64,000 nt of DNA. Source: Darksidea phi (taxonomy: Eukaryota > Ascomycota > Dothideomycetes > Pleosporales > Lentitheciaceae). The translations under genes and the position numbers were made by a program. Below, one piece after another: positions 1 through 64,000 of the stretch (position 1 is its first letter; each line of letters begins with the position of its first letter). The notes beneath the pieces were generated by a model. The model saw only the letters and a list, made by a program, of their open reading frames with translations, was not told the DNA's origin and made no database searches. The stretch lies in NCBI GenBank assembly GCA_030770425.1, contig JASJFT010000027.1, forward strand, positions 1-64,000, given 5' to 3'.

Positions 1-1402
1 CAGTGGTCGCTACAATGTATAGAAAGTCTTAACGCTAAACCACTTGACTATGAGTTGAATTAGAAGGGAATGTCGCGCGTTTAATATATATAGTGTATGC
101 TTTCGCAAAAGGTGACAGGATCGAGTGGCATGAATTCTGGCTCCGATATTACTGATAGGAACCGTAGTAGGGTTCTGCAACTCACTCACCATTCTTACAA
201 AAAATTATGTCTAACAACCTCAGGTTTGTCGTGATGCACACTCTGTTCGTAGAGACCAATGAATCAGCGGCCAAAGAAGTAGTCATTGTTGGAAATTGAG
301 GAAGGTAGTCAGATTCAACATAGTAGATATACTAAGACATGGTACAGTATCAAAGCATGAGTCTGTGTACACTGGTCTCTACATTGAAAAACTTTACAAG
401 AGCCACGTTGTCCTTTTGCGTACCACGTATCTACTAACCTCTAATAGAGAATGCTAGATAAAAGTTACTTCATTTAGTAGATAGTTTTGGAGGTTGAGAT
501 TGCTGAGAACGAACGGTATTGCAAAAGAAGCATGCTCATCTTCAGTCGGATACGCGTGAGCTTCCGGGTCTTTGGAGAGCTCGCAAATCCCAGCGCACCT
601 CCCCAAGTTAAGTCAGTCCTGCGCGTCTGGTGTGAGTACGATTGGTAATAAGCACATCCCAACTGCAGTATGATGACGGTGCGATAGGTGATTTCGCGTC
701 GATTTTAAAGCAGAGAGGCTGTAGGTACGGGATGATGCTATGTAGTCGTATGCTTGTAGAGTCAATCGCATGAGGAGCTTCCTAAAATATAGTACATTGT
801 AGTGTCCAAACAGCTCGTGGATATCGGCAAAAAATTCCATCGTTGCGTACTGTTTTGTTGTGCTCCGTGGACAGATGGTCAAAGGTCGCAATCGCTGCTA
901 GGGCAGCGTCCTCGTCCGTGACGGGCATTGCGGCGGGGTATCGTTTCTCTCCGCTTCATGAGCGGGTGTTTCCTTGGCGTCTCAAAAGACTAGTGACAGA
1001 CGATGCAGGCCGAAAGACGAGGGAATGTGGCTGGAGAGGAAGACAGGGATCTGCGGAAACGGTAGCGCCAGATTGCAGGAGGCTTGACGTTGATGGTAGC
1101 GTTGGCTGCAGCTCCCACGTTGTTCCGATGTCCAAGACCCAAGAAAAACAACCCTTCTCCCTTGCTGATTGCTCTCTGCTGGCCCTTAGTTGTTTACCTT
1201 GGACACTCGCTGTCTTTCTGATTTTGCAGACCACCGAACACGCCAGAAGCGCGCAGAAACCGAACATCGCCCGCATCCACCCCGACTCATGACGCATACC
1301 TACATGCACACCATTTCCTTCACGACCGCCTCCGCTACGCCACGTACCTGCAACAACCACACGAACGCCGCCTCGCGTGCGGAACCATCCACCTACTCCC
1401 GC
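1..1402. other. intergenic, upstream of the TBC gene
   Basis: No supportable gene. The first ~840 bases are AT-rich with only short overlapping ORFs on both strands and no recognisable protein. Bases ~1150-1400 are C/T/CA-rich, as expected of a fungal promoter and 5' leader for the gene that begins at 1419. A long minus-strand reading frame across 956-1939 is an antisense shadow of that gene's low-complexity N-terminus. Confidence 0.6.
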
Positions 1403-1432
1403 ATGTGCGCCCCCGCACATGAAAACGACTGA
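1403..1432 (+). promoter_or_regulatory. short uORF overlapping the TBC gene start
   Basis: A nine-codon reading frame starts at ATG 1403 and ends with TGA at 1430-1432. It overlaps the first in-frame ATG of the TBC gene (1419) in another frame and stops two bases before the second in-frame ATG (1434). Ribosomes that start here would miss 1419 and could re-initiate at 1434. Whether the transcript includes 1403 is not visible in the sequence. Confidence 0.4.
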
Positions 1433-4400
1433 GATGGCGGCTTCAGACACTCCCGGCACCGTCGCTCTCGTGCGCACTTCGTCGCAGCAGTCGACGGCGT
1501 CGATCAGCAGGAAGAGCAGCACAATGCGCGTGAGGCCGCTCAAACGTAGCTCCAATGCGTCTCTGGGACGGACACCCTCGCCCGCCGCCGATGACAAGAG
1601 CCTGACGTCGTTTCCCTCGCTGTCGCCTACCCCAGATTCGTCACCAGTGCAGTCGCGCGTCAACGGCTGGTTCCGCAACGCCCTAGGGGCTGTAGATGGC
1701 TCTCCAAAAGATGGCAAGAATGGAGAAAACAGACCCATACCCACAAGCTCGCCAGAAACGGTCAAGGCTGTATATCCGCCAGAAGCCACCAAGACTTCTG
1801 GAACAACTTCGACGGTACGAAAGGTCACAAAGTCGACGCAGCAGATCGTAGGAAGTCTAGTAGCTGCAACTCCTTCCGCACGAGAAAGATCGGCGCTCTT
1901 CGACGATACACCGCCAGAGGCAGCCAAGATTCCGGGCAACCTACACTATGCCAGCGATCAGAACATCACGGATATGGTAGCGCACTCAGGCGCTGTTGCT
2001 ATGGTCAGACAGTTGGCTGGGGACCTAGCACAGCGGGATGCGCAGATTACGGCCTTGAGGCGGAGGGCTGAGGAGCGCGAGAGAGTTCTGCGAAAAATGC
2101 TACAGGAGTGTGAGGTGTCCAACATGGATATTGAGAGCAGGCTTCGGGAGCTGGATAAGGGCAGAGAACGCGAGGAGAATGGAAATGGCCTTGCGAAATC
2201 GAAGAAGAGGGGGAGTGATAGTAACCTAACCGGAATGCACCCCGACGATCCCATGGAGCAGAGGCTTGCCCGAGCTATGGAAGACGAGATAGCGGTGCAC
2301 CCTGATGCTCTAGGTATGGATTCCGGGAATTCCAGACAAGACTCGGAAGCCCTGTCTATCGACTCTGCCTCGGAGGCGCCACGAGACATGAGCCGCGGTA
2401 ACTGGAAGAGCTATCTCTGGAATGGAACGAGTAGGAAGAGCAGCAGAGCCCCCTCTGTCGCTAGCCTTATTGACAGAGATGTAGAGAGCCAGTCGGTGCA
2501 AACTCGGTCGCGAGCCTCTAGCGGAGCGAAGCCGACGCGAAAACCCATTAGTAGCGAGTTATTTGTTCCACCTGGCGTCGATAAGGGCAGTGGCGCCGTT
2601 CCCACCTTGCGTCGGTTGCAAAGCCAAGACCAAGTCTCGAACTCGTCATCTCGCAGATCTTCAGCCTCCATCATGAACTGGACGCTAAAGATGGTCGCCG
2701 GAAACAGCCAAGCTGGGCGCAGTAGCGACAAAGTCAACATTGTTCGAGGTCGCAAGAACGCCGCATCGGCCCCTGCGGATAGAACGGCGTCGATCGATTC
2801 CACCAGGACATCCCAATCAGCAAGATCTGCTCTAGCAAACGTACAAAAACGTGGAGGACGAACGCTTGGGCCAAACGGAACACTGAAGAGTATCTCTACG
2901 GAGGCGCCGAAGAACACATCTACCGTTTCCAGTCCCCACCAACCAAGCCGTAGCCTGAGCAATTTGGGGCCTGTGGAAATGGACAGGATCCTGCCGGAAG
3001 AGTCTCGACCACCAACTTTGCTCCAACACCACAATAGGTTCGCCACAAGCAACGAGTATTTGACCGATAGATTCGGGTTCATCTATGATCAACGCAGGAA
3101 GAAAAGGCAGAACGAGGCCGCTGCCGCACTAACTAAGCAAAAACGAAGTAGCCATGTAGAATCTTTGGGGGACGGCAGGCCCGCTCTTCACTCGTTGGGA
3201 GCTGCTGAGAGTGAGGAGGACGTAAAGCCACTGCCTTCCGACAGCAACGCCAGCTCACGCTCGCCATCACGACCTGGTAGTAGCAGCTCGGGCGAACAAC
3301 TCATGAAAGCGCCTGCGAAAACCTGGGCGGACTATCTTAAGCTTGCTACACACCCTACAGAGCTTCTCTCACATACCCCTTCAGCGGCACCAATCACCTC
3401 AGTAGAATCTGTCGAAGCCGAAATGTCCGCTCCAAGGCTCGGGCAGGTCTCCATTGCCAAGCGGGGATCTTTGCCTGCCTCTAGCGTTAACCCAGAGCCT
3501 TCGCCCTCCCGGATCGTATCGGGCAACGCAGAATTTTCAGTCACAGCGCCCTCTGGGTCAGTAACCCCTCTGATTTCTCAACCACCACAAGGAGATCCCG
3601 TCAAGTCTCTACTGGACCAGTTGACTGAGCTGCATGACAACCTGCAGAAAGATAAAACGGTGAAATGGAATGAGTTCTTGCGCAAAGTGCGCGCTGAACG
3701 GAAACGACAAGGCGATGCGGCCAACAGGAGTGAAGGTCGATCGAAAGGACTCGATATGCCAGAAACACTCATCACTGATGGCGAAATGGTTGGCGTTGCA
3801 GGCCTCGGTAACAAGGGTAAAGTCGGACGCGCAAAGTGGCAAGAATTCCGTCGACTTGTGCTGGGCGGCATTCCTGTTGCCTATCGAGCGAAAATTTGGT
3901 CCGAGTGTAGTGGTGCATCTGCCTTGCATATCCCTGGATACTATGAAGATCTGATCAGCAATGGCGAGGACAACCCTACCATCGTCACACAGATCCAGAT
4001 GGACATCACTCGCACTCTCACTGATAACATCTTCTTTCGCAAAGGCCCCGGTGTGCATAAGTTGAACGAGGTACTGCTTGCGTATTCTCGTCGCAACCCT
4101 GAGGTTGGCTACTGTCAAGGGATGAATCTCATCACAGCGTGTCTTTTATTGATAATGCCAACCGCCGAAGAAGCTTTCTGGGTTCTCGCCACTATGATCG
4201 AGAACATACTTCCGGACAACTACTACGACCAGCATCTCCTTACGTCTCGAGCTGATCAGTCCGTTCTCCGCGAGTACGTTGTGGAGTTGCTTCCCAAGCT
4301 CTCCAACCACCTCGACATGTTAGAGATCGAACTCGAAGCTCTGACCTTTCAATGGTTCCTTTCGGTCTTTACCGATTGTCTTTCAGCCGAAGCGTTGTAC

Positions 4401-4955
4401 CGTGTCTGGGACGTCGTGCTCTGCATGCAAGACGGCTCCACCTTCCTCTTCCAAGTCGCACTCGCTCTTCTCAAACTCAACGAAAAGCAACTCCTGCAGT
4501 GCGACACACCTGCGGCTATTTATCATTACATCAACCACCAAATGACAAACCATGCCATCAGTATCGATGGCCTCATCCAAGCCAGTGAGGCCCTCAACAA
4601 AATGGTAAAGCGTAAAGACGTCGAAGAGCGCCGCCAGCGCGCCGTAGCGCACGAACAAGAAATTATGCGACAGCGCGACGAAGCTCGGCAGGAGCGCTCT
4701 CGCAAGAGGGCGAGTAAGAGTGTTACTGAGGAAGAAGCTCCGCTGCAGGAGACAGTTCTCAATAGGCCCCCGTCCATTTCTACAAGTCTGGATGCCGAGC
4801 TGTCCAGGTATACGAGTCCTTTACGGACACCTCTTTCCAATGCTTCAAGGAGGACTGAGGAGGAGGAAGATGCTGAGGCGTTGAATCAGAGTTTGGAGAG
4901 TCTAGGGTCGACAACGCCAATGCCGATTGAGGAGGAGATCCTCTGGCGGGCTTGA
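1419..4955 (+). CDS. TBC-domain Rab GTPase-activating protein
   Basis: Single-exon protein of about 1178 aa (1173 if translation starts at ATG 1434). The N-terminal two thirds are Ser/Pro/Arg-rich and low complexity, with a predicted coiled coil near residues 205-255. The C-terminal third is a TBC/RabGAP domain: GGIPVAYRAKIW near residue 815, MDITRT carrying the arginine finger near 857, and EVGYCQGMN carrying the glutamine finger near 897. Both catalytic finger residues are present, so it should stimulate GTP hydrolysis on a Rab/Ypt GTPase in vesicle traffic. A basic helical segment (RKDVEERRQRAVAHEQE) follows the domain. The architecture, a long disordered N-terminus plus a C-terminal TBC domain, is common in ascomycete Gyp-type GAPs; the cognate Rab cannot be named from sequence. 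The reading frame extends further upstream but only through non-ATG codons, so 1419 is the first ATG. Confidence 0.9.
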   Translation: MKTTEMAASDTPGTVALVRTSSQQSTASISRKSSTMRVRPLKRSSNASLGRTPSPAADDKSLTSFPSLSPTPDSSPVQSRVNGWFRNALGAVDGSPKDGKNGENRPIPTSSPETVKAVYPPEATKTSGTTSTVRKVTKSTQQIVGSLVAATPSARERSALFDDTPPEAAKIPGNLHYASDQNITDMVAHSGAVAMVRQLAGDLAQRDAQITALRRRAEERERVLRKMLQECEVSNMDIESRLRELDKGREREENGNGLAKSKKRGSDSNLTGMHPDDPMEQRLARAMEDEIAVHPDALGMDSGNSRQDSEALSIDSASEAPRDMSRGNWKSYLWNGTSRKSSRAPSVASLIDRDVESQSVQTRSRASSGAKPTRKPISSELFVPPGVDKGSGAVPTLRRLQSQDQVSNSSSRRSSASIMNWTLKMVAGNSQAGRSSDKVNIVRGRKNAASAPADRTASIDSTRTSQSARSALANVQKRGGRTLGPNGTLKSISTEAPKNTSTVSSPHQPSRSLSNLGPVEMDRILPEESRPPTLLQHHNRFATSNEYLTDRFGFIYDQRRKKRQNEAAAALTKQKRSSHVESLGDGRPALHSLGAAESEEDVKPLPSDSNASSRSPSRPGSSSSGEQLMKAPAKTWADYLKLATHPTELLSHTPSAAPITSVESVEAEMSAPRLGQVSIAKRGSLPASSVNPEPSPSRIVSGNAEFSVTAPSGSVTPLISQPPQGDPVKSLLDQLTELHDNLQKDKTVKWNEFLRKVRAERKRQGDAANRSEGRSKGLDMPETLITDGEMVGVAGLGNKGKVGRAKWQEFRRLVLGGIPVAYRAKIWSECSGASALHIPGYYEDLISNGEDNPTIVTQIQMDITRTLTDNIFFRKGPGVHKLNEVLLAYSRRNPEVGYCQGMNLITACLLLIMPTAEEAFWVLATMIENILPDNYYDQHLLTSRADQSVLREYVVELLPKLSNHLDMLEIELEALTFQWFLSVFTDCLSAEALYRVWDVVLCMQDGSTFLFQVALALLKLNEKQLLQCDTPAAIYHYINHQMTNHAISIDGLIQASEALNKMVKRKDVEERRQRAVAHEQEIMRQRDEARQERSRKRASKSVTEEEAPLQETVLNRPPSISTSLDAELSRYTSPLRTPLSNASRRTEEEEDAEALNQSLESLGSTTPMPIEEEILWRA

Positions 4956-6320
4956 TCAAGCATTACCATGTGCCACATGCTACTTTTCTTTCCTTTCCCT
5001 TGTGTTGGTCACTGTTGGAGAGGTGTAAGTGCTGCTAAGAGCTTTCTTGATACCCCAGGACCATGATCCATTCCTTCCTATGTTCCTTAATGCTCTACAA
5101 CCGTTAAAAGACATATACTTTTTTCTCCTTTGTCAGAAGGTTGCATGGACGGCGCTTGGGGAAATTAGCATACATATACCCCTAAGATTGAGTATTGTTG
5201 GCTTTTTGGGATTGTGTTAGATCGGCATTGTGGATGGCTTCGGCTGGGATCCAGAAGAATATACCCTTTCTTAGTTTGGGAAAGTAAGGCTGTGGGTGTC
5301 GCGGACGATTGTCTGTGAGTGAGTGAGTGAGTGAGTTTGATTTACGTCCCATAGATGGCCTTTGGCCTTACTATACAAGCCTCCTGTGGGGCATAAAGGG
5401 ACGTGCCTAAGTGCTGCCTGAGGCCGCAAAAGGCGGGTTGTGTTGTAAAGATGCCGCTGGGCAGCAATTCGGTCCCCAATATCCCTCCATGCAGATACTA
5501 AAGGTGGTGTTGTTCTGTCCTAACGTGTAGTGAAAAGGATCTTGGCCGCTTTCTGTTAGCCTTGTGTCTTTCTATTGCCCTGATGGGCGTCTCTCGTTGT
5601 GTTTTGTTTGTTTCGTTTGTATTTCTATTCTTGTTGTGTCTGTTGTGTCTGTTTTGGTGTTTTATATAATCAAAAGTAATGTAATGGGTGATGTATACAT
5701 GAAGAAACATTGAGATGTGATGTACTGAAATGTAAAGGTGGCTCTCAGGCTGAACGACAGACCCCTGGCGGCTAGGGTAGCAGCTGGCCATCCCGTGCCA
5801 GCGGGGTAAAGGGGTTTGCCGAGAGGGATGCAGGAGGGACGATTGTCTGTAGATAGATGATGTGAACTAATTAGAATCAGAAGCAAGATCAGCATATTTG
5901 GTCCTTTCTTGATGGGTGGTGCTGGGTTGTAACTGCCGAACGAGGACCCATCAATGTGGTGAGTTGACGGCGTTTGAGGTTTACCATTGCTACTGTAAAC
6001 ATAAGACGTCGATGTTCAATAAAATGCTAAGCCACTACAATACAACGCGAACTAAGGTTCACTAGCTACTGAGACCTCCAGGAAGAGCTATCTAAGTAGC
6101 TCTAGGTCTCTAATGCCTATTCGCCTACAGCTTTCATTGTACCGTCTCCCTTCTCTTGAACTCCGAAACGCCGTCGGAGAAGTTACACGTACACAGCTCA
6201 TTACCGAGCACATCCAAACCTAGGCATCCCGGTTCAGTGACTCCTGTTTCTTTGAACTCCCAGCCTTCCCAATACCGTTCCTCATCTTGACTCTTGGATT
6301 ATCCTCCATTTCTTTGCGTT
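4956..6320. other. intergenic between convergent genes
   Basis: This stretch separates the convergent TBC gene and the minus-strand gene at 6321. It holds both 3' ends and a short GTGA/GAGT microsatellite at about 5313-5336. No protein-like reading frame or RNA gene was seen. Confidence 0.55.
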
Positions 6321-7466
6321 TTACCAACTAACACTCGGCCCCCCCTCCTCCCAACTCACCACCGTACCCAGACCCTTGGCTCTCATCGATTCCCTAGATG
6401 TCGGTTCCCATACAGGAAACGTGCCATAGCCACTCCTCACTCCCCTTCCCGGTCCATTTCCAGAACCAAGACCGTTATCCTTGTCATATCCGATGCCATA
6501 GTCATTACCATAGCTGTAGCTATACTCCTGAATACTCCTCCAAGATCTAGTCCTCCTCAGCCACCGCCCTGTCCGTGTACTGTGGCTGCCTAACGGGCCT
6601 CTGTGTGCATCCCAATCTTCGTAGCGTCTTCGAAGAGGTGCAGTGATGAAGGCGAATATACGAATGAGGGGTATAAAAAGGTAGTGAAGGATAGCGTGGG
6701 TAAGGTGGGTAACTAGGTTCTCTTTGGCGGGTGGCGAGGCAATGCGCGTAGTCGTCGTATCCGTAGGCGTGTCCGTGGTATCAGTAGCTCCTCCTTCTCC
6801 TTCCATCTCAGTGCCCGCCTCTAACAAGTCTTCATCCATATTCGCCCTGGTTTGCTCCTCCTCCTCTTGGACTGCGACTATATCCTCCGTCCGCAACCCA
6901 TATGGAGTGAACCGCAGTCCACCCCACTCTAGATTCAAATATCTCTTCTTGCCCTTCGACGGGTGTACTGGTTTTGGGGTCTGGAACGGTACATACACCG
7001 GTGTGATTACTTTGAGGCGGAGTTTACCTGTCTGATCCATGAAGCATTTTCTTTTGTCGCGGGGAGAGGGCGCATTCCTTGCTGCACGGGGCGTGAATCT
7101 GCAGGGATTTGGGGATCGTTTTCGCTTGTGCTGGGGTGGGGGTGGGCTTTTGGTAGGGATTTGGAGGCTTGCGGGAATTGACGTGGGTGGAGTTGGCGGA
7201 GGAGTCGGTGGACGAGCGCAGACAGGTGTGCAAGGTACGGCAATGGGATGTATGCTAGGGACCGTGATGCGCGGCGAACATCGAGGTTTCGACGGTATAG
7301 TCGGGAAGAGGCGATTATGCTGCTGTTCGTTGTGGGCTTCTGGAGGACTGTTTTCGGGGGTTGCTGGTGTTACAATAAGGGTGGGTCCAGACGGTGAACA
7401 TGCAACAAACACAAGCCTGGACTTCGCTGACGATGTGTTGAGATCACCGGGCGCGAGACCCCTCAT
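6321..7466 (-). CDS. proline-rich/basic protein of unknown function with one hydrophobic segment
   Basis: Open frame of 381 aa from ATG 7466; an alternative ATG at 7631 would add 55 residues. I prefer the inner start because the upstream segment is compositionally unlike the rest. Residues ~25-150 are Pro/Ser/Thr-rich with a basic KRKRSP stretch. The middle is better conserved in style (KRYLNLEWGGLRFTPYGL). A hydrophobic helix (HYLFIPLIRIFAFITAP) near residue 265 is followed by an Arg-rich stop (LRRRYEDW), suggesting one membrane or amphipathic helix. The C-terminus is Gly/Tyr/Ser-rich. The organisation resembles orphan fungal proteins with a single hydrophobic anchor. I do not recognise a family and assign no function. 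Confidence 0.6.
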   Translation of the reverse strand: MRGLAPGDLNTSSAKSRLVFVACSPSGPTLIVTPATPENSPPEAHNEQQHNRLFPTIPSKPRCSPRITVPSIHPIAVPCTPVCARPPTPPPTPPTSIPASLQIPTKSPPPPQHKRKRSPNPCRFTPRAARNAPSPRDKRKCFMDQTGKLRLKVITPVYVPFQTPKPVHPSKGKKRYLNLEWGGLRFTPYGLRTEDIVAVQEEEEQTRANMDEDLLEAGTEMEGEGGATDTTDTPTDTTTTRIASPPAKENLVTHLTHAILHYLFIPLIRIFAFITAPLRRRYEDWDAHRGPLGSHSTRTGRWLRRTRSWRSIQEYSYSYGNDYGIGYDKDNGLGSGNGPGRGVRSGYGTFPVWEPTSRESMRAKGLGTVVSWEEGGPSVSW

Positions 7467-8194
7467 GGTGGATTGTTGAATGGCGCTATGAGGTCGAAGC
7501 GCGTGAAGCCGTGTAGGGAACGTCAATGTATAGAAGGCAACATAGCATCGTGGGTCTGAACATGGCAGAACGTGGGCCCAGGGCCGACGAGGTGCAAAGT
7601 TTTGGAACGGAACGATGGTACTACGGCCCATGTGGAAAACAGCGGTAACAGACGACGTTGAGCAGATTAAAGGTATAGTTCCACGTATGGAGGTGACAGG
7701 CCGTTGGAAGATCGGAGCTAGAACGATAATTAGCAGTCATCACTTTACGGACATATAGAGCGTCGCTTACTGGAGGGTGCGTTATTGCATATACTCGGTG
7801 GTCACACTTGGCGAGTAACTGTTGGGAGCATGAAGAGAAACGCGTTTTGGTGTATTGGGCACCCCACAGTGCATTATGACTCTTTTCCAACTTCGCAACG
7901 CCATCAAGTATTAGCGTTCTCCTCCTTTGCGTTCGCGGCGTACATGCGGCTCAGGTATGCGGTGCGCCCAACATAAATGAGCTGAACCACGGTATGTAAT
8001 CCCGAGCTTCTCCCCACTAGCAGTTCAATCCAGTGATCCTGAATTGTGCCTCAAGGTTCAAACTGTACGCCTGCCTTGTGTAGACACCAAGAAAACCTCT
8101 TGATGTACGGGAAAAGACTCAAACTTGCCTCAGATCATCCCTGCTTTTCGGCCCCATAGCTGGTAGCTGTGATTGGAACCGTTCTTTGAACCAC

Positions 8195-8923
8195 TCATTC
8201 CGGCGTGAAATGCGGCCGTGCTGCTATTGTACCGAGATGCAGGCCCCATATTATGGTGTTGTCAAACTTGGTCGGGCGATAAGTCGACTTGTTCCCATCA
8301 CTCGAACTTAAGGAAATTTCTAAACCCGTGCGAGTCTCCGGTTCTAGAGAAAACAAGGACTGCGATTCGGTATGTCCAATCTGCGTACACAGGACGCTAT
8401 TCACTGGACGAGGTACTGCTCTCTTTAACCATGCACTAAAGAGGTCGCATCTCTTCATTTTCAGAGGTGTATCTCTCGGCCCGGTTAGAAATATCAACTG
8501 ACTGACGCAACGGAGAGGAAATAGAGGCCAGACCATTGCATTACCTTCCGTGCCCAGGATGAACACTTCAGAAAGCCTGCCATAAGGCTCCACCCCCTTT
8601 CAACGTTATGGCTTTGACCATAGCATTGTTGTGCAATTCCGCCGCGGTGAACATGCCACCGATATTCTACAGTATTCCTCAGTCAGTGTTGCGATCGGTA
8701 AAGGTCTGCGGGTACTTACAGCCCTCGCCGCGAAGCATGCACGAGAGCAAAGGAACGACTCCATATCCCTTTTCGCGTCACGCTTTAAAGCTTCCCGCAT
8801 GGCCTTCAGAGACAGTTTGTAGAACGAAATACATTCTTCTGGGAGCCCTTTACCAGCTGCACTATCTCGTATAAGTAGAGTCGCATACATCCATAGAACG
8901 AATGAGACATATTCTGCAGACAT
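8195..8923 (-). pseudogene. decayed fungal transcription-factor-domain protein (Fungal_trans_2-like)
   Basis: Two coding segments on the minus strand. The first (8923 to ~8715) encodes a helical segment with EECISFYKLSLKAMREAL, which fits the repeating helices of fungal-specific TF domains. It ends at a GTAAGT donor, and a typical branch (ACTGAC) and acceptor lead into a second segment containing ELHNNAMVKAITLKGGG. That resembles the H-x-xGl-xx-mv-xlrGG signature of Fungal_trans_2 regulators. A TGA follows within 15 codons, and the remaining frame to 8195 only loosely resembles the family. No Zn2Cys6 cluster is visible upstream, where the frame meets a TAG. It lies next to UstYa and methyltransferase genes, so it may be the relic of their pathway regulator. 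Function is inferred from short motifs only. Confidence 0.4.
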
Positions 8924-9064
8924 GGTTGCTAGACGGTATTATCGCGGCAGAGCTGGGAGGTGGGATCTGAAGACCTCCACACGTACTTGTCTGAACAGAT
9001 TAGGGAATTTGAAGAACAATGAGTGGGAAGAAACATACCATCCAAGCACGGTAACGTGTATACT

Positions 9065-9750
9065 AAGCGAGCGGTCAACCTAAGTGAGCGGCCAACCCCA
9101 CCAACTTTTTACGACGCGTTACCTATTAATTGCGGAGCGAGGTACGAGCGTAGCATATACATTCGGGTCTGCTGAAGTGGAATATCCCCGTCAGTTCTGT
9201 AAGAGGTTAGAGAAATTACTGGGATAGGTTAGAGAAAATACTAGAATAGGTTGGCGGCATTACTCTATTCGGCCAGATGACATTTAAATGCCTGATAGCT
9301 AATTATTTTGCACAGCTACAGTAAAGGTACAGGCTGCGGCTAATCAGATCGTTGTATTCAATTATAGCCACATCCTTATCAGGCTCAGTATCAGGCTCAG
9401 TATCAGGCTCAGTATCAGGCTCAGTATCAGGCTCAGTAGCTAGCTCAGTAGCTAGCTGATATCAAGCTTAGTAGCTACCATATATGGAGCTCAGTAGCTG
9501 GTTAATATCGAGCTGAGTAGCTGGCTGATATCAAGCTTAGTATTAGGCTTAGTATGAGGCTTAAGATTAGGCCTACACATAGCTCGCTCCGCTTTCCAAT
9601 TCTCGTTTACGAAAGATTGGGTGATTTTAAAATAGCCTTAGTAGTTAGTTTTTTAAAGAAGTTATGAGCAACCTTTAGAACGCCAAGAAAAACTATTTGC
9701 TAATTTATCTTACTCGCTAATAGAATACGTTAGTCTTTGCGCGTTTCTAA
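9065..9750. mobile_element. AT-rich transposon/minisatellite debris
   Basis: An AT-rich block with several repeat types. The 12-mer GAGCGGYCAACC occurs twice directly (9069-9080 and 9086-9097), a sequence style often found at termini of Tc1/mariner-like elements in Pleosporales; that comparison is from memory. Three imperfect ~22-bp units (GTTAGAGAAAWTACT...) lie at about 9206-9265. A minisatellite follows at 9372-9580. No intact transposase frame remains. C-to-T type decay (RIP) is a reasonable inference from the base composition. Confidence 0.4.
9372..9580. repeat. AG(T)ATCAGGCTC-type minisatellite
   Basis: About five perfect tandem copies of a 12-bp unit (GGCTCAGTATCA) at ~9378-9440. They run into degenerate units such as GCTCAGTAGCTA and AAGCTTAGTA up to about 9580. 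Two copies of the same unit, in opposite orientation, occur at about 56257-56282. Confidence 0.8.
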
Positions 9751-9820
9751 ACTCTATCTTGGTTAAGTATCTCGGGCACGTTTCCTACAACGCTAGTCTG
9801 ACGCTTTGATCACTGAAGAA

Positions 9821-10779
9821 TTACACGATTCCCACCTCGTAATTCGACCTCTCATACACAACCCACTTACGCACTTCGTCCCAGTCCACGCACACTCTCT
9901 CCACGTCCTAGTCTTTTGGACTCCCCGTCTCTAAGTCGATCGGCTCGAGAGTCAGTTCGGGTCTGCACATGAGCTGTTGTCTTATGTACTCGATGCAATG
10001 ACTGCCGTGTTTGAGCATATAAGCGGTCTTATAAGCCGGTCGGCCGATTGGAGGCGATGCGGTAGCCATCTGATGGAAGGCAAAAAAGGATTGGCGAAGT
10101 GTATACTGGGGAGCTATCAGTTTGGCCCGAGAGAAGGAGTATTGTTACACGCACCAAACAGTGCATGCCATGGAACACGGCTATATCGTAAATATTGTTT
10201 TCATATTCGTTACTGACGGGAAGATGAATGGCCCCTTGGCCTTCTGTTTACACTATAAGTATTTCGACATCTCAATCTTGCGACAGCGCACTTACTCGGA
10301 ATCAAGGATGTCCAAGCCGCAGTTACGTCTCTGCTTGGAGGGTCATGGAACGAATCGTTAAGCACAAAGCGCTCGATCCTGTGGGAGACTTCATGCGCCG
10401 GTCAGTTGGAGCCTCGAGGAAGCAACATATCAAACCTACATTGTGGAAGAAAGGCGCGGGTGCTCCCGACCTCTTTGGTTGTATCCTCGTGGGCAGAATG
10501 TGCATATGGCAGATCCGATGTTGAGGCTACAGGATGTATGAAAAAACCAGTGAAAAATGATGCGATGACCAAAAGTCCTACCAAGAGGTAATTAAGGGCA
10601 ATTCGGTATCGGGACAAGAAACGACGAGTGGGACTGCTGGCTAATTCGAGACTACGGTCGCTATCGCTGATGTTCGCCTCTTCTACTTGGTCAAGTTTAC
10701 CATATACGCATTCTCGAGTCATAATGTATCGCAAAACATATCGATGATCAGAGAAAGTGAAGTCTGAGTTACAAGGCAT
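9821..10779 (-). CDS. UstYa-like (DUF3328) oxidase-family protein, interrupted by one in-frame TAG
   Basis: Four exons joined by hand: 10779-10440, 10388-10296, 10243-10155 and 10105-9908; all phases close. Residues ~52-72 form a transmembrane helix (LLVGLLVIASFFTGFF), as in type II membrane proteins of this family. Then come PPSRDVTAAW, GQGAIHLP, the first H-x-x-H-C motif (FHGMHCL) and the second (HGSHCIEYIRQQLMC). The paired HxxHC motifs are diagnostic of UstYa/DUF3328 proteins, which catalyse oxidative cyclisation or related steps on fungal RiPPs and other specialised metabolites. The frame stops at TAG 9908-9910 after 239 aa. The same frame then continues 28 codons with a further family-like C-terminus (CVDWDEVRKW) to TAA at 9821. 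CAG to TAG is the change RIP would produce, so the gene may be newly inactivated, or just C-terminally shortened since both HxxHC motifs precede the stop. The acceptor of exon 2 (AAG) is chosen by phase. The gene lies 400 bp downstream of the O-methyltransferase on the same strand. Confidence 0.8.
9908..9910 (-). other. in-frame TAG in the UstYa-like gene
   Basis: This stop lies between two stretches that both look like DUF3328 sequence (upstream TGSPKD, downstream DVERVCVDW). A single C-to-T change at CAG explains it. Confidence 0.6.
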
Positions 10780-11179
10780 GCCATAAACGCTTCAGATTTC
10801 TCCCGACGAACCTCACAGAGCGTGCCCCTTTCATCCGTGCCACCTGGGCAAAGAAGGCTTCTGCCAGGCCGCCATTATTCCCTTACGAAAACCAATTACG
10901 GTACTTGGCTGTGCTCCAATTTCTCCGCCGCCTTCTTGCGTTGGGGCGAGTCACATCCACTGCTGCACAAGCAGTGATCGACCTGTTGCAGGTGCTGCGA
11001 GCTGAAGGCGGTTATATTAACAGGTGGCATGACCCTCCAAAAGGGGGTCTTAGATCTGCACGATTCATATTCACTCAGTGTTCGAAGGCACAGAAACAGA
11101 GAATTTCTTCAGCCGACATTCCCGACACACTGGTAGCCTCGCCCCATAGCGGCAGGATCCTGCAATTCTATTGAGCAAA
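10780..11179. other. spacer between methyltransferase and UstYa-like gene
   Basis: 400 bp between two minus-strand genes. It should hold the OMT 3' end and the UstYa promoter. A plus-strand frame at 10905-11174 (89 aa) has no recognisable features and is probably chance. Confidence 0.5.
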
Positions 11180-12666
11180 TTAACCCTCCCACTCAGCTTC
11201 GATGATCCAGCGGACAGCGCCTGCAGGCTTTTTGGCCCCTAGATAACGGTACCGTGGATCAGCGCGACAAAACAATTCCGGCCATTCATCTTGTTCGCGC
11301 TGCTGAGCGTTCAGGAGCTGCAACATGCCGATGTCCATATTGCTATGGCATGGTCAATCAATATGATTGTACGAAAGTAGAAGGTCTTACATGGCTCGCT
11401 TCGCATCTATCGTGTTCAAGGTGTCGAGGGTTGGAAGAATGCGCTCATGGATGATTATTCGGGCACCCTTTTTGAGAGCAGGGACAAGCTTCTGGAGGAT
11501 CTTGATGCAGTACTTATCCGCCCAATTATGGAAAATGGAACGGAAGTAGTAGACATCTGCCGTGATAGGCTGCGGTGTGAAGAAGTCACTGCGTCCATCA
11601 TTAGCATGTGTCTCGTCGCCGGCTGCTAGTCTTACTGTGCCATGAATGTGACCCTGTCCTTCAGATCCGCTGGAAGCCGCGAGACTCCTTCAGCTACAGT
11701 GTCCGGAAGATCTTGAACTACGCACTTGATTTGAGGAAATTTATTTGCCAGTCCAATCGCGATGCTACCGTGTGATCCACCAACATCTATGAACGTTTTG
11801 ACATCGTTCCAGGCGTAGTTGTCGAGGAGCATCGTGGAAGGTTCATCTGCTCGAGAGAATAGCATGCCGAATCTCGCACCGCGAGTAGGGTCTTGAGCGA
11901 AAATGTCAAACATGCTCTGGTCAGAATTGTTGGCCAACGAAAAGCCCTACTCATGTCAGCGTAAATGCTATGCTCTGATGTGTTCATAAATACCGTCTCG
12001 TTATTCTCCTCTGAATTTGGCCATTTCTCCAAAGCATCGGCCGCCTATACTTTTAGCATATACGCAGCTAAATATTGTATTAATTTATTCACCTTAACAC
12101 CAGCCGGGCAAAACTCTTCAAGCTGAACGATCATTGCATTTCTCGCCAGATCATCACCTACTAAGACGGCTGTAGGAGCTGAATGGGTGATGATTCCGGG
12201 CTTCTTTTCTTGGAAGAAACGATGATTAAGAATTGCATGTCGTACAACGCGTTTGATGTTCATTACACTGAGTCCCGAGAATTGCGACATGGCATCGAAG
12301 GTAGTTGATTCGCCCACAGCGAACGATTTGTCCAGATTGAATCGCAAAATGATGCGGATGCTGACGTAGGCAGTATACTGGTTCAGGTGAGTTTCTAGCA
12401 TTGCTATGGCGAGGAAACTGCTTTACATTGACATGTATAAATTCTTTGGGGCCGGTCAAAAGAGCTTGAAGCTCTGCGCAAGCTTCGATAACGGCGAGTC
12501 GCGCAGCTTTGATTTCTTCGGCATCGTCAGGTATTGGCAACGACCAGAGAGCATCTGCTTCAAAGGACGGAGTTTGGAGGTTGTTTTCGACAAAAAAGTT
12601 GTTGATAGTTGCGGTGTGCTCCGCGATGAGCGTCGAGAGCTGGGAAATTTTGCTAGGAGAAGACAT
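11180..12666 (-). CDS. SAM-dependent O-methyltransferase (family 2, COMT-like fold)
   Basis: Six exons joined by hand: 12666-12427, 12377-12093, 12044-11994, 11946-11636, 11588-11391 and 11342-11180. The total is 1248 nt, giving 415 aa, with every phase closing and intron branch sites such as CTGAC. The N-terminal half is the helical dimerisation/winged-helix part. The joined junction reads ALEKWPNSEENNETGFSLA, a segment typical of fungal family-2 methyltransferases. The SAM-binding glycine motif is DVGGSHG, followed by KCVVQDLP. Further on, FRSIFHNWAD carries the expected catalytic histidine. The C-terminus ends near AVRWIIEAEWEG, as usual. The protein looks complete and active. It probably methylates a hydroxyl on a specialised metabolite; the substrate is unknown. 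The UstYa-like gene is directly downstream on the same strand, suggesting a shared pathway. Confidence 0.9.
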
Positions 12667-12857
12667 AGTTTAGCACAGTGTCATGGAAGAGAACAACTCG
12701 CGACTGGCACATCGCGTTCGAGGTAGATCCCACGGCGGGATTACCCATTTAAGGCCTAGCTCGCTGCGCTAGCCTAGATTCGGCTGGATGTACCATTGCA
12801 ACTTTGTTCCAACGCACTTTGCCTTACATAGGTGTTGGTGTTATGATGGCTGTATGG

Positions 12858-12883
12858 ACATTCCGTGATCTTATACGGAATGT
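12858..12883. repeat. 9-bp perfect inverted repeat
   Basis: ACATTCCGT at 12858-12866 and its exact reverse complement ACGGAATGT at 12875-12883, with an 8-bp loop. Confidence 0.85.
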
Positions 12884-12897
12884 TTTCATTGGAGTTA

Positions 12898-12950
12898 CGT
12901 CACGCAAAGGCGACTCATCTTTAAATGATGGCGACATGAGTTGCGTGACG
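12898..12950. repeat. 15-bp nested inverted repeat with CRE-like core
   Basis: The arms CGTCACGCA...ACTCAT (12898-12918) and ATGAGTTGCGTGACG (12936-12950) are complementary over 15 bp, apart from a 6-nt bulge (AAGGCG) in the left arm. The outer arm carries TTACGTCA-like and TGACG bZIP half sites. It lies about 230-285 bp upstream of the methyltransferase start. Confidence 0.75.
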
Positions 12951-13788
12951 CCCTTGTGAGTGATCAGCGCCCTACGTTAATCCTTAGTTGTAGATTGCGA
13001 CAGGCCTCAACAGCGTATCGAACCTTGGAAAGTTCTTGTTCTCAACTCTATATTCTTAATAAGTTGACCTATGTCACCAGTCATATCTATTATCTGAAAA
13101 GTATATCAAACTGAAGGATCATATATTATCCCCCGGACCCACAAATGAACGACGTCGAACCCTCATGAAATATCCGTCAGCATGAGCGCATGCGCCTTGC
13201 AGAGACTCCCGAACCATTACTCTCTAGACGTGCTTCTGATAACAACGAAAGCCTCTGATCACAATGAGAACAGTCTTTATGAGGCTATATAGCTTTTTAT
13301 GCATCTCTCAATTCGACGGTCGATTAGCGACGGTCGAATTTGCTCAGATTTGACTCTTCTAGTCAATTGTTTCATCAAGTGCACTTGTATAGTCAGTAAA
13401 GGAAAGAGATAAAAGGGAGTAGCATGAACTTACGTATTCTGATACACTCTCAACCATTTCTCGCTTATGGCAGATTCATTGTTGCGTTGTGGATCATTCC
13501 AAATTGGACTTTTCCTTGGATGAGTGACTTTGATTTGAACCCCTACTCGAACCTTTGCTGAACCCATTGATCCGGCTTATCTTGGAAAGTGCTCTACTTG
13601 AGACCAGATATATATTTCTCAGAGAGTATACGTGTCCGACGGGCCGAAGCAAGGGGAGGCATGCTCCTACAATTCCAAGCGACGATTCGATGATGGGCCA
13701 GTAACATAAACCACGTCGCCATCGCGAGACAGCGCAGCGTCTAGTACAAAACAGCAGGTACTGATACCCATCCTCTTTTGCGTCCCGA

Positions 13789-14260
13789 TCATATGAAGGC
13801 GGAAATCAAAAAATATACCACAGCGTGTGTTCTATGAGATGAATCAAACGAATTCTGAAGGAGCAGACTCACAGTACATAATGATGTGATCAAGGTTCCT
13901 CCGAACCGACAGCAGCGCATTGAACGGATCCGCCTTTCCGCTGCAAGATTTACCAGCGGGTCCAATACCCGCTCCGATTGGAATTTCGATCCATCTCTCT
14001 TCTTTCTTCTGCCTGCCCTTTTGTTTTTTTCTGCGCTGCCAACTCCCGACCTTTCTTCTGGTGCGTCCACTCCGGCGCTTTCTTCCGCACAACCACACCT
14101 TTTGAAGAGTCCGAGTTTTCTAGAGACTGTAGTTTCGGGGTAGGAGGCGTGATGGAAAATGTGGGACAAACGCCATGGAAGAATTTGCGAGAGGGGCCTT
14201 TGTCCGAAATTGGTAGTGACAGCACATGTTGTGACATGCTGGGCAGCTGCTGTGATCAAG
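13789..14260 (-). pseudogene. possible remnant of a fungal regulator N-terminal region
   Basis: Three overlapping minus-strand frames share one style of sequence: TPPTPKLQSLENS, then a strongly basic KR-rich stretch, then GAGIGPAG and ADPFNALL. The pattern 'basic linker, then DPFNxLP' is known from fungal-specific regulators just before their activation/TF domain. The frame must be switched to follow it, and no zinc cluster is present. I treat it as a decayed fragment; identification is weak. Confidence 0.3.
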
Positions 14261-15535
14261 ATGCCAAGCTGAGAAAGAAGCGAAACGCCAGGGCGGCTCT
14301 TCGGGAGCCATGTAAGGGACCCCTTTCACATCAGCTAGTCGAGTGGTCGCAGCATCAGGACGACGCGGAAGGAGAAACACCGAATATAAGGCCGGCATCA
14401 CATGCAACTCGAGCTGAAGCGCCATTCTGCAGCGAAAATAAACTCTAGCCCAGGCCAAAGCATATCCATCTCCCTGTGCCGCTCCACACTAGTGATAGAT
14501 AGAGAAGCCGATGGGGAGAAGATCGACGCAGCCGGAGCGAACCTTTTTCCACACCAAACCTAATAAACGAGACTCCCACCAAGTATAAATTTCGGCGTCA
14601 TTCCATTTCTCCTCGGGAGTTGCCGTGAATAATGCAGCCTCATGGGTAAGTCTCATAGGCCGAAACTATCCACTCGTCGAGTAGCCAATAGCAGGGTCCA
14701 GCAACTACTATGCGGGGAAGAGGTGCGACAGCCTACATTCAAGAAACCCTCGAGTGCCACGCAAACGCCCAATGCTCGACTGGACCATGTAAAATGCACT
14801 TCATATTGGTAGCTACTGGGATGATCTATACTAAAGATCCAGCCAATATACATGCGTAGTATTCCGTCCCAACTAGGATGCTGATTGCTCGTGCTCGGTT
14901 GGGTAGTAGAACGATGCGTCAATCTCACTCGTTGGCTGGTGGAGTGTAAGCTTTGGCCCGTCCGTCGTAGAACCATGGTGGGAGTAAACTCTCTTCTGCT
15001 ATGTTCATACTAGCAAGAGAAGGGCCACGCCGCATTTAAGAGAGACTGTTATCGCTGTGATAAACTCCAGCAACGTAGTCTTTCGAAACTCGCAGATTAA
15101 GTGCTAATGAAATACATGATATCAAGTTCATAACTCGCACAATGTCTTTATACCTCCCATTCGTTACAAGTATGAAGACCTTGGTGGACAAAGCCCATAC
15201 GTGACAAGCAGAGACTTGTTTTCCTGAACCTTCATGATGCGGAAGAAGTCGTGCGCTTCGTTGCCCAAGTTTTCATGAAGGAGTAGAATACTCGCCTTAT
15301 TGGTAAGGACACAAAGACAGAGATAGAAGGGTATGCATAGAGTCCCCTCAGCCTCACCTCGGCAAATAAGCCTTTACTCTACACGACAAAAGCATCTGCT
15401 TGATTCTCATCACCTCCAGCCAATTGCATCTCAAACTCATGAGCACAAGCATGTGTAGATGCCGTATGTAAGGAGATATGCTGCTATTAAAGACATCACA
15501 GACAATGCCGTAAACGTCGGACTCTTCTCCTTTCC
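14261..15535. other. intergenic
   Basis: No recognisable gene on either strand. Short minus-strand frames at 14653-14976 and 15354-15704 lack family features; the latter overlaps the CIA30 3' exon out of frame. Confidence 0.5.
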
Positions 15536-16352
15536 CTATAACAGAAATGTCATCATAAGCTTCACAGAGCGCTCGTAAAGTTTTACCTTGAAGTCTTTTG
15601 ACTTGCCCTCTACGGCTTTCTGCTGCGACACAGCCTTGATGGACTTGAGGCATAGTGAAAATTCGCCCTCTTGATGGCCAAAGAAACTGTATCATATCAG
15701 TCAAAGTTCTACCTGCAATGGAACAGCTATCATCACCTTCTCATCATGATACTAAATCTCTTCACATTCTTCCGATCCAAAGCTTTTGTACCACTTTTCT
15801 CCTTTCCTCGGTAAGTCGGCTTTAACTCGCTCCACGGAATGAAAATAAAAGAATGTTCCGCTTGACAGGCATCCTCGGAAACAGCGAAATCGTACTCATA
15901 CGATATAGTCGCCTGCTCTCGTCCGTTCTCCGGGTCCCTAGGTAGGAGTTTGTCTTTCAAGATGAAGGTGTATTGCTTGCCATCTGATTTGCCAAGATCT
16001 AGTCTGATGCCATCATAGTCGGAGAGGTCCCAGGTCTTGTCTTCACTCTTCGTGCGCTGGCTGGCGAAGCCGGCGCCTCCAAGGGTCTTGATGTCGAGGT
16101 TTCCGTGGAAGCGAGCACTAGAACCCGAGATATCAAGATATGACTTCCAACAAATGAGCCAGAAAATATTGTCAGAGGTGAGGGGAAGGATGGCTTACTT
16201 GTGATTTCCCGCCGCGAACGCGATCATCGCTGGCGGTCCAATCCAATGCATGCCACGACCTGCCGCAGAATTAACATCATCATCCAACCATACTTTTGCA
16301 GACAAACTCACCCCTCACCACCGAACAATACGAGCTCTTTCCTCTTCTCCAT
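15536..16352 (-). CDS. CIA30-family protein (complex I intermediate-associated 30-like)
   Basis: Four exons by hand: 16352-16312, 16259-16199, 16143-15737 and 15686-15536. Total 660 nt, 219 aa, phases exact. The start MEKRKELVLFGG is followed across the first intron by WTASDDRVRGGKSQ, the hallmark opening of CIA30 proteins. Next come RFHGNLDIKTLGGAGFASQ, LSDYDGIRLDLGKSDGK, and the core IFIPWSELKPTYRGK with NVKRFSIMMRSFFG spanning the last intron. CIA30 (NDUFAF1) is an assembly factor for mitochondrial complex I. The compact fungal paralogues without a clear mitochondrial presequence, such as this one, may act elsewhere. All conserved blocks are intact. The gene is divergent from the DUF202 gene that starts 171 bp away. 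Confidence 0.9.
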
Positions 16353-16523
16353 AGTTTGATTTAGGTATATCCAGGGACCTTTGTGGACCTTACATTGAGA
16401 TGGTGACAAAGAGCCGGACGTGCATGACTTCATTTGCCAGGTGCACGGACCCATGTGCCCCAAGCTACTCGCCGGACCCTCAAACATCCACCATCTAATC
16501 TTCATCCGACCACCAACGCAGCG

Positions 16524-17328
16524 ATGGACCTTAGGCCACTGAGTCATATGGACGAGTCTGACGAGGCGATATTGAACGAACCATTTCGTCCATTTTATAA
16601 GTTCTGGGCGCCGAAGCCGGTGCTTGTGAAGCAGTAAGACCAAGTTCCACGACAGGGCTAGAGTTGGGTTTGCAGCTGATGTATGTAGAGACAATGAGTA
16701 CGACCGCGAAGTCTTTACCGAGAGGCCATGGCTCGGGGAGTTATTGTTTGATAATAATGCCTCGGATGCGCGTGATCATGCTGCAAATGAGAGAAGTAGG
16801 GACTTCTAGCAAGCTGTTGAGCATATGCTGAACACGCGTAGCATTTCTGTCTTGGCTGAGATTGTCTGTATATATGGCGATTGTGTCTGTTGCTATCATC
16901 TTGTCCTTTCATCTCAAGTCGCAACTGTCCGCAGCAGGTAGGATCTTCTGCAAGTGGCCTCACACTTCCTTCCTCTCGCTGACTTGGTCACAGAAAGGAA
17001 GTTCTCACTTCCAATCGGTATTCTTTTCTGGGTGCTTTCTGCAGCTTGCTTGATGTCAGGACTGGCGAACTATATCTCAACCGTCACAAGGTATAGTCGA
17101 CGCGCAGCACTAGTCCAAGCAGGATGGAAGACACAGGTGGTATTCACGGTGGTTGCAACGGTACGTAACTCCCAGTACCACTGCGTCGAGGTTTGCAAGG
17201 CAGTGCTGGCCGAACACAGTAGATACTGACACCCTTCTGAATGAGCTTTGCTAATTTTGTGAACTCATATTAAGGCAATTGTGGCGGCATGCATCTTATT
17301 CCTATCTACGAATGCACGGACACGATAG
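16524..17328 (+). CDS. DUF202-domain membrane protein
   Basis: Five exons by hand: 16524-16633, 16725-16795, 16842-16937, 16994-17160 and 17275-17328. Total 498 nt, 165 aa, all phases exact; ATG 16548 is an alternative in-frame start. Exon 1 ends with EPFRPFYKFWAPKPVLV. Exons 2-3 join to give ASDARDHAANERTFLSWLR, the signature N-terminus of DUF202 proteins. The first helix follows (VYMAIVSVAIILSFHL), then a second (IGILFWVLSAACLMSG), then NYISTVTRYSRRAALVQAGWK, and a third helix that ends in AIVAACILFLS. Three membrane helices are standard for this small fungal family, whose function is not established; yeast and fungal members localise to endomembranes. The intron before exon 5 has a GCTAAT branch. 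Confidence 0.85.
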
Positions 17329-17439
17329 TCAAGGCTGCTTTCTGTACAACTATCATAAGTGGTTTCCCTCCTCACACTCTGAAAGGGTAGCACTGCTGTT
17401 CGGGCAAGCCGGCATGCCTCACACTGATAATTCCGCCAC

Positions 17440-18420
17440 CTAATCTGCCTCCAGTATGGCCCAGGTCTGGTCGTCCACAGTCGTGTAAATGAGGCCTCCC
17501 TCAAGCATAGCGTCACCTGCTTTTGCGACCTCGGCAGTATCAATACCTAGCTTTGCTGCGATTTCCTGCTGATGCAGACCCTCGTTCGATTGCGGTGCCT
17601 CCCTCAGGTATTGGTAGACCCTCCTCGCCACGGCATTATATCCTGACAGGTCTGCCCCACCAAAGGCACCGGTCGCGCTTTGCTGGCCTCCGCCGTTGAC
17701 AGCGGCTCCTCCTGCTCCTGCTCCCCCGCCTGTCCCACCAATCGGTCCGCGCGTGATGTATAAATGTACCGCCGTAGCCTCGAGCATGTGGTATGAGACC
17801 TCGTTCATGTCGTCCACGGGCCGTACAATCTGAGCGTTGACATGTCTCCTGTTGCCAAGGTCTTTCAGCTTGCCCCACGCTCTACAGTACGCGCCCTCAA
17901 CAAGCCGTGACTTCAGCGGACTGGTCTCCATGGCATCCGCGTCGTTCCATTGCTTTACCTCAACGCTACCCGTTCCGTCATCTAGCTTGTATGTGATATT
18001 CGTTGTTTGCGTGGCAATGTTGCGTATTTGGCCAACGATGGTAATCTACTCTTCCTTAGCTCTACAGGCCCCGTATAGGAAAGGCTTTGTGTACCTGAGA
18101 GGTTTTGCTTCCATCAATCTTGAATTCGTCGTTTGCATCGGACTGCGCGTCGCGGATCTGCTTGATAGTAACAGGTCGGAGTGACTCCTGACTATAGTCC
18201 TACGCCATCGAATTAGGAAAGGCCTCAATGTCATCGTGTGAACACACTCGTCGCCCACCGCTCGGGCTGTTCTGACTGCCGCCTTCTGCGGGCATCCAAC
18301 CCCCGCCACCACCTCCGCCGCCCGCTCCATACGAGGTGTTGTATGAGGTCTCGTAGTTACTATAGCCTAGTATGATTAGTTCATGCGAGCCATATTAGAC
18401 TGAATGGTAGACGTACTCAT
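17440..18420 (-). CDS. RFA2: replication protein A 32-kDa subunit (RPA2)
   Basis: Minus-strand gene of about 277 aa. The first coding exon is only ATGA (18420-18417), followed by a 50-nt intron. Exon 2 begins at 18366 ([13 protein letters not shown]), and later exons include [18 protein letters not shown] and [13 protein letters not shown] OB-fold strands. The last exon holds the rest of the OB fold ([23 protein letters not shown]) and the C-terminal winged helix ([32 protein letters not shown]). The Gly/Ser/Tyr-rich N-terminus corresponds to the region phosphorylated in cell-cycle and damage responses. RPA2 is part of the heterotrimer that coats single-stranded DNA in replication and repair. 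It shares a 184-bp divergent promoter with DBP10, which contains a MluI cell-cycle box. Confidence 0.93.
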
Positions 18421-18461
18421 GGTTGTCTATTGTTGTGTGAACGGAGGATCGTGGAGGGGAA

Positions 18462-18478
18462 GACGCGACAAGACGCGT
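18462..18478. promoter_or_regulatory. MluI cell-cycle box (MBF site) pair
   Basis: ACGCGT lies at 18473-18478 in the bidirectional promoter of RPA2 and DBP10, preceded by a second GACGCG at 18462-18467. MCB elements bound by MBF drive G1/S expression of replication genes in fungi, and RPA2 is a classic target. The motif is seen; binding is inferred. Confidence 0.55.
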
Positions 18479-18604
18479 CCGAAGTTCTCGACCCCACGTG
18501 CCTATGAATGCCAAGATTTCGATAGGGCCCGAGCTCTGAATTTTCAAACTTCCACTTTCACGTCAAGGCGAAAGACCCAGCTATCGTCAGGCCCACGATT
18601 CATA

Positions 18605-21407
18605 ATGGCTCCCCGTGCGAGCTCCCCGGCGCTTTCCGAGAATGAGTTTGATATTGGGGCTGCGCTGTTCGGTGACGACAATACAAAGGAGAAGGGATCT
18701 TCGGCAGACCTAGGAATTGACCTGGACTTTGGAGACGAAGATGGATCCGACGATGAAGCTTTTATTGCGGCGACACAGGCTGCTTCGAACCGGAAAGCCT
18801 CCAATCTCAAGGGTAAAACTGTCAAGAAAGGCGGAGGTTTCCAGGCCATGGGCTTGAACGCTACGCTCCTCAAATCGATCACGAAAATGGGCTACAAGGT
18901 CCCCACCCCGATACAGCGACGAGCCGTACCCCTCATAATTGATAGGCAAGATGTGGTAGGAATGGCTCGTACGGGGTCAGGCAAAACGGCCGCCTTTGTG
19001 ATACCAATGATACAAGCACTGAAGGCGCATTCGGCAAAGTTCGGTGCTCGTGCCATCATCCTCTCCCCGTCGAGAGAGCTGGCACTGCAGACCCTGAAGG
19101 TCGTGAAAGACCTGGGTCGTGGCACTGATCTGAGGACTGTCCTCGTTGTGGGCGGTGAGAGTCTAGACGACCGTACGTACCCTATGATCACCTTGGGCAT
19201 GATTAGATGCTGACCAACATCAAGAGTTTAGCTCTATGACCTCAAACCCTGATATCATTATTGCGACGCCGGGACGATTCCTCCACTTGAAAGTCGAGAT
19301 GAACCTTGACCTTTCGTCCGTCAAATACATAGTTTTCGATGAAGCGGATCGATTATTCGAGATGGGGTTCGGAGCCCAGCTAACAGAGATTCTACATGCC
19401 CTCCCTACGTCAAGACAGAGTCTCCTCTTCTCCGCTACACTCCCTAAAACTCTAGTTGAATTCGCTCGCGCCGGCCTTCAAGAACCGAAGCTGATTCGTC
19501 TCGACGATTCCAAGATCTCCCCAGACCTTGAAAGTGCTTTCTTCACGGTTAAGAGTGCCGAAAGAGATGGCGCCTTACTACACATACTAGACAAAATCAT
19601 CAAAATGCCCATGGGAGAGACAGAGGCCGCAAAAAAGGGAAAAGACACCAGCACTAGCAACAGTAAAAAGCGTAAGCGGGCGCCTGAAACCTCGAATCCA
19701 AAAGATACACCCACGCCAAATTCAACCATTATCTTTACTGCAACGAAACACCGGGTTGAATACCTAGCTACTCTCCTGAAAGTTGCTGGCTACTCGGTCT
19801 CCTATGGTGAGCGACCCTGTCCTCCCGTTGTGGATCTTACCTGTTAACGATTTGAAGTCTACGGAAATCTAGATCAGACAGCCCGCAAGCTTCAGGTCCA
19901 GGACTTCAGAGCAGGATTGACCAATATCCTTGTTGTTACTGACGTCGCAGCCAGAGGATTGGATCTCCCTTTACTGGCAAACGTCGTAAACTACGATTTT
20001 CCGTCACAACCAAAGATTTTCGTTCACCGCGTAGGTCGCACAGCGAGAGCTGGACGGAAAGGGTGGAGTTACAACCTAATCCGTGACTCAGACGTCCCTT
20101 ATTTGATCGACCTACAGTTATTTCTCGGAAAACGTCTAGTCTCTGATGGTAAGACGGCCGGAGAGCCGAACTATGCGCAAGATGTGGTTGTCGGTAGTCT
20201 GGTTCAAGATGAGCTAGAGCCCATGGTCGAACTAGTGAGCAGGCTACACGGTGTAGAAGAAGATCTAGTCAGCCTGCAAGCTGTTGCTCGTAAAGGCGAA
20301 GCTCAATATGTAAGAACTCGCAATCCGGCCAGCAGTGAATCTGTCAAGCGAGCCAAGCAATTGTTGGCGTCTCGAAGCCTGTCTGGCACGCACTTGCTCT
20401 TCGGACACGAGATACAAAACACCCTACGAGAGAAAGAGAAGATGTTGGAGCGAATTAGCTCCTTCAGACCCACTGAGTCGGTGTTCGAAGTTGGCCAACG
20501 TGGCGGCGGCGGCGAAGCTGCCGAAATCATGCGGAAGAGACGCGAACAGATCAATAAGCAGAAGCAGAGGCAACTCAAACAGCCCTCTCAAATCTCCGAC
20601 GAATTGGACGACGGAGTGTTGCCAACCAGGAAGGCGGAGGATTCCACCATGGATTCTGAGGACGCGGGGGAGCCTGAGAGTTCTGACTCAACGTCTGACT
20701 CGGACGACCTCGAAATATCCGTTTCGCAACCAGCGTCGCGCGAGGCAGGCAAAGATGACTGGCAGAGTTCCGAATTCTTCATGTCTTACCAGCCGAAGGG
20801 GTTGAACATAGCAGAAGAAAAGGGATACGGCGTCCATTCGGGCTCTTACAACACGGCAAAGCAGAGCTCAAATTTCGTCGAGAGTGCTCGGGCGGCGCAG
20901 ATGGATCTCACCAATGATGAGATCCGAGGGTTTGCTGAGCCCAGTAAAGCCCGGGGGATGCGTTGGGACAAGAAATCCAAGAAATATGTCGCTAGGGCAA
21001 ACGATGAAGATGGCTCCAGGGGCACGAAAATGGTGACTGGTGAGAGCGGACTCAAGATCGCTGCTAGTTTCCGAAGTGGGCGATTCAATGACTGGCGCAA
21101 ATCGAACAAGATTCGTCTACCGCGCGTCGGCGAGATGGAGACGGCGAATCGGATAGCGCCTCGTAATAGCGGACGTCACTACAAGCACAAGGCCGAAAAA
21201 GCACCCAAAGAAGCCGATCGATACCGCGACGACTACCACGTTCAGAAGAAGAAGGTTGAAGAGGCGAAACAGAAGCGAATCGGCAAGTTCAGGGATGGTG
21301 GCGCCAAAAACGAACTGAAAGGCATCGATGATGTCCGGAAGCAACGCCAGGTCGCGGAGAAGCGTCGTGAGAAGAACGCGAGACCGTCTAAGAAGAGAAA
21401 ACTCTGA
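18605..21407 (+). CDS. dbp10: ATP-dependent RNA helicase DBP10
   Basis: Three exons (18605-19172, 19225-19806, 19858-21407) give 2700 nt, 899 aa, phases exact. Exon 1 carries the Q motif (GYKVPTPIQ), Walker A ([11 protein letters not shown]) and PSRELALQT. Exon 2 carries TPGRFLH, DEAD and SAT (LLFSATLPK). Exon 3 carries [11 protein letters not shown] and [10 protein letters not shown]. The C-terminus has the DBP10CT region ([23 protein letters not shown]) and a basic tail (RPSKKRKL). Between SAT and motif IV there is a Lys/Ser-rich insertion, typical of DBP10. DBP10 is a nucleolar DEAD-box protein needed for 60S subunit maturation. All helicase motifs are intact. The initiator ATG (18605) follows an in-frame stop-free leader, but it is the first ATG in a good context. 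Confidence 0.95.
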
Positions 21408-23865
21408 GGTCAATATCCATAGTTCAATATCGCATGCTAAAGGTCAAATTCAAGGAATTCAAGGTTTCGGCTCCAACCTTATAGTCTGTCAGGCGCCTGC
21501 TAAGCGGCTGTCTCTTCAGTAGCATCGAAAGTGACGTCTTAGCTTGCTTTTCACGGGCCCATATACGGCCGCTTCCAGCTCGACCATGGTAGACTATTAT
21601 GTGGCGCATACGCTAGAGAAAGCAGACGACGGACTGTGTCAGGTTCTTCAAGGCATAGCACAAGTTGCACGCTAGCACGTCGAATAGCGAGGCTATCTCC
21701 CATCCTTTACGCCGTTGTGGGCCAGTCGGGACGATTGTGTTTGACACCAAGCAATGTCTCATGGGCGCAATGTTTTGGCAGGCGCCACGAAATAAAATCG
21801 TATGTGCGCTCGACAAAGATGCTCGATGGTTTCGGCTGGCGTAATAGGCGTCGATGTGGCCGCGCACCATCCCCACTCAGCAAGCCCTCGCAAAAGCGCG
21901 TCAGCTCGAAGATGTGCTGTGCCACAAACGGGCATGCACAGTTATTGAATAGTGACTATTTTGGACGTTGGACGAGGTTCGCGATGGAGTAGTCACATGT
22001 GCAAATGAGGCCAATAGCGTTTGAATACTTGTGGCTTTGAACTCATAAAGCAAGTCTCGTGGATTTGCATCGGGGCCAGGACATGCTGGATTGTATTGGC
22101 TGGGATATTGGGCCGAGCCCCTGGAAAGAGCGCGGCGGAATTGCAATTTGACGGGCTGCAAGTCAGTCGTGCAGCTTCTGAACACACACGTTATTGACGT
22201 GCGGATTAGAGTTGACACGGACAGGAGATTGCGTATTGTGCTGGCGACGATCCATTTGGCCTGACATCTGATCACTGACCCTGGCTAGACCGAATCCATC
22301 GTACCCGACTAGCGATTGGGAAGAGAGATAATCACGCGCGGCAAGGCCGACAGGCATCAGGGGACAAGTGTAAGCGACGATTGGGGGGGGGATAAAGGTA
22401 AAAAAAGAAAAGCTGACGGCACATGGCGAGGCACGTCATTTTAGGAGATTATTGTCCGAGCCGAAGGAATAGTTCCGCCGCTATTCCGGATGCGTCGTCA
22501 GCGGCAGCGGATAATTCGATAATTTGGTGTTTGGTTGCTAAGGCCGTCAGGCTTCGAGAAGACGCCACAATATGTGAAGGTAAGCCCGTGGAGGCCGTTA
22601 TTCAGCCTTGGCAGGGACGAGCTTGGTGGGCGTTTGATGAGTGCATGACGGGTCGATACTCGTGATTCGCTCATGCAGCAGCGTCACGTGCGCCGGCCTC
22701 GAGATGGGGACGTTTCAGAGAGTTGGCCGGTCCGATGCAGACAAGGCGCAAACAGGGAGAGCGAGGTTTATTATGAAGTTTATGCTCTGTTTCATGCACG
22801 CTGTACCGGCACACTTTCTAAGAAGATTGGAGGATTACACCGTCCTGTGCAGCCTTTGCATAGCATTGAACAGCGATCGTCGACGGTCAATTCCCGCGAC
22901 CCCCGGGGTTCTGGATAGACGTTAAGGACTCGCCTGCTATCCGTGCCGCAAATGACTCTGCGACGGAATCACAATTCTCCGTGGATGGTGCGGCCACCAA
23001 CTGACTGTACCGCTAGCGATTAAAGCATCCTGCGGAGCTCGCGTGGACTGTTTACGAAAGGATTGCAGGGGAGGACCCCAACACGCTGCGCCGGCAGACG
23101 GACGTAAGACGTAGGCGCGAAGAGGGAGGTCGGTCGACCGGACATGTCGTGGTGAAGAGAGAATTGGCCAATTGTGAAATTCCCCCCCACCACCAACACG
23201 AAGGATATACACAATACGGCCCGCTCCAGTACCTCGTGGGTCCGGTCTACGGGCTTTTCAATAAGCACCCCTGTCGCACGCTACTTTTGGCCACGAACGT
23301 GTCATGGTTTGCAGATCCTGCGGTTGAATCCGTGGGCCCTGCGTCCCTGGCCCGCGAATCCTGGCTTGCGGATTCGGAATCGAAGACACTGGGGGGAAGG
23401 GGGGGGCACGGTCACGGCCTCAGAGACTCGAGCTGCTGGCACGGCAGCATGTGGTGTTCTTCAGTCGCCAGTACCCGCTGCATTGTTCCAGGCGGAAAGG
23501 CAGGCTGGCGTAACACTGCGGGCGCAGGCAGGGAGGTCTATCAGCAACCCCAATTCCCGAGGACGGGGTGCTGGGCGGGCGCCCGTTGGATGCGGCGACA
23601 CCGAGCGACCCGCAGCCTCGCTTCATCGACGACTCGAGAGATGAGCCAATAAATAGGCTCCTTAACACATGCTGTTATTGTCAATACTTCCGCTGCCAAT
23701 TTTGGACCACGGTGCTTAAAAGGCTAAATTCCTGGGTTTGCACCAGGGCTTTCTGCGATGCACACTCATAAAGTTCCGCGCGCTAGGATCTGGCGGGCGA
23801 GGCGCACGGACGGCGTCGGGCTGTTGCAGCCACGCAGAGGGCATTGACACTGGCTGTGGCTCTGT

Positions 23866-23985
23866 TTCCGGCTCTGGGTCCGGCTCTGGCACTGGCTCTG
23901 GCGCTGGCTCTGGCGCTGGCTCTGGCGCTGGCTCTGGCGCTGGCTCTGGCGCTGGCTCTGGCTCTGGCTCTGGCACTTGGAGTCT
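23866..23985. repeat. 12-bp GC-rich minisatellite
   Basis: Tandem array of GGCTCTGGCGCT and one-base variants, about nine units. It is a multiple of three, so it appears as Gly-Ser-Gly-Ala repeats on one strand and Pro-Glu-Pro-Ala on the other. No flanking sequence supports a gene in either direction. Confidence 0.85.
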
Positions 23986-25497
23986 GGCACGTTTTCTGTA
24001 TTACCTCATCTGGGTGCAGCGGCCGGTCTGACGCTCTCAGCTTACACATGGCAGACCCGGGGCAGCTCAACGTCCATTCTGGCGGTGTTGGCCGTCCGCT
24101 TTGAGAAGGTGTGTTCCGAAGGCCGTGGCTCTCGTTACCCGTTGCGAAGGCTGCCACGGCGCGACGGGCCTAATCGAGCACGCCGGCATCTGGACGGGGA
24201 CGAGCAACGAGAACGAGGCTACGGCGTTGCTCAGGTGCTGACGAGGCATTCCAAATCAAACCCCATCAAACAGATGTCGCGCTCGCGAAAACGCCATTCT
24301 CGATAGCATATCAATCACTGGCGAGCTATTTCTGTCGACGGGCAATCTATTTCACCCTCGAACCTCAGCGGCGGGCTGATATCAGTTCGCGCGGGACTGG
24401 CTGCCGCGTTTCCGAGCTCAAGCTTCTCACGGCGAGGGATGGGCAATGTGGGCTCCGCGTTCAGGCCGTTCAGGCCCTCAGTCTTTGTATGGGCGTCTGT
24501 AGGGCCTCTGTCCTCTGGAGGGCACATGCGTGTGCACTGCGGATGGCTTCCTCCGTTACCGCCGTGGGAGGGGGGGGCCCATTGGCCGCCGTCGCGCCTG
24601 GCCGTCGCCGTCGCCGTCGCACCGTCCCCTGGGGCTGCAAGCTCGTCACATGCGTCGTTGGCCTCCGCACTCAGCAAACATGGAGCATTGAATTATTGAT
24701 TGAAACCAATCTTGCTCTGCTACACACGGCACGATATCGGTGTCACGCGAGGCTTAGCCATCGGCTCCGCATCGTCCAAGGCTGCCGGACGCATGGTCGG
24801 GCAATCTCCGCAACGTTTGGTCGGACGATTTGTGTGGGCGATCTCTCCAGGGCCGGAGCATTTTGGGCGGCATGGCCATGGTTTTTCGCTATATTGCTAA
24901 CCGCTGGGGGTTGACGGCACGGCACCATCGAGTGCTAGCGACGGGCTGCCCACGAGATTGGCCGCCACGGCTCGTCGAGTGCATGAAAGCCTCAGAGGGC
25001 GGCACGGGCAGCGCTTGTCTTGCGGGGTTCTGCCCACACGGGCGCAGGAGGGATCGTCGGACTGCATCGGGTCGGCGGTTTGAGGGCGGGCAGGAAGAGG
25101 TCTGGCGTGCGCACACGGCACGTCGTCGACGTCCATGGACGCGTGCGATCAAGCATTGCGCCGTGGAGGGAAGATGCCGGTAGCTGCGGCGGCTTTCTCC
25201 AGACGGCACACATGTGTCAGACTATCACTCGCATACCGTGTGTAGGTTTGTGGGCGCGCCGGCGCGCTGCAGGATCTGCAGCATTGGGTTTATGGTTTGG
25301 CGGGCGCGGCTACAGACGCAGCACGCAAAGTTTCCCCCAATGCGCTGATCGAGGATCGGGGGGGTGGCAGAGGGCGCAGTGTGTCAAGCCTTATCCGCGG
25401 AGGCGTCGATCGCAGGCGTGGCGGGCGGCACGGAGCCAATATGTGGCAGACTGCGTCGGCGTCGAGGGACAGCGCGGATTGCGGATGGCGAGCAGCG

Positions 25498-25578
25498 AGG
25501 TGCGGACTGCGTACTGCGGGCTGCGGGCTGCGGACTGTGGGCTGCGGACTGTGGGCTGCGGACTGCGGATTGCGAATT
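25498..25578. repeat. 7-bp tandem array (NCTGCGG)
   Basis: About a dozen degenerate copies of a 7-bp unit such as GCTGCGG/ACTGTGG/ACTGCGG. The period is not a multiple of three, arguing against coding. Confidence 0.7.
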
Positions 25579-25841
25579 GCGCCCGCGACGGCGCACTCGC
25601 GGTGCAGCCAGCAGGCCGGCCCTCGTTCCCTCGTTCCCTCCCTCGACCCTGCGCGCGCGCGCCCAGGAGACGGGTGCGCAGCCAGCAGCCTGCAAGTCCG
25701 CCGTCTGGGCCCCGGAGCGCAGATGACAGGCGTGCGGCCCAGTGGAGCGGGCCTGTCAGTGGAGCCACATTTTCGCAATTGGCAGCGGCGCTGACCTGCA
25801 GCCGCCAGGCCCTGCCCGCGCCGTGTGCGTGCGTGCGTGCG

Positions 25842-25843
25842 TG

Positions 25844-25880
<37 letters not shown>
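25842..25880. repeat. (TG)n microsatellite
   Basis: About 19 TG dinucleotides, flanked by GTGC and GCGC repeats (25823-25886). Alternating purine-pyrimidine sequence of this kind can adopt Z-DNA. Confidence 0.9.
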
Positions 25881-25886
<6 letters not shown>

Positions 25887-26871
25887 CTCTCGCCGTGCGC
25901 AGCGCCGAAGGTTTGAGCATCCGAACTGTATTCACCGTCGAGGGCCGCCTCGTGCGGTGCAATAGTGCAATAGTGCAGGCGCGCAGGCGTGCAGGAGTGC
26001 AGGCCTGCGCTAGCCCGCCGCGGGTCCAGCAGGGGGCCGTGGGCCGGGGATGCCGGCGAGCAGGGCCTAGGCGAGCCACCACCGCGCCCGCTCCCACTCC
26101 TTGCCATGCTCTCCACGCGCTCCCTGGCCGTGCATGCTTCCGCCGCCGCTGTCCTCGTCTCTCTGGGACAGGCCCGCAGCCCACAGGCCACGGACTCTGC
26201 CAAAGAACCATCAGCCGAACAAGCCCAGCATGCCGCGCCGAAGTGCGGCCTTCCCTGCCGCCCCCCTCCCCCCCAAGCGCTCCAGCTGTCATCCGTCGCT
26301 GCACCTCCAGGCAGGGGTGGCGTGCGAGATCTGTGGGCGAAATCTGAGCACCGATCGTGGTTATTACTGGAGGATCTCCGCCGAGCTAGGCCCTCGACTC
26401 TCCTGCCCTTCTGCGTCGAGTGCTCAAGCACGCTCCGCATTGGCTCCGTCATCCGCATCCTCACCTCTTTGCCGGCCGCCTGCCCCGTCCCTGCCTCACT
26501 GCCCGTCCGGACTGTTCCTCGCCTCGCTGACGCCCTCGGAGCCACCAGTGCTCCTGACGACACGCTGAGAACGTGGGCGGGCAACACCGACGGCGTCGAC
26601 TCCACCTCCTCCTCCTCCTCCTCCTCCTCCACCACCACCACCACCCGGAATCTCAAAAGGTAGCTTGTCGACTTTTCTATACCCATCTGCTGCACCCACC
26701 CCTGCCCCCCCGGACTTGGTCTCCTGCACCGATGTTTCTGATTCTCCGCAAGGGGAACCATATGTAAACGTTTGCGTTGGCTTCTCCCTGCTCTTGTCTT
26801 GACTCTGCGTCCTTTCACCCTCTGTCGTCGTGGCGGAGGTTTTGCCGATCATCGACTTACCTGTCTTCGCC

Positions 26872-29108
26872 ATGCAGACCCAACAGCCACCCACCTACAG
26901 CTCGTCCTACCAGGACCCGCCTCACTTGGACGGGTCTGCCGTCTCCTCGGGCGCCAGCCCGCTCGGCCTCCCCACCATCTACGCAGAGCATTGTGCTCCC
27001 GCTGCAAACGCGGCGTTTGGGCGCTGCACTGGACGAGCTATGCACAGTCTGTCCTTACCTCCTCCAACCTCACTCCCTTCCACGCCCTTCGGGCGACGTC
27101 CAGAACCAGGAAGCAGCCTGGTGAAGTTCCCCCCACAGTTCAGTCCCGGAAGGCCTGAACCGCAGTCCTATCCCTCTCCGCCCATGTCAGATTCTCACTC
27201 TCCCACTCGCCGCTCAGCACAGATTGTTGAACCAGAGAGCCGCCCGTACCCTCATCAACACCCTCTGCACGACCCGCGAAGACACGACGCCATCGCAACG
27301 CTGCCCCCTCCCCCGCCCTCGCTGCTCGACCCCCGGTCTGCCGCTTCTGCCCAGAGCTTCCCGCATCCGCGCCCGCCGTATCCAGGAGAGCAGCCTGGAG
27401 CGCAGCCACTCCACTACCCGCAAGAGCGTCCCATTGAACCTCACTATGGAGGCGTGCCAGTTCCGCAGCACTATCCGTATGGATATGCACCGTCAGGCGT
27501 GCCTTCCTATCTTGGCAGTCAAGGCCAGGTCCCGGGTCCCCAAGCCCAGCCGACAGCCATAATTGCACCAACGCCGCCGCACCGACAGATGAAGCCAGCG
27601 AGAAGAACCAAAGCGCACGTGGCATCCGCGTGTATCAACTGCAAAAAGGCACATCTCAGCTGCGACGTTCAGCGTCCGTGCGGCCGATGTGTAGCGTCTG
27701 GAAAACAGGTCAGTGCGCTCCTCAAAGGCCCATTAGCAAGCGCAATCGATGCGTCAATCCGCAATGACTGACGAAACTGACTTGGCTCGACGCATAGGAA
27801 TCGTGCAAGGACGTTCAGCACAAGAAGAGAGGACGGCCGCGGTTGAGGGATGACAAAGAGTTTGGAAGGAGCGAGGAAGCAAAAGCGACGCGAACCCAGT
27901 TCCTGGGGGCCCTACCGACGTCCGCTCCCGAGACCTTTGCCCTGCAGTCGCCCTTCACAGGGCATCGAGCGCCTGAACCACCACGTGTCCTGCCGTCTAC
28001 CCGAGATGATGGCACTCCAGATAGGCGCCACTCGCATGCGGCTGTAGCAACGGGCGGCCCTCCACCACATGTCGGTAGTTATGGTGGAGAAGCAGCTTCG
28101 ACGTATTCCGCGGGTCCAAATTTGGCGTACCAGACATTGCCCGTGGCGTTCCTCAATCTGGACCTCGTTATCCACAAGTCCAACCAGGCGTTCCACGACC
28201 TCGTGGCATTCCTAGGCGACGTTCGTGGGAGAAGCTTGGCTGATCTTCTCGAAGGTCGACAAACTGACGTCCTACACCGTCTTCGGAGCGAGCTGCGCGA
28301 CGAGAGGGACGATCGCGAGCCAACGTACATGGCACCTATCACACCCGTTGGACAAGATCCGATGCAGTCGGTGATGCAGTCTCTGTCCGAGAGAGATATT
28401 GATCAAGTCAGCCAAGGCTACACCGACCGGCGGCTCCTTCTCAACTTCCGTCTGTCGAATGGCCAATACCAGTCTCTCTCGACCCAAATCCGGCTCGCCA
28501 AGACCTCGTTGTATTTTGTCACCCTGGTCGTGCGCACTCCTCCTCGGCCAGCCGGACCTCCGCTCTTGACGCAGCAACTGGCTCCACCGACACCTATCCA
28601 TGCCTCCCAGACCAGGTCCGCACCTACGGCTGCTCCTTCTCGAGAGTTTGGACCGTATCCTGTCCGGCCCAACTCTTCTGCTAGCTCAGCGCCTACCTCT
28701 CCCTATTTCAACCTTAACACGGTCCGGACCTCACTTGCGACCATCAGTTCCAGCTCTTACGGGAGCAGCCCTTCATACGGTCACTCCCCAACAGCTGGTC
28801 CCGACTTGGGATATTTTCCGACTTACCAGCCGCCATCCCAGCCGGGAGCGTACCCCTCTGCGTATCAAACAGTATCCAGGTCCGCTTCTATCGTTTCTGA
28901 ACACCAGCGTGATACGATTCGACCTGCAAGTCTAGAGGGGCTATATTTACCGCCAATACATAAAGCGTCAGCTCCTCCATCGGAGTTTGGTGAAGGAACG
29001 CGAGAACGCGTGCGACGACGCGAGTCCCTTGCAAGCGCGGACCCGCGACCCGAAACGCCGGACACGAGCAAACGACGACGTCTGAACATACACGAAGTTC
29101 TTGAATGA
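26872..29108 (+). CDS. Zn2Cys6 transcription factor with PAS-like region
   Basis: Two exons, 26872-27708 and 27798-29108, 715 aa, phase 0 junction. The first ~240 residues are Pro/Ser/His-rich. The zinc cluster is at residues ~262-290: ACINCKKAHLSCD, RPCGRCV, and across the intron ESCKDV, giving the six cysteines. QHKKRGRPRLRD follows, a basic/AT-hook-like linker. This unusual 'AHLSCD...DVQHKKRGRPR' form is shared with the Gsm1/Ert1/Rds2 group of glucose-starvation and gluconeogenesis regulators (comparison from memory). A PAS-like segment lies at residues ~365-470 (FLNLDLVIHKSNQAF, LADLLEG), also as in that group. The C-terminus is Ser/Thr/Pro/Tyr-rich and ends with a basic SKRRRLNIHEVLE. 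ATG 26872 is the first in-frame ATG. Confidence 0.85.
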
Positions 29109-30896
29109 GAACGAGTAGACGGCAGAAAAAAACACAACCTTGGAAAAGAGTAGAATGATTTAATACACGCCACGATAATATTATCATTCCATTCTCAAAT
29201 TAAGAAAGAGGAGTGTACATACCGCTTTTCTTCGACGAGGCCGGCCTTGTCGCCCTTGCGATTGAAATGCAGAATATACTTTTCAGCTTGGTAAATTTGT
29301 CGTTATTTCCTACGTTTCTCCCTTGCATCTTTCGAGGGCACCTGTCGTTATCGCATTTTCGGGGGGGGGAACCGGGAAAAGGAAGATACCACCGTTGGTC
29401 CTGGCATTTTGGCTTCGGCATGCACAATGATGAGCATCAGCTGCGATTAGGGATGGGTGAACAGGGCACAGAAGGTTTATATTCGTTGATGAGCAGTTAC
29501 CACATGAGCTTGGACTGCATTACGCCCAGGTGGCATTCAGGCAAACATACGCGGCGTTGGCATTACGAGGTGGTCGGAGCTGCAAGGAAAATGATTGGTA
29601 CCACATGTGTTCCTTGTTATCCGCTACTGAACTTTCGTCCGAATCGATGCCTGCCAGCGTGCATATGTGGGGATTGCATGGTTGATGAGCCTTACGGACC
29701 AGTGTCCGTGATATTGATTGGCCACCGGAGAGTTTCGATCGCTCCAAATGCAGGCCCGATCTCGCTAGCCTGTCGCGTCGAGCTCGACTTTACAGATTCG
29801 ACGCTTACACAGCGTGCTGCGCCAGGAACCGGTGTCTTGTCGAGGGAGTTGGCTCCTCGTGCGTTAGATAGGTACGTTCCGAGAGCGATGAGGAGCCGTG
29901 GATGAGGATGGGCATGTCCGGCAAAACCTCGCGCCATGTACACCGTTTTTTCATCCAGTCGCATTTCTGTAGCTTTTTGTAATGCTAGTTGTATTAATGC
30001 AGCGCTTTAAACCCGATCCCAGCATCAGACTGCAGTATCGTCTTGAGCTAGTAAGATGCCTTTCTACGACTCTCACGGTCCTCATGTCAGATATCCCGCA
30101 CGCACGGTGCCCGCCGGTCCTTAACCTGCCGATCAATGCCAGGAGCTGTACAACGGGCGCGTCCGTATATGGTATTTAGATTAGATGTCTAGGATATTGA
30201 GAATCAAACAGGCTTTTTAGAGATGGCGATAGGGTCGTCAGGCGTGGCGGTGGGTCAGCGCGTCGATGACGCGTTTTGGTCTTATAGGACAAGATGAAGA
30301 GGGCACAAGCATGCGCTGTATGTTTGCAACTGGGGATGCCGCATGATGGGAATATGGGTCTTCATGTGCTTATATACTGGGGTGGGGGCGGGGAGGGGGA
30401 GTGGAGAAAGTAGCTGCGTGTCACCAGTGCGTGCGCCGACGACCTTACGACACCTTACTAGGCCTGTGACGAGCGCTTTGTGCGGCTGAGACTTACTACG
30501 CTTGCGTGGTGCAACGCCCATTGTGCGGCTTGGGGTCTATGTGTGCGCTAGACGTGGGGGCTTGTATGGATTGATGGGTAGGCATGATGGAGGACGGTAT
30601 GCTAGAATGGACTGGGGAAGTCGTCACTTCGGCCTTGTGATGCCGTGGAAGGGTTTGTAGCGTACTTGATTGCTCTTCAGCAATTGGCTGGGTCTGTCCA
30701 CTACATGATGAACATACCTATAGTGAGAAGCTGCGCGCATCCCGCGAACAGCATGTCCTCATGCTATAAAGTGTGCCGGTTCACGAACGCCATGCCTGTG
30801 GGATATCTCTACTACACCCCAATACAGTGAGACCCTCGTCGCCATAACGCCATCCTTTCCGCAGGGAACTCCCGAGTCGTACATCGCCACGCCCGT
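29109..30896. other. intergenic between convergent genes
   Basis: Contains the 3' ends of the flanking convergent genes. A 230-codon plus-strand frame (29213-29905) has no recognisable motif and no conserved-looking segment. A G-rich tract lies at ~30380-30402. Nothing else is supportable. Confidence 0.5.
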
Positions 30897-31601
30897 TCAG
30901 CCCACCACCTTCATCTTCTTCTTTTTCTTCTTGCCATCCTCGGGACCTTTGCCCTTCTGAAAGTCCCTCCAGCTGTTGATCCTCATATCCCTCGACTTCT
31001 CCCAAGCCTCCTCATGCTCTCTCTTCCGCTTCCGCTCCGCAATCTCCTCCTCCTCTTTCTTCTGCGCCTTGCCCTCCTCCCTCAGCTGCGCCTCCATCTG
31101 TCTGCGCTTCCTCTTCTCATTATCCATGATGACCCACGTCGTCTTCTCCCGCCACGCCTTTGCGAACTCCTCGCCACGCGTCTCTTCGTCATCAGCAGTG
31201 AGTTTGCGCTCACGCATCAGCAGCATGCGCGCATCTGCTATGTACTCGTCCATTTCCGCGCGCGATTTCTCATCCATGAGGGTGGTTTGCGCTTTCTTAA
31301 GACGGTCGAAGGCTTCGGGGGCTTTAGGGTTGGTTGTCTTGTCCGGATGGATGAGCAGCGACTTGTTGCGGTAGGTCTTTTTGATGTCGGACTCGGGGAC
31401 GCCCGGAGTGAGATCGAGGACAGCATAAGCATTAAGCTTGAAGACGCTGAGGATGCGGTCGATTTCTACATCCTGCGAGCTGTTAGTATAGATGCGTATT
31501 GAGGTAAAGACCAAGCTCACCTTATCGAACTCCTTGCCAGCTGCTAGCAGCTCGGCCTCTACGTCGGCACCGATGTCTTTGTCCTCATCTTTGTCACCCA
31601 T
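30897..31601 (-). CDS. J-domain protein, DNAJC8/Spf31-like
   Basis: Two exons separated by a 48-nt intron (31473-31520), 218 aa. Residues ~45-110 form the J domain: AYAVLDLTPG, the HPD motif in LLIHPDKTTNP, and FDRLKKAQTTLMD. The long C-terminal helix is rich in Lys/Glu/Arg (KRKREHEEAWEKSRDMRINSWRDF) and ends in a polylysine stretch. The arrangement, a central J domain followed by a charged helix, matches human DNAJC8 and S. pombe Spf31, which associate with the spliceosome. The HPD tripeptide that stimulates Hsp70 is present. The gene shares a 222-bp divergent promoter with DBP4. Confidence 0.88.
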   Translation of the reverse strand: MGDKDEDKDIGADVEAELLAAGKEFDKVSLVFTSIRIYTNSSQDVEIDRILSVFKLNAYAVLDLTPGVPESDIKKTYRNKSLLIHPDKTTNPKAPEAFDRLKKAQTTLMDEKSRAEMDEYIADARMLLMRERKLTADDEETRGEEFAKAWREKTTWVIMDNEKRKRRQMEAQLREEGKAQKKEEEEIAERKRKREHEEAWEKSRDMRINSWRDFQKGKGPEDGKKKKKKMKVVG

Positions 31602-31823
31602 CTTTACTATTTTGATGTTGCGGTTGGGGGGCAAGAAGTCGTTGCAAGTGAGTGAGCAATTGAGGTTTATGTTCCGGGCGGCGAAGGCAGGCACCTCCGA
31701 CAGTTCCCCGCAGACGCACGGGCCCACGAGATTTTCACCAGCTCTGTACCGCGAGAATTTCTTAATCGCGATTCCAACACGGTACTTCGATTAGTTTGCG
31801 GATTCCGCCCACTAATCGCTGAG

Positions 31824-34325
31824 ATGGGCGCACCGGGTGTAACAGGCCGTACACGGCCTACCAAGGTCAAGAAGCAGGCAGCTGTTCAAAAAAGGAAGCG
31901 CGAAGATGTCGATGTGGAGAAGCTTGAGCAGGCAGTTGCGGACATTGTACGTCCTTACCGGTGTACCACTACTTATTACTCACACGTGCAGGATCCCAAA
32001 AACGACTCGTATGAAGACTTCACAGATCTCCCCCTCTCCGACCCGACGAAGCAGGGTCTCAAGTCATGTCATTTCGCGGTCATGACCGACGTCCAAGCCA
32101 AGGCCATCCCACTTGCACTCAAGGGCCACGATATACTCGGCGCGGCGAAGACCGGTAGTGGGAAAACGTTGGCTTTCTTGATACCCGTCCTCGAAAACCT
32201 ATACCGACTGCAGCATATCGGGACGGATGCAGGCTTAGGCGCATTGATTATTTCGCCTACTCGCGAACTCGCGATACAGATCTTCGATGTACTGCGCAAG
32301 ATCGGAAGGCATGGCCACATGTTTGCCGCAGGGCTGGTGATAGGAGGCAAGAGTCTGGAATCTGAGCGACAAGCGCTGACGAAGATGAACATTCTGGTCG
32401 GCACACCCGGGCGGCTACTGCAGCATTTGTCGCAAACCGTCGCGTTTAATGTGGACGATTTGAAGATGCTAGTTTTAGACGAAGCAGATCGAATTCTTGA
32501 CATGGGTTTTCAGAAGGACGTTGATGCCATCATCGAGTACCTGCCGAAGGAAAGGCAAACACTACTATTTTCCGCTACGCAATCGAAGAAAGTCTCGGAT
32601 CTAGCGCGACTGAGTTTACAGGATCCAGAATACGTTTCCGTGCACGCAGAGGACAGAACCGCAACGCCGAAGTCCCTACAGCAGAACTACATTATCTGCC
32701 CGGTTGAGGAAAAACTGGATACGCTATGGAGCTTCATACAAGCAAGCAAAAAGTCCAAGATACTCTGCTTCTTCTCTTCGGCAAAGATGGTCCGTTTCGT
32801 CTACGAATCGTTTCGACATCTGCAGCCCGGTATCCCACTACTACATATCCATGGTCGCCAGAAGCAGGGCGCTCGTTTAGACGTTACCGCCAAGTTCTCT
32901 GCGGCCAAGGCTTCATGTCTTTTCGCTACGGACGTTGCTGCACGCGGCCTCGACTTCCCCGCTGTCGATTTCGTCATTCAAGTTGATTGTCCGGAAGACG
33001 TTGACACCTACATTCACCGTGTAGGTCGCACGGCTCGGTACAATCGCGAAGGCCGCGGCGTGCTCTTTCTGACACAAAGCGAAGAAGAAGGCATGTTGAA
33101 GCGTCTCGAAGTCAAGAAAGTGCCCATCGAGGTCATCAATGTCCGCCAGAAGAAGAAGCAGTCGATTAAGTGCCAGATGGTGCACATGTGCTTCAAGGAT
33201 CCGGAGCTCAAATATCTTGCGCAGAAGGCTTTCATCACGTATACAAGATCGATCTATCTGCAGAGAGATAAGGAAATCTTCAACATTAGGAACTATGATT
33301 TGGAAGCCTTTGCTGCAAGTATGGGCTTGCCAGGGGCACCAAAGATCAAATTCTTGAAGGATGATGGCGGTAAACAACGGAAACAGCAGTCACGACAGGA
33401 GCTCGAAGTGCCTGAGTCATCAGATGGGGAAGCGAATGACGCGATCAAGGCGAATGCTAAGCCAGTACGAACGAAGTACGATCGCATGTTTGAAAGACAG
33501 AACCAAGATGTTCTCGCGGATCATTACAAGAGGCTGGTCAAGGATAGTGAAGAGGATGAGGTCTCCGCAGACGAGCACGATTTCACAGGCGTGAAGCCAA
33601 CAGCTGGAGATGATGAGGACTTCCTTGCTGTTAAAAGGAGGATATCAGCTGAAGATGATGAAGCAAATATGCAACTCAACGACGGAGACAAACCTATCGT
33701 ACCGGGCGGCAGGGTTGTCAACATACAAGGCGCCTCTCAGCCTATCATCATCGACAGCAACCGCCGCGAAAAGCTCCTAAAATCTAAGAAGAAGCTTACC
33801 AAGCTCATGGACAAGGGCAAGAAACTCGTTTACGACGACGACGGCAACGCTCACGAAATCTACGAGCTCGAAGACGAGAAGGACTTCCGCGCCAAAGGCC
33901 TACCAGAAGAGCAAAGACAGAAGTTCATCGATTCCGCACGGGAAGTCGTCGCACAAGCCGATGTTGAAGACAAAGCGACCGCAAAGGCAAAGAGGAAAGA
34001 GAAAGCACGGAAGCGGAAGGAGCGCGAGAGGAACGAAGAGGCAGGAATTGGTGAGGACTGGGACGAGGAAGAAGGTGGCGTGGAGCTTGAAGATCCTGGC
34101 GAAGATTTGCTGGCGAACTTTAGGGCTGATGCCGCGTATAGTGATGAAGATGAGGCGGAGGAGGAGAAATTACCAAAGGTTAAGAAGTGGTTTGAGTCGG
34201 ATTCCGAAGAGGACGAGAGGAGTAGTAAGAAGAGGAAGAAGGGCAAGAGGAGCGAGAGGAATGTCGTAGCCGAGCCCGAGACGCTGGAGGATATGGAGGC
34301 TTTGGCTGCGGGGCTGCTTGGGTGA
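31824..34325 (+). CDS. dbp4: ATP-dependent RNA helicase DBP4
   Basis: Read through without splicing it is 833 aa. A GT-AG intron of 45 nt at 31947-31991, which contains no stop, is likely removed, giving 818 aa. Motifs: LPLSDPTKQGLKSCHF and TDVQAKAIPLAL (Q motif region), AKTGSGKTLAF (Walker A), [42 protein letters not shown] and [12 protein letters not shown]4217-type region follows (QKAFITYTRSIYLQRDKEIFN) and a long Asp/Glu/Lys-rich tail. DBP4 acts in the nucleolus in early pre-rRNA processing and U14 snoRNA release for 18S rRNA. All catalytic motifs are intact. With DBP10 in the same window, two ribosome-assembly helicases lie 10 kb apart. Confidence 0.95.
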   Translation: MGAPGVTGRTRPTKVKKQAAVQKRKREDVDVEKLEQAVADIVRPYRCTTTYYSHVQDPKNDSYEDFTDLPLSDPTKQGLKSCHFAVMTDVQAKAIPLALKGHDILGAAKTGSGKTLAFLIPVLENLYRLQHIGTDAGLGALIISPTRELAIQIFDVLRKIGRHGHMFAAGLVIGGKSLESERQALTKMNILVGTPGRLLQHLSQTVAFNVDDLKMLVLDEADRILDMGFQKDVDAIIEYLPKERQTLLFSATQSKKVSDLARLSLQDPEYVSVHAEDRTATPKSLQQNYIICPVEEKLDTLWSFIQASKKSKILCFFSSAKMVRFVYESFRHLQPGIPLLHIHGRQKQGARLDVTAKFSAAKASCLFATDVAARGLDFPAVDFVIQVDCPEDVDTYIHRVGRTARYNREGRGVLFLTQSEEEGMLKRLEVKKVPIEVINVRQKKKQSIKCQMVHMCFKDPELKYLAQKAFITYTRSIYLQRDKEIFNIRNYDLEAFAASMGLPGAPKIKFLKDDGGKQRKQQSRQELEVPESSDGEANDAIKANAKPVRTKYDRMFERQNQDVLADHYKRLVKDSEEDEVSADEHDFTGVKPTAGDDEDFLAVKRRISAEDDEANMQLNDGDKPIVPGGRVVNIQGASQPIIIDSNRREKLLKSKKKLTKLMDKGKKLVYDDDGNAHEIYELEDEKDFRAKGLPEEQRQKFIDSAREVVAQADVEDKATAKAKRKEKARKRKERERNEEAGIGEDWDEEEGGVELEDPGEDLLANFRADAAYSDEDEAEEEKLPKVKKWFESDSEEDERSSKKRKKGKRSERNVVAEPETLEDMEALAAGLLG

Positions 34326-35506
34326 GAGGAGAGTTTTGCTGTTGTTATAATGTAGTATGTGCTTTTGCAACTATACCCATTACGTTCTGTCCATCGCGTG
34401 TTCACATTGGGTGTTTCATTTGAGGCAGTCTCGAGCAGCTGCATCATGTGTCCACCTGAAGAATCAATGTCTCATACCTCTCTCAAACTATACAAACATC
34501 GCCCAAATCACACCCAAGCAGGATCTCCCAATTTGTAGAAACTATGACTATGTTCGCCACGTCGTTTCCGTCAGATTCTTCAAAAGAACGGTCTTGCAAA
34601 CTTGTTCCGTTTGCTCCGAAGACTAGAAAGAAGATCTTCTAGACGGGCGTACTCATTCTCTAGAACCAAAGAAGTTTGCTACGCCATCAATGCTTCTTCT
34701 AAAGGGTACAATGTTGGACGGATATCATACTAGTCATTATGCAAGACAATATGGGTCACGTCGCAGGTCCTCCCATTGATCGGGATAGTTACCCTTAGGG
34801 GCTAGATAATTAGAGGCTCTGGTTTCTGCGTATTAATGCGGAGCTAAATTTTGCCTGTGGGTTATGTACTCCATTATTTGTGGTGCATTTTGGCTCGGAG
34901 CAAGTCATGCGGTGATACTATCGAGACAGTAACTAACGGAATGGTATAGCATACTAGCGTTGAATGCTGAAAGTCCTGTTTCCACCGTTGATTGTGTCTC
35001 CATGTTTACTACTGTAATATGTTTCGAAGCTCGAGATCGGGGGTTAGTATTCGGGCCATTGCCATAGTGACGAGAGTAGAGTGGCAATCGTGCCGAGGTC
35101 GTTGTCGTGAAAAGTCTAGAATGTATCAGGCGGTGATGATAGTCTGGATTCATTTTCCACTATTCGTTAAAACAACCGGAGAGAGAATGATTGCATATTG
35201 AAGGAAGGCTTAGTTATAATAACCTAGCGTTGTGCAATTCGCTATCAGGAAAGAAACGAGTAACAGGTCAAGTTGGTCGTCGAGATTATAGCCCAGCTTC
35301 ATTTTTCTATGGAGCGGCTTGGCGAGCTAGGTTGTTGGAAGTATCGGCCCTTAAGCCGACCGGGAGAAGCAATCCACAGGGCGGTCTAGGATCCTGGCCG
35401 TCCCGACAGACGTAATGAAAACGGTGCAGCTCGAGCCAGACTAATAGCGATCAACATCCAACGCTCCCGTCCACCACATTCGATTTTCGAAGCTTACTAC
35501 ATACCT
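34326..35506. other. intergenic between convergent genes
   Basis: AT-rich, no recognisable coding or RNA gene. It carries the DBP4 and regulator 3' ends. Confidence 0.5.
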
Positions 35507-36995
35507 TCAATCCCAATCCATAGTATCAATCATCCTCCTCACCTGATGCACCATCCTGAGACAAGTCGCACTATCCCCTCTACCCCCGCACGAACCCCGT
35601 TCTCCGAAAATCCTCACTCTTTCCTCTGTATGCATGGCTTCATCTACATGCCACCTTCTTTGCCTCTTCTCCATCTCATGTAACAGGGTGATGAGTGGTG
35701 TTTTGTTCAACCCGCCGCCTAGTACTTCGGTTTTCAACGCTTGCTTTGCAAATTTCTTCCAGTCTGAGGCTTCGAGCTGAATTTCAAAGCCCATGGGGCA
35801 GTCGGGGGTGCCGGTGTGGAGATCTGTGGAGGTGGGGATGGTCAGCAAATGGCCAAGAGTTGTAGGTGGCTAATAGGGAGGACATGCTGAAGGCATGGGA
35901 TTCAGAGAGGCCGAGATCAAGCAGTTCTCGCTGAAAAAATTCATCACTCACTGCTCAAAAGTTAGCAGAGCTTCAACAATGATCCGCACCCCATCATGAC
36001 TTACCGACTATTTTCGAAAGTACTATCACCAACCCTAAACGGCTTCTTTTTCCCTTGATTCTGTAATTCTTGCGCCTCGCTATCAATCACACCCAGTACT
36101 CTATGGAATCTTTCAGCCAGGGCAGACAGTATAGCAGAAACGGACTGCACGTTTTGGATAGAGCTAAAGACGTTTTTGGGGCATCGTTGGCAATTTATAA
36201 TTTCGGTAGCCGTATTCATGGCTTGCCGGAGGCGGGGGATCACGGCGGGGAAGGAAAGGTTGGTCATGGATTGCAGATCGGCGATTGTCAGGTACATTAT
36301 TGAGAAGCAAGTGCATGGGCCGGTTTCGGTTTCGTTTCCGGGTAGCGTCGGAGGTGGAGGTTGAAGTTGGCGGCTGGAAAGTGACGGGGTTGCAGTCGTG
36401 GTTGCGGTGGTGCTAGTGTCTATGATAGAATCTAGCAATGGTTGCTGCCATAACAAAGGGTCGATTGCAGGGTCAATCGGGTCTAGGTTGAAGCTGCTTG
36501 CAAAATTAGATATCCCACAGGGGATTTTGCTTCGTTCGACTTACTCTAGGTCATGGATGGCTGCCTGATCGAAGCCACTAGCCAGCGGTGCTTCGGGATA
36601 CGATGTCGGCAACAGCGCATTTGAGAGATCAGCGTTGGGCTGAAACTCTGCATACGCAGATAACTCATTAATCTCATCCGCAGAAATCAAGCCGATCTCG
36701 CTAAAGGTAGGCACTGTAAAGCTGTTCGGAGTAGGCGTGTTTTCTGGTTGAATCTCCGTTGCCTGCTCGGAAGGACCGTTTTCGCGTCTCCTCTTCCGCG
36801 GCCGTCCCATGGGCTTTTGGGGCGAATAAACGCATCTTATCGACTCACGCTCACATCGAGTACATGACGGCGTGTTGCCCGAGCACTTCAATTTCCGCGT
36901 GCCTCATCGACTTTATCAGTCATAATCCTCGAGGCTACAGGGCGGGGTAACTTACGACACTCATCGCACGCAGCATGCAGCCTCTCGGTCTGCAT
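35507..36995 (-). CDS. Zn2Cys6 transcription factor, AflR-like
   Basis: Exon 1 (36995-36956) encodes MQTERLHAACDEC. The junction to exon 2 completes the zinc cluster: ACDECRTRKLKC, then TPSCTRCERESIRCVYS, with all six cysteines in Zn2Cys6 spacing. A linker with MGRPRKRRREN follows. The third large segment (36456 to ~36001) contains GPCTCFSIMYLTIADLQSM and CQRCPKNVFSSIQNVQSVSAIL, the cysteine-containing helices of AflR-type regulators. The C-terminal exon (35848-35507) ends with VHQVRRMIDTMDWD. Between them a short exon around 35850-35965 (EFFQRELLDLGL) seems to be needed; I could not fix its donor/acceptor pair. Such regulators usually control specialised-metabolite clusters, but no biosynthetic gene lies nearby, so its targets are unknown. 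Confidence 0.8.
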
Positions 36996-38148
36996 AGTTC
37001 CACTACGCCTCGGCTATGCTCTCAACGTAAGAAGAGTAAAGCCGTACATATGCGTGGGTAGGCTTCCTTATATTTCCATCTAGGTTGGCGCAAGGCCATA
37101 TGCTACAAGGGTATGCGGTGGAGTCACGCAGTGTCGGTACAGTAGCAACGAGGGCGTAGAACAGCAGATCAGCCCTATAGTTTGTAAATTATGTCAGCAC
37201 TAGCCCTCGCGAAACTAGACGCTAAGCCTGATGTTTGGATTAGTGTCCGAGCTTAGCGGTGGCGTCTGGACCGATGACATTGCGTGGTAGGACGACACCT
37301 TGATGGCGCGCGTGCGCTTGGAGGAGTAGTTGAATTCTTGGTATGTTTGACCCTGTCGGGCGGAGGTTGAATGCAGTCGATCTTCGGAATCTCGTCCTTA
37401 GACCCTTGAGCAGATTTTATGCGGTTTCGCTAATAAACGCGAGGTAAGAGATGGCACATTACCATTATAGCTAATCCTCGTCCCATCACACTTGTCACCA
37501 TCAACTCTCCAGCCTTTTGCTACTGCTAGGACCGTCCCTTCCCCTAAATTTTTTCTTACAAATAGCCACCTCCTTGAACTTTCATGTTCCAAGCTTATCT
37601 CAATTCTCGGGATAGTTCAGCGCCAGGAGGGAAGTCATTTCTTATGTTCTAAGTGACCCTGAAAGACAATAGTATAATCAATCAGAACTGCACGCGATGG
37701 ATATGATCTTACTCCTAGCAACCTCATGATTGCTGCTTTGTAGATCATCTTCTCTCAACGGCACCACTGTATATCTATTGACTAGGCAAAGACTTATTCC
37801 ACCTCACCGCTATTCTGCTCGTTCAACTCTCTCTCACCTCGAGTTTTAGCGCTTGCCAGACTCACTTACCAGACTCGCTTACCGGAGTCGTCTTCACCTT
37901 CGCTTCGATGGTTATATATATGTGCTGCTCCTATCTTCTTCTCACTCTATCTTTCTCCACCTTTCTACAACCACCGGATCGAGAAGGAGGCGAGGGTATC
38001 AAGAGGTCAGTCAAGAGGTCCTACAAGAATAGCCGCGTAAGTCCCCTAGGTTGATAAATGTACCATGTTCTGACAGGTATTAGGACGTAACGTTTGCCCA
38101 AAGAGCGTTCCTGCACCACGTGGCCCGGACCGGAAGAAGCCTGGAATC
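36996..38148. other. intergenic, divergent promoter region
   Basis: Lies between a minus-strand regulator and the plus-strand 2EXR gene. Contains short near-repeats of GACTCRCTTACC at ~37859-37885 in a pyrimidine-rich leader. No gene recognised. Confidence 0.5.
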
Positions 38149-38943
38149 ATGGTCGAGGTCGCAAAGATGAGTACTTCACACTTCCCGTTTCTGTCACTTC
38201 CCGCTGAGATACGCAACATGATCTACGAGTATACGCTCGTTGAAAAGGACGAAGTCATCTCGATTGACTATACTAGGCGTGGAAAGGCAACGAGACGTTT
38301 CTTGAACCGAGGTGACTTCAGGGCTACTCATGGAGAAGACGAGGTGAGGCGCGTCATGGCCCAAAAAGAGCTCCGCTTCATGGGCCACTGGCGCTGGAAC
38401 TCTCGTCTGGGCGTGCGGCTTCTAAGAGCCAACAAGCAGATCCATAATGAAGCAAGCCCGATTCTCTACGCGCGCAACCATTTCGCCTTTCTTGACGCAA
38501 CCGCAATGAAGGCCTTCCTCAAGCAGATCGGCCAAAACATAGGCTCACTTCGTCAAGCCTCGCTCCTTTATTGGGGCCGTCATCAGATCAAGCAGCCCAA
38601 CAAGGCTGCCTTCCACGCACTGACCAGGGCCACGAACTTGCAGGCATTCGTCCTTGAGGCGGGCTGCCTCCAGTCTGTGCAGAGGTGGAATATAACCAAG
38701 ACGGCAGAGGACTTCTACCAGTCCGCTCATGGATGGCTTTGGACCGTCGTAGGACGAACCGGCAGTAAGGCAGCCACCCTCGATCAGCTAATCCTCTCAC
38801 CTCGGGACCGGCAACCCGGCGAATACGGAATGAAACACAAGCTTCAGGTGTTTCGTGTACTTCCGGGCCACTATCACCGCGACACTATCGCCGACCTCCC
38901 AGCAAAAGAGTTTCGCGCGGCACTTCTGAAGCTCATGACTTAG
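38149..38943 (+). CDS. 2EXR-domain protein (F-box-like N-terminus)
   Basis: Single exon of 264 aa; ATG 38167 is an alternative start. The opening FPFLSLPAEIRNMIYEYTLV is the standard first helix pair of the 2EXR family, which resembles an F-box. Further conserved landmarks are LRANKQIHNEASPILYARN, the second hallmark, then a region of leucine-rich character (NLQAFVLEAGC). The family is greatly expanded in Dothideomycetes and is thought to include substrate adaptors, but no member is well characterised. The 5' leader is preceded by a sequence resembling spliced leader exons (donor-like GTAAGT near 38040), so an upstream non-coding exon is possible. Confidence 0.8.
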   Translation: MVEVAKMSTSHFPFLSLPAEIRNMIYEYTLVEKDEVISIDYTRRGKATRRFLNRGDFRATHGEDEVRRVMAQKELRFMGHWRWNSRLGVRLLRANKQIHNEASPILYARNHFAFLDATAMKAFLKQIGQNIGSLRQASLLYWGRHQIKQPNKAAFHALTRATNLQAFVLEAGCLQSVQRWNITKTAEDFYQSAHGWLWTVVGRTGSKAATLDQLILSPRDRQPGEYGMKHKLQVFRVLPGHYHRDTIADLPAKEFRAALLKLMT

Positions 38944-41062
38944 GCACGATGATGGCGCTGCATGCCAGCACGGGAGTGGTCTGAAGCGATTCGGACTCGT
39001 GGGCTTGCTTGGCAAACGAAGTGAACGGAGATAGATACAATTGGCAGGTTGAAGGAGGGTAACTTTTTTGTGGGGGCAGAGTTATCCTGGTATCTGATAC
39101 GATCCATTCGAATCCCTACACCATTCTTACGGTACCCACAAAGAAGCGAAAGTTCATCTTCACTGATATTACTAAGGGATGGCGAAACACTGGTATATCA
39201 TTCCGGATCGGTATCAACCGTCATGCGTGGTGGTTGTGGTGACACGCATAGGATAGATGATCAAATGGAAAGCCCTGTTAGACTAAAGCTCAAGTTCTTC
39301 CTGTGATGTTGGCATGATTTCTGTCCTACAGCTTCGCTAGTATCTGCATGAGATCAAGGCCCTGGCCGCAGCGCCTTGCTTGGACTGACCGGTCCGACCA
39401 ATATCAAACCCGGCCCACCGGTCGCACTTCAGGTCGCACTACTATTGCGAGTTACATTTCCTAGGTAGTATAATACGGTAATCCGCGAGGCGACTGGCGG
39501 GATACGGAAGGTGTCAGCTGCTGAACTGCAAGGCGCGGTCGAACAGGTGCGCACATCTATTATCCATCGCTTTGAGGAGCTTTCATCAATTACCATCCAG
39601 CGGAGTTAAACGGTGTTGCGGGTACTTCCGCAACGGCGGAAACACTCCGACTACGCCGACATGGCGGAGTTGAAAAGGCCGTTGGCTCCATAATGGTATT
39701 CTTTAGAAAATCTTGCTCAGAAATTGTCCAGTAACGGGAGTTTACGCGGTAGGCGGGATCACGAGGATGGTCGACAATGTGGCTAAGTCCGCCGAGGATT
39801 TCAAAGCGGTTTGCAGATCACTTCAACCGATGCTGCATGCACTGTCCTATCCTCCCAATCATCGTGTCCACGCACTGTCATGATTACAGAACCAGCTGAG
39901 ACCGAGCGTCGACGGACTGGAGGACTTGATCACCATTATTCCGTAGGAGGGTAGGCGATGCCGAGGTAAACGCCCGCTGCATGGAAGTCTTCTATGCGTC
40001 GCATGCAGTGCGCTGCAGCTTACTGAATACTGGTCGCGATAGCCCCATGATTGGCTACTAGAAGGGGAAAAACATAGCGACCAACCATTGCATGCCCTGT
40101 CGTCCGCGGCCGCAGTTGATAAGCACCCGGGCGAAGGCACTGCAATGATATGCAATACGGGGCTCCCAAACGAACATGTCCAATGCAGTCAATCACACGA
40201 AGCATGTTGCCTCTCTGTGGTCCGCAGCCGCACAAGCAAGGCCGTGTGGGCGCCAAGATTCCTTTCTCGGCAATTCAATAACCCCCGGATCGGACTGGGG
40301 TTGCTCCGCAGAGTTACAGATTGGGGCTGAGCTCCAGATCGATAAAACGCGGGCCTGAGGAGTCATACTCGCCCGGTCCGATGCTGTGGGAGTCGGGAGC
40401 CCGTTTCATGAGCACGGCGCTCTCACCGCTTCTTGCGCTCGATGCGCGACAGCGCGCGCCGCCTTTTCTTTGGAGGGAGGCATCGTGGTCGCGGTATTGA
40501 CGGTGAAGGAGAGAAAGCAGCCTGCGCAACGCCGTCGAAGACAATCCGCCGTATGCGCAGGACGAAGGGCGCTGGCTCGGCGCTGGCTCTGCTCCGCCCT
40601 TTCCGTCGGGCGTTGAAGCCTCAATTCCGCAGGCAGCACTAGTGCTCGTAATCACGTCGACCGGTCCAAGCCCATCAGCTGCTAGGGTGCAGGAGATGTA
40701 CCGGCTGCTGATTCACGCCCTACGGTCAAAAGTGATGCCTGGTGACGGCCGGGATGCAGCCGACGTGTGCTGTGGTCGACTCCCGCTGGCGGTGTTCCAT
40801 GGACATGCAAAACGACTTGGAGCACGCGTCTTCGGCGATACATGGCAATTGATCAATTGATATATGGTGAGGGGGGGCGCATGTATGTGTTGAAACGCGT
40901 GCATTTCTTAGGCCGGCCCCCTCCGGGGAGACCTGCTGGCCGCTAACCCCCTTTTGGACAAGCGTTCCACGGGGTGAAAGCCGTCTCACCCCGGGCCTGC
41001 ACTGCTGATTGGCCGGCACCTGCTGCGCCTGCGCCCTTGCACGTCGGTCGCAGCGTCCAGCG
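38944..41062. other. intergenic with palindromes
   Basis: No recognisable gene. A nested inverted repeat lies at 39601-39649 and a GC-rich stretch at 40380-40650 gives overlapping chance frames on both strands. The final ~300 bp belong to the CpcA promoter. Confidence 0.5.
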
Positions 41063-41071
41063 ATGACTCAC
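41063..41071. promoter_or_regulatory. GCN4/CpcA recognition element (CPRE)
   Basis: ATGACTCAC contains the core TGACTCA (41064-41070), the binding site of GCN4/CpcA. It sits ~130 bp upstream of the first ATG in the leader of the CpcA gene itself, consistent with the autoregulation described for fungal cpc genes. Confidence 0.6.
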
Positions 41072-41193
41072 TTAGCGTCGTGCACGCGGCGGAAACGCTG
41101 GGCTCGCACAAAAACCTGACCTGCCCCGCCAGGCATCCATTTCTTCTTCTCTCCTCTTCATCCCACCCCACACCACTCTCAACACCGATACCT

Positions 41194-41223
41194 ATGACAT
41201 CCACCACCATGGCTGTCTTCTAG
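41194..41223 (+). promoter_or_regulatory. short uORF in the CpcA leader
   Basis: A nine-codon frame (MTSTTMAVF) from ATG 41194, with a second ATG at 41209, ends in TAG at 41221-41223. It is in the same frame as the long CpcA reading frame, which resumes directly after the TAG. GCN4/CpcA messages are controlled by uORFs, so this is a good candidate for that role. Confidence 0.55.
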
Positions 41224-41262
41224 CTTCCTTCAAAGCTTCTCTGTCGTCTTCACGCCGACACC

Positions 41263-42513
41263 TTGGATCCAACAATAACACACCCACTCCCCACTCACCC
41301 CCAACCCTCAGAGTCTTCCTTTTTGGAACCTCTGAACTACAGCCCAGCCTCGCGCAGCTCTAGTTCTCCGGCAACAACTATTCCCCCGTTCGACTTTACG
41401 TCGTCCACCACGGCTTCCCACCAGTCAACATGGCTTTCCTCACCAGCTCCCCAAGCCTTAAGGCAACCACTGAACACGTCCCATACCGAATTCGCAGCTC
41501 CGCAGACAGATTTCGTACTCTACGACCAGCCGGCGCAAGTCCCTCATCGGCCGCAGCGTGCACCGAGCGCACCTCAATCTGGTCATCTGTTTAACACAGG
41601 CCGCCAGTTCTACGCAAATTCTGCGCCTACATCAACTACAGAATTTCAACAGCCTCAGTCACAACAACGTCCACCGGTCCCCTTGTTTTCTAGCTCTAGC
41701 AACAGCATCCCGCAACACAACGTCACAGCCATGGCAGGTAGGACGCACTACAGCAACGCTCAGTCGCCACTCAGACTCACCTGCCCCGCAGATCTGAACA
41801 GCTCCAACTCATTCGACTCGGGCGCCAGCCTCTACGCTGGCCACCACGCCGACATGTCTCCTTGGGAGGCTCCCGCCACCGCGTTCACGGCAATCAACCC
41901 CTCGGCAACGGGGTCGACGCGCACGGTTTCTCCCAAGGACATCTTCGCTGATCCGCTTCAGTCTGCGCCACCTTCGACGACATTCACAAACATGACTTCT
42001 CCCGACATCAACGACTCCCCCTTTATGGACGACAGCTTTGAGACATCGCCCATGTTCCAGGGCGAGTCTCTGATGGCCTCTGACACTTGGTTCTCCTTGT
42101 TCCCCGAGCAGGATACGGAGTTTGCTGCGCCTCGCCCTCTCATTGCACCCGTTGCTCCTGCTCTCGAGCGCACCATCAGCACCAACTCTGCAGACAAGTC
42201 AAGCGCCTCCAGCGCAAACTCGCCCCTTGTTCTGGACAAGTCGCACCGGAGGAAGTCGTCAGCTACTGGTTCACCTGCCACCAACGCAGCTATTAGCAAG
42301 GCTCGTCGCCGCAAGGGTACCTTGCCCCCGATCATGGTCGACCCTGCCGACAAGGTAGCGTTGAAGCGAGCGCGCAATACTCTTGCAGCCCGTGATTCGC
42401 GACAGCGGAAGTTCGACCATGTCAACAGTCTCGAGAAGCGCAATGCAGAGCTAGAGGCAGAGGTTGAGAAGTGGAAGAGCATTGCTTTTGCTCAGGGATA
42501 TTCCGGATCATAA
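41263..42513 (+). CDS. cpcA: bZIP cross-pathway control regulator CpcA (GCN4-type)
   Basis: The C-terminal bZIP is clear: VALKRARNTLAARDSRQRK is the basic region and SLEKRNAELEAEVEKWK the short zipper, as in GCN4/CPC1. It ends at 42513. Upstream lie SPKDIFADPLQSAPPSTTF and SPFMDDSFETSPMF, resembling family activation segments. The start is unresolved. The open frame extends back to the TAG of the uORF, and a coding-like segment (TDFVLYDQ, residue ~87) has no in-frame ATG before it; the earliest near-cognate codon in good context is TTG 41263. The first in-frame ATG is 41731, which would give 260 aa, close to usual CpcA length. There a 54-nt GT-AG segment (41738-41791) could also be an intron. 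CpcA activates amino-acid biosynthetic genes on starvation. Confidence 0.85.
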   Translation: MDPTITHPLPTHPQPSESSFLEPLNYSPASRSSSSPATTIPPFDFTSSTTASHQSTWLSSPAPQALRQPLNTSHTEFAAPQTDFVLYDQPAQVPHRPQRAPSAPQSGHLFNTGRQFYANSAPTSTTEFQQPQSQQRPPVPLFSSSSNSIPQHNVTAMAGRTHYSNAQSPLRLTCPADLNSSNSFDSGASLYAGHHADMSPWEAPATAFTAINPSATGSTRTVSPKDIFADPLQSAPPSTTFTNMTSPDINDSPFMDDSFETSPMFQGESLMASDTWFSLFPEQDTEFAAPRPLIAPVAPALERTISTNSADKSSASSANSPLVLDKSHRRKSSATGSPATNAAISKARRRKGTLPPIMVDPADKVALKRARNTLAARDSRQRKFDHVNSLEKRNAELEAEVEKWKSIAFAQGYSGS

Positions 42514-43660
42514 ACATCTGCATCTTGCGAATTCGGTCCGTTCAGTGGTCTTTAGCGAGCTGGTGAGGATATCCTCGCCTTCCTAGGCCAAAAACATTTC
42601 CTTTTTACTCATGAGTTACTTGCTTTTCGGGGTGCTTCTCACCTTTCGTTCGTCTTCGCGAAGGGTTGAGGAGCTTGTCCCAATCTCCTATAATGTTTGT
42701 CTTTTCCGGCCGGAGCGTAAGTCTCCCTTCCTTTGGTTGATCGACTCCTCTTGGTAACGGCTGCGCTGTGTTCTCGACGACTTCCGGGTCAGCGATGTGA
42801 ATGTATTACTGTCCTTCTAGTTTAGTTGCGGGTGTGGTACGGAGTGCCTTCGAGCTGAAGCCTCCGGGGACCGTCCTATATACATCTGTTCTCATACCTC
42901 GATGACTCCCGCCTTGCACAGTGACTCCTCTAGTGGTCCGTGAGTGTGACTAATACACTACTTTGTGACTTGGTACACGATGACTGGGCGTGGCTCATCG
43001 TTTGTTGTGTCTTGATTAGTTCGCCTTGATACTGCTTCGAGAAAGGTGTCGCTCGACGCATCACGCTTTTATTGTGAACGGCCCCCTCGCCCTTGTCCTG
43101 CACCAAAGTGGAGTCGCGGCCCCGCCATCGGGCAGCGGTAAGGTTTGCATTCTTTCGCCGCGACTGATAACACATATTGGGCCTCAAGTGTAGCATGATT
43201 AGGTGCTATCCAGCCTGAGGCTGGGCAGACATTGACTTAGGTCGGGCTCATGGTGTTTTCTTCCAATTTGCCACGTGGTTCCGTAGGGTCGCCACCGTCC
43301 GACTCACATATCCACGTCACCTTGAATGACAGACATTTGTGTATGAAATGCACGATCTGGCCGTGCAGTATGCGTAAGGGCGAGGGATGAGCCGATATCG
43401 CCGCTAGCGACAGTCATGGTTTTGGGATCCTTTTCGCTTCCTTGGTGCGTCTGTGGGACTTACGACTTTTCCTGGTTTCCGCAGCGTATACTATTGTGAT
43501 TGACTGCTGCATCCTCCTCAATTGGCGGTGACATGCATATGATTGAAAATATGGTGCGATCTTAGCTGCTATGTCGTCTGGATTGTGTCGCCTTGTGGGA
43601 GATGCGGGATCGCGGCAGCGATACATGTTTTCGAGAGGAGAAGTTCGAATTTCGAAAAGA
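42514..43660. other. intergenic, 3' of cpcA
   Basis: Pyrimidine-rich 3' region of cpcA, then sequence without recognisable genes. Confidence 0.5.
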
Positions 43661-43679
43661 AGAAGGGGGTATTACTACC

Positions 43680-43885
43680 TGGCAAAGTAATCTCTTTATT
43701 CGAGAAGTAAGTACACACATGGAATTTGGGTAGAGCTGGCAGTTTGGGATCGAGTGGGTAGACCAGGTAGCAATGCGGCGGGAGAAGCACCTCGTCCACA
43801 ACGAGAGGGGAATACTGCATCGCAGCATCTCGATCTTCCAAAGGTTCCCTGTACGTGTAGTCTGCAACTAAGATGTGTGATGACG
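43680..43885 (-). CDS. possible coding exon of an unrecognised gene
   Basis: One minus-strand frame has protein-like sequence: YREPLEDRDAAMQYSPL, VDEVLLPPHCYLVYPLDP and PKFHVCTYFSNKEI. It is bounded by an acceptor-like TTGCAG at its start and a CCAG/GTAGTA donor-like end. A candidate first exon with ATG lies at ~43960. I recognise no family. Without comparison it could be a short real gene or chance. Confidence 0.3.
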
Positions 43886-44068
43886 TGCAATCCGCCTTCG
43901 TAGATCTACTGTGAATCAGCCGTCAGATCTCCACTAGCCCCTCGCTACCACAACCTCACCGCCACGATAAGCAGAACCCCGCCATCCCTGCGTGTCCCCG
44001 ACGCGCACAAGCATTACGTATATAAATTATCAGTTTCTTCAAATCACTAAATTCTCCCAAAGCATCAA

Positions 44069-44224
44069 GGCAAGATGGTACGATGTCCCCGGTTCCCCCC
44101 ATCCACCCATCAGCCCCGCTAACACCTCTCTCAGGCCGAGTGGTCTAAGGCGCTGTGTTTAGGCTTATCCCAAAGCTCAAATCCGCAGTCTTCACGGGCG
44201 TGGGTTCGAATCCCACTCTTGTCA
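44069..44224 (+). tRNA. tRNA-Leu(UAG) with anticodon-loop intron and a 57-nt GT-AG intron before the D arm
   Basis: The 3' part is unmistakable: D arm GCC-GAGTGGTCTAA-GGC (44135-44151), anticodon stem CTGTG/CGCAG, anticodon TAG at 44160-44162, a 19-nt canonical intron at 44164-44182, a long class II variable region, and T arm GTGGG-TTCGAAT-CCCAC. The 3' acceptor strand is TCTTGTC plus A (44217-44224). The bases just upstream of the D arm cannot pair with it. GGCAAGA at 44069-44075 pairs over all seven positions (one G-U) and is followed by TG, exactly nucleotides 8-9. Between them lie 57 nt (44078-44134) that start GTACG, contain the branch sequence GCTAAC and end in CTCTCTCAG, a textbook fungal spliceosomal intron. 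T-runs at 44229 and 44241 can serve as Pol III terminators. Confidence 0.8.
44078..44134 (+). other. GT-AG intron-like insert inside the tRNA gene
   Basis: It separates tRNA nucleotides 9 and 10 and splits the A box. The intact B box is GGTTCGAATCC. Retaining the insert leaves AGGCCGAGTGG, one mismatch from an A box. Confidence 0.7.
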
Positions 44225-44472
44225 AGCGCTTTTCAAGGATCTTTTTTGGGGTCGTGGTGGTGCTGGGGGGAGGGGGGAATGTGTGGATGGGGGGAGACAT
44301 GGGATGACGTGTTGGGCGGGGGGCCCTTCCGATGCGCGCCGAGTGGTGCAGGGAAAAGGAAATTTGTTTTTGGGACTAATTATATGCTGTGTTGAATTTC
44401 TACAAGCGCGCAAGAAAGACTTAACCAGCCCAACTGCCGCTTACCCACCCCCTGGAACGTCAACAGGCAACA

Positions 44473-44766
44473 TGTCCACCCAAGACTCCGACCTCCTCCT
44501 CTGCGTAAGCCCATCACGTGCCCCATCTCCCTCAGAACCTTCCACACCTACTAAAACGCCCCAAGCTCGAATCCTCGCTCCGCAATGCCCTCGCAACCTT
44601 CGGCCCCACAAGCCCCCAGTACATCAGCATTAAATACATGGTCGACGAGCAAGCCGCCAAGATCGCACTGCAGAAAACGAGTCTAGATGCGTCGAAGCAG
44701 GGTACGAGAGGGAATGTGGGGAGTGGGCGTGTTATGGAGCTTGTTTTTAGACCGAAGGCGTCTTGA
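44473..44766 (+). CDS. small 77-aa protein of unknown function
   Basis: Two exons, 44473-44505 and 44566-44766, phase 0. The 60-nt intron has GTAAGC, the branch CTACTAAAAC and a CAAG acceptor. The protein begins MSTQDSDLLLCLESSL and contains FGPTSPQYISIKYMVDEQAA and a C-terminal GRVMELVFRPKAS. No transmembrane helix or signal peptide. I do not recognise the family. It starts 249 bp after the tRNA. Confidence 0.55.
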
Positions 44767-45710
44767 GGCTCGAGCGAGTGCGCCGTCTGTTACTTTTAGG
44801 AGGATGGGGGCGGGTAGGAGTTCGGATAGTTTAGTGAGTTTGGCGTAGATGTGCGGGCGGGGATGGTGGTTAATACGTGGTACACATACGCGAACGTGAC
44901 AATAATTCTCATGCAAGACGTAGCATACAAGCGAGTCCGTGTTTGAGATGACGTATCATTATTGAATTGTTCGTCCTGATTATCCTACCATAATGCCGGC
45001 AGAAAACCGAACATAATATAATCTGTACGCGCTACCAAGGCATCAGCGTAGCCACTACGAACAATCTTGAAAGTGACGCAATCGCCGTGATGAATATCTG
45101 CATTTCGCTGGTGGGTATGAATAATGCGAGGGTGGTATATCGCAACAATCTCCACGCCAACCCCCTTCCCAAAATTGAGCCCGATATGCAAACTGCTCCG
45201 CGCAGTCCTCCCGATGATCAAGGAAGATCGCTCGCCCACCAAACCGCCATCGCTTCAAAGACCGTGGATCCTGCCCTAGGAACATTAATCTCAAGAAAAG
45301 GTAGAACGAGAAGCCCAGCCAAATCATACCCTGGTATGAACTCCAAGTAATGCAAAAGTGCGAGACATAGCATCCAAAGCACCGCTCCATGCTCCATAGC
45401 TCCGGCGCTGTAGTATTCCAAATGACGTGTGGTACCAGCGCCTCTTTCCCGCACCATTACCCCACACCAAAACGCCTTTTATCGACGAGTGTGGCCCTTG
45501 GTGGGGCCGTAGGCTGCGATCCGGAATGGCGTTTACTAAAGCTCTGCTCATGTTCCGTTTGATCCTTCTTCATTCGACGAGCTTTGTTTGATGACCCTGT
45601 TCCAATTCACCTGTGCCGCTTCCTGTGCCGCTGGAGCGTCGACCAAATACTGACGTATTGCCGCAATGTGTCCGCCAGATACGAATGAGAAAACGACAAC
45701 TAGACCCCCC
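44767..45710. other. intergenic, with unclear minus-strand frames
   Basis: Overlapping minus-strand frames between 44985 and 45551 include a hydrophobic one (WMLCLALLHYLEFIPGY) and a hydrophilic one (GRTARSSLHIGLNFGKGVGVEIV). Following either needs a frame change with no convincing splice sites. Left unannotated. Confidence 0.4.
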
Positions 45711-47058
45711 TCACTCAATCAAAGGTTTCCGTGCGCCGCCTACTATGGCCATACCCAAGGCTCGGAGGCCGGCCGGATCATTCGACCGAACGATGGTGGC
45801 TGCTGGTAACATGGGATTGTCGGGCGAAACGTGTGCAGCATCCTTGGCCGCTTGCTCAATGGCCTCCATCTCTTCTTTGCAGCCGGCATGGTCAAAGGGG
45901 CATACGACAATGGGCTGGCGGAGTAAAATGTCCCTTGCTGACGACATCTGGGCCTAGTCTCATGTGAGCAGCATCGCAGCTAGCGGGGCCAAATTTCTCA
46001 CCTTCACAGTCAGATAATACTCAATCTTGTAGAGCGTCCCGGTGGTGGTAAAGCCGTTGACGGCGTACATGGGGAACTCCTTCTTTCCGCGCGGTATTAT
46101 GCCTTCTGAATCCCGCAAATCTTTCGCCGGAAACACCAAGCCCAGATTCGTAAAGTAGCCCGCTTCCGGCATTTTAACACCAACAGCTTGCGTCGTCTTC
46201 GCCAACGTCTTCACTTTTCTCGTCGGCTCGTCCCCTTCGTGATTGAAGATAATCTCTTCATCTATGCCGACAGTGATTTTCTGGATTGTGACCTTCTTCG
46301 CCTTGTTCAGCCAGTCCGGGTTGGGGCTGAGCTTGATGTACACCGATACGGGGTCCAACGGACCATAACTCCACCTCGGCAAGCTTATACCCAGGGTAAC
46401 GAGATGGTCGGTGACGCGCTCAGCGCTCTCTGGTCGGTTATACATGCCAAACGTGGAGAGGGTGTCGTAGCGCTGTATTGGCACTGCAAACGGATATTTC
46501 TTTTGCTCGGATGGCCCTTGTTGCACGGTTACGACCAGCTCGTAGAATGTCTCAGCCGTCCGGCTCGGCAGCTGTAGACTCGCCGGTGGTACTCTCCGAG
46601 CCACCTCTTCCCCGCCACGGCCGTACGGTATGAATATCACGAACGGCAGGTCCATGGACAGTATGCTCTCGTATTCTCTTCCATGCGCACAGCGGTATAG
46701 GAGCATCTCCTTGCCCACAATGTCAGTGATCTCTTTGCGCGGCGCAGCCAGATGCTTTTTGGTGAGCGACTCGGCCGAGGGGTGGATCGTCTCACGCCGG
46801 TGGAGGGCAATCGTGACGAGCGATACATTGACGGGTGCTGAGACGCCTAGGAGCGGGCGTACCTCGACTTTGCCTTCTATTCGCGGCTGCATAGACGGTG
46901 GTTAGCATGATTGACGCGGACTAATGCGGAAAGAGCTCCCATCACCCCCTCTGTATGAAATGTAGACATGTCCCACGTACCAGAGTCGCCGATATGCCTG
47001 GATAGCCCACCAGGAAGTTGCTGTTTGGCGGTCCGGAGACGCGCACAAAGGCGGACAT
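45711..47058 (-). CDS. arrestin-like domain protein
   Basis: Three exons, 47058-46981, 46886-46002 and 45953-45711; 1206 nt, 401 aa, phases exact. The N-terminus (VRVSGPPNSNFLVGYPGI), then EGKVEVRPLLG and VSLVTIALHRRET, are the first strands of an arrestin N-domain. LPFVIFIPYGRG and AETFYELVVTVQQG continue the sandwich. A second beta-rich half follows (VSVYIKLSPNPDWL, VTIQKITVGIDEEIIF) and FTTTGTLYKIEYYLTVK near the end. No PY motif for ubiquitin ligase binding is obvious, so it may not be a classic ART adaptor. The C-terminal exon contains an acidic helix (CKEEMEAIEQAAKDAA). It is divergent from the cyclophilin gene. Confidence 0.75.
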
Positions 47059-47726
47059 AGCTGCTCAGGATGACGGATGTCGGCGCTGGCCTGGGCGGAC
47101 AGCGAGCGCCGCATGGGAGGGAACGCGGCCTGCTCGTCTGCTATGCGGCGGCCGAGCGCGCGCGAGGGGTGAGCGGTCAGGAAGGCGCTGGGATGCTGAA
47201 ATGGCCGTCTAGGCGCGGGACGGTGGGGTTGCGATGCGGCAGCTGCTGCGAGTCGAACGGGCGGGGCAGACGACGGCAGCGAGCCGGTGACACGACGACG
47301 ATGGAGGCGGCCGGGGGGACTATAGAGAGTGTGGAGTGATGCGCGAGCTGTGCCGGGTTGGACCTACGTCGTAGGGCTGGCCGAGTCGTAAGTGGTAGTG
47401 ATAGGCCGCCCGGAGGTCGGCTGCTAATGAATATGGGACGTCGCCAATATGGCAGCGGGCGAGCTAGCTGAGCAGGAGTCGATGATTGTCTGGAACAATG
47501 GCGACGATAGCACGGACAGCGGGTGTGGGCAGCAAACGGCGGCGCAGATCTGTCAAGGCGGGCGAGGCAGGCCGTGGTGCGCAGTGCTGTCGCCGTGGGG
47601 AGTGTGTCGGGCTTGGGCCATTCGCGTTGGGGGCGTGAAGCTGAGCACAGAACACCATCGCGCTGTCTCAAAGCCACCACCACGCCCTTGACCAGCACAG
47701 CATGCCCCGCGAGCTGACTGCCCACC
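47059..47726. other. divergent promoter, arrestin-like/cyclophilin
   Basis: 668 bp, GC-rich, with long stop-free frames on both strands that look like chance. No gene recognised. Confidence 0.5.
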
Positions 47727-48386
47727 ATGTCTGTCACGGTACGTAGCACATCCGGTCCAGTTGCTCAATTCTCCGAAGGCCACGTTCGTCAATGTCTTCA
47801 CCATTCTCCGTATCGTCGTGAAACTCTGACTGCATGCTGCACCAGCAAACCCGGCGCTGTGCACATGCTGATCCCGTCTCACTGTACTGACTCGAGGCAG
47901 TTGCACACGTCGCGCGGTGATATCAAGCTCGAGATCTTCTGCGAATCCGTGCCCAAGACGGCCGAGAACTTCCTGGCCCTCTGTGCATCCGGCTACTACA
48001 ACGGCAGCCCCTTCCACCGCCTGATACCGAATTTCATGGTCCAAACCGGGAGCCCCGCCTCGGACCCCAAGTCCAAGACCTCGGCGTCCATCTACGACAC
48101 GCCCAACCAGCTCTTCGATGACGAGATCCGCCCGGCGCTGAGGCACAATGCGAGGGGCATCGTGAGCATGGCGAACAAGGGGGTCAATACCAACGGCAGC
48201 CAGTTCTTCATCACGTTTGCGCCGGCACCGCATTTGGATGGAAAGAACACCGTCTTCGGCAAGGTGCTGGAGGGTACCGAGGTGCTGGATGATCTGGAAA
48301 TGCTAGAGGTGGACAAGAAGTCACGGCCGAAGGAGAGAGTGGAGATCAAGAAGGTTAGCATACACGCCAACCCCCTCGCTGGATGA
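47727..48386 (+). CDS. cyp10: peptidyl-prolyl cis-trans isomerase, PPIL3-type cyclophilin
   Basis: Exon 1 is 12 nt (47727-47738, MSVT), a 162-nt intron follows, and exon 2 is 47901-48386; 165 aa. It has the compact cyclophilin form without the usual insertion: TSRGDIKLEIFCESVPKTAENFLALC, FHRLIPNFMVQTG, GIVSMANKGVNTNGSQFFITF and NTVFGKVLEG. The catalytic arginine (FHRLI) and FITF pocket are present. PPIL3/CYP10 proteins associate with the spliceosome in animals. The intron happens to be stop-free in this frame. Confidence 0.93.
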   Translation: MSVTVRSTSGPVAQFSEGHVRQCLHHSPYRRETLTACCTSKPGAVHMLIPSHCTDSRQLHTSRGDIKLEIFCESVPKTAENFLALCASGYYNGSPFHRLIPNFMVQTGSPASDPKSKTSASIYDTPNQLFDDEIRPALRHNARGIVSMANKGVNTNGSQFFITFAPAPHLDGKNTVFGKVLEGTEVLDDLEMLEVDKKSRPKERVEIKKVSIHANPLAG

Positions 48387-49744
48387 GGCCGGTACACGAT
48401 GAGGAAACCAGCCCGTAGGTCATCTGAACAGGGTCAATGGATAGATAGCGTGGCTTGCGACACCAAAGGATGGTCCATCCACGGCCCACGCTCAATGCAC
48501 CAGTTTCCACGCCGGATGGAGCAAGCTTTGATAGGCCTACCAGTTGGAGGGCGTCAGGATGGGTGGGTGATGCAATAGAGGAACCGCAGCCCTACGACGA
48601 TCACAACCATGAAATCACTACTACGTATCCCGCCTAAATATAAATAACAGCTTCGAAAGTCTCTGCATCTTCAACCTCTGGGCATTCGCGCTGGTTCGGA
48701 CATCGTTCCATCTCCAGCTCGCCTCCGACCGTGCAATTCCAAGAGATCGTCAATACAGACAGGTATGTAGTAGCCACCCTCAGTACTTCAACGCTAGTAA
48801 AACGCCCCACCGAGCATACAAGTTGGCCAGCCTACCCATAGCAACATTGTCATCCCTCTTGTACAATTCTATGGGTGTCAGACTCTGCTTCACAGGTCGT
48901 TACAATCGATTCAGTATTATGCTACTTTCTTTACCTTATTCTCCTCACGTTGTCCAGTGACAGCCTTCCAACCAGCCACCGCCTAACCGTAAGAGAAAAG
49001 CATCTCTTTGGTCAGACAATACACGTGTCGCTTGGGCTAGAGGCAATGCAAACCAATTCCAGTTTTGCAACGCGCAATTCGCGACGTTCATACCTAGGTC
49101 GTTAAAATCTTACAAAGAACTGATAAACCAATGCATTTGCCAACTTCAAGAGGCTTTTCGCTGTTTCGTCCCTAGGAGTCCATTTCCTGTCCTCTAGGCA
49201 ATGGTACTTTGAAGGTGGAGACGCTGTCCACGTCATGCTTACGTTATAAAGACCTGAACTCCTCATTCTCCAACCTACACTCTTGCGACAGATAACCGTC
49301 GATATGAGAGTAGTAAGTAGAATAAAAAGAATTCAGTGGCACACATCAAACACATACCATGCACAAGATACACTGCATCTTATCCCATTCCCTTCCTCTC
49401 CTGCTGACTCGTAGCCTGCCTCCAATCAATCACATATTAGAAGCTAATGCTGCACTGAACACAATGCGGCTTGGCATAAGGAGAGGGTGGGTGGAGTTCT
49501 ATTGTTGATACATGGCGATATGCTTCATGTCTCGCCTGGAACGTGCATCACGGTGAAAGCCTTCCTCCTTTTGCTTTCCGTATTCGGTAGTAGCAACCAC
49601 CACCCTGGATACAATGGGGATCTATGTTCTTCTTCTTTCTCCCTTCTTGTTCTTAGAAACATCTTTTCTTACACTTTCTAATCTTGGCTTCTACCGGCGT
49701 ATCATGCACTCAGGGTATACGACACTTCGTCAGTAGCTCAAGGT
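48387..49744. other. intergenic
   Basis: No recognisable gene; short frames without motif. Confidence 0.5.
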
Positions 49745-52700
49745 ATGACACGAGCCGCTTTGCTATTCCTAGCTTGCGGTGATTCTCGGCACAGCGGACT
49801 TCAATCACTACAACTACAACAAGCTCACCAAAATCAGCCACGTAGTCCGGAGAGAAGGCAGACGAAGGTTGGCACAACGCATGGAACCATCAATGCCAAA
49901 AACGAGGTTGCACAGGTGAGTCATAAGGAAACTTTTATTGTTATCATTTAAGGCGTTGGTGTACTTTGTTGGGTTATTTCGCGAATTTGGCGAAGCGGTG
50001 GCTACTACTCATTCGAATGCACTCTGTTGTGCGTGCTGACTTGGAGTCAGTAGGCGCCCGGTACAGCCCAAGACTTGTTCCGTGGCGTGGAGGACGGTGA
50101 GGATGAATTTGCTAGCGACGACGGATCTGTTGCCTTTGGTTCTATCTACCGTGACTTTCTCCTCCCTAGGGAGGATGTGCACTTCGAACAGTTCAGTATG
50201 CCTTACAATACCACGTCAGTGTCGCTGCGAAGCTAAGTACGGCCTCTATCATGCTGCTCTTTAACACCAACGACGCTGTGCTACGAGCGTACAACGAGTG
50301 CTCTCTTGAAGTGGGGATCATTCCAGTTTCCCGGTATGCGGGCTCGGTAAAGAGCAAGCGCGCGCCAGCCGAGAAGGCGAAAAGCCGGGGAACCCGAAAA
50401 GTTGATCAGCCAACCTCGATGATGCAGATGCGCCTCGCGATGCCCGCGAGCTTCGGCCAGAGCAAGTGCAGGAGATTTCCGGCTGAATTGGTCTGTGAAT
50501 GTTCATGGGACTGTCATTCTTGACAGGCCTGGATACATTGCGACGGCGGTACATGTTGGCAGAACCATGGCGCTGGCAATTGACGGGTCCGCTGACGCCA
50601 GACGCGACGCGACGCCAAAACCAACGCGACTCGTCCAGCGTCATATATATACTCTTCAATCACTTCATTACACACAATGGAGTCTCGAAACTTCGTCCTC
50701 CAACTCCGCAAAACAGGCCTCTGGAGTATGGTTCAGCCTCAGCCAGGAGGACGCGAAGGCCGTAAATCAGACAGCTAACAGCCATGATGTTCTTACGGAC
50801 CTATATAGATCAATGCGGCACTTTCGTTATCCCTACAATTTGGCTGTTGGTGTGGACTTGGATGAGTCCAGATTGTTTTTATACACGGTGACAGCGGAGG
50901 GGGCAGAATCGCTTGCAGAAGCGCTGAAGCACAGGTACGTATATCCCCATTCGAAGGAGGCGCTGAACGTTGACTAACTTATGCCGTAAGTAGGATGCTG
51001 TACCCAACCTCGACACCCTCATTGTGCAACATTATGACTCTGCCGATTGTTTCACTCCTCCCCTTCTTCCACCATCACCATGCTCTTTACACACAATCAG
51101 TTGGGTTGGGTTGATTATCGCGCCTCGCCAATCTAATTGAGTGGTGCACTGATCTTACCATAACTTTAGATGTGCCTATGCTCCTTAAGCAGCATACGAA
51201 TCGTGGCGCAACCAAATTTCGAGGTCTCATCGGGGTGGAGCACCGGTTCCGCCTGAAGCTCAACATGAGAAGGAGAATGAGTAAGCTGGAGAAGTCCGAG
51301 CAGCAACGGCAGTTGGATGAGTATTACAAGCTAGAAAGGATCGAAGTTCGTCGACGGTACGGCGACGGGTGCATTATCAACGTGCTGGACCTTTCCAAGA
51401 CTGAGATTCTTTTGGATCTCGTCCATAATAAGGGTTTCTTTTCGTAGATGGCCGAAGTAAGTGCACATTACGGCTGACTATACATTTCAAGCGGAACAAG
51501 TCTTACTAACGCAAGTGCTTCCCAGGGTATCGGATAGAAGTTTGGTTGAATGGCTGGGATGTTTGACAATGTTTCCTTTGCGGGGACTCTAACCATCTCA
51601 TGGATGGGTGTACTCGGCTGCAGTGTAAGATTTGCGCAGTGTAGCACGATGGCGATAGGTGCCCTCGCAACACGACGGTGGAAGCAGACGCGCGGTCACG
51701 ACAACTAAGTAGGGAGGAAATAACGAGGGGCTACAGGAAACAGTTTTCAGGTGCTTCAATTATGCGCGATTGCGGCAACAAGATCCTTCTGCAGCTCCAT
51801 GGGGCATCGATCATCGAGCAGACGACCATGGGAGGTGCGAGCATTCACAGATGATCAGGCTAGTACACGAGAGAGATGCGAGGAAGGGGACCGCGCCATC
51901 GTGGACATGGTATTTTCCGTCGAGCGAGGAAGGGCCGTCGACAGCCCAGACTTCACCACTTATACCGGAAACTCCGATCGAATTCTCGGCGTCCGCTTCT
52001 ACTACCGTCTAGGAAGGTGAGCCGTCGCCAGCCCCACCAGACGTTCACGCGACCAATGGTGACGACGTCTTCTACGAAGCCCTTTGGGAGCTTCCACTAC
52101 CTACTTTCACCGCAGCGACTCCAGGAGCCCAGTATTGTCACCCGAACCTTCGGGTGCCAGCTCCTTGGAGTCATTGAGATATGCCAGGAGGAGCTATTTA
52201 GTCAGTACGACCGTCGGCGTATATCACCTTCCGTGTCGCCCGCCCCACCAGAATTCTTTTCGCAATCTATGAGTGAAGAGGAGTTTGAAGAAAGTCTGGA
52301 CGAGTCCCCTATAATCGAAATACCGCTAGCACAGCGATCCACGAGTCCCGTGTCCGAAACTTCATCTAAGGCGACGCATGTGACTAAGTCTAGCATTGGT
52401 AGGCACGAACCCGACCTACCGCAGGGCCGTGGGAAAGGAAGCGTCGCAGAGCGGAAACCGATCTGGACCTCGACATAACACAGCCACAAAAGCAGGACTG
52501 GAGCCGTCTACGATTGAAAAGACTGCAGATCGATCAAGCGGCTATAGGCCGAATCGTGAAGCATGGCCTGTCGTCTGTGAAGAGGTGATAACTGAGCCAT
52601 AAGTATTTTATTTGCAGTTTGTACCCGACGATTCTGTCAGCCCATTCGTGCATGCTCTATGTGCAAACGTAAGTATATGTGGCTCATTCCAGTCGGATAG

Positions 52701-53720
52701 GGTCTCTTAATGGAGTTGTTGCATTATCTTCGTTATGTTCTTTCCTACTTCATTCATGCCAGTGTATAAATTGCCCGAGAGGTAACTATAGCTTGAGTCA
52801 GCTTTAGGATCGGAGCTTTCCAGCGAGTCATTCGACACGCCGCGAGTCAAATACCGTCAATACGTTCATACCTACCTGGACGGTATAACGGTAGGCCTCA
52901 ATATCTTCAAGCCGTTCCCGAATAAGCTGCCTCCGTGAAAAGTTTGGAGAGGAGTTTGACATAGGTCTACCTGGGGGAAGTCTTGCGGAAGGGTTAGGTA
53001 AAGAAGGTTTTGCGGAGCAAGAGAGGGCGTTGAAGGCGGTCAAGAAGATCGGCATTCCCGAGGAAGCCGCCGATCTGTTGGCGGGCAGGAGCAAGGTCGA
53101 AGATGCTCTTAAGAGTGCGCTCCTGCGGGGGGTCTTTGACATCATGGCTCTTCGACGGCAACTTCAAGCAGTATCTCATCAAGATCGGTATCAGCGGGCT
53201 CTACGGTGGCACAGTCGGAGGGCTCTCAACATAGATAAGTCATCCATTCTTCGGCAACGGCGTCGTTCTGGGCGTACTTGCCGGGTCGGCCTTTGGTATG
53301 ATTAACCTAACGTCGACTGGTAATTGGGAACGTCTCGGGAAGACTCTTGGGGTCAGCATCATCGGTGGTGCGGCGGCATGGATTGGCGATGTGACTGGCA
53401 GCGCGATGGTCGGCGCGATGGGCGGTAGGCCCGTCGGTATGGACTTCGGGGCCCTCGTTGGGAGTCTCACGGGGGGTTTCTTGGGCGCCAGATGGCGCTA
53501 GAGATTCCTGGCCTCGGCGGCATGACGGAGCACGAAGTCAAGACGGCGTATGCGACCATCAAAGAGTAGCTCGCCAGGGCGGACATGGAGCCGGATCCGT
53601 TACTGTCACTAGAGCAGGTGGTCGCCTACATGCTCAAGAACAGTAACAATGGCAACGGGCTGCCGTTTCTAGGTGCGGATGACAGACTCCTAATAGTTAC
53701 GCGCCGCCAGCAAGACGTGA
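49745..53720 (+). pseudogene. decayed coding region, possibly one or two former genes
   Basis: Protein-like segments on the plus strand are broken by stops and frame changes: ASDDGSVAFGSIYRDFLLP (~50110), LTDLYRSMRHFRYPYNLAVG (~50795), SEQQRQLDEYYKLERIEVRR (~51300), MSEEEFEESLDESPIIEI (~52270), YRQYVHTYLDGITVGLNIF (~52855), GLPGGSLAEGLGKEGFAEQE (~52965), then a glycine-zipper hydrophobic part (GVVLGVLAGSAFGMINL, VSIIGGAAAWIGDVTGSA; ~53250-53420) and LEQVVAYMLKNSNNGNGLPF (~53610) after an in-frame TAG. At least three frame shifts are needed between 52.8 and 53.7 kb with no splice sites to explain them. I do not recognise the family. The last part resembles membrane-inserting, glycine-zipper proteins. 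Confidence 0.45.
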
Positions 53721-54695
53721 ATGCTGTATGTAACTCTAGATAGTGAAACTCTACAAGGTCAATAGCTAGGGGGAAACGAAGAGATAAGCCACACTTTTCG
53801 CTAACCACTGCACAACGCGTTTTAGAAGTGCTGATCTGTACCCTGTCCTTCTGGGAAGAAAAGTCCGAAGATTGTATAGAATAAAAAACTGGATGGCATA
53901 TTATTTCTGTGCGGCTTAACGTGGCGCGATTGCTGTCATCTGAGACACGTCGGATCTCCCAAACCCCTGACCAGTTCTCGCGACCTATATTGCGAAATTT
54001 TACAATGCTGCCCAATATATGGCTATGCCTATACCGTAGACTCCCAATCTGGGACTATGTGGCTGGTGAGAAATCATGTTCTGGAAGGATGTGGTGGAAC
54101 TCAGCCACAACACTGTTAAAATCCACGACATTCACTCCTTCAATATACCACAATCGCTTTCTACTCGCTTCCTTTCTCTGTTTTGAGAAATTGGCGATTC
54201 AACAGTGAGTGTCTAAGTGGAAAGGGTCGGGTAGAGGCGTTTTCGCCACGCCCACCTATAAGCCACATAGACGGTTACCCGATCCATGCAGTTTTCAGGG
54301 GTTACCGGCTAGTCCAGGATTTAGTTTCAAAATTTTTATTTCAACATCGATATAAGATCCTACACTTAGGCAAGTGTAGGGCTCAGTGGAAACATAGAGA
54401 ATCTAAAACATGTATCCAGGTCACGAACCTCTGGAAACTAATAATCAGAGAGCAGTGTACCCCTTTTTTGGCAGCACGAGTTCGTTAATAATTTCCTTCC
54501 GACTCTTTGGCTTTCCCCCAGCCCAAGCCTCTTTTTCTATGCAAGGACGCCTAGCTGAACTTAACCGATCCCACTAATCTCTTTAGAGCTACCAATCTTG
54601 GACTCAGCCGCAGTGCTCTAACACATAAAGGACAGAATGAGATCATAGTCCAACTCTCATTCCCACGACCAAAACTCACAACCTAGCCTAGGGAA
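53721..54695. other. intergenic
   Basis: AT-rich; nothing recognised. The final ~150 bp are the promoter of the next gene. Confidence 0.5.
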
Positions 54696-55964
54696 ATGTG
54701 TGACACGATCTTTGCTTTCGCCGAAAACGGCGGATATCATTTCGAATGTCCATCGCTATGGGTACAGTTCGTATTCTCCCACCTTTTCCCCCTGCCTTGT
54801 ACCTACCTCCTTTATCAATAAAGCATTAGCTAATCCAGCCAAAAATTAGCACAAATCTGCCCGCACCCATCGCCACACTCTTCGCTGGAAACAAAATAGC
54901 CAGCGTACACTGTCTTGCTTTTGGCCCTAATGGTGCTTTTGTTATTTCCTATAAGGGGAAACAGGATGGAGCAGATCATTTGCGTATGTGATAAGATTAT
55001 CTAAAGAAGTGATGCTGCGCCCAGCATCTATACCACAATGAGGAAGAATACATGAACTAACCTACGTCTCTTGTTCGACGCAGAAACCGCAAACATCCCA
55101 ACTTCACTCGAGGCCTTTCTCTTTGAAACGAAATTCGGCAGTCTTGTCCGCAACCTTGATACCCTCCGCGTCTCCTTCGGCACCTCAACAGGATCTTTCT
55201 ACGCAACCGACGGTTCTAGCTGGCGATGGGATAATCTTCCGCCTCCCTTGCAAGCCGCTCTCGTAGCGCGTCGCGGCTTTAATGGAGCATGGCGCGATCC
55301 TCCCCGCCTGGTTTCTTTGGGTGCAGATGGGGATTTCATTTTGTTGACGGTGGGGAATGGGTATACGATGCAACTGACTAAGTATCCGGAACTGGATGTA
55401 GCGCTTGATGAGTGTATTAAGACGGTTGACGAGGGAAGGGCCTTTAATTGGAATTTCATTCATGTGAGTATATTTCTCTCCTGGCATCCTTCGTGCCCTT
55501 GCAAGGTGAAGAAAAGTTCGAAGAGGAAAGAAAGAAATAATGCATTAAACTAACAAATGTTCGACACCCTTACTAACTTACTGAACACCAACTAGAATCT
55601 CGCCCTCAACGCCTACGTCCCAGACTCCTACATCCTCCATTGCTCCGACGGCGAAGTCTTTCTCAACAACCCTCCCTCTAACTCCTCTCACACCTCCCTC
55701 ATCAAATCCCACATACTCTCCGACACTCGCATTCTCGAACAACACGTCGCCGCGGCTTTCCGCGCCCAACAAAACATTACGCTCATGCAGACGGAGGCAA
55801 TGTATCGCAGGATGGAGATGGAGACGTCGGCAATGTTGGCGGTAGATCTGCAACAGACTCGGGCGTTGCATGAGCGTGATTTGGAGCGTAATTTGGAGGG
55901 TTTGAGATTTGGAAACGAGCTGAGTAGGATGGTGGACGAGAACGCGCTCAGTTATATTTCTTGA
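54696..55964 (+). CDS. conserved-looking protein of unknown function, four exons
   Basis: Exons 54696-54761, 54839-54983, 55084-55463 and 55596-55964 join to 960 nt, 319 aa, with all phases exact and branch sites (GCTAATCC, ACTAAC). It starts MCDTIFAFAENGGYHFECPS, then SVHCLAFGPNGAFVISYKGK, VSFGTSTGSFYATDGSSW, RLVSLGADGDFILLTVGNG, and ends in a long alpha-helical tail (EAMYRRMEMETSAML, HERDLERNLEGL). The three similar beta segments with 'G(P/A)xGxF(V/I)' suggest a propeller-like or WD-like repeat unit. No catalytic motif or signal peptide is visible. Function unknown. Confidence 0.7.
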
Positions 55965-58614
55965 TGTGAAATGGGAGGAGAGGTACATTTAAGTATACCA
56001 GGCTACTTATAGTATCGGTCCACATTGTCCCTTCGTCTGGTAGTAGAGCACTAGCGTTGTAATAGTGTGGCGCTTACCCAAACCGGTAGCGCATCTATGC
56101 ATCCTACTTTACAAAATTATTACACTATTTATATTACTGTCGAATCCGTTTCGTGCAAAGATGAAGTGCATCGGTAGATGGTTGTCCCCGAGCCAAGCAT
56201 GTGGCAAAACTACTTTTTTTTCCCTAAGGAAACGCTTAACCCTAGGTAAGCTGCTGAGCTTGATACTGAGCCTGATACTATATCCCGATCCTTAATAAGG
56301 CTGTCCTAATCAAGAATAGGGACAGCCTCATCCTTAATAGGGATTGTCCTCATCAAGGATCAGGCGCCCTCATCAAGGATGGGACCTGGTACCGTAGTGT
56401 TCCCTGGAGCACTGTCGAGAACATATATTGGAAATCTCAGAGAACAGCAAACAGCGCTAAATTTCATGAGGATGAAGTCTCACAACAACTTTCAGAATAC
56501 TCACTGTCTGAAGTAACAGACACAGGGTTTCATCAGGCGTCTGAAGATAAAAACAGCAAGATGGATAGTCTTGTCCAAGCTCAGATGCTCCGTCAAATGC
56601 AACGTGCTAGCGACCAACTGTCTGACAATATGCCATTTGCCGAGCGCTGGCACAGATATACTGTGATGCAGTCATCAAAGCACGTTGCGGATTGATTAGT
56701 AGACTCATTTATCAATATAGGTTTTGCTGTCTGTATGTATGGCCATCAAAATCTATTCGTGATGGATGTATTCCCAGGATTGCATTTCTATCTATTCTCG
56801 TATTGACAGCTAGTGTGGGTCTAACAGCTAACACTACATTCTATAGAACCTAATTCAGAGAGAAAACATGTCATCTAGGCTCTAGGGAGATTTAAGATAT
56901 CGAGAGGAAATCACCTCGGAGGACTGACCTCTGGAGAAATTCAAGATCTTATCAGGAAATCTTCTCGGAAGTCTAAATGGTGAATAAGTGATGGTTGATA
57001 TATTAATTACTTATTATATGTAATATAGCAGCTTTAGTATCTAAGATGTACTAAAGTAGTAATTTTTTTAACTCTATTCTTATTTCGTTTGCCCTTTGGC
57101 GATGCTAGTATCGCCTTGTTGAGTTCCTGACTGAGAATTCAAGCACCTTACCATGATGCTTACCACACTCGTTCCTAGTCCGATCCAGCAATGGGCATAG
57201 TTCCGTGTTATACTCGAAGTCTCATTATCCGATCCCAGCCTATACTATCGAGCCAGGGCGATCCTCACTTTTCTTTACCTGCGGACTTACAGTCACCTTT
57301 ACAATTAGTCAAAAAGAATATCATACTATCGGGCAACGAACCACCATTCTCGTCAAGGCGGTACTCTCTGAAAGGCCGTCAGCTTGTTTATTGAAGAGCG
57401 TTCGGCGAGTACTTACATGGCAATAACGTTTGCGGGACATCTTTTATGTGTTTCCTGGTATTTGGTACACCACGCCCGAACTGTGTATCGCAGATGAGAA
57501 CATTTGTAGTGGACTTGGTGCAGTCGCGCATTGCGCTGCATCAGACAAACGAAGGGCCAGGAAAGCTCAGCTGTTACTACCAAATCGGCAGAGGGAGGAG
57601 ATCGAAAGCAATCTATAAGTACTTAATTTGACTCGACCCTGCTAGGTCCGTTCAAACGATCGTGGGTTCTCCCAGCTTCTGCCACTGCCTGCCACTCCAA
57701 GCACAACAATTGAAATACCAGATCAACGCAAATCTTACTTTCCATTAGTTCTCAAATATGAGGATGCACCACGTCGATGATTTCGAGGTAGGCAGCCGGA
57801 GGGTTTTCGAACGATGGCTGCTGCACACCCGAAATTATACCAGCACAAGTGAACTGTGCTGCGACTTGGACATATGAGCTCACTGTACAATGTATTAAAC
57901 TCTACGCATTTGCTTCAAGGTCCGAAGCGCGATAAAGAGCCCGAGCTCCCAATAAAGGTGCCCCTAGCACCAATGCCACCTACAGCCAGCCACGATCATA
58001 GCAGTCTTGATGTCAAGGATTCACAGCAGCCAGGCCAATTGCCACCATTCCAGTCCTCCCAACAGAGTACACATGGATTCGATGTAGCTAAGCGCCACGA
58101 TTCAGCGTGCCATACAAGTTTGAAGTGCCAACATGTATTCGAATGTCTTTAGTTCAAGGGAGCTACAGCAAAGCAAAGAAAGATGGTTCCTGGGCCCCAA
58201 TACGCCTATCTGGTTGCAGAGCTTTGGGCAAACATTCAGAAAGACCAAGATGCACTCTAAAGATGGGTCAGGATCGCTACCCGAACTTCTCATCGTCTTG
58301 TAATTCGCGGCCGTTCGCCATTTCATCATCGGTCCCAAGGGTGGGAATGGGAAAATCTGGATGAGACCCAAATTCCATTAGTAATGGAGGAAATCCGAAT
58401 GAGGTACTCGGAACCTTGGATTTCGATGATGTTCAGGGAAAACTCCATGGGAGAGTTGTCATGAGCGAGCCTTCATTTGAGCGCCCCATGTAAAGTTGGT
58501 AGACAAGATTTTCGTTGAGACAATGGAAGCGCTGATGACCAGGAAGACCAATGAAATAGTCATAACCATGAAATGAACAGAATTGCAAAACAGTAACATA
58601 GGACATATGTTCAG
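55965..58614. other. AT-rich repeat debris
   Basis: Contains the inverted partner of the 9.4-kb minisatellite (56257-56282), imperfect repeats of CCTCATCAAGGAT and related units (~56300-56380), a stop-free fragment (~56330-56695; contains YRSVPWSTVENIYW and DSLVQAQMLRQMQRASDQ), and a very AT-rich stretch (~56750-57080). Weak protein-like segments at 57758-58400 (VFERWLLHTRNYTSTSELC, SKERWFLGPNTPIWLQSF) are out of frame with each other. Likely RIP-affected relics. Confidence 0.4.
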
Positions 58615-61600
58615 CTAGCCTCTTTGAGCGTTATAGGCAGCCTCGAGTTGTTGACGCTCATGCACCTTCCATGGTTTCGCCCCCTCACCGGGCAGAGCTC
58701 GTCTGAAGTACCGCGATTCTCTCTTGTGTTGGCGGAGACATTGTATGAAGACCGCCTTTTCCTGACTACTGACATTTTTCATCATTCTCGCGACCCGTTG
58801 GTCAAGCGAGTACTGAATTCCGTCCCTGTCCTGGTACAAATACTTTTCGTTGCGTTGGAGAATCGCGACGCACGTTGAGTGCTTTTAGCATTGTGCTAAT
58901 CACTTCTGGTCCATTCTCCAAAGCAATGTGGAGAACCGTCTTACGCCTGTACAACCAAGTAAGCTCAGTCCTGGGAGCTAACAGTTTAATGCACTCTTTG
59001 TGCTGAGTTGCGAGGTCAGCCTCTTGGTTAGCAATCTTGCACCAAGGTGGGGACTTGGGTGCATTGCATTCCAAAAATCGATCTTCTTTCAGAAAGTAAT
59101 GCTAATAGTGCTAACTGACTACCATAGTACTCTCCACTTATTCGACGCCTCATACCGGGGTCACTGCACCCTTCGCCTGTCTCCTCGACAAGTCTCGCAC
59201 GCCGATACTACAGGCTCTTTACAACCTGGAAGGAGAAATCTAGGTTGAGATATCAACCTGAGAGGAAGAATGATTCGGCAACGAAAAGAGAGCGAGATGA
59301 GTAAGAGGGATTGGTAAGTAGCAGAAGACAGAGTAGACCGACCATTTTGACCTCCGTGAGTAATAAGAGTCAATTTAGTGTCATTATCGATTTTGTGCTC
59401 AGAAAGTAGGGCTCAGATCAACGGTGTACACTCCTCGGATTCCTCATGTCCCGTGCGGTCTATCCACGTTGGAGTGGCAGGAGATACCCCGCGATCTAGA
59501 AACGCCTTCAAGAGTCTGCTGCTGGTTGGAAATTTCTACATGCACTGGTACAGCAGATCATGCTGATCAATGGTAGCTAAGTGATGTTGCTCCTCCAGGC
59601 AGATATGTAGCCACAGAAGGACCTCCCATTCGGCTTTAAGTCGCTTCAACAGCGCGCCTATAACCACGGATGGGATAGCGCACTTTCTGAGCTCTCGAAA
59701 GACTTGCTCTGTACCGACCGTAGCAGCGAGACTGAAACAGCGTGCCGCTTCCTGATTCGGGTCCGCACCCTTGGCAAGCAGCTGCTGCACGGTGGCAAGG
59801 TCTGCATGGTCGCCTTCGAGGTTGTTGACAAGGGCAGTATAAATAGCAGGCGCGCTAGTGTTCCAATGCAGAAGGCATTCATACACTCCAGCGGTACATC
59901 TGGGGCTGGTGTGACGGAATTACATGCGAGGTTAAAAGCTACACTGGCAGTATCGTCATCAAGAAGATACTGGCTCAGGAGCTGCACGGCCAAGAGGGAT
60001 CCGCGCGAAAAACGCTTTCAAAAGCAGCGCACTCATTAAAGCCGACACTAGCACCATGCTCAAGGAGCAGCTTGAGTATGGACGGGTCGTCAAGTTTGTC
60101 CTCCGGAAAACAGTCAAGGAGGGCCATGGAGACATGCGCGTTGGGAACGCCTCGGCTTAGGACGACTTCGTATACCTCAGTACTTGCTCTCAGGCACCAT
60201 GGGTATCTTCCGACTCTCGTTGAAGATGCTCTCGATGGTTTTGGGACTCTGAATGTCCGCCAATACCTCAAGCAAGTCGCGTGATGAGTTTCAAACGGCT
60301 ATCAAAAGAGTCTCAAAAGAGACATTCGCGCCACGTTCGATCAGTAATAAGGGAGGCTGCATATAAGTGGGAAGCTTCGCAACAGAGTCAGCGAGTATTT
60401 GGGACATGCTATTGGCCTCTGCCAACTCCCTGTCTCTTGCATCCAGGAGGACATTGTAGATGAGGCGCTTCTGATTGATAGTCAGGGAAGCGGACACGGC
60501 CGCAGCAAGGCACGCTTTAACGCAGTGTTGGTACACTCGGCTCATACTCGAGTAAGCGATCAAGCACTTGCGTACTTCCCGCGCTAGCGGCTACCCGTAC
60601 AGCTGCTCCCTCATCGAAGTCGGTAGAGGCCTTGTGACGGAGCAGGAGCTCCAGACCCGCGAAATCACCACGGATCGCGAGACGTGTTTATTGCAGCAGC
60701 GCCTTTGACTGGCCTATCTCAGCGGAGCGAATGTTCTCGAGAAGCATGCTCATTGATTCAATCTGGAACGTCCTCGTTTCAACGCTGGTGGCCGTATCGA
60801 GGGCTGCAGCATGTGACCTTAAGCTCGGGACCAAAACAGTATGTGACGGAGGAGATGAGCGTTCGACTCCTGTATAGCAAAGCAAAGCAACGACCCATCT
60901 TGGAGGTCCACTTGCAACCCGTGCCGCAGAAAGCAAGGAACAATACTGTCTAAATTAGGATTCCCGTGGAGCTGAGATGAGTCGCATGCCGCATCCAGCG
61001 CAGCTCCAGCCGAGTGGGTAGCATCTAGGAAGCGATCCAGAGCATTCAAGCTCTAGTTTTCCGGATCAACTGCCGTATATAGGACGCATTCTGCAGTGGC
61101 TTGACTGGGTGAGCATCCTCGACAGAGTATGTGCAAGAGCACAGGAAGGACTGTTTGCAATGCAACGTGGAAAGCAGCTCCGTCGGCAAAATTCGCATCA
61201 GCGCCGTGCTCTATCAACACTCGCACGATGCTCAGCTTGGCCTCTTCCATAGCTGCGGCTAGGAGAGCTTCGTGAACGAGTGTGCCTGCTGCGCCCTGCT
61301 CAAGCAGCAGCCGTGTCGTTTCCAACGCCGCATCGTATCCGCAAGCATGTCTCGCATTGAACGCAATAGGCACTGCTTTAGATAATGTCTCGAACGCCGG
61401 CCTCGCATGACAGAGCATTGACAACAACTCTCGATTGCATCTTCGCGCTGCCTGCAGAACAGCATTCTTGTATCATCACCCACTCCATCGATAGGTGCGC
61501 CGTGTCGGATGAGAAAGCCAACGAGGTCTAAATCAGCATCGTCTGCTTCGACCATGAGACTTTGTAGCAAGATGCCAAGCCCTTCCACCAAAACTCCCTT

Positions 61601-62000
61601 ACTGATGAGCGCATCGAAGGCCTGGCGGCGGCTACGTCTGGACTGGATTGCCATGGCAGTAGGTAAGGCGGCAGAAAGGACGGGTGCACAACACGGTCCG
61701 TTTAGTAGGATGCCGAGGAGGTAAAAGACTTTTTTTCTGAGAGCGATTTGTATCGCGCAAGCGGCTTCGTACTCGACCGATGCGCCGAGACCCACCAATC
61801 TCTCGGCAAGATGTGTATGCTGTTCTATAGCTGCACGTACCAGAAAAGTGTCCAGCGACTTCCCACTCAGGCCCCGCGGCTCCAGGATATTCACCAGCCG
61901 CAGCGGCTTGGCTACGTTCCACCGAGGTCCCGGTCCTGATGTTCGACGTTGGCAGCGCGATCATGTATGCCTTACGAATGGATTTAGGCCTCCCACGTAC
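58615..62000 (-). pseudogene. ankyrin-repeat-type gene, multiply frameshifted
   Basis: Reading the minus strand from ~61950 to 58615, successive frames carry ankyrin-like helices: LAERLVGLGASVEYEAACA, LDLVGFLIRHGAPIDGVGD, VRVLIEHGADANFADGAAFH, LLLRHKASTDFDEGAAVRV, ILKLLLEHGASVGFNECAAF and VQQLLAKGADPNQEAARCF. A C-terminal segment follows (YQDRDGIQYSLDQRVARMM, QCLRQHKRESRYF). At least eight frame changes or stops interrupt the series, and they do not coincide with splice sites. The intact gene would have been over 1000 aa. Ankyrin proteins of this kind are numerous in Pleosporales, some as NLR-like effectors' repeat parts; no NACHT or other N-terminal domain is visible in the window. Confidence 0.65.
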
Positions 62001-62138
62001 GGACATTCCAGACAACTCTTTTTGCTGCGCAAAATCACTTTCCAGAATGATGTTGCGAGTTGGGAGTGTCATTGCGCTGCTTGGTGTGAAACACGGCGGG
62101 ATTTGAACTGGCTGTCTCGTGGCGAAGTGAGGAATCAA

Positions 62139-63111
62139 GATGATGAGCGAGTCGAGTTCGATGAGTGGAATGAGCTTTTGTGGCCTAGGCGGCCTGGATT
62201 ATGTAGGTTCTACAACGTTATGTGGGTGGAGTGGCTAGATGGAACTGCTTACTGGAAGGTAGTTGGAAAGCTGTCGACTGTTTGTGGTGCCGGGTTTCGA
62301 CGAGAGGGTTAATATTGTCTTAACGCGATTTTACGAGGTTATGGCATAACGCAGGTAGTGCTTATACTAACGTCTTTGGAAATAACTCAAGAAGAACTAA
62401 ATACACTTTAGGTACTAGTGATTACAGCAGTGGCTACACAGTTCGTCGCCTATTCTCGACCAAACACAAGATGTTCTACATTGCATGCCACTTTGCTGTC
62501 ATTTATCCTGCATGCGCCAAGTATACGTACTATGTGGTCAAAACTCGAGGGCGGAGTATGGATAGTGCTTCGGTTTGAAAATGCGCGTATGATAGATAGT
62601 GGTGTGGATGGAGTAAGGTACACTGCATGCAAAAACATACGACTTGGAATCATGTCTATGAAAGATGTAAGAAATAAGCAAATCGGGATGATCCAAGGCC
62701 GTAGGATTCTAAAATTGCGCGATAAGTGGGGCTTTTGCGGAAATGACTTTGCGCCCTGTCCCTATTTGGGCGTCTTGGTGCGCCTCAACTTCCGTTCATT
62801 CTGACTTACCTTATAGCTGTAGGCTGCTTTATGGGGCAATAAAGGGGGGGGGGGCGTTTGGCCCCCAATGTTTCTAGTCGCTGGACGGGCGGCGTCGTTA
62901 ATGGGCTGTGACTCTCACTCTTGTCAGCCGGGCGTAAGAACGCCACGCTTTGAGTAACACCTTCAGGCGATCGAGAACCGCTGTGGTCGCCCGCCTTATC
63001 TTTGGCTGACTCCTTGCTCACCCTCAGCTTGAGCGATCCGGTGAGAAGACATGTTTGTTAGTATAAGAAGTCAAACGTATTTATTCCAATCAATCATCAA
63101 CACGAAACCGC
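62139..63111. other. intergenic
   Basis: A 128-codon plus-strand frame (62418-62804) lacks recognisable features. A G12 run lies at about 62846-62857. Nothing else supported. Confidence 0.45.
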
Positions 63112-64000
63112 ATGGCCAGCTCACAACGAAAGTCGGAAAACGGTACGTCTGGAGGCCACTGTAAACACTAGATCCATTAATCGCTAACCCGAAAACCGTA
63201 GAAATGCAATCGCACTCACATATGAACGCTGTTAAGCTTCGTAGGCTCGAACAAGAGCCGCTTTCTAAAAATTCTCTACCAAAAGCGAACCAAAAGAGCG
63301 TAAAAGACCTCTCTACAAAGATGCAAGATCATGGCAGGCGCGATTTTCCGGCTGGCGCGGAGGGTTTCTAGCATGCATAGCTGTGACCGTAATAGTACTG
63401 TTACTCAACGTCATACTAGCTATAGTAATGGTTACAGCGTGGGATCCGGTTAACGGCATTGCGACAATTTACACCGGTAACTGCTCAGTGTCGTCTCGAT
63501 GGACCATGGCGATGCATCTACTCATCAACTTCCTCAGTAGCTTGCTACTCGGAGCCTCCAACTACTGCATGCAGCGGCTCGCCGCGCCAACTCGTGCAGA
63601 GACCGACAAGGCGCACGCGCGGAAGAAGTGGCTGGATATTGGCATGCCAAGTATTCGGAATCTCTTATCCATTAGCAAGAGTAGGACGGTTCTATGGGCC
63701 TTGATAGGCTTGAGTAGCGTTCCGTTACATTTCCTGTGAGAAGGATTGTGGCTATGCGTGACTGGCATACATGCTAATCGAGAGCAGTTATAACTCGGTC
63801 ATCTTCGGAACGGTCGGGACAAACGGTTTTGAGTTCCTAGTGATCGATCCGGATTTCTTCATTGTCAGAATCGATTCGAGATCCAAGAAACTCGCTTCCC
63901 AATGGAGCCCAGACGATTACGCCGCAATACAAGATCTCGTTTTAGACGGCGGATATATGAATCGAACGAGATTCGAGAATGTTACTGGCGCTGAATGTAT
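63112..64000 (+). CDS. DUF6536-type membrane protein, 5' part, truncated by the window
   Basis: Exon 1 starts at ATG 63112 (MASSQRKSEN) and a GTACGT intron ends before 63202. The conserved domain begins WQARFSGWRGGFLAC, then a first membrane helix (IVLLLNVILAIVMVTAW), NGIATIYTGNC, a second helix (LLINFLSSLLLGASNYCMQ), RLAAPTRAETDKAHARKKWLDIG and LWALIGLSSVPLHFL. An intron with the branch TGCTAATC leads to YNSVIFGTVGTNGFEF. This is the DUF6536 signature, a family of large fungal multi-pass proteins of unknown function. The frame of the N-terminal leader (VKDLSTKMQD) is one base out of register with the WQARF frame at ~63325, with no clear splice solution, so either an intron was missed or the gene is frameshifted. 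The rest lies beyond 64000. Confidence 0.75.

Follow-up and report, generated by a model that had tools for sequence, protein, structure and literature searches.

At least 20 nuclear tRNA genes of the fungus Darksidea phi, one in the window studied here and 19 elsewhere, are interrupted by at least 22 inserts resembling spliceosomal introns, at 16 positions. Judging from their sequence, these inserts are very probably U2-type spliceosomal introns in genes transcribed by RNA polymerase III (Pol III), and the spliceosome would excise them ahead of the tRNA endonuclease. We consider it probable, too, that the spliceosome is an obligatory tRNA-maturation enzyme in this organism. The Lys-UUU, Glu-UUC, Gln-UUG, Arg-UCU, Arg-ACG, Leu-CAA, Leu-UAG and Val-CAC tRNAs would then exist only as spliceosome products (with the splicing endonuclease, SEN, acting next on any 37/38 intron), including one anticodon assembled by the spliceosome and one 5-nt micro-exon, and the introns possibly arose by reverse splicing.

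The introns of tRNAs and mRNAs are taught as two unconnected systems that differ in site, enzyme and polymerase. If it is confirmed, the arrangement described here would break that separation on a large scale and make translation directly dependent on the spliceosome, and a sizeable share of tRNA genes would be missed by annotation tools.

The tRNA-Leu(UAG) gene of the window

The window is the whole stretch of DNA analysed, 64,000 nt of contig JASJFT010000027.1 (assembly GCA_030770425.1). The initial annotation had placed in it a tRNA-Leu gene with anticodon UAG, a 5' acceptor strand GGCAAGA followed by TG, a GT-AG insert between nucleotides 9 and 10 and a second, canonical tRNA intron. Each of these features was borne out, and the interpretation as a whole is supported. 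GGCAAGA pairs with TCTTGTC at all seven acceptor positions, one of them a G-U pair, and once the 57 nt after nucleotide 9 are removed ARAGORN calls tRNA-Leu(tag), its 19-nt intron lying at 37/38 (Table 1).

Table 1. Features of the tRNA-Leu(UAG) gene (window positions) and sites of the inserts in all interrupted tRNA genes (tRNA nucleotides on either side of the insert)
Feature	Location	Strand	Remarks
TATA box (TATATAAA)	44019..44026	+	50 nt before tRNA 5' end; likely TFIIIB/Pol III start signal
Exon 1 of tRNA-Leu(UAG) (GGCAAGATG)	44069..44077	+	Acceptor nucleotides 1-7 GGCAAGA plus nucleotides 8-9 TG; 7/7 pairs with 44217-44223
57-nt GT-AG insert, putative U2-type spliceosomal intron	44078..44134	+	5' site GTACGA, 3' site CTCAG
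Branch-site motif CTAAC (in GCTAAC)	44119..44123	+	Branch A 44122, 12 nt before last intron base
Exon 2, nucleotides 10-37 (begins GCCGAGTGGTCTAAGGCGC)	44135..44163	+	D arm, 5' anticodon arm; ARAGORN on spliced form
Anticodon TAG	44160..44162	+	ARAGORN on spliced form
19-nt canonical tRNA intron, 37/38	44164..44182	+	Not GT-AG; ARAGORN i(39,19); boundary can slide 1-2 bases
Exon 3	44183..44224	+	3' anticodon arm, variable arm, T arm (B box 44203-44213), 3' acceptor, discriminator A
Pol III terminator region	44230..44247	+	TTTT (44230-44233), TTTTTT (44242-44247); first T-run at +5
Leu(UAG), window	9/10
Leu(AAG) L067	15/16
Val(CAC) L134	20/21
Arg(UCU) L159	19/20 and 24/25		Inserts flank 5-nt exon TAGCG
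Ile(AAU) L146 and L174	25/26
Lys(UUU) L126	28/29
Arg(ACG) L127 and L128	30/31
Arg(ACG) L139	45/46
Leu(CAA) L079 (C85)	34/35 and 49/50		34/35 insert splits anticodon
Glu(UUC) L119	51/52
Ala(AGC) L052	52/53
Gln(UUG) L051	53/54
Initiator Met L054 and Gln(CUG) L168	54/55
Ala(AGC) L169, Pro(CGG) L172, Pro(UGG) L173, Gly(CCC) L181	58/59

Interrupted tRNA genes of this kind escape tools such as ARAGORN and Rfam. ARAGORN makes no tRNA call on the unspliced 156-nt gene; over the window, neither ARAGORN nor Rfam at gathering score reports a tRNA, and a permissive Rfam scan gives no tRNA-family match at the locus. The gene is likewise absent from the matches listed by an RF00005 profile search of the genome, in which 63 of 1735 candidates were scored.

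When the 57-nt insert was shuffled 20,000 times, no shuffle combined the 5' motif with a terminal AG and a branch motif lying 9-12 nt before it. Under a looser rule, which lets the branch A lie 6-40 nt from the end and tries five junction placements, the shuffle pass rate was 3e-4. The insert is confirmed as a real GT-AG interruption of tRNA-Leu(UAG), above chance. At its 3' junction the A box is mostly restored by the intron AG together with GCCGAGTGG.

Interrupted tRNA genes across the genome

Genes were sought with a tRNA model, T-arm patterns, spliced-exon BLAST, D-arm patterns and a pattern joining the T loop to a 5' splice site, and the loci were then read. The tRNA-model step scored 63 of 1735 candidates; of the 52 matches from one pattern step 50 were read, and C469:156552 and C474:88868 were left out. 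Among 54 classified tRNA genes, 20 are interrupted and 34 were judged free of such inserts, a sample rather than a census from which decayed or ambiguous loci are excluded. The window gene is no isolated oddity but belongs to a pattern shared by at least 20 tRNA genes. A stricter count, omitting the decayed L139 and L174 and the near-duplicate L128, gives 19 inserts in 17 genes.

Insert positions (Table 1) were numbered by hand from the exon junctions. None of the 22 inserts uses the canonical position 37/38, and a reading as canonical tRNA introns was rejected on that ground.

Several loci stand outside the counts. Four are decayed with no insert seen (L012, L026, L034, L049); others are the ambiguous L120 and Gly(GCC)-like L056, and L158, an Arg(ACG) copy lacking both an insert and a 5' acceptor. 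L167 and L195 together form the 3' half of a Leu(CAA) gene, whose 5' half was sought over about 500 nt and not found. Contigs C304 and C417 and locus L031 are of mitochondrial type, an organellar label judged from gene clustering, and some pattern matches were unlike tRNA.

The searches also turned up repeats. Four loci left out as such (L050, L053, L058, L091) share a Ser(GGA)-like tRNA element with similar 3' flanks, resembling a tRNA-derived short repeat. L129/L143 and L180/L182, also left out, are two-copy Pol III-like elements with a T-arm-like motif, and a TATA-like stretch lies upstream of L129 and L143. A dispersed repeat ending in a T-arm-like motif occurs at L063, L108 and L136; one copy continues into the 3' half of a tRNA-Ile, and L136, with an Ile 3' half behind the repeat, was not counted. 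The flank of L079 holds an ORF that looks, by eye, kinesin-like.

Splice signals of the inserts

All 22 inserts are 47-57 nt long, begin with GTNNG or GCAAG, end in AG (as TAG, CAG or AAG) and contain a YTNAY branch motif whose A lies 9-12 nt from the 3' end. The 5' hexamers are GTAAGT (9), GTACGT (3), GCAAGT (2), GTATGT (2), GTAAGC (2) and others (4), and the branch motifs CTAAC (10), CTAAT (8), CTGAC (2), TTAAC (1) and TTGAC (1). Two inserts, those of L174 and L067, begin with GCAAGT and have GC-AG in place of GT-AG ends.

For 21 inserts, L181 excepted, the shuffles of each passed the strict rule at a rate of 2e-4 or less, the 9-12 nt branch distance in that rule having been set after the data were seen. 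The loose rule defined above, with its five sliding junction placements, is passed by all 22 real inserts and by 0.02-0.5% of the shuffles of each. L181 was found by a pattern that fixes the first six insert bases, so the 5'-site evidence is independent for 21 inserts. Where repeats permit a slide of 1-2 nt, junctions were placed with GT-AG in mind; the 3' junctions of L051 and of the second L079 insert were set by the cloverleaf rather than by the nearest AG, and the branch A then lies 10 nt from the end.

As a control, canonical introns of 10-30 nt are present in 14 of the 20 genes, and none starts with GT or ends with AG. Those of L127 and L128 ended in AG under their first boundaries; the boundaries adopted lie two bases away, where the anticodon stem closes.

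Three mRNA introns in the window, placed by alignment of P0142 and P0001, measure 45, 48 and 94 nt, start with GTACGT, GTGAGA and GTACGT and end in AG; each has YTNAY 9-15 nt from its end, as CTCAC in two. Set against these three introns, the inserts are within the mRNA-intron length range of the genome. No stop codon interrupts the Dbp4 ORF at 31947-31991, where an in-frame intron of 45 nt (GTACGT...GCAG) is apparent; the listed protein is therefore about 15 residues too long.

Integrity and copy number of the interrupted genes

After in silico splicing, 18 of the 20 genes are called as tRNAs with the expected anticodon. The two exceptions are both decayed: L139 has 5/7 acceptor pairs, and L174 gives no ARAGORN call. 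Four interrupted genes have uninterrupted paralogues with an identical mature sequence: that of the initiator Met gene L054 is present in L009, that of Leu(AAG) L067 equals L045, and those of Ala(AGC) L052 and L169 equal L039, canonical introns aside in the last three. The near-duplicates L127 and L128 encode the same mature tRNA, and their within-gene differences are confined to introns.

Uninterrupted copies of the same isoacceptor exist for iMet (L009), Ala(AGC) (L039), Leu(AAG) (L045), Ile(AAU) (L011) and Gln(CUG) (L112). A DNA search of the genome with the whole 156-nt window gene returned only itself; this search is of limited sensitivity, having missed Leu(CAG) too, and spliced exons were therefore used for copy number. 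A BLAST of the genome with a joined query of eight spliced tRNAs reached tRNAs only 74-83% identical, and for none of Leu(UAG), Lys(UUU), Arg(UCU), Val(CAC), Gln(UUG), Glu(UUC), Arg(ACG) and Leu(CAA) did it reveal an intact gene without an insert. The remaining matches were different isoacceptors, the defective L158 and the Leu(CAA) 3' half that lacks a 5' half. Six approximate yeast or Neurospora tRNA queries gave no match, which shows little. By the wobble rules, Lys UUU, Glu UUC and Gln UUG have no substitute. The initial annotation had held that another, uninterrupted Leu(UAG) gene, together with a lack of spliced reads, would mark the insertion as dead; spliced-exon BLAST of the draft assembly found no such gene, and the window gene, with its fully paired acceptor stem, shows neither decayed exons nor a spare copy.

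The assembly behind these copy numbers is a draft of 51.35 Mb in 477 contigs. Pattern-based searches of it recognised no gene for Phe, Trp, elongator Met, Val(AAC), Val(UAC) or Ser(CGA), and none for Gly(GCC) apart from the Gly(GCC)-like L056. These isotypes may be interrupted in ways that the patterns missed; since some isotypes are unrecognised, genes may be missing from the assembly, and the single-copy claims are to be read with that caveat. The Dbp4 protein of the window shares 88% identity with its Lentithecium fluviatile counterpart and 79-80% with those of Periconia and Massarina, as expected of a pleosporalean fungus near Lentitheciaceae. For Dbp4 and for an arrestin gene the genome has a single close match apiece, in both cases on the window contig (best pieces 90% and 93-96%, against 48% for the next Dbp4-like match), a result that covers this contig and speaks against a mixed assembly.

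Transcription

Of the interrupted genes, 16 of 20 carry a TATAWW motif in the region from -62 to -30, as do 21 of the 34 uninterrupted tRNA genes; these are raw counts, and only 46 nt upstream were available for L174. In the window gene the motif stands at -50, about the same distance as in many uninterrupted tRNA genes. A T-run follows within 40 nt in 18 of the 20 interrupted genes, and L168 shows a run of ten T in a longer sequence. A TTTT would end Pol III transcription. No insert contains one, against an average of 4.8 in shuffles of 21 of them (P about 0.002).

The A or B box is split in many interrupted genes, so the upstream TATA box probably matters more in them than usual. In the initiator Met gene L054 (C312), whose own B box is split, the T-loop insert contains a B-box-like GTTCGATTCC, possibly a replacement internal promoter.

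Alternative explanations

It is unlikely that the inserts are spliced from Pol II rather than Pol III transcripts. Pol II transcripts are the usual substrates of the spliceosome, the TATA box would suit either polymerase, and the A or B box is split in several of the genes. The downstream T-runs, the lack of TTTT within inserts and a TATA placement resembling that of uninterrupted tRNA genes all argue for Pol III instead. The initial annotation had supposed that a GT-AG intron in a Pol III gene would need Pol II transcription or some other route: the intron itself stood, and the need for Pol II did not. By analogy, Pol II transcription is not needed for a spliceosomal intron in a tRNA gene, because such an intron is known in a Pol III transcript, the U6 RNA of fission yeast (PMC10484740). 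Alternatively, the interrupted genes might be dead, their inserts having entered spare tRNA copies and never being spliced. Decayed copies do exist (L139, L174), as do spare uninterrupted copies for five isoacceptors. We regard this as very unlikely, given that eight isoacceptors have no intact uninterrupted gene in the BLAST of the draft assembly, some of them lacking a wobble substitute; that the exons are otherwise intact; that the changes within L127 and L128 fall in introns only; and that splice signals in every insert are not expected of dead insertions.

Removal by SEN and a ligase through a bulge-helix-bulge, as in Cyanidioschyzon and archaea, would draw on the known route for tRNA introns outside 37/38, and the insertion sites described there overlap those found here (PMC4090602). 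We consider it very unlikely in D. phi. Strict bulge-helix-bulge geometry occurs in 0/22 inserts, 21 of them informative (L168 is too short to score); this test covers the strict geometry only and little was expected by chance either, as 0.3% of shuffles fit. SEN cutting would also leave the 5' motif, branch motif and AG of all 22 inserts unexplained. Chance, in the form of random insertions or misplaced exons that merely resemble introns, could appeal to the shortness of the motifs and the latitude in placing some junctions. This reading has a negligible probability and is already refuted in aggregate by the loose-rule comparison, in which every insert passes, and faces precise paralogue pairs with and without the insert. 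Self-splicing was rejected as well: a group I or II catalytic core is far longer than 57 nt, the inserts measure 47-57 nt, and the window has no Rfam match at gathering score.

Proposed pathway

For spliceosomal introns in Pol III genes, we infer the following order of events. In the window gene, Pol III would start about 20 nt upstream of the tRNA, directed by the TATA box, and would transcribe the 5' leader, exon 1, the intron and the remainder up to the T-run. The U1 and U2 snRNPs would bind GTACGA and GCTAAC, and the spliceosome would join nucleotide 9 to nucleotide 10 in the nucleus. The tRNA body would be expected to fold only after this step, whereupon RNase P, tRNase Z and SEN could work, and SEN would cut out the 19-nt intron at 37/38 after the spliceosome had acted. 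The SEN enzyme reads the folded tRNA body; for inserts that break an arm, the spliceosome would for that reason have to come before it.

Such genes would be a natural setting in which to test how the spliceosome locates Pol III transcripts, which have no Pol II tail or cap. They would likewise test the minimum size of an exon and the spread of spliceosomal introns by reverse splicing into abundant RNAs.

Relation to known systems and origin

The U6 snRNA of fission yeast carries an mRNA-type intron in a Pol III transcript, for which reverse splicing has been proposed as the origin (Tani and Ohshima 1989, cited in PMC10484740). As described there, it too is spliceosomal and sits in a small RNA that Pol III makes in an ascomycete; its host, however, is an RNA of the spliceosome itself, whereas the hosts in D. 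phi are tRNAs, in at least 20 genes and at 16 positions. In the D. phi genome the best U6 match spans the complete Rfam model within 100 nt and contains no insert. Spliceosomal introns are also reported in the nuclear rDNA of ascomycetes and lichens (Bhattacharya 2000 and Cubero 2000, cited in PMC8527467 and PMC11889510), and the same sources state that yeast removes spliceosomal introns from Pol I transcripts. As presented there, these too lie outside Pol II genes, but in rRNA transcribed by Pol I and not in tRNA.

Ectopic tRNA introns are described in archaea, nucleomorphs and Cyanidioschyzon, with the splicing endonuclease acting where the route is known (PMC4090602; see also PMC9602550), and arm insertions in tRNAs of other eukaryotes have been supposed to be pseudogenes (PMC4090602). 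As in D. phi, the introns reported for Cyanidioschyzon merolae, nucleomorph and archaeal tRNAs occur in the D, anticodon and T arms, several per gene and beside a 37/38 intron. Those of C. merolae and archaea are ascribed to the splicing endonuclease acting on a bulge-helix-bulge (PMC4090602, PMC9602550), and those of nucleomorphs are 3-24 nt in Guillardia, by a route that the review calls unknown. The D. phi inserts differ in being 47-57 nt long, with GT-AG or GC-AG ends, a branch site and no strict bulge-helix-bulge. They differ equally from the canonical eukaryotic tRNA introns of the same genes (in 14 of the 20, 10-30 nt), which occupy one site, 37/38, and lack GT-AG. In the open-access literature as represented by titles and the starts of abstracts, a body that excludes preprints and most subscription papers, the matches listed included no spliceosomal introns in tRNA genes.

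Introner-like elements, which van der Burgt is said to have described in 2012, are reportedly a means of spliceosomal intron gain in fungi. The D. phi inserts would also be fungal spliceosomal intron gains, but they share no family: in a pairwise alignment of 21 inserts, a comparison confined to the inserts and not extended to mRNA introns genome-wide, the only strong match was the duplicate pair L127/L128, and an introner family was rejected. Because the inserts are otherwise not copies of each other, a single introner burst appears unlikely as their origin. Reverse splicing into RNA, with subsequent reverse transcription and gene conversion, would fit the precise gains seen in intact tRNAs. 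The Ala(AGC) gene L169 has a T-loop insert and no 37/38 intron, and its sisters L039 and L052 have a 37/38 intron. Speculating from this one locus, L169 would fit the entry of an intron into a tRNA already spliced by SEN.
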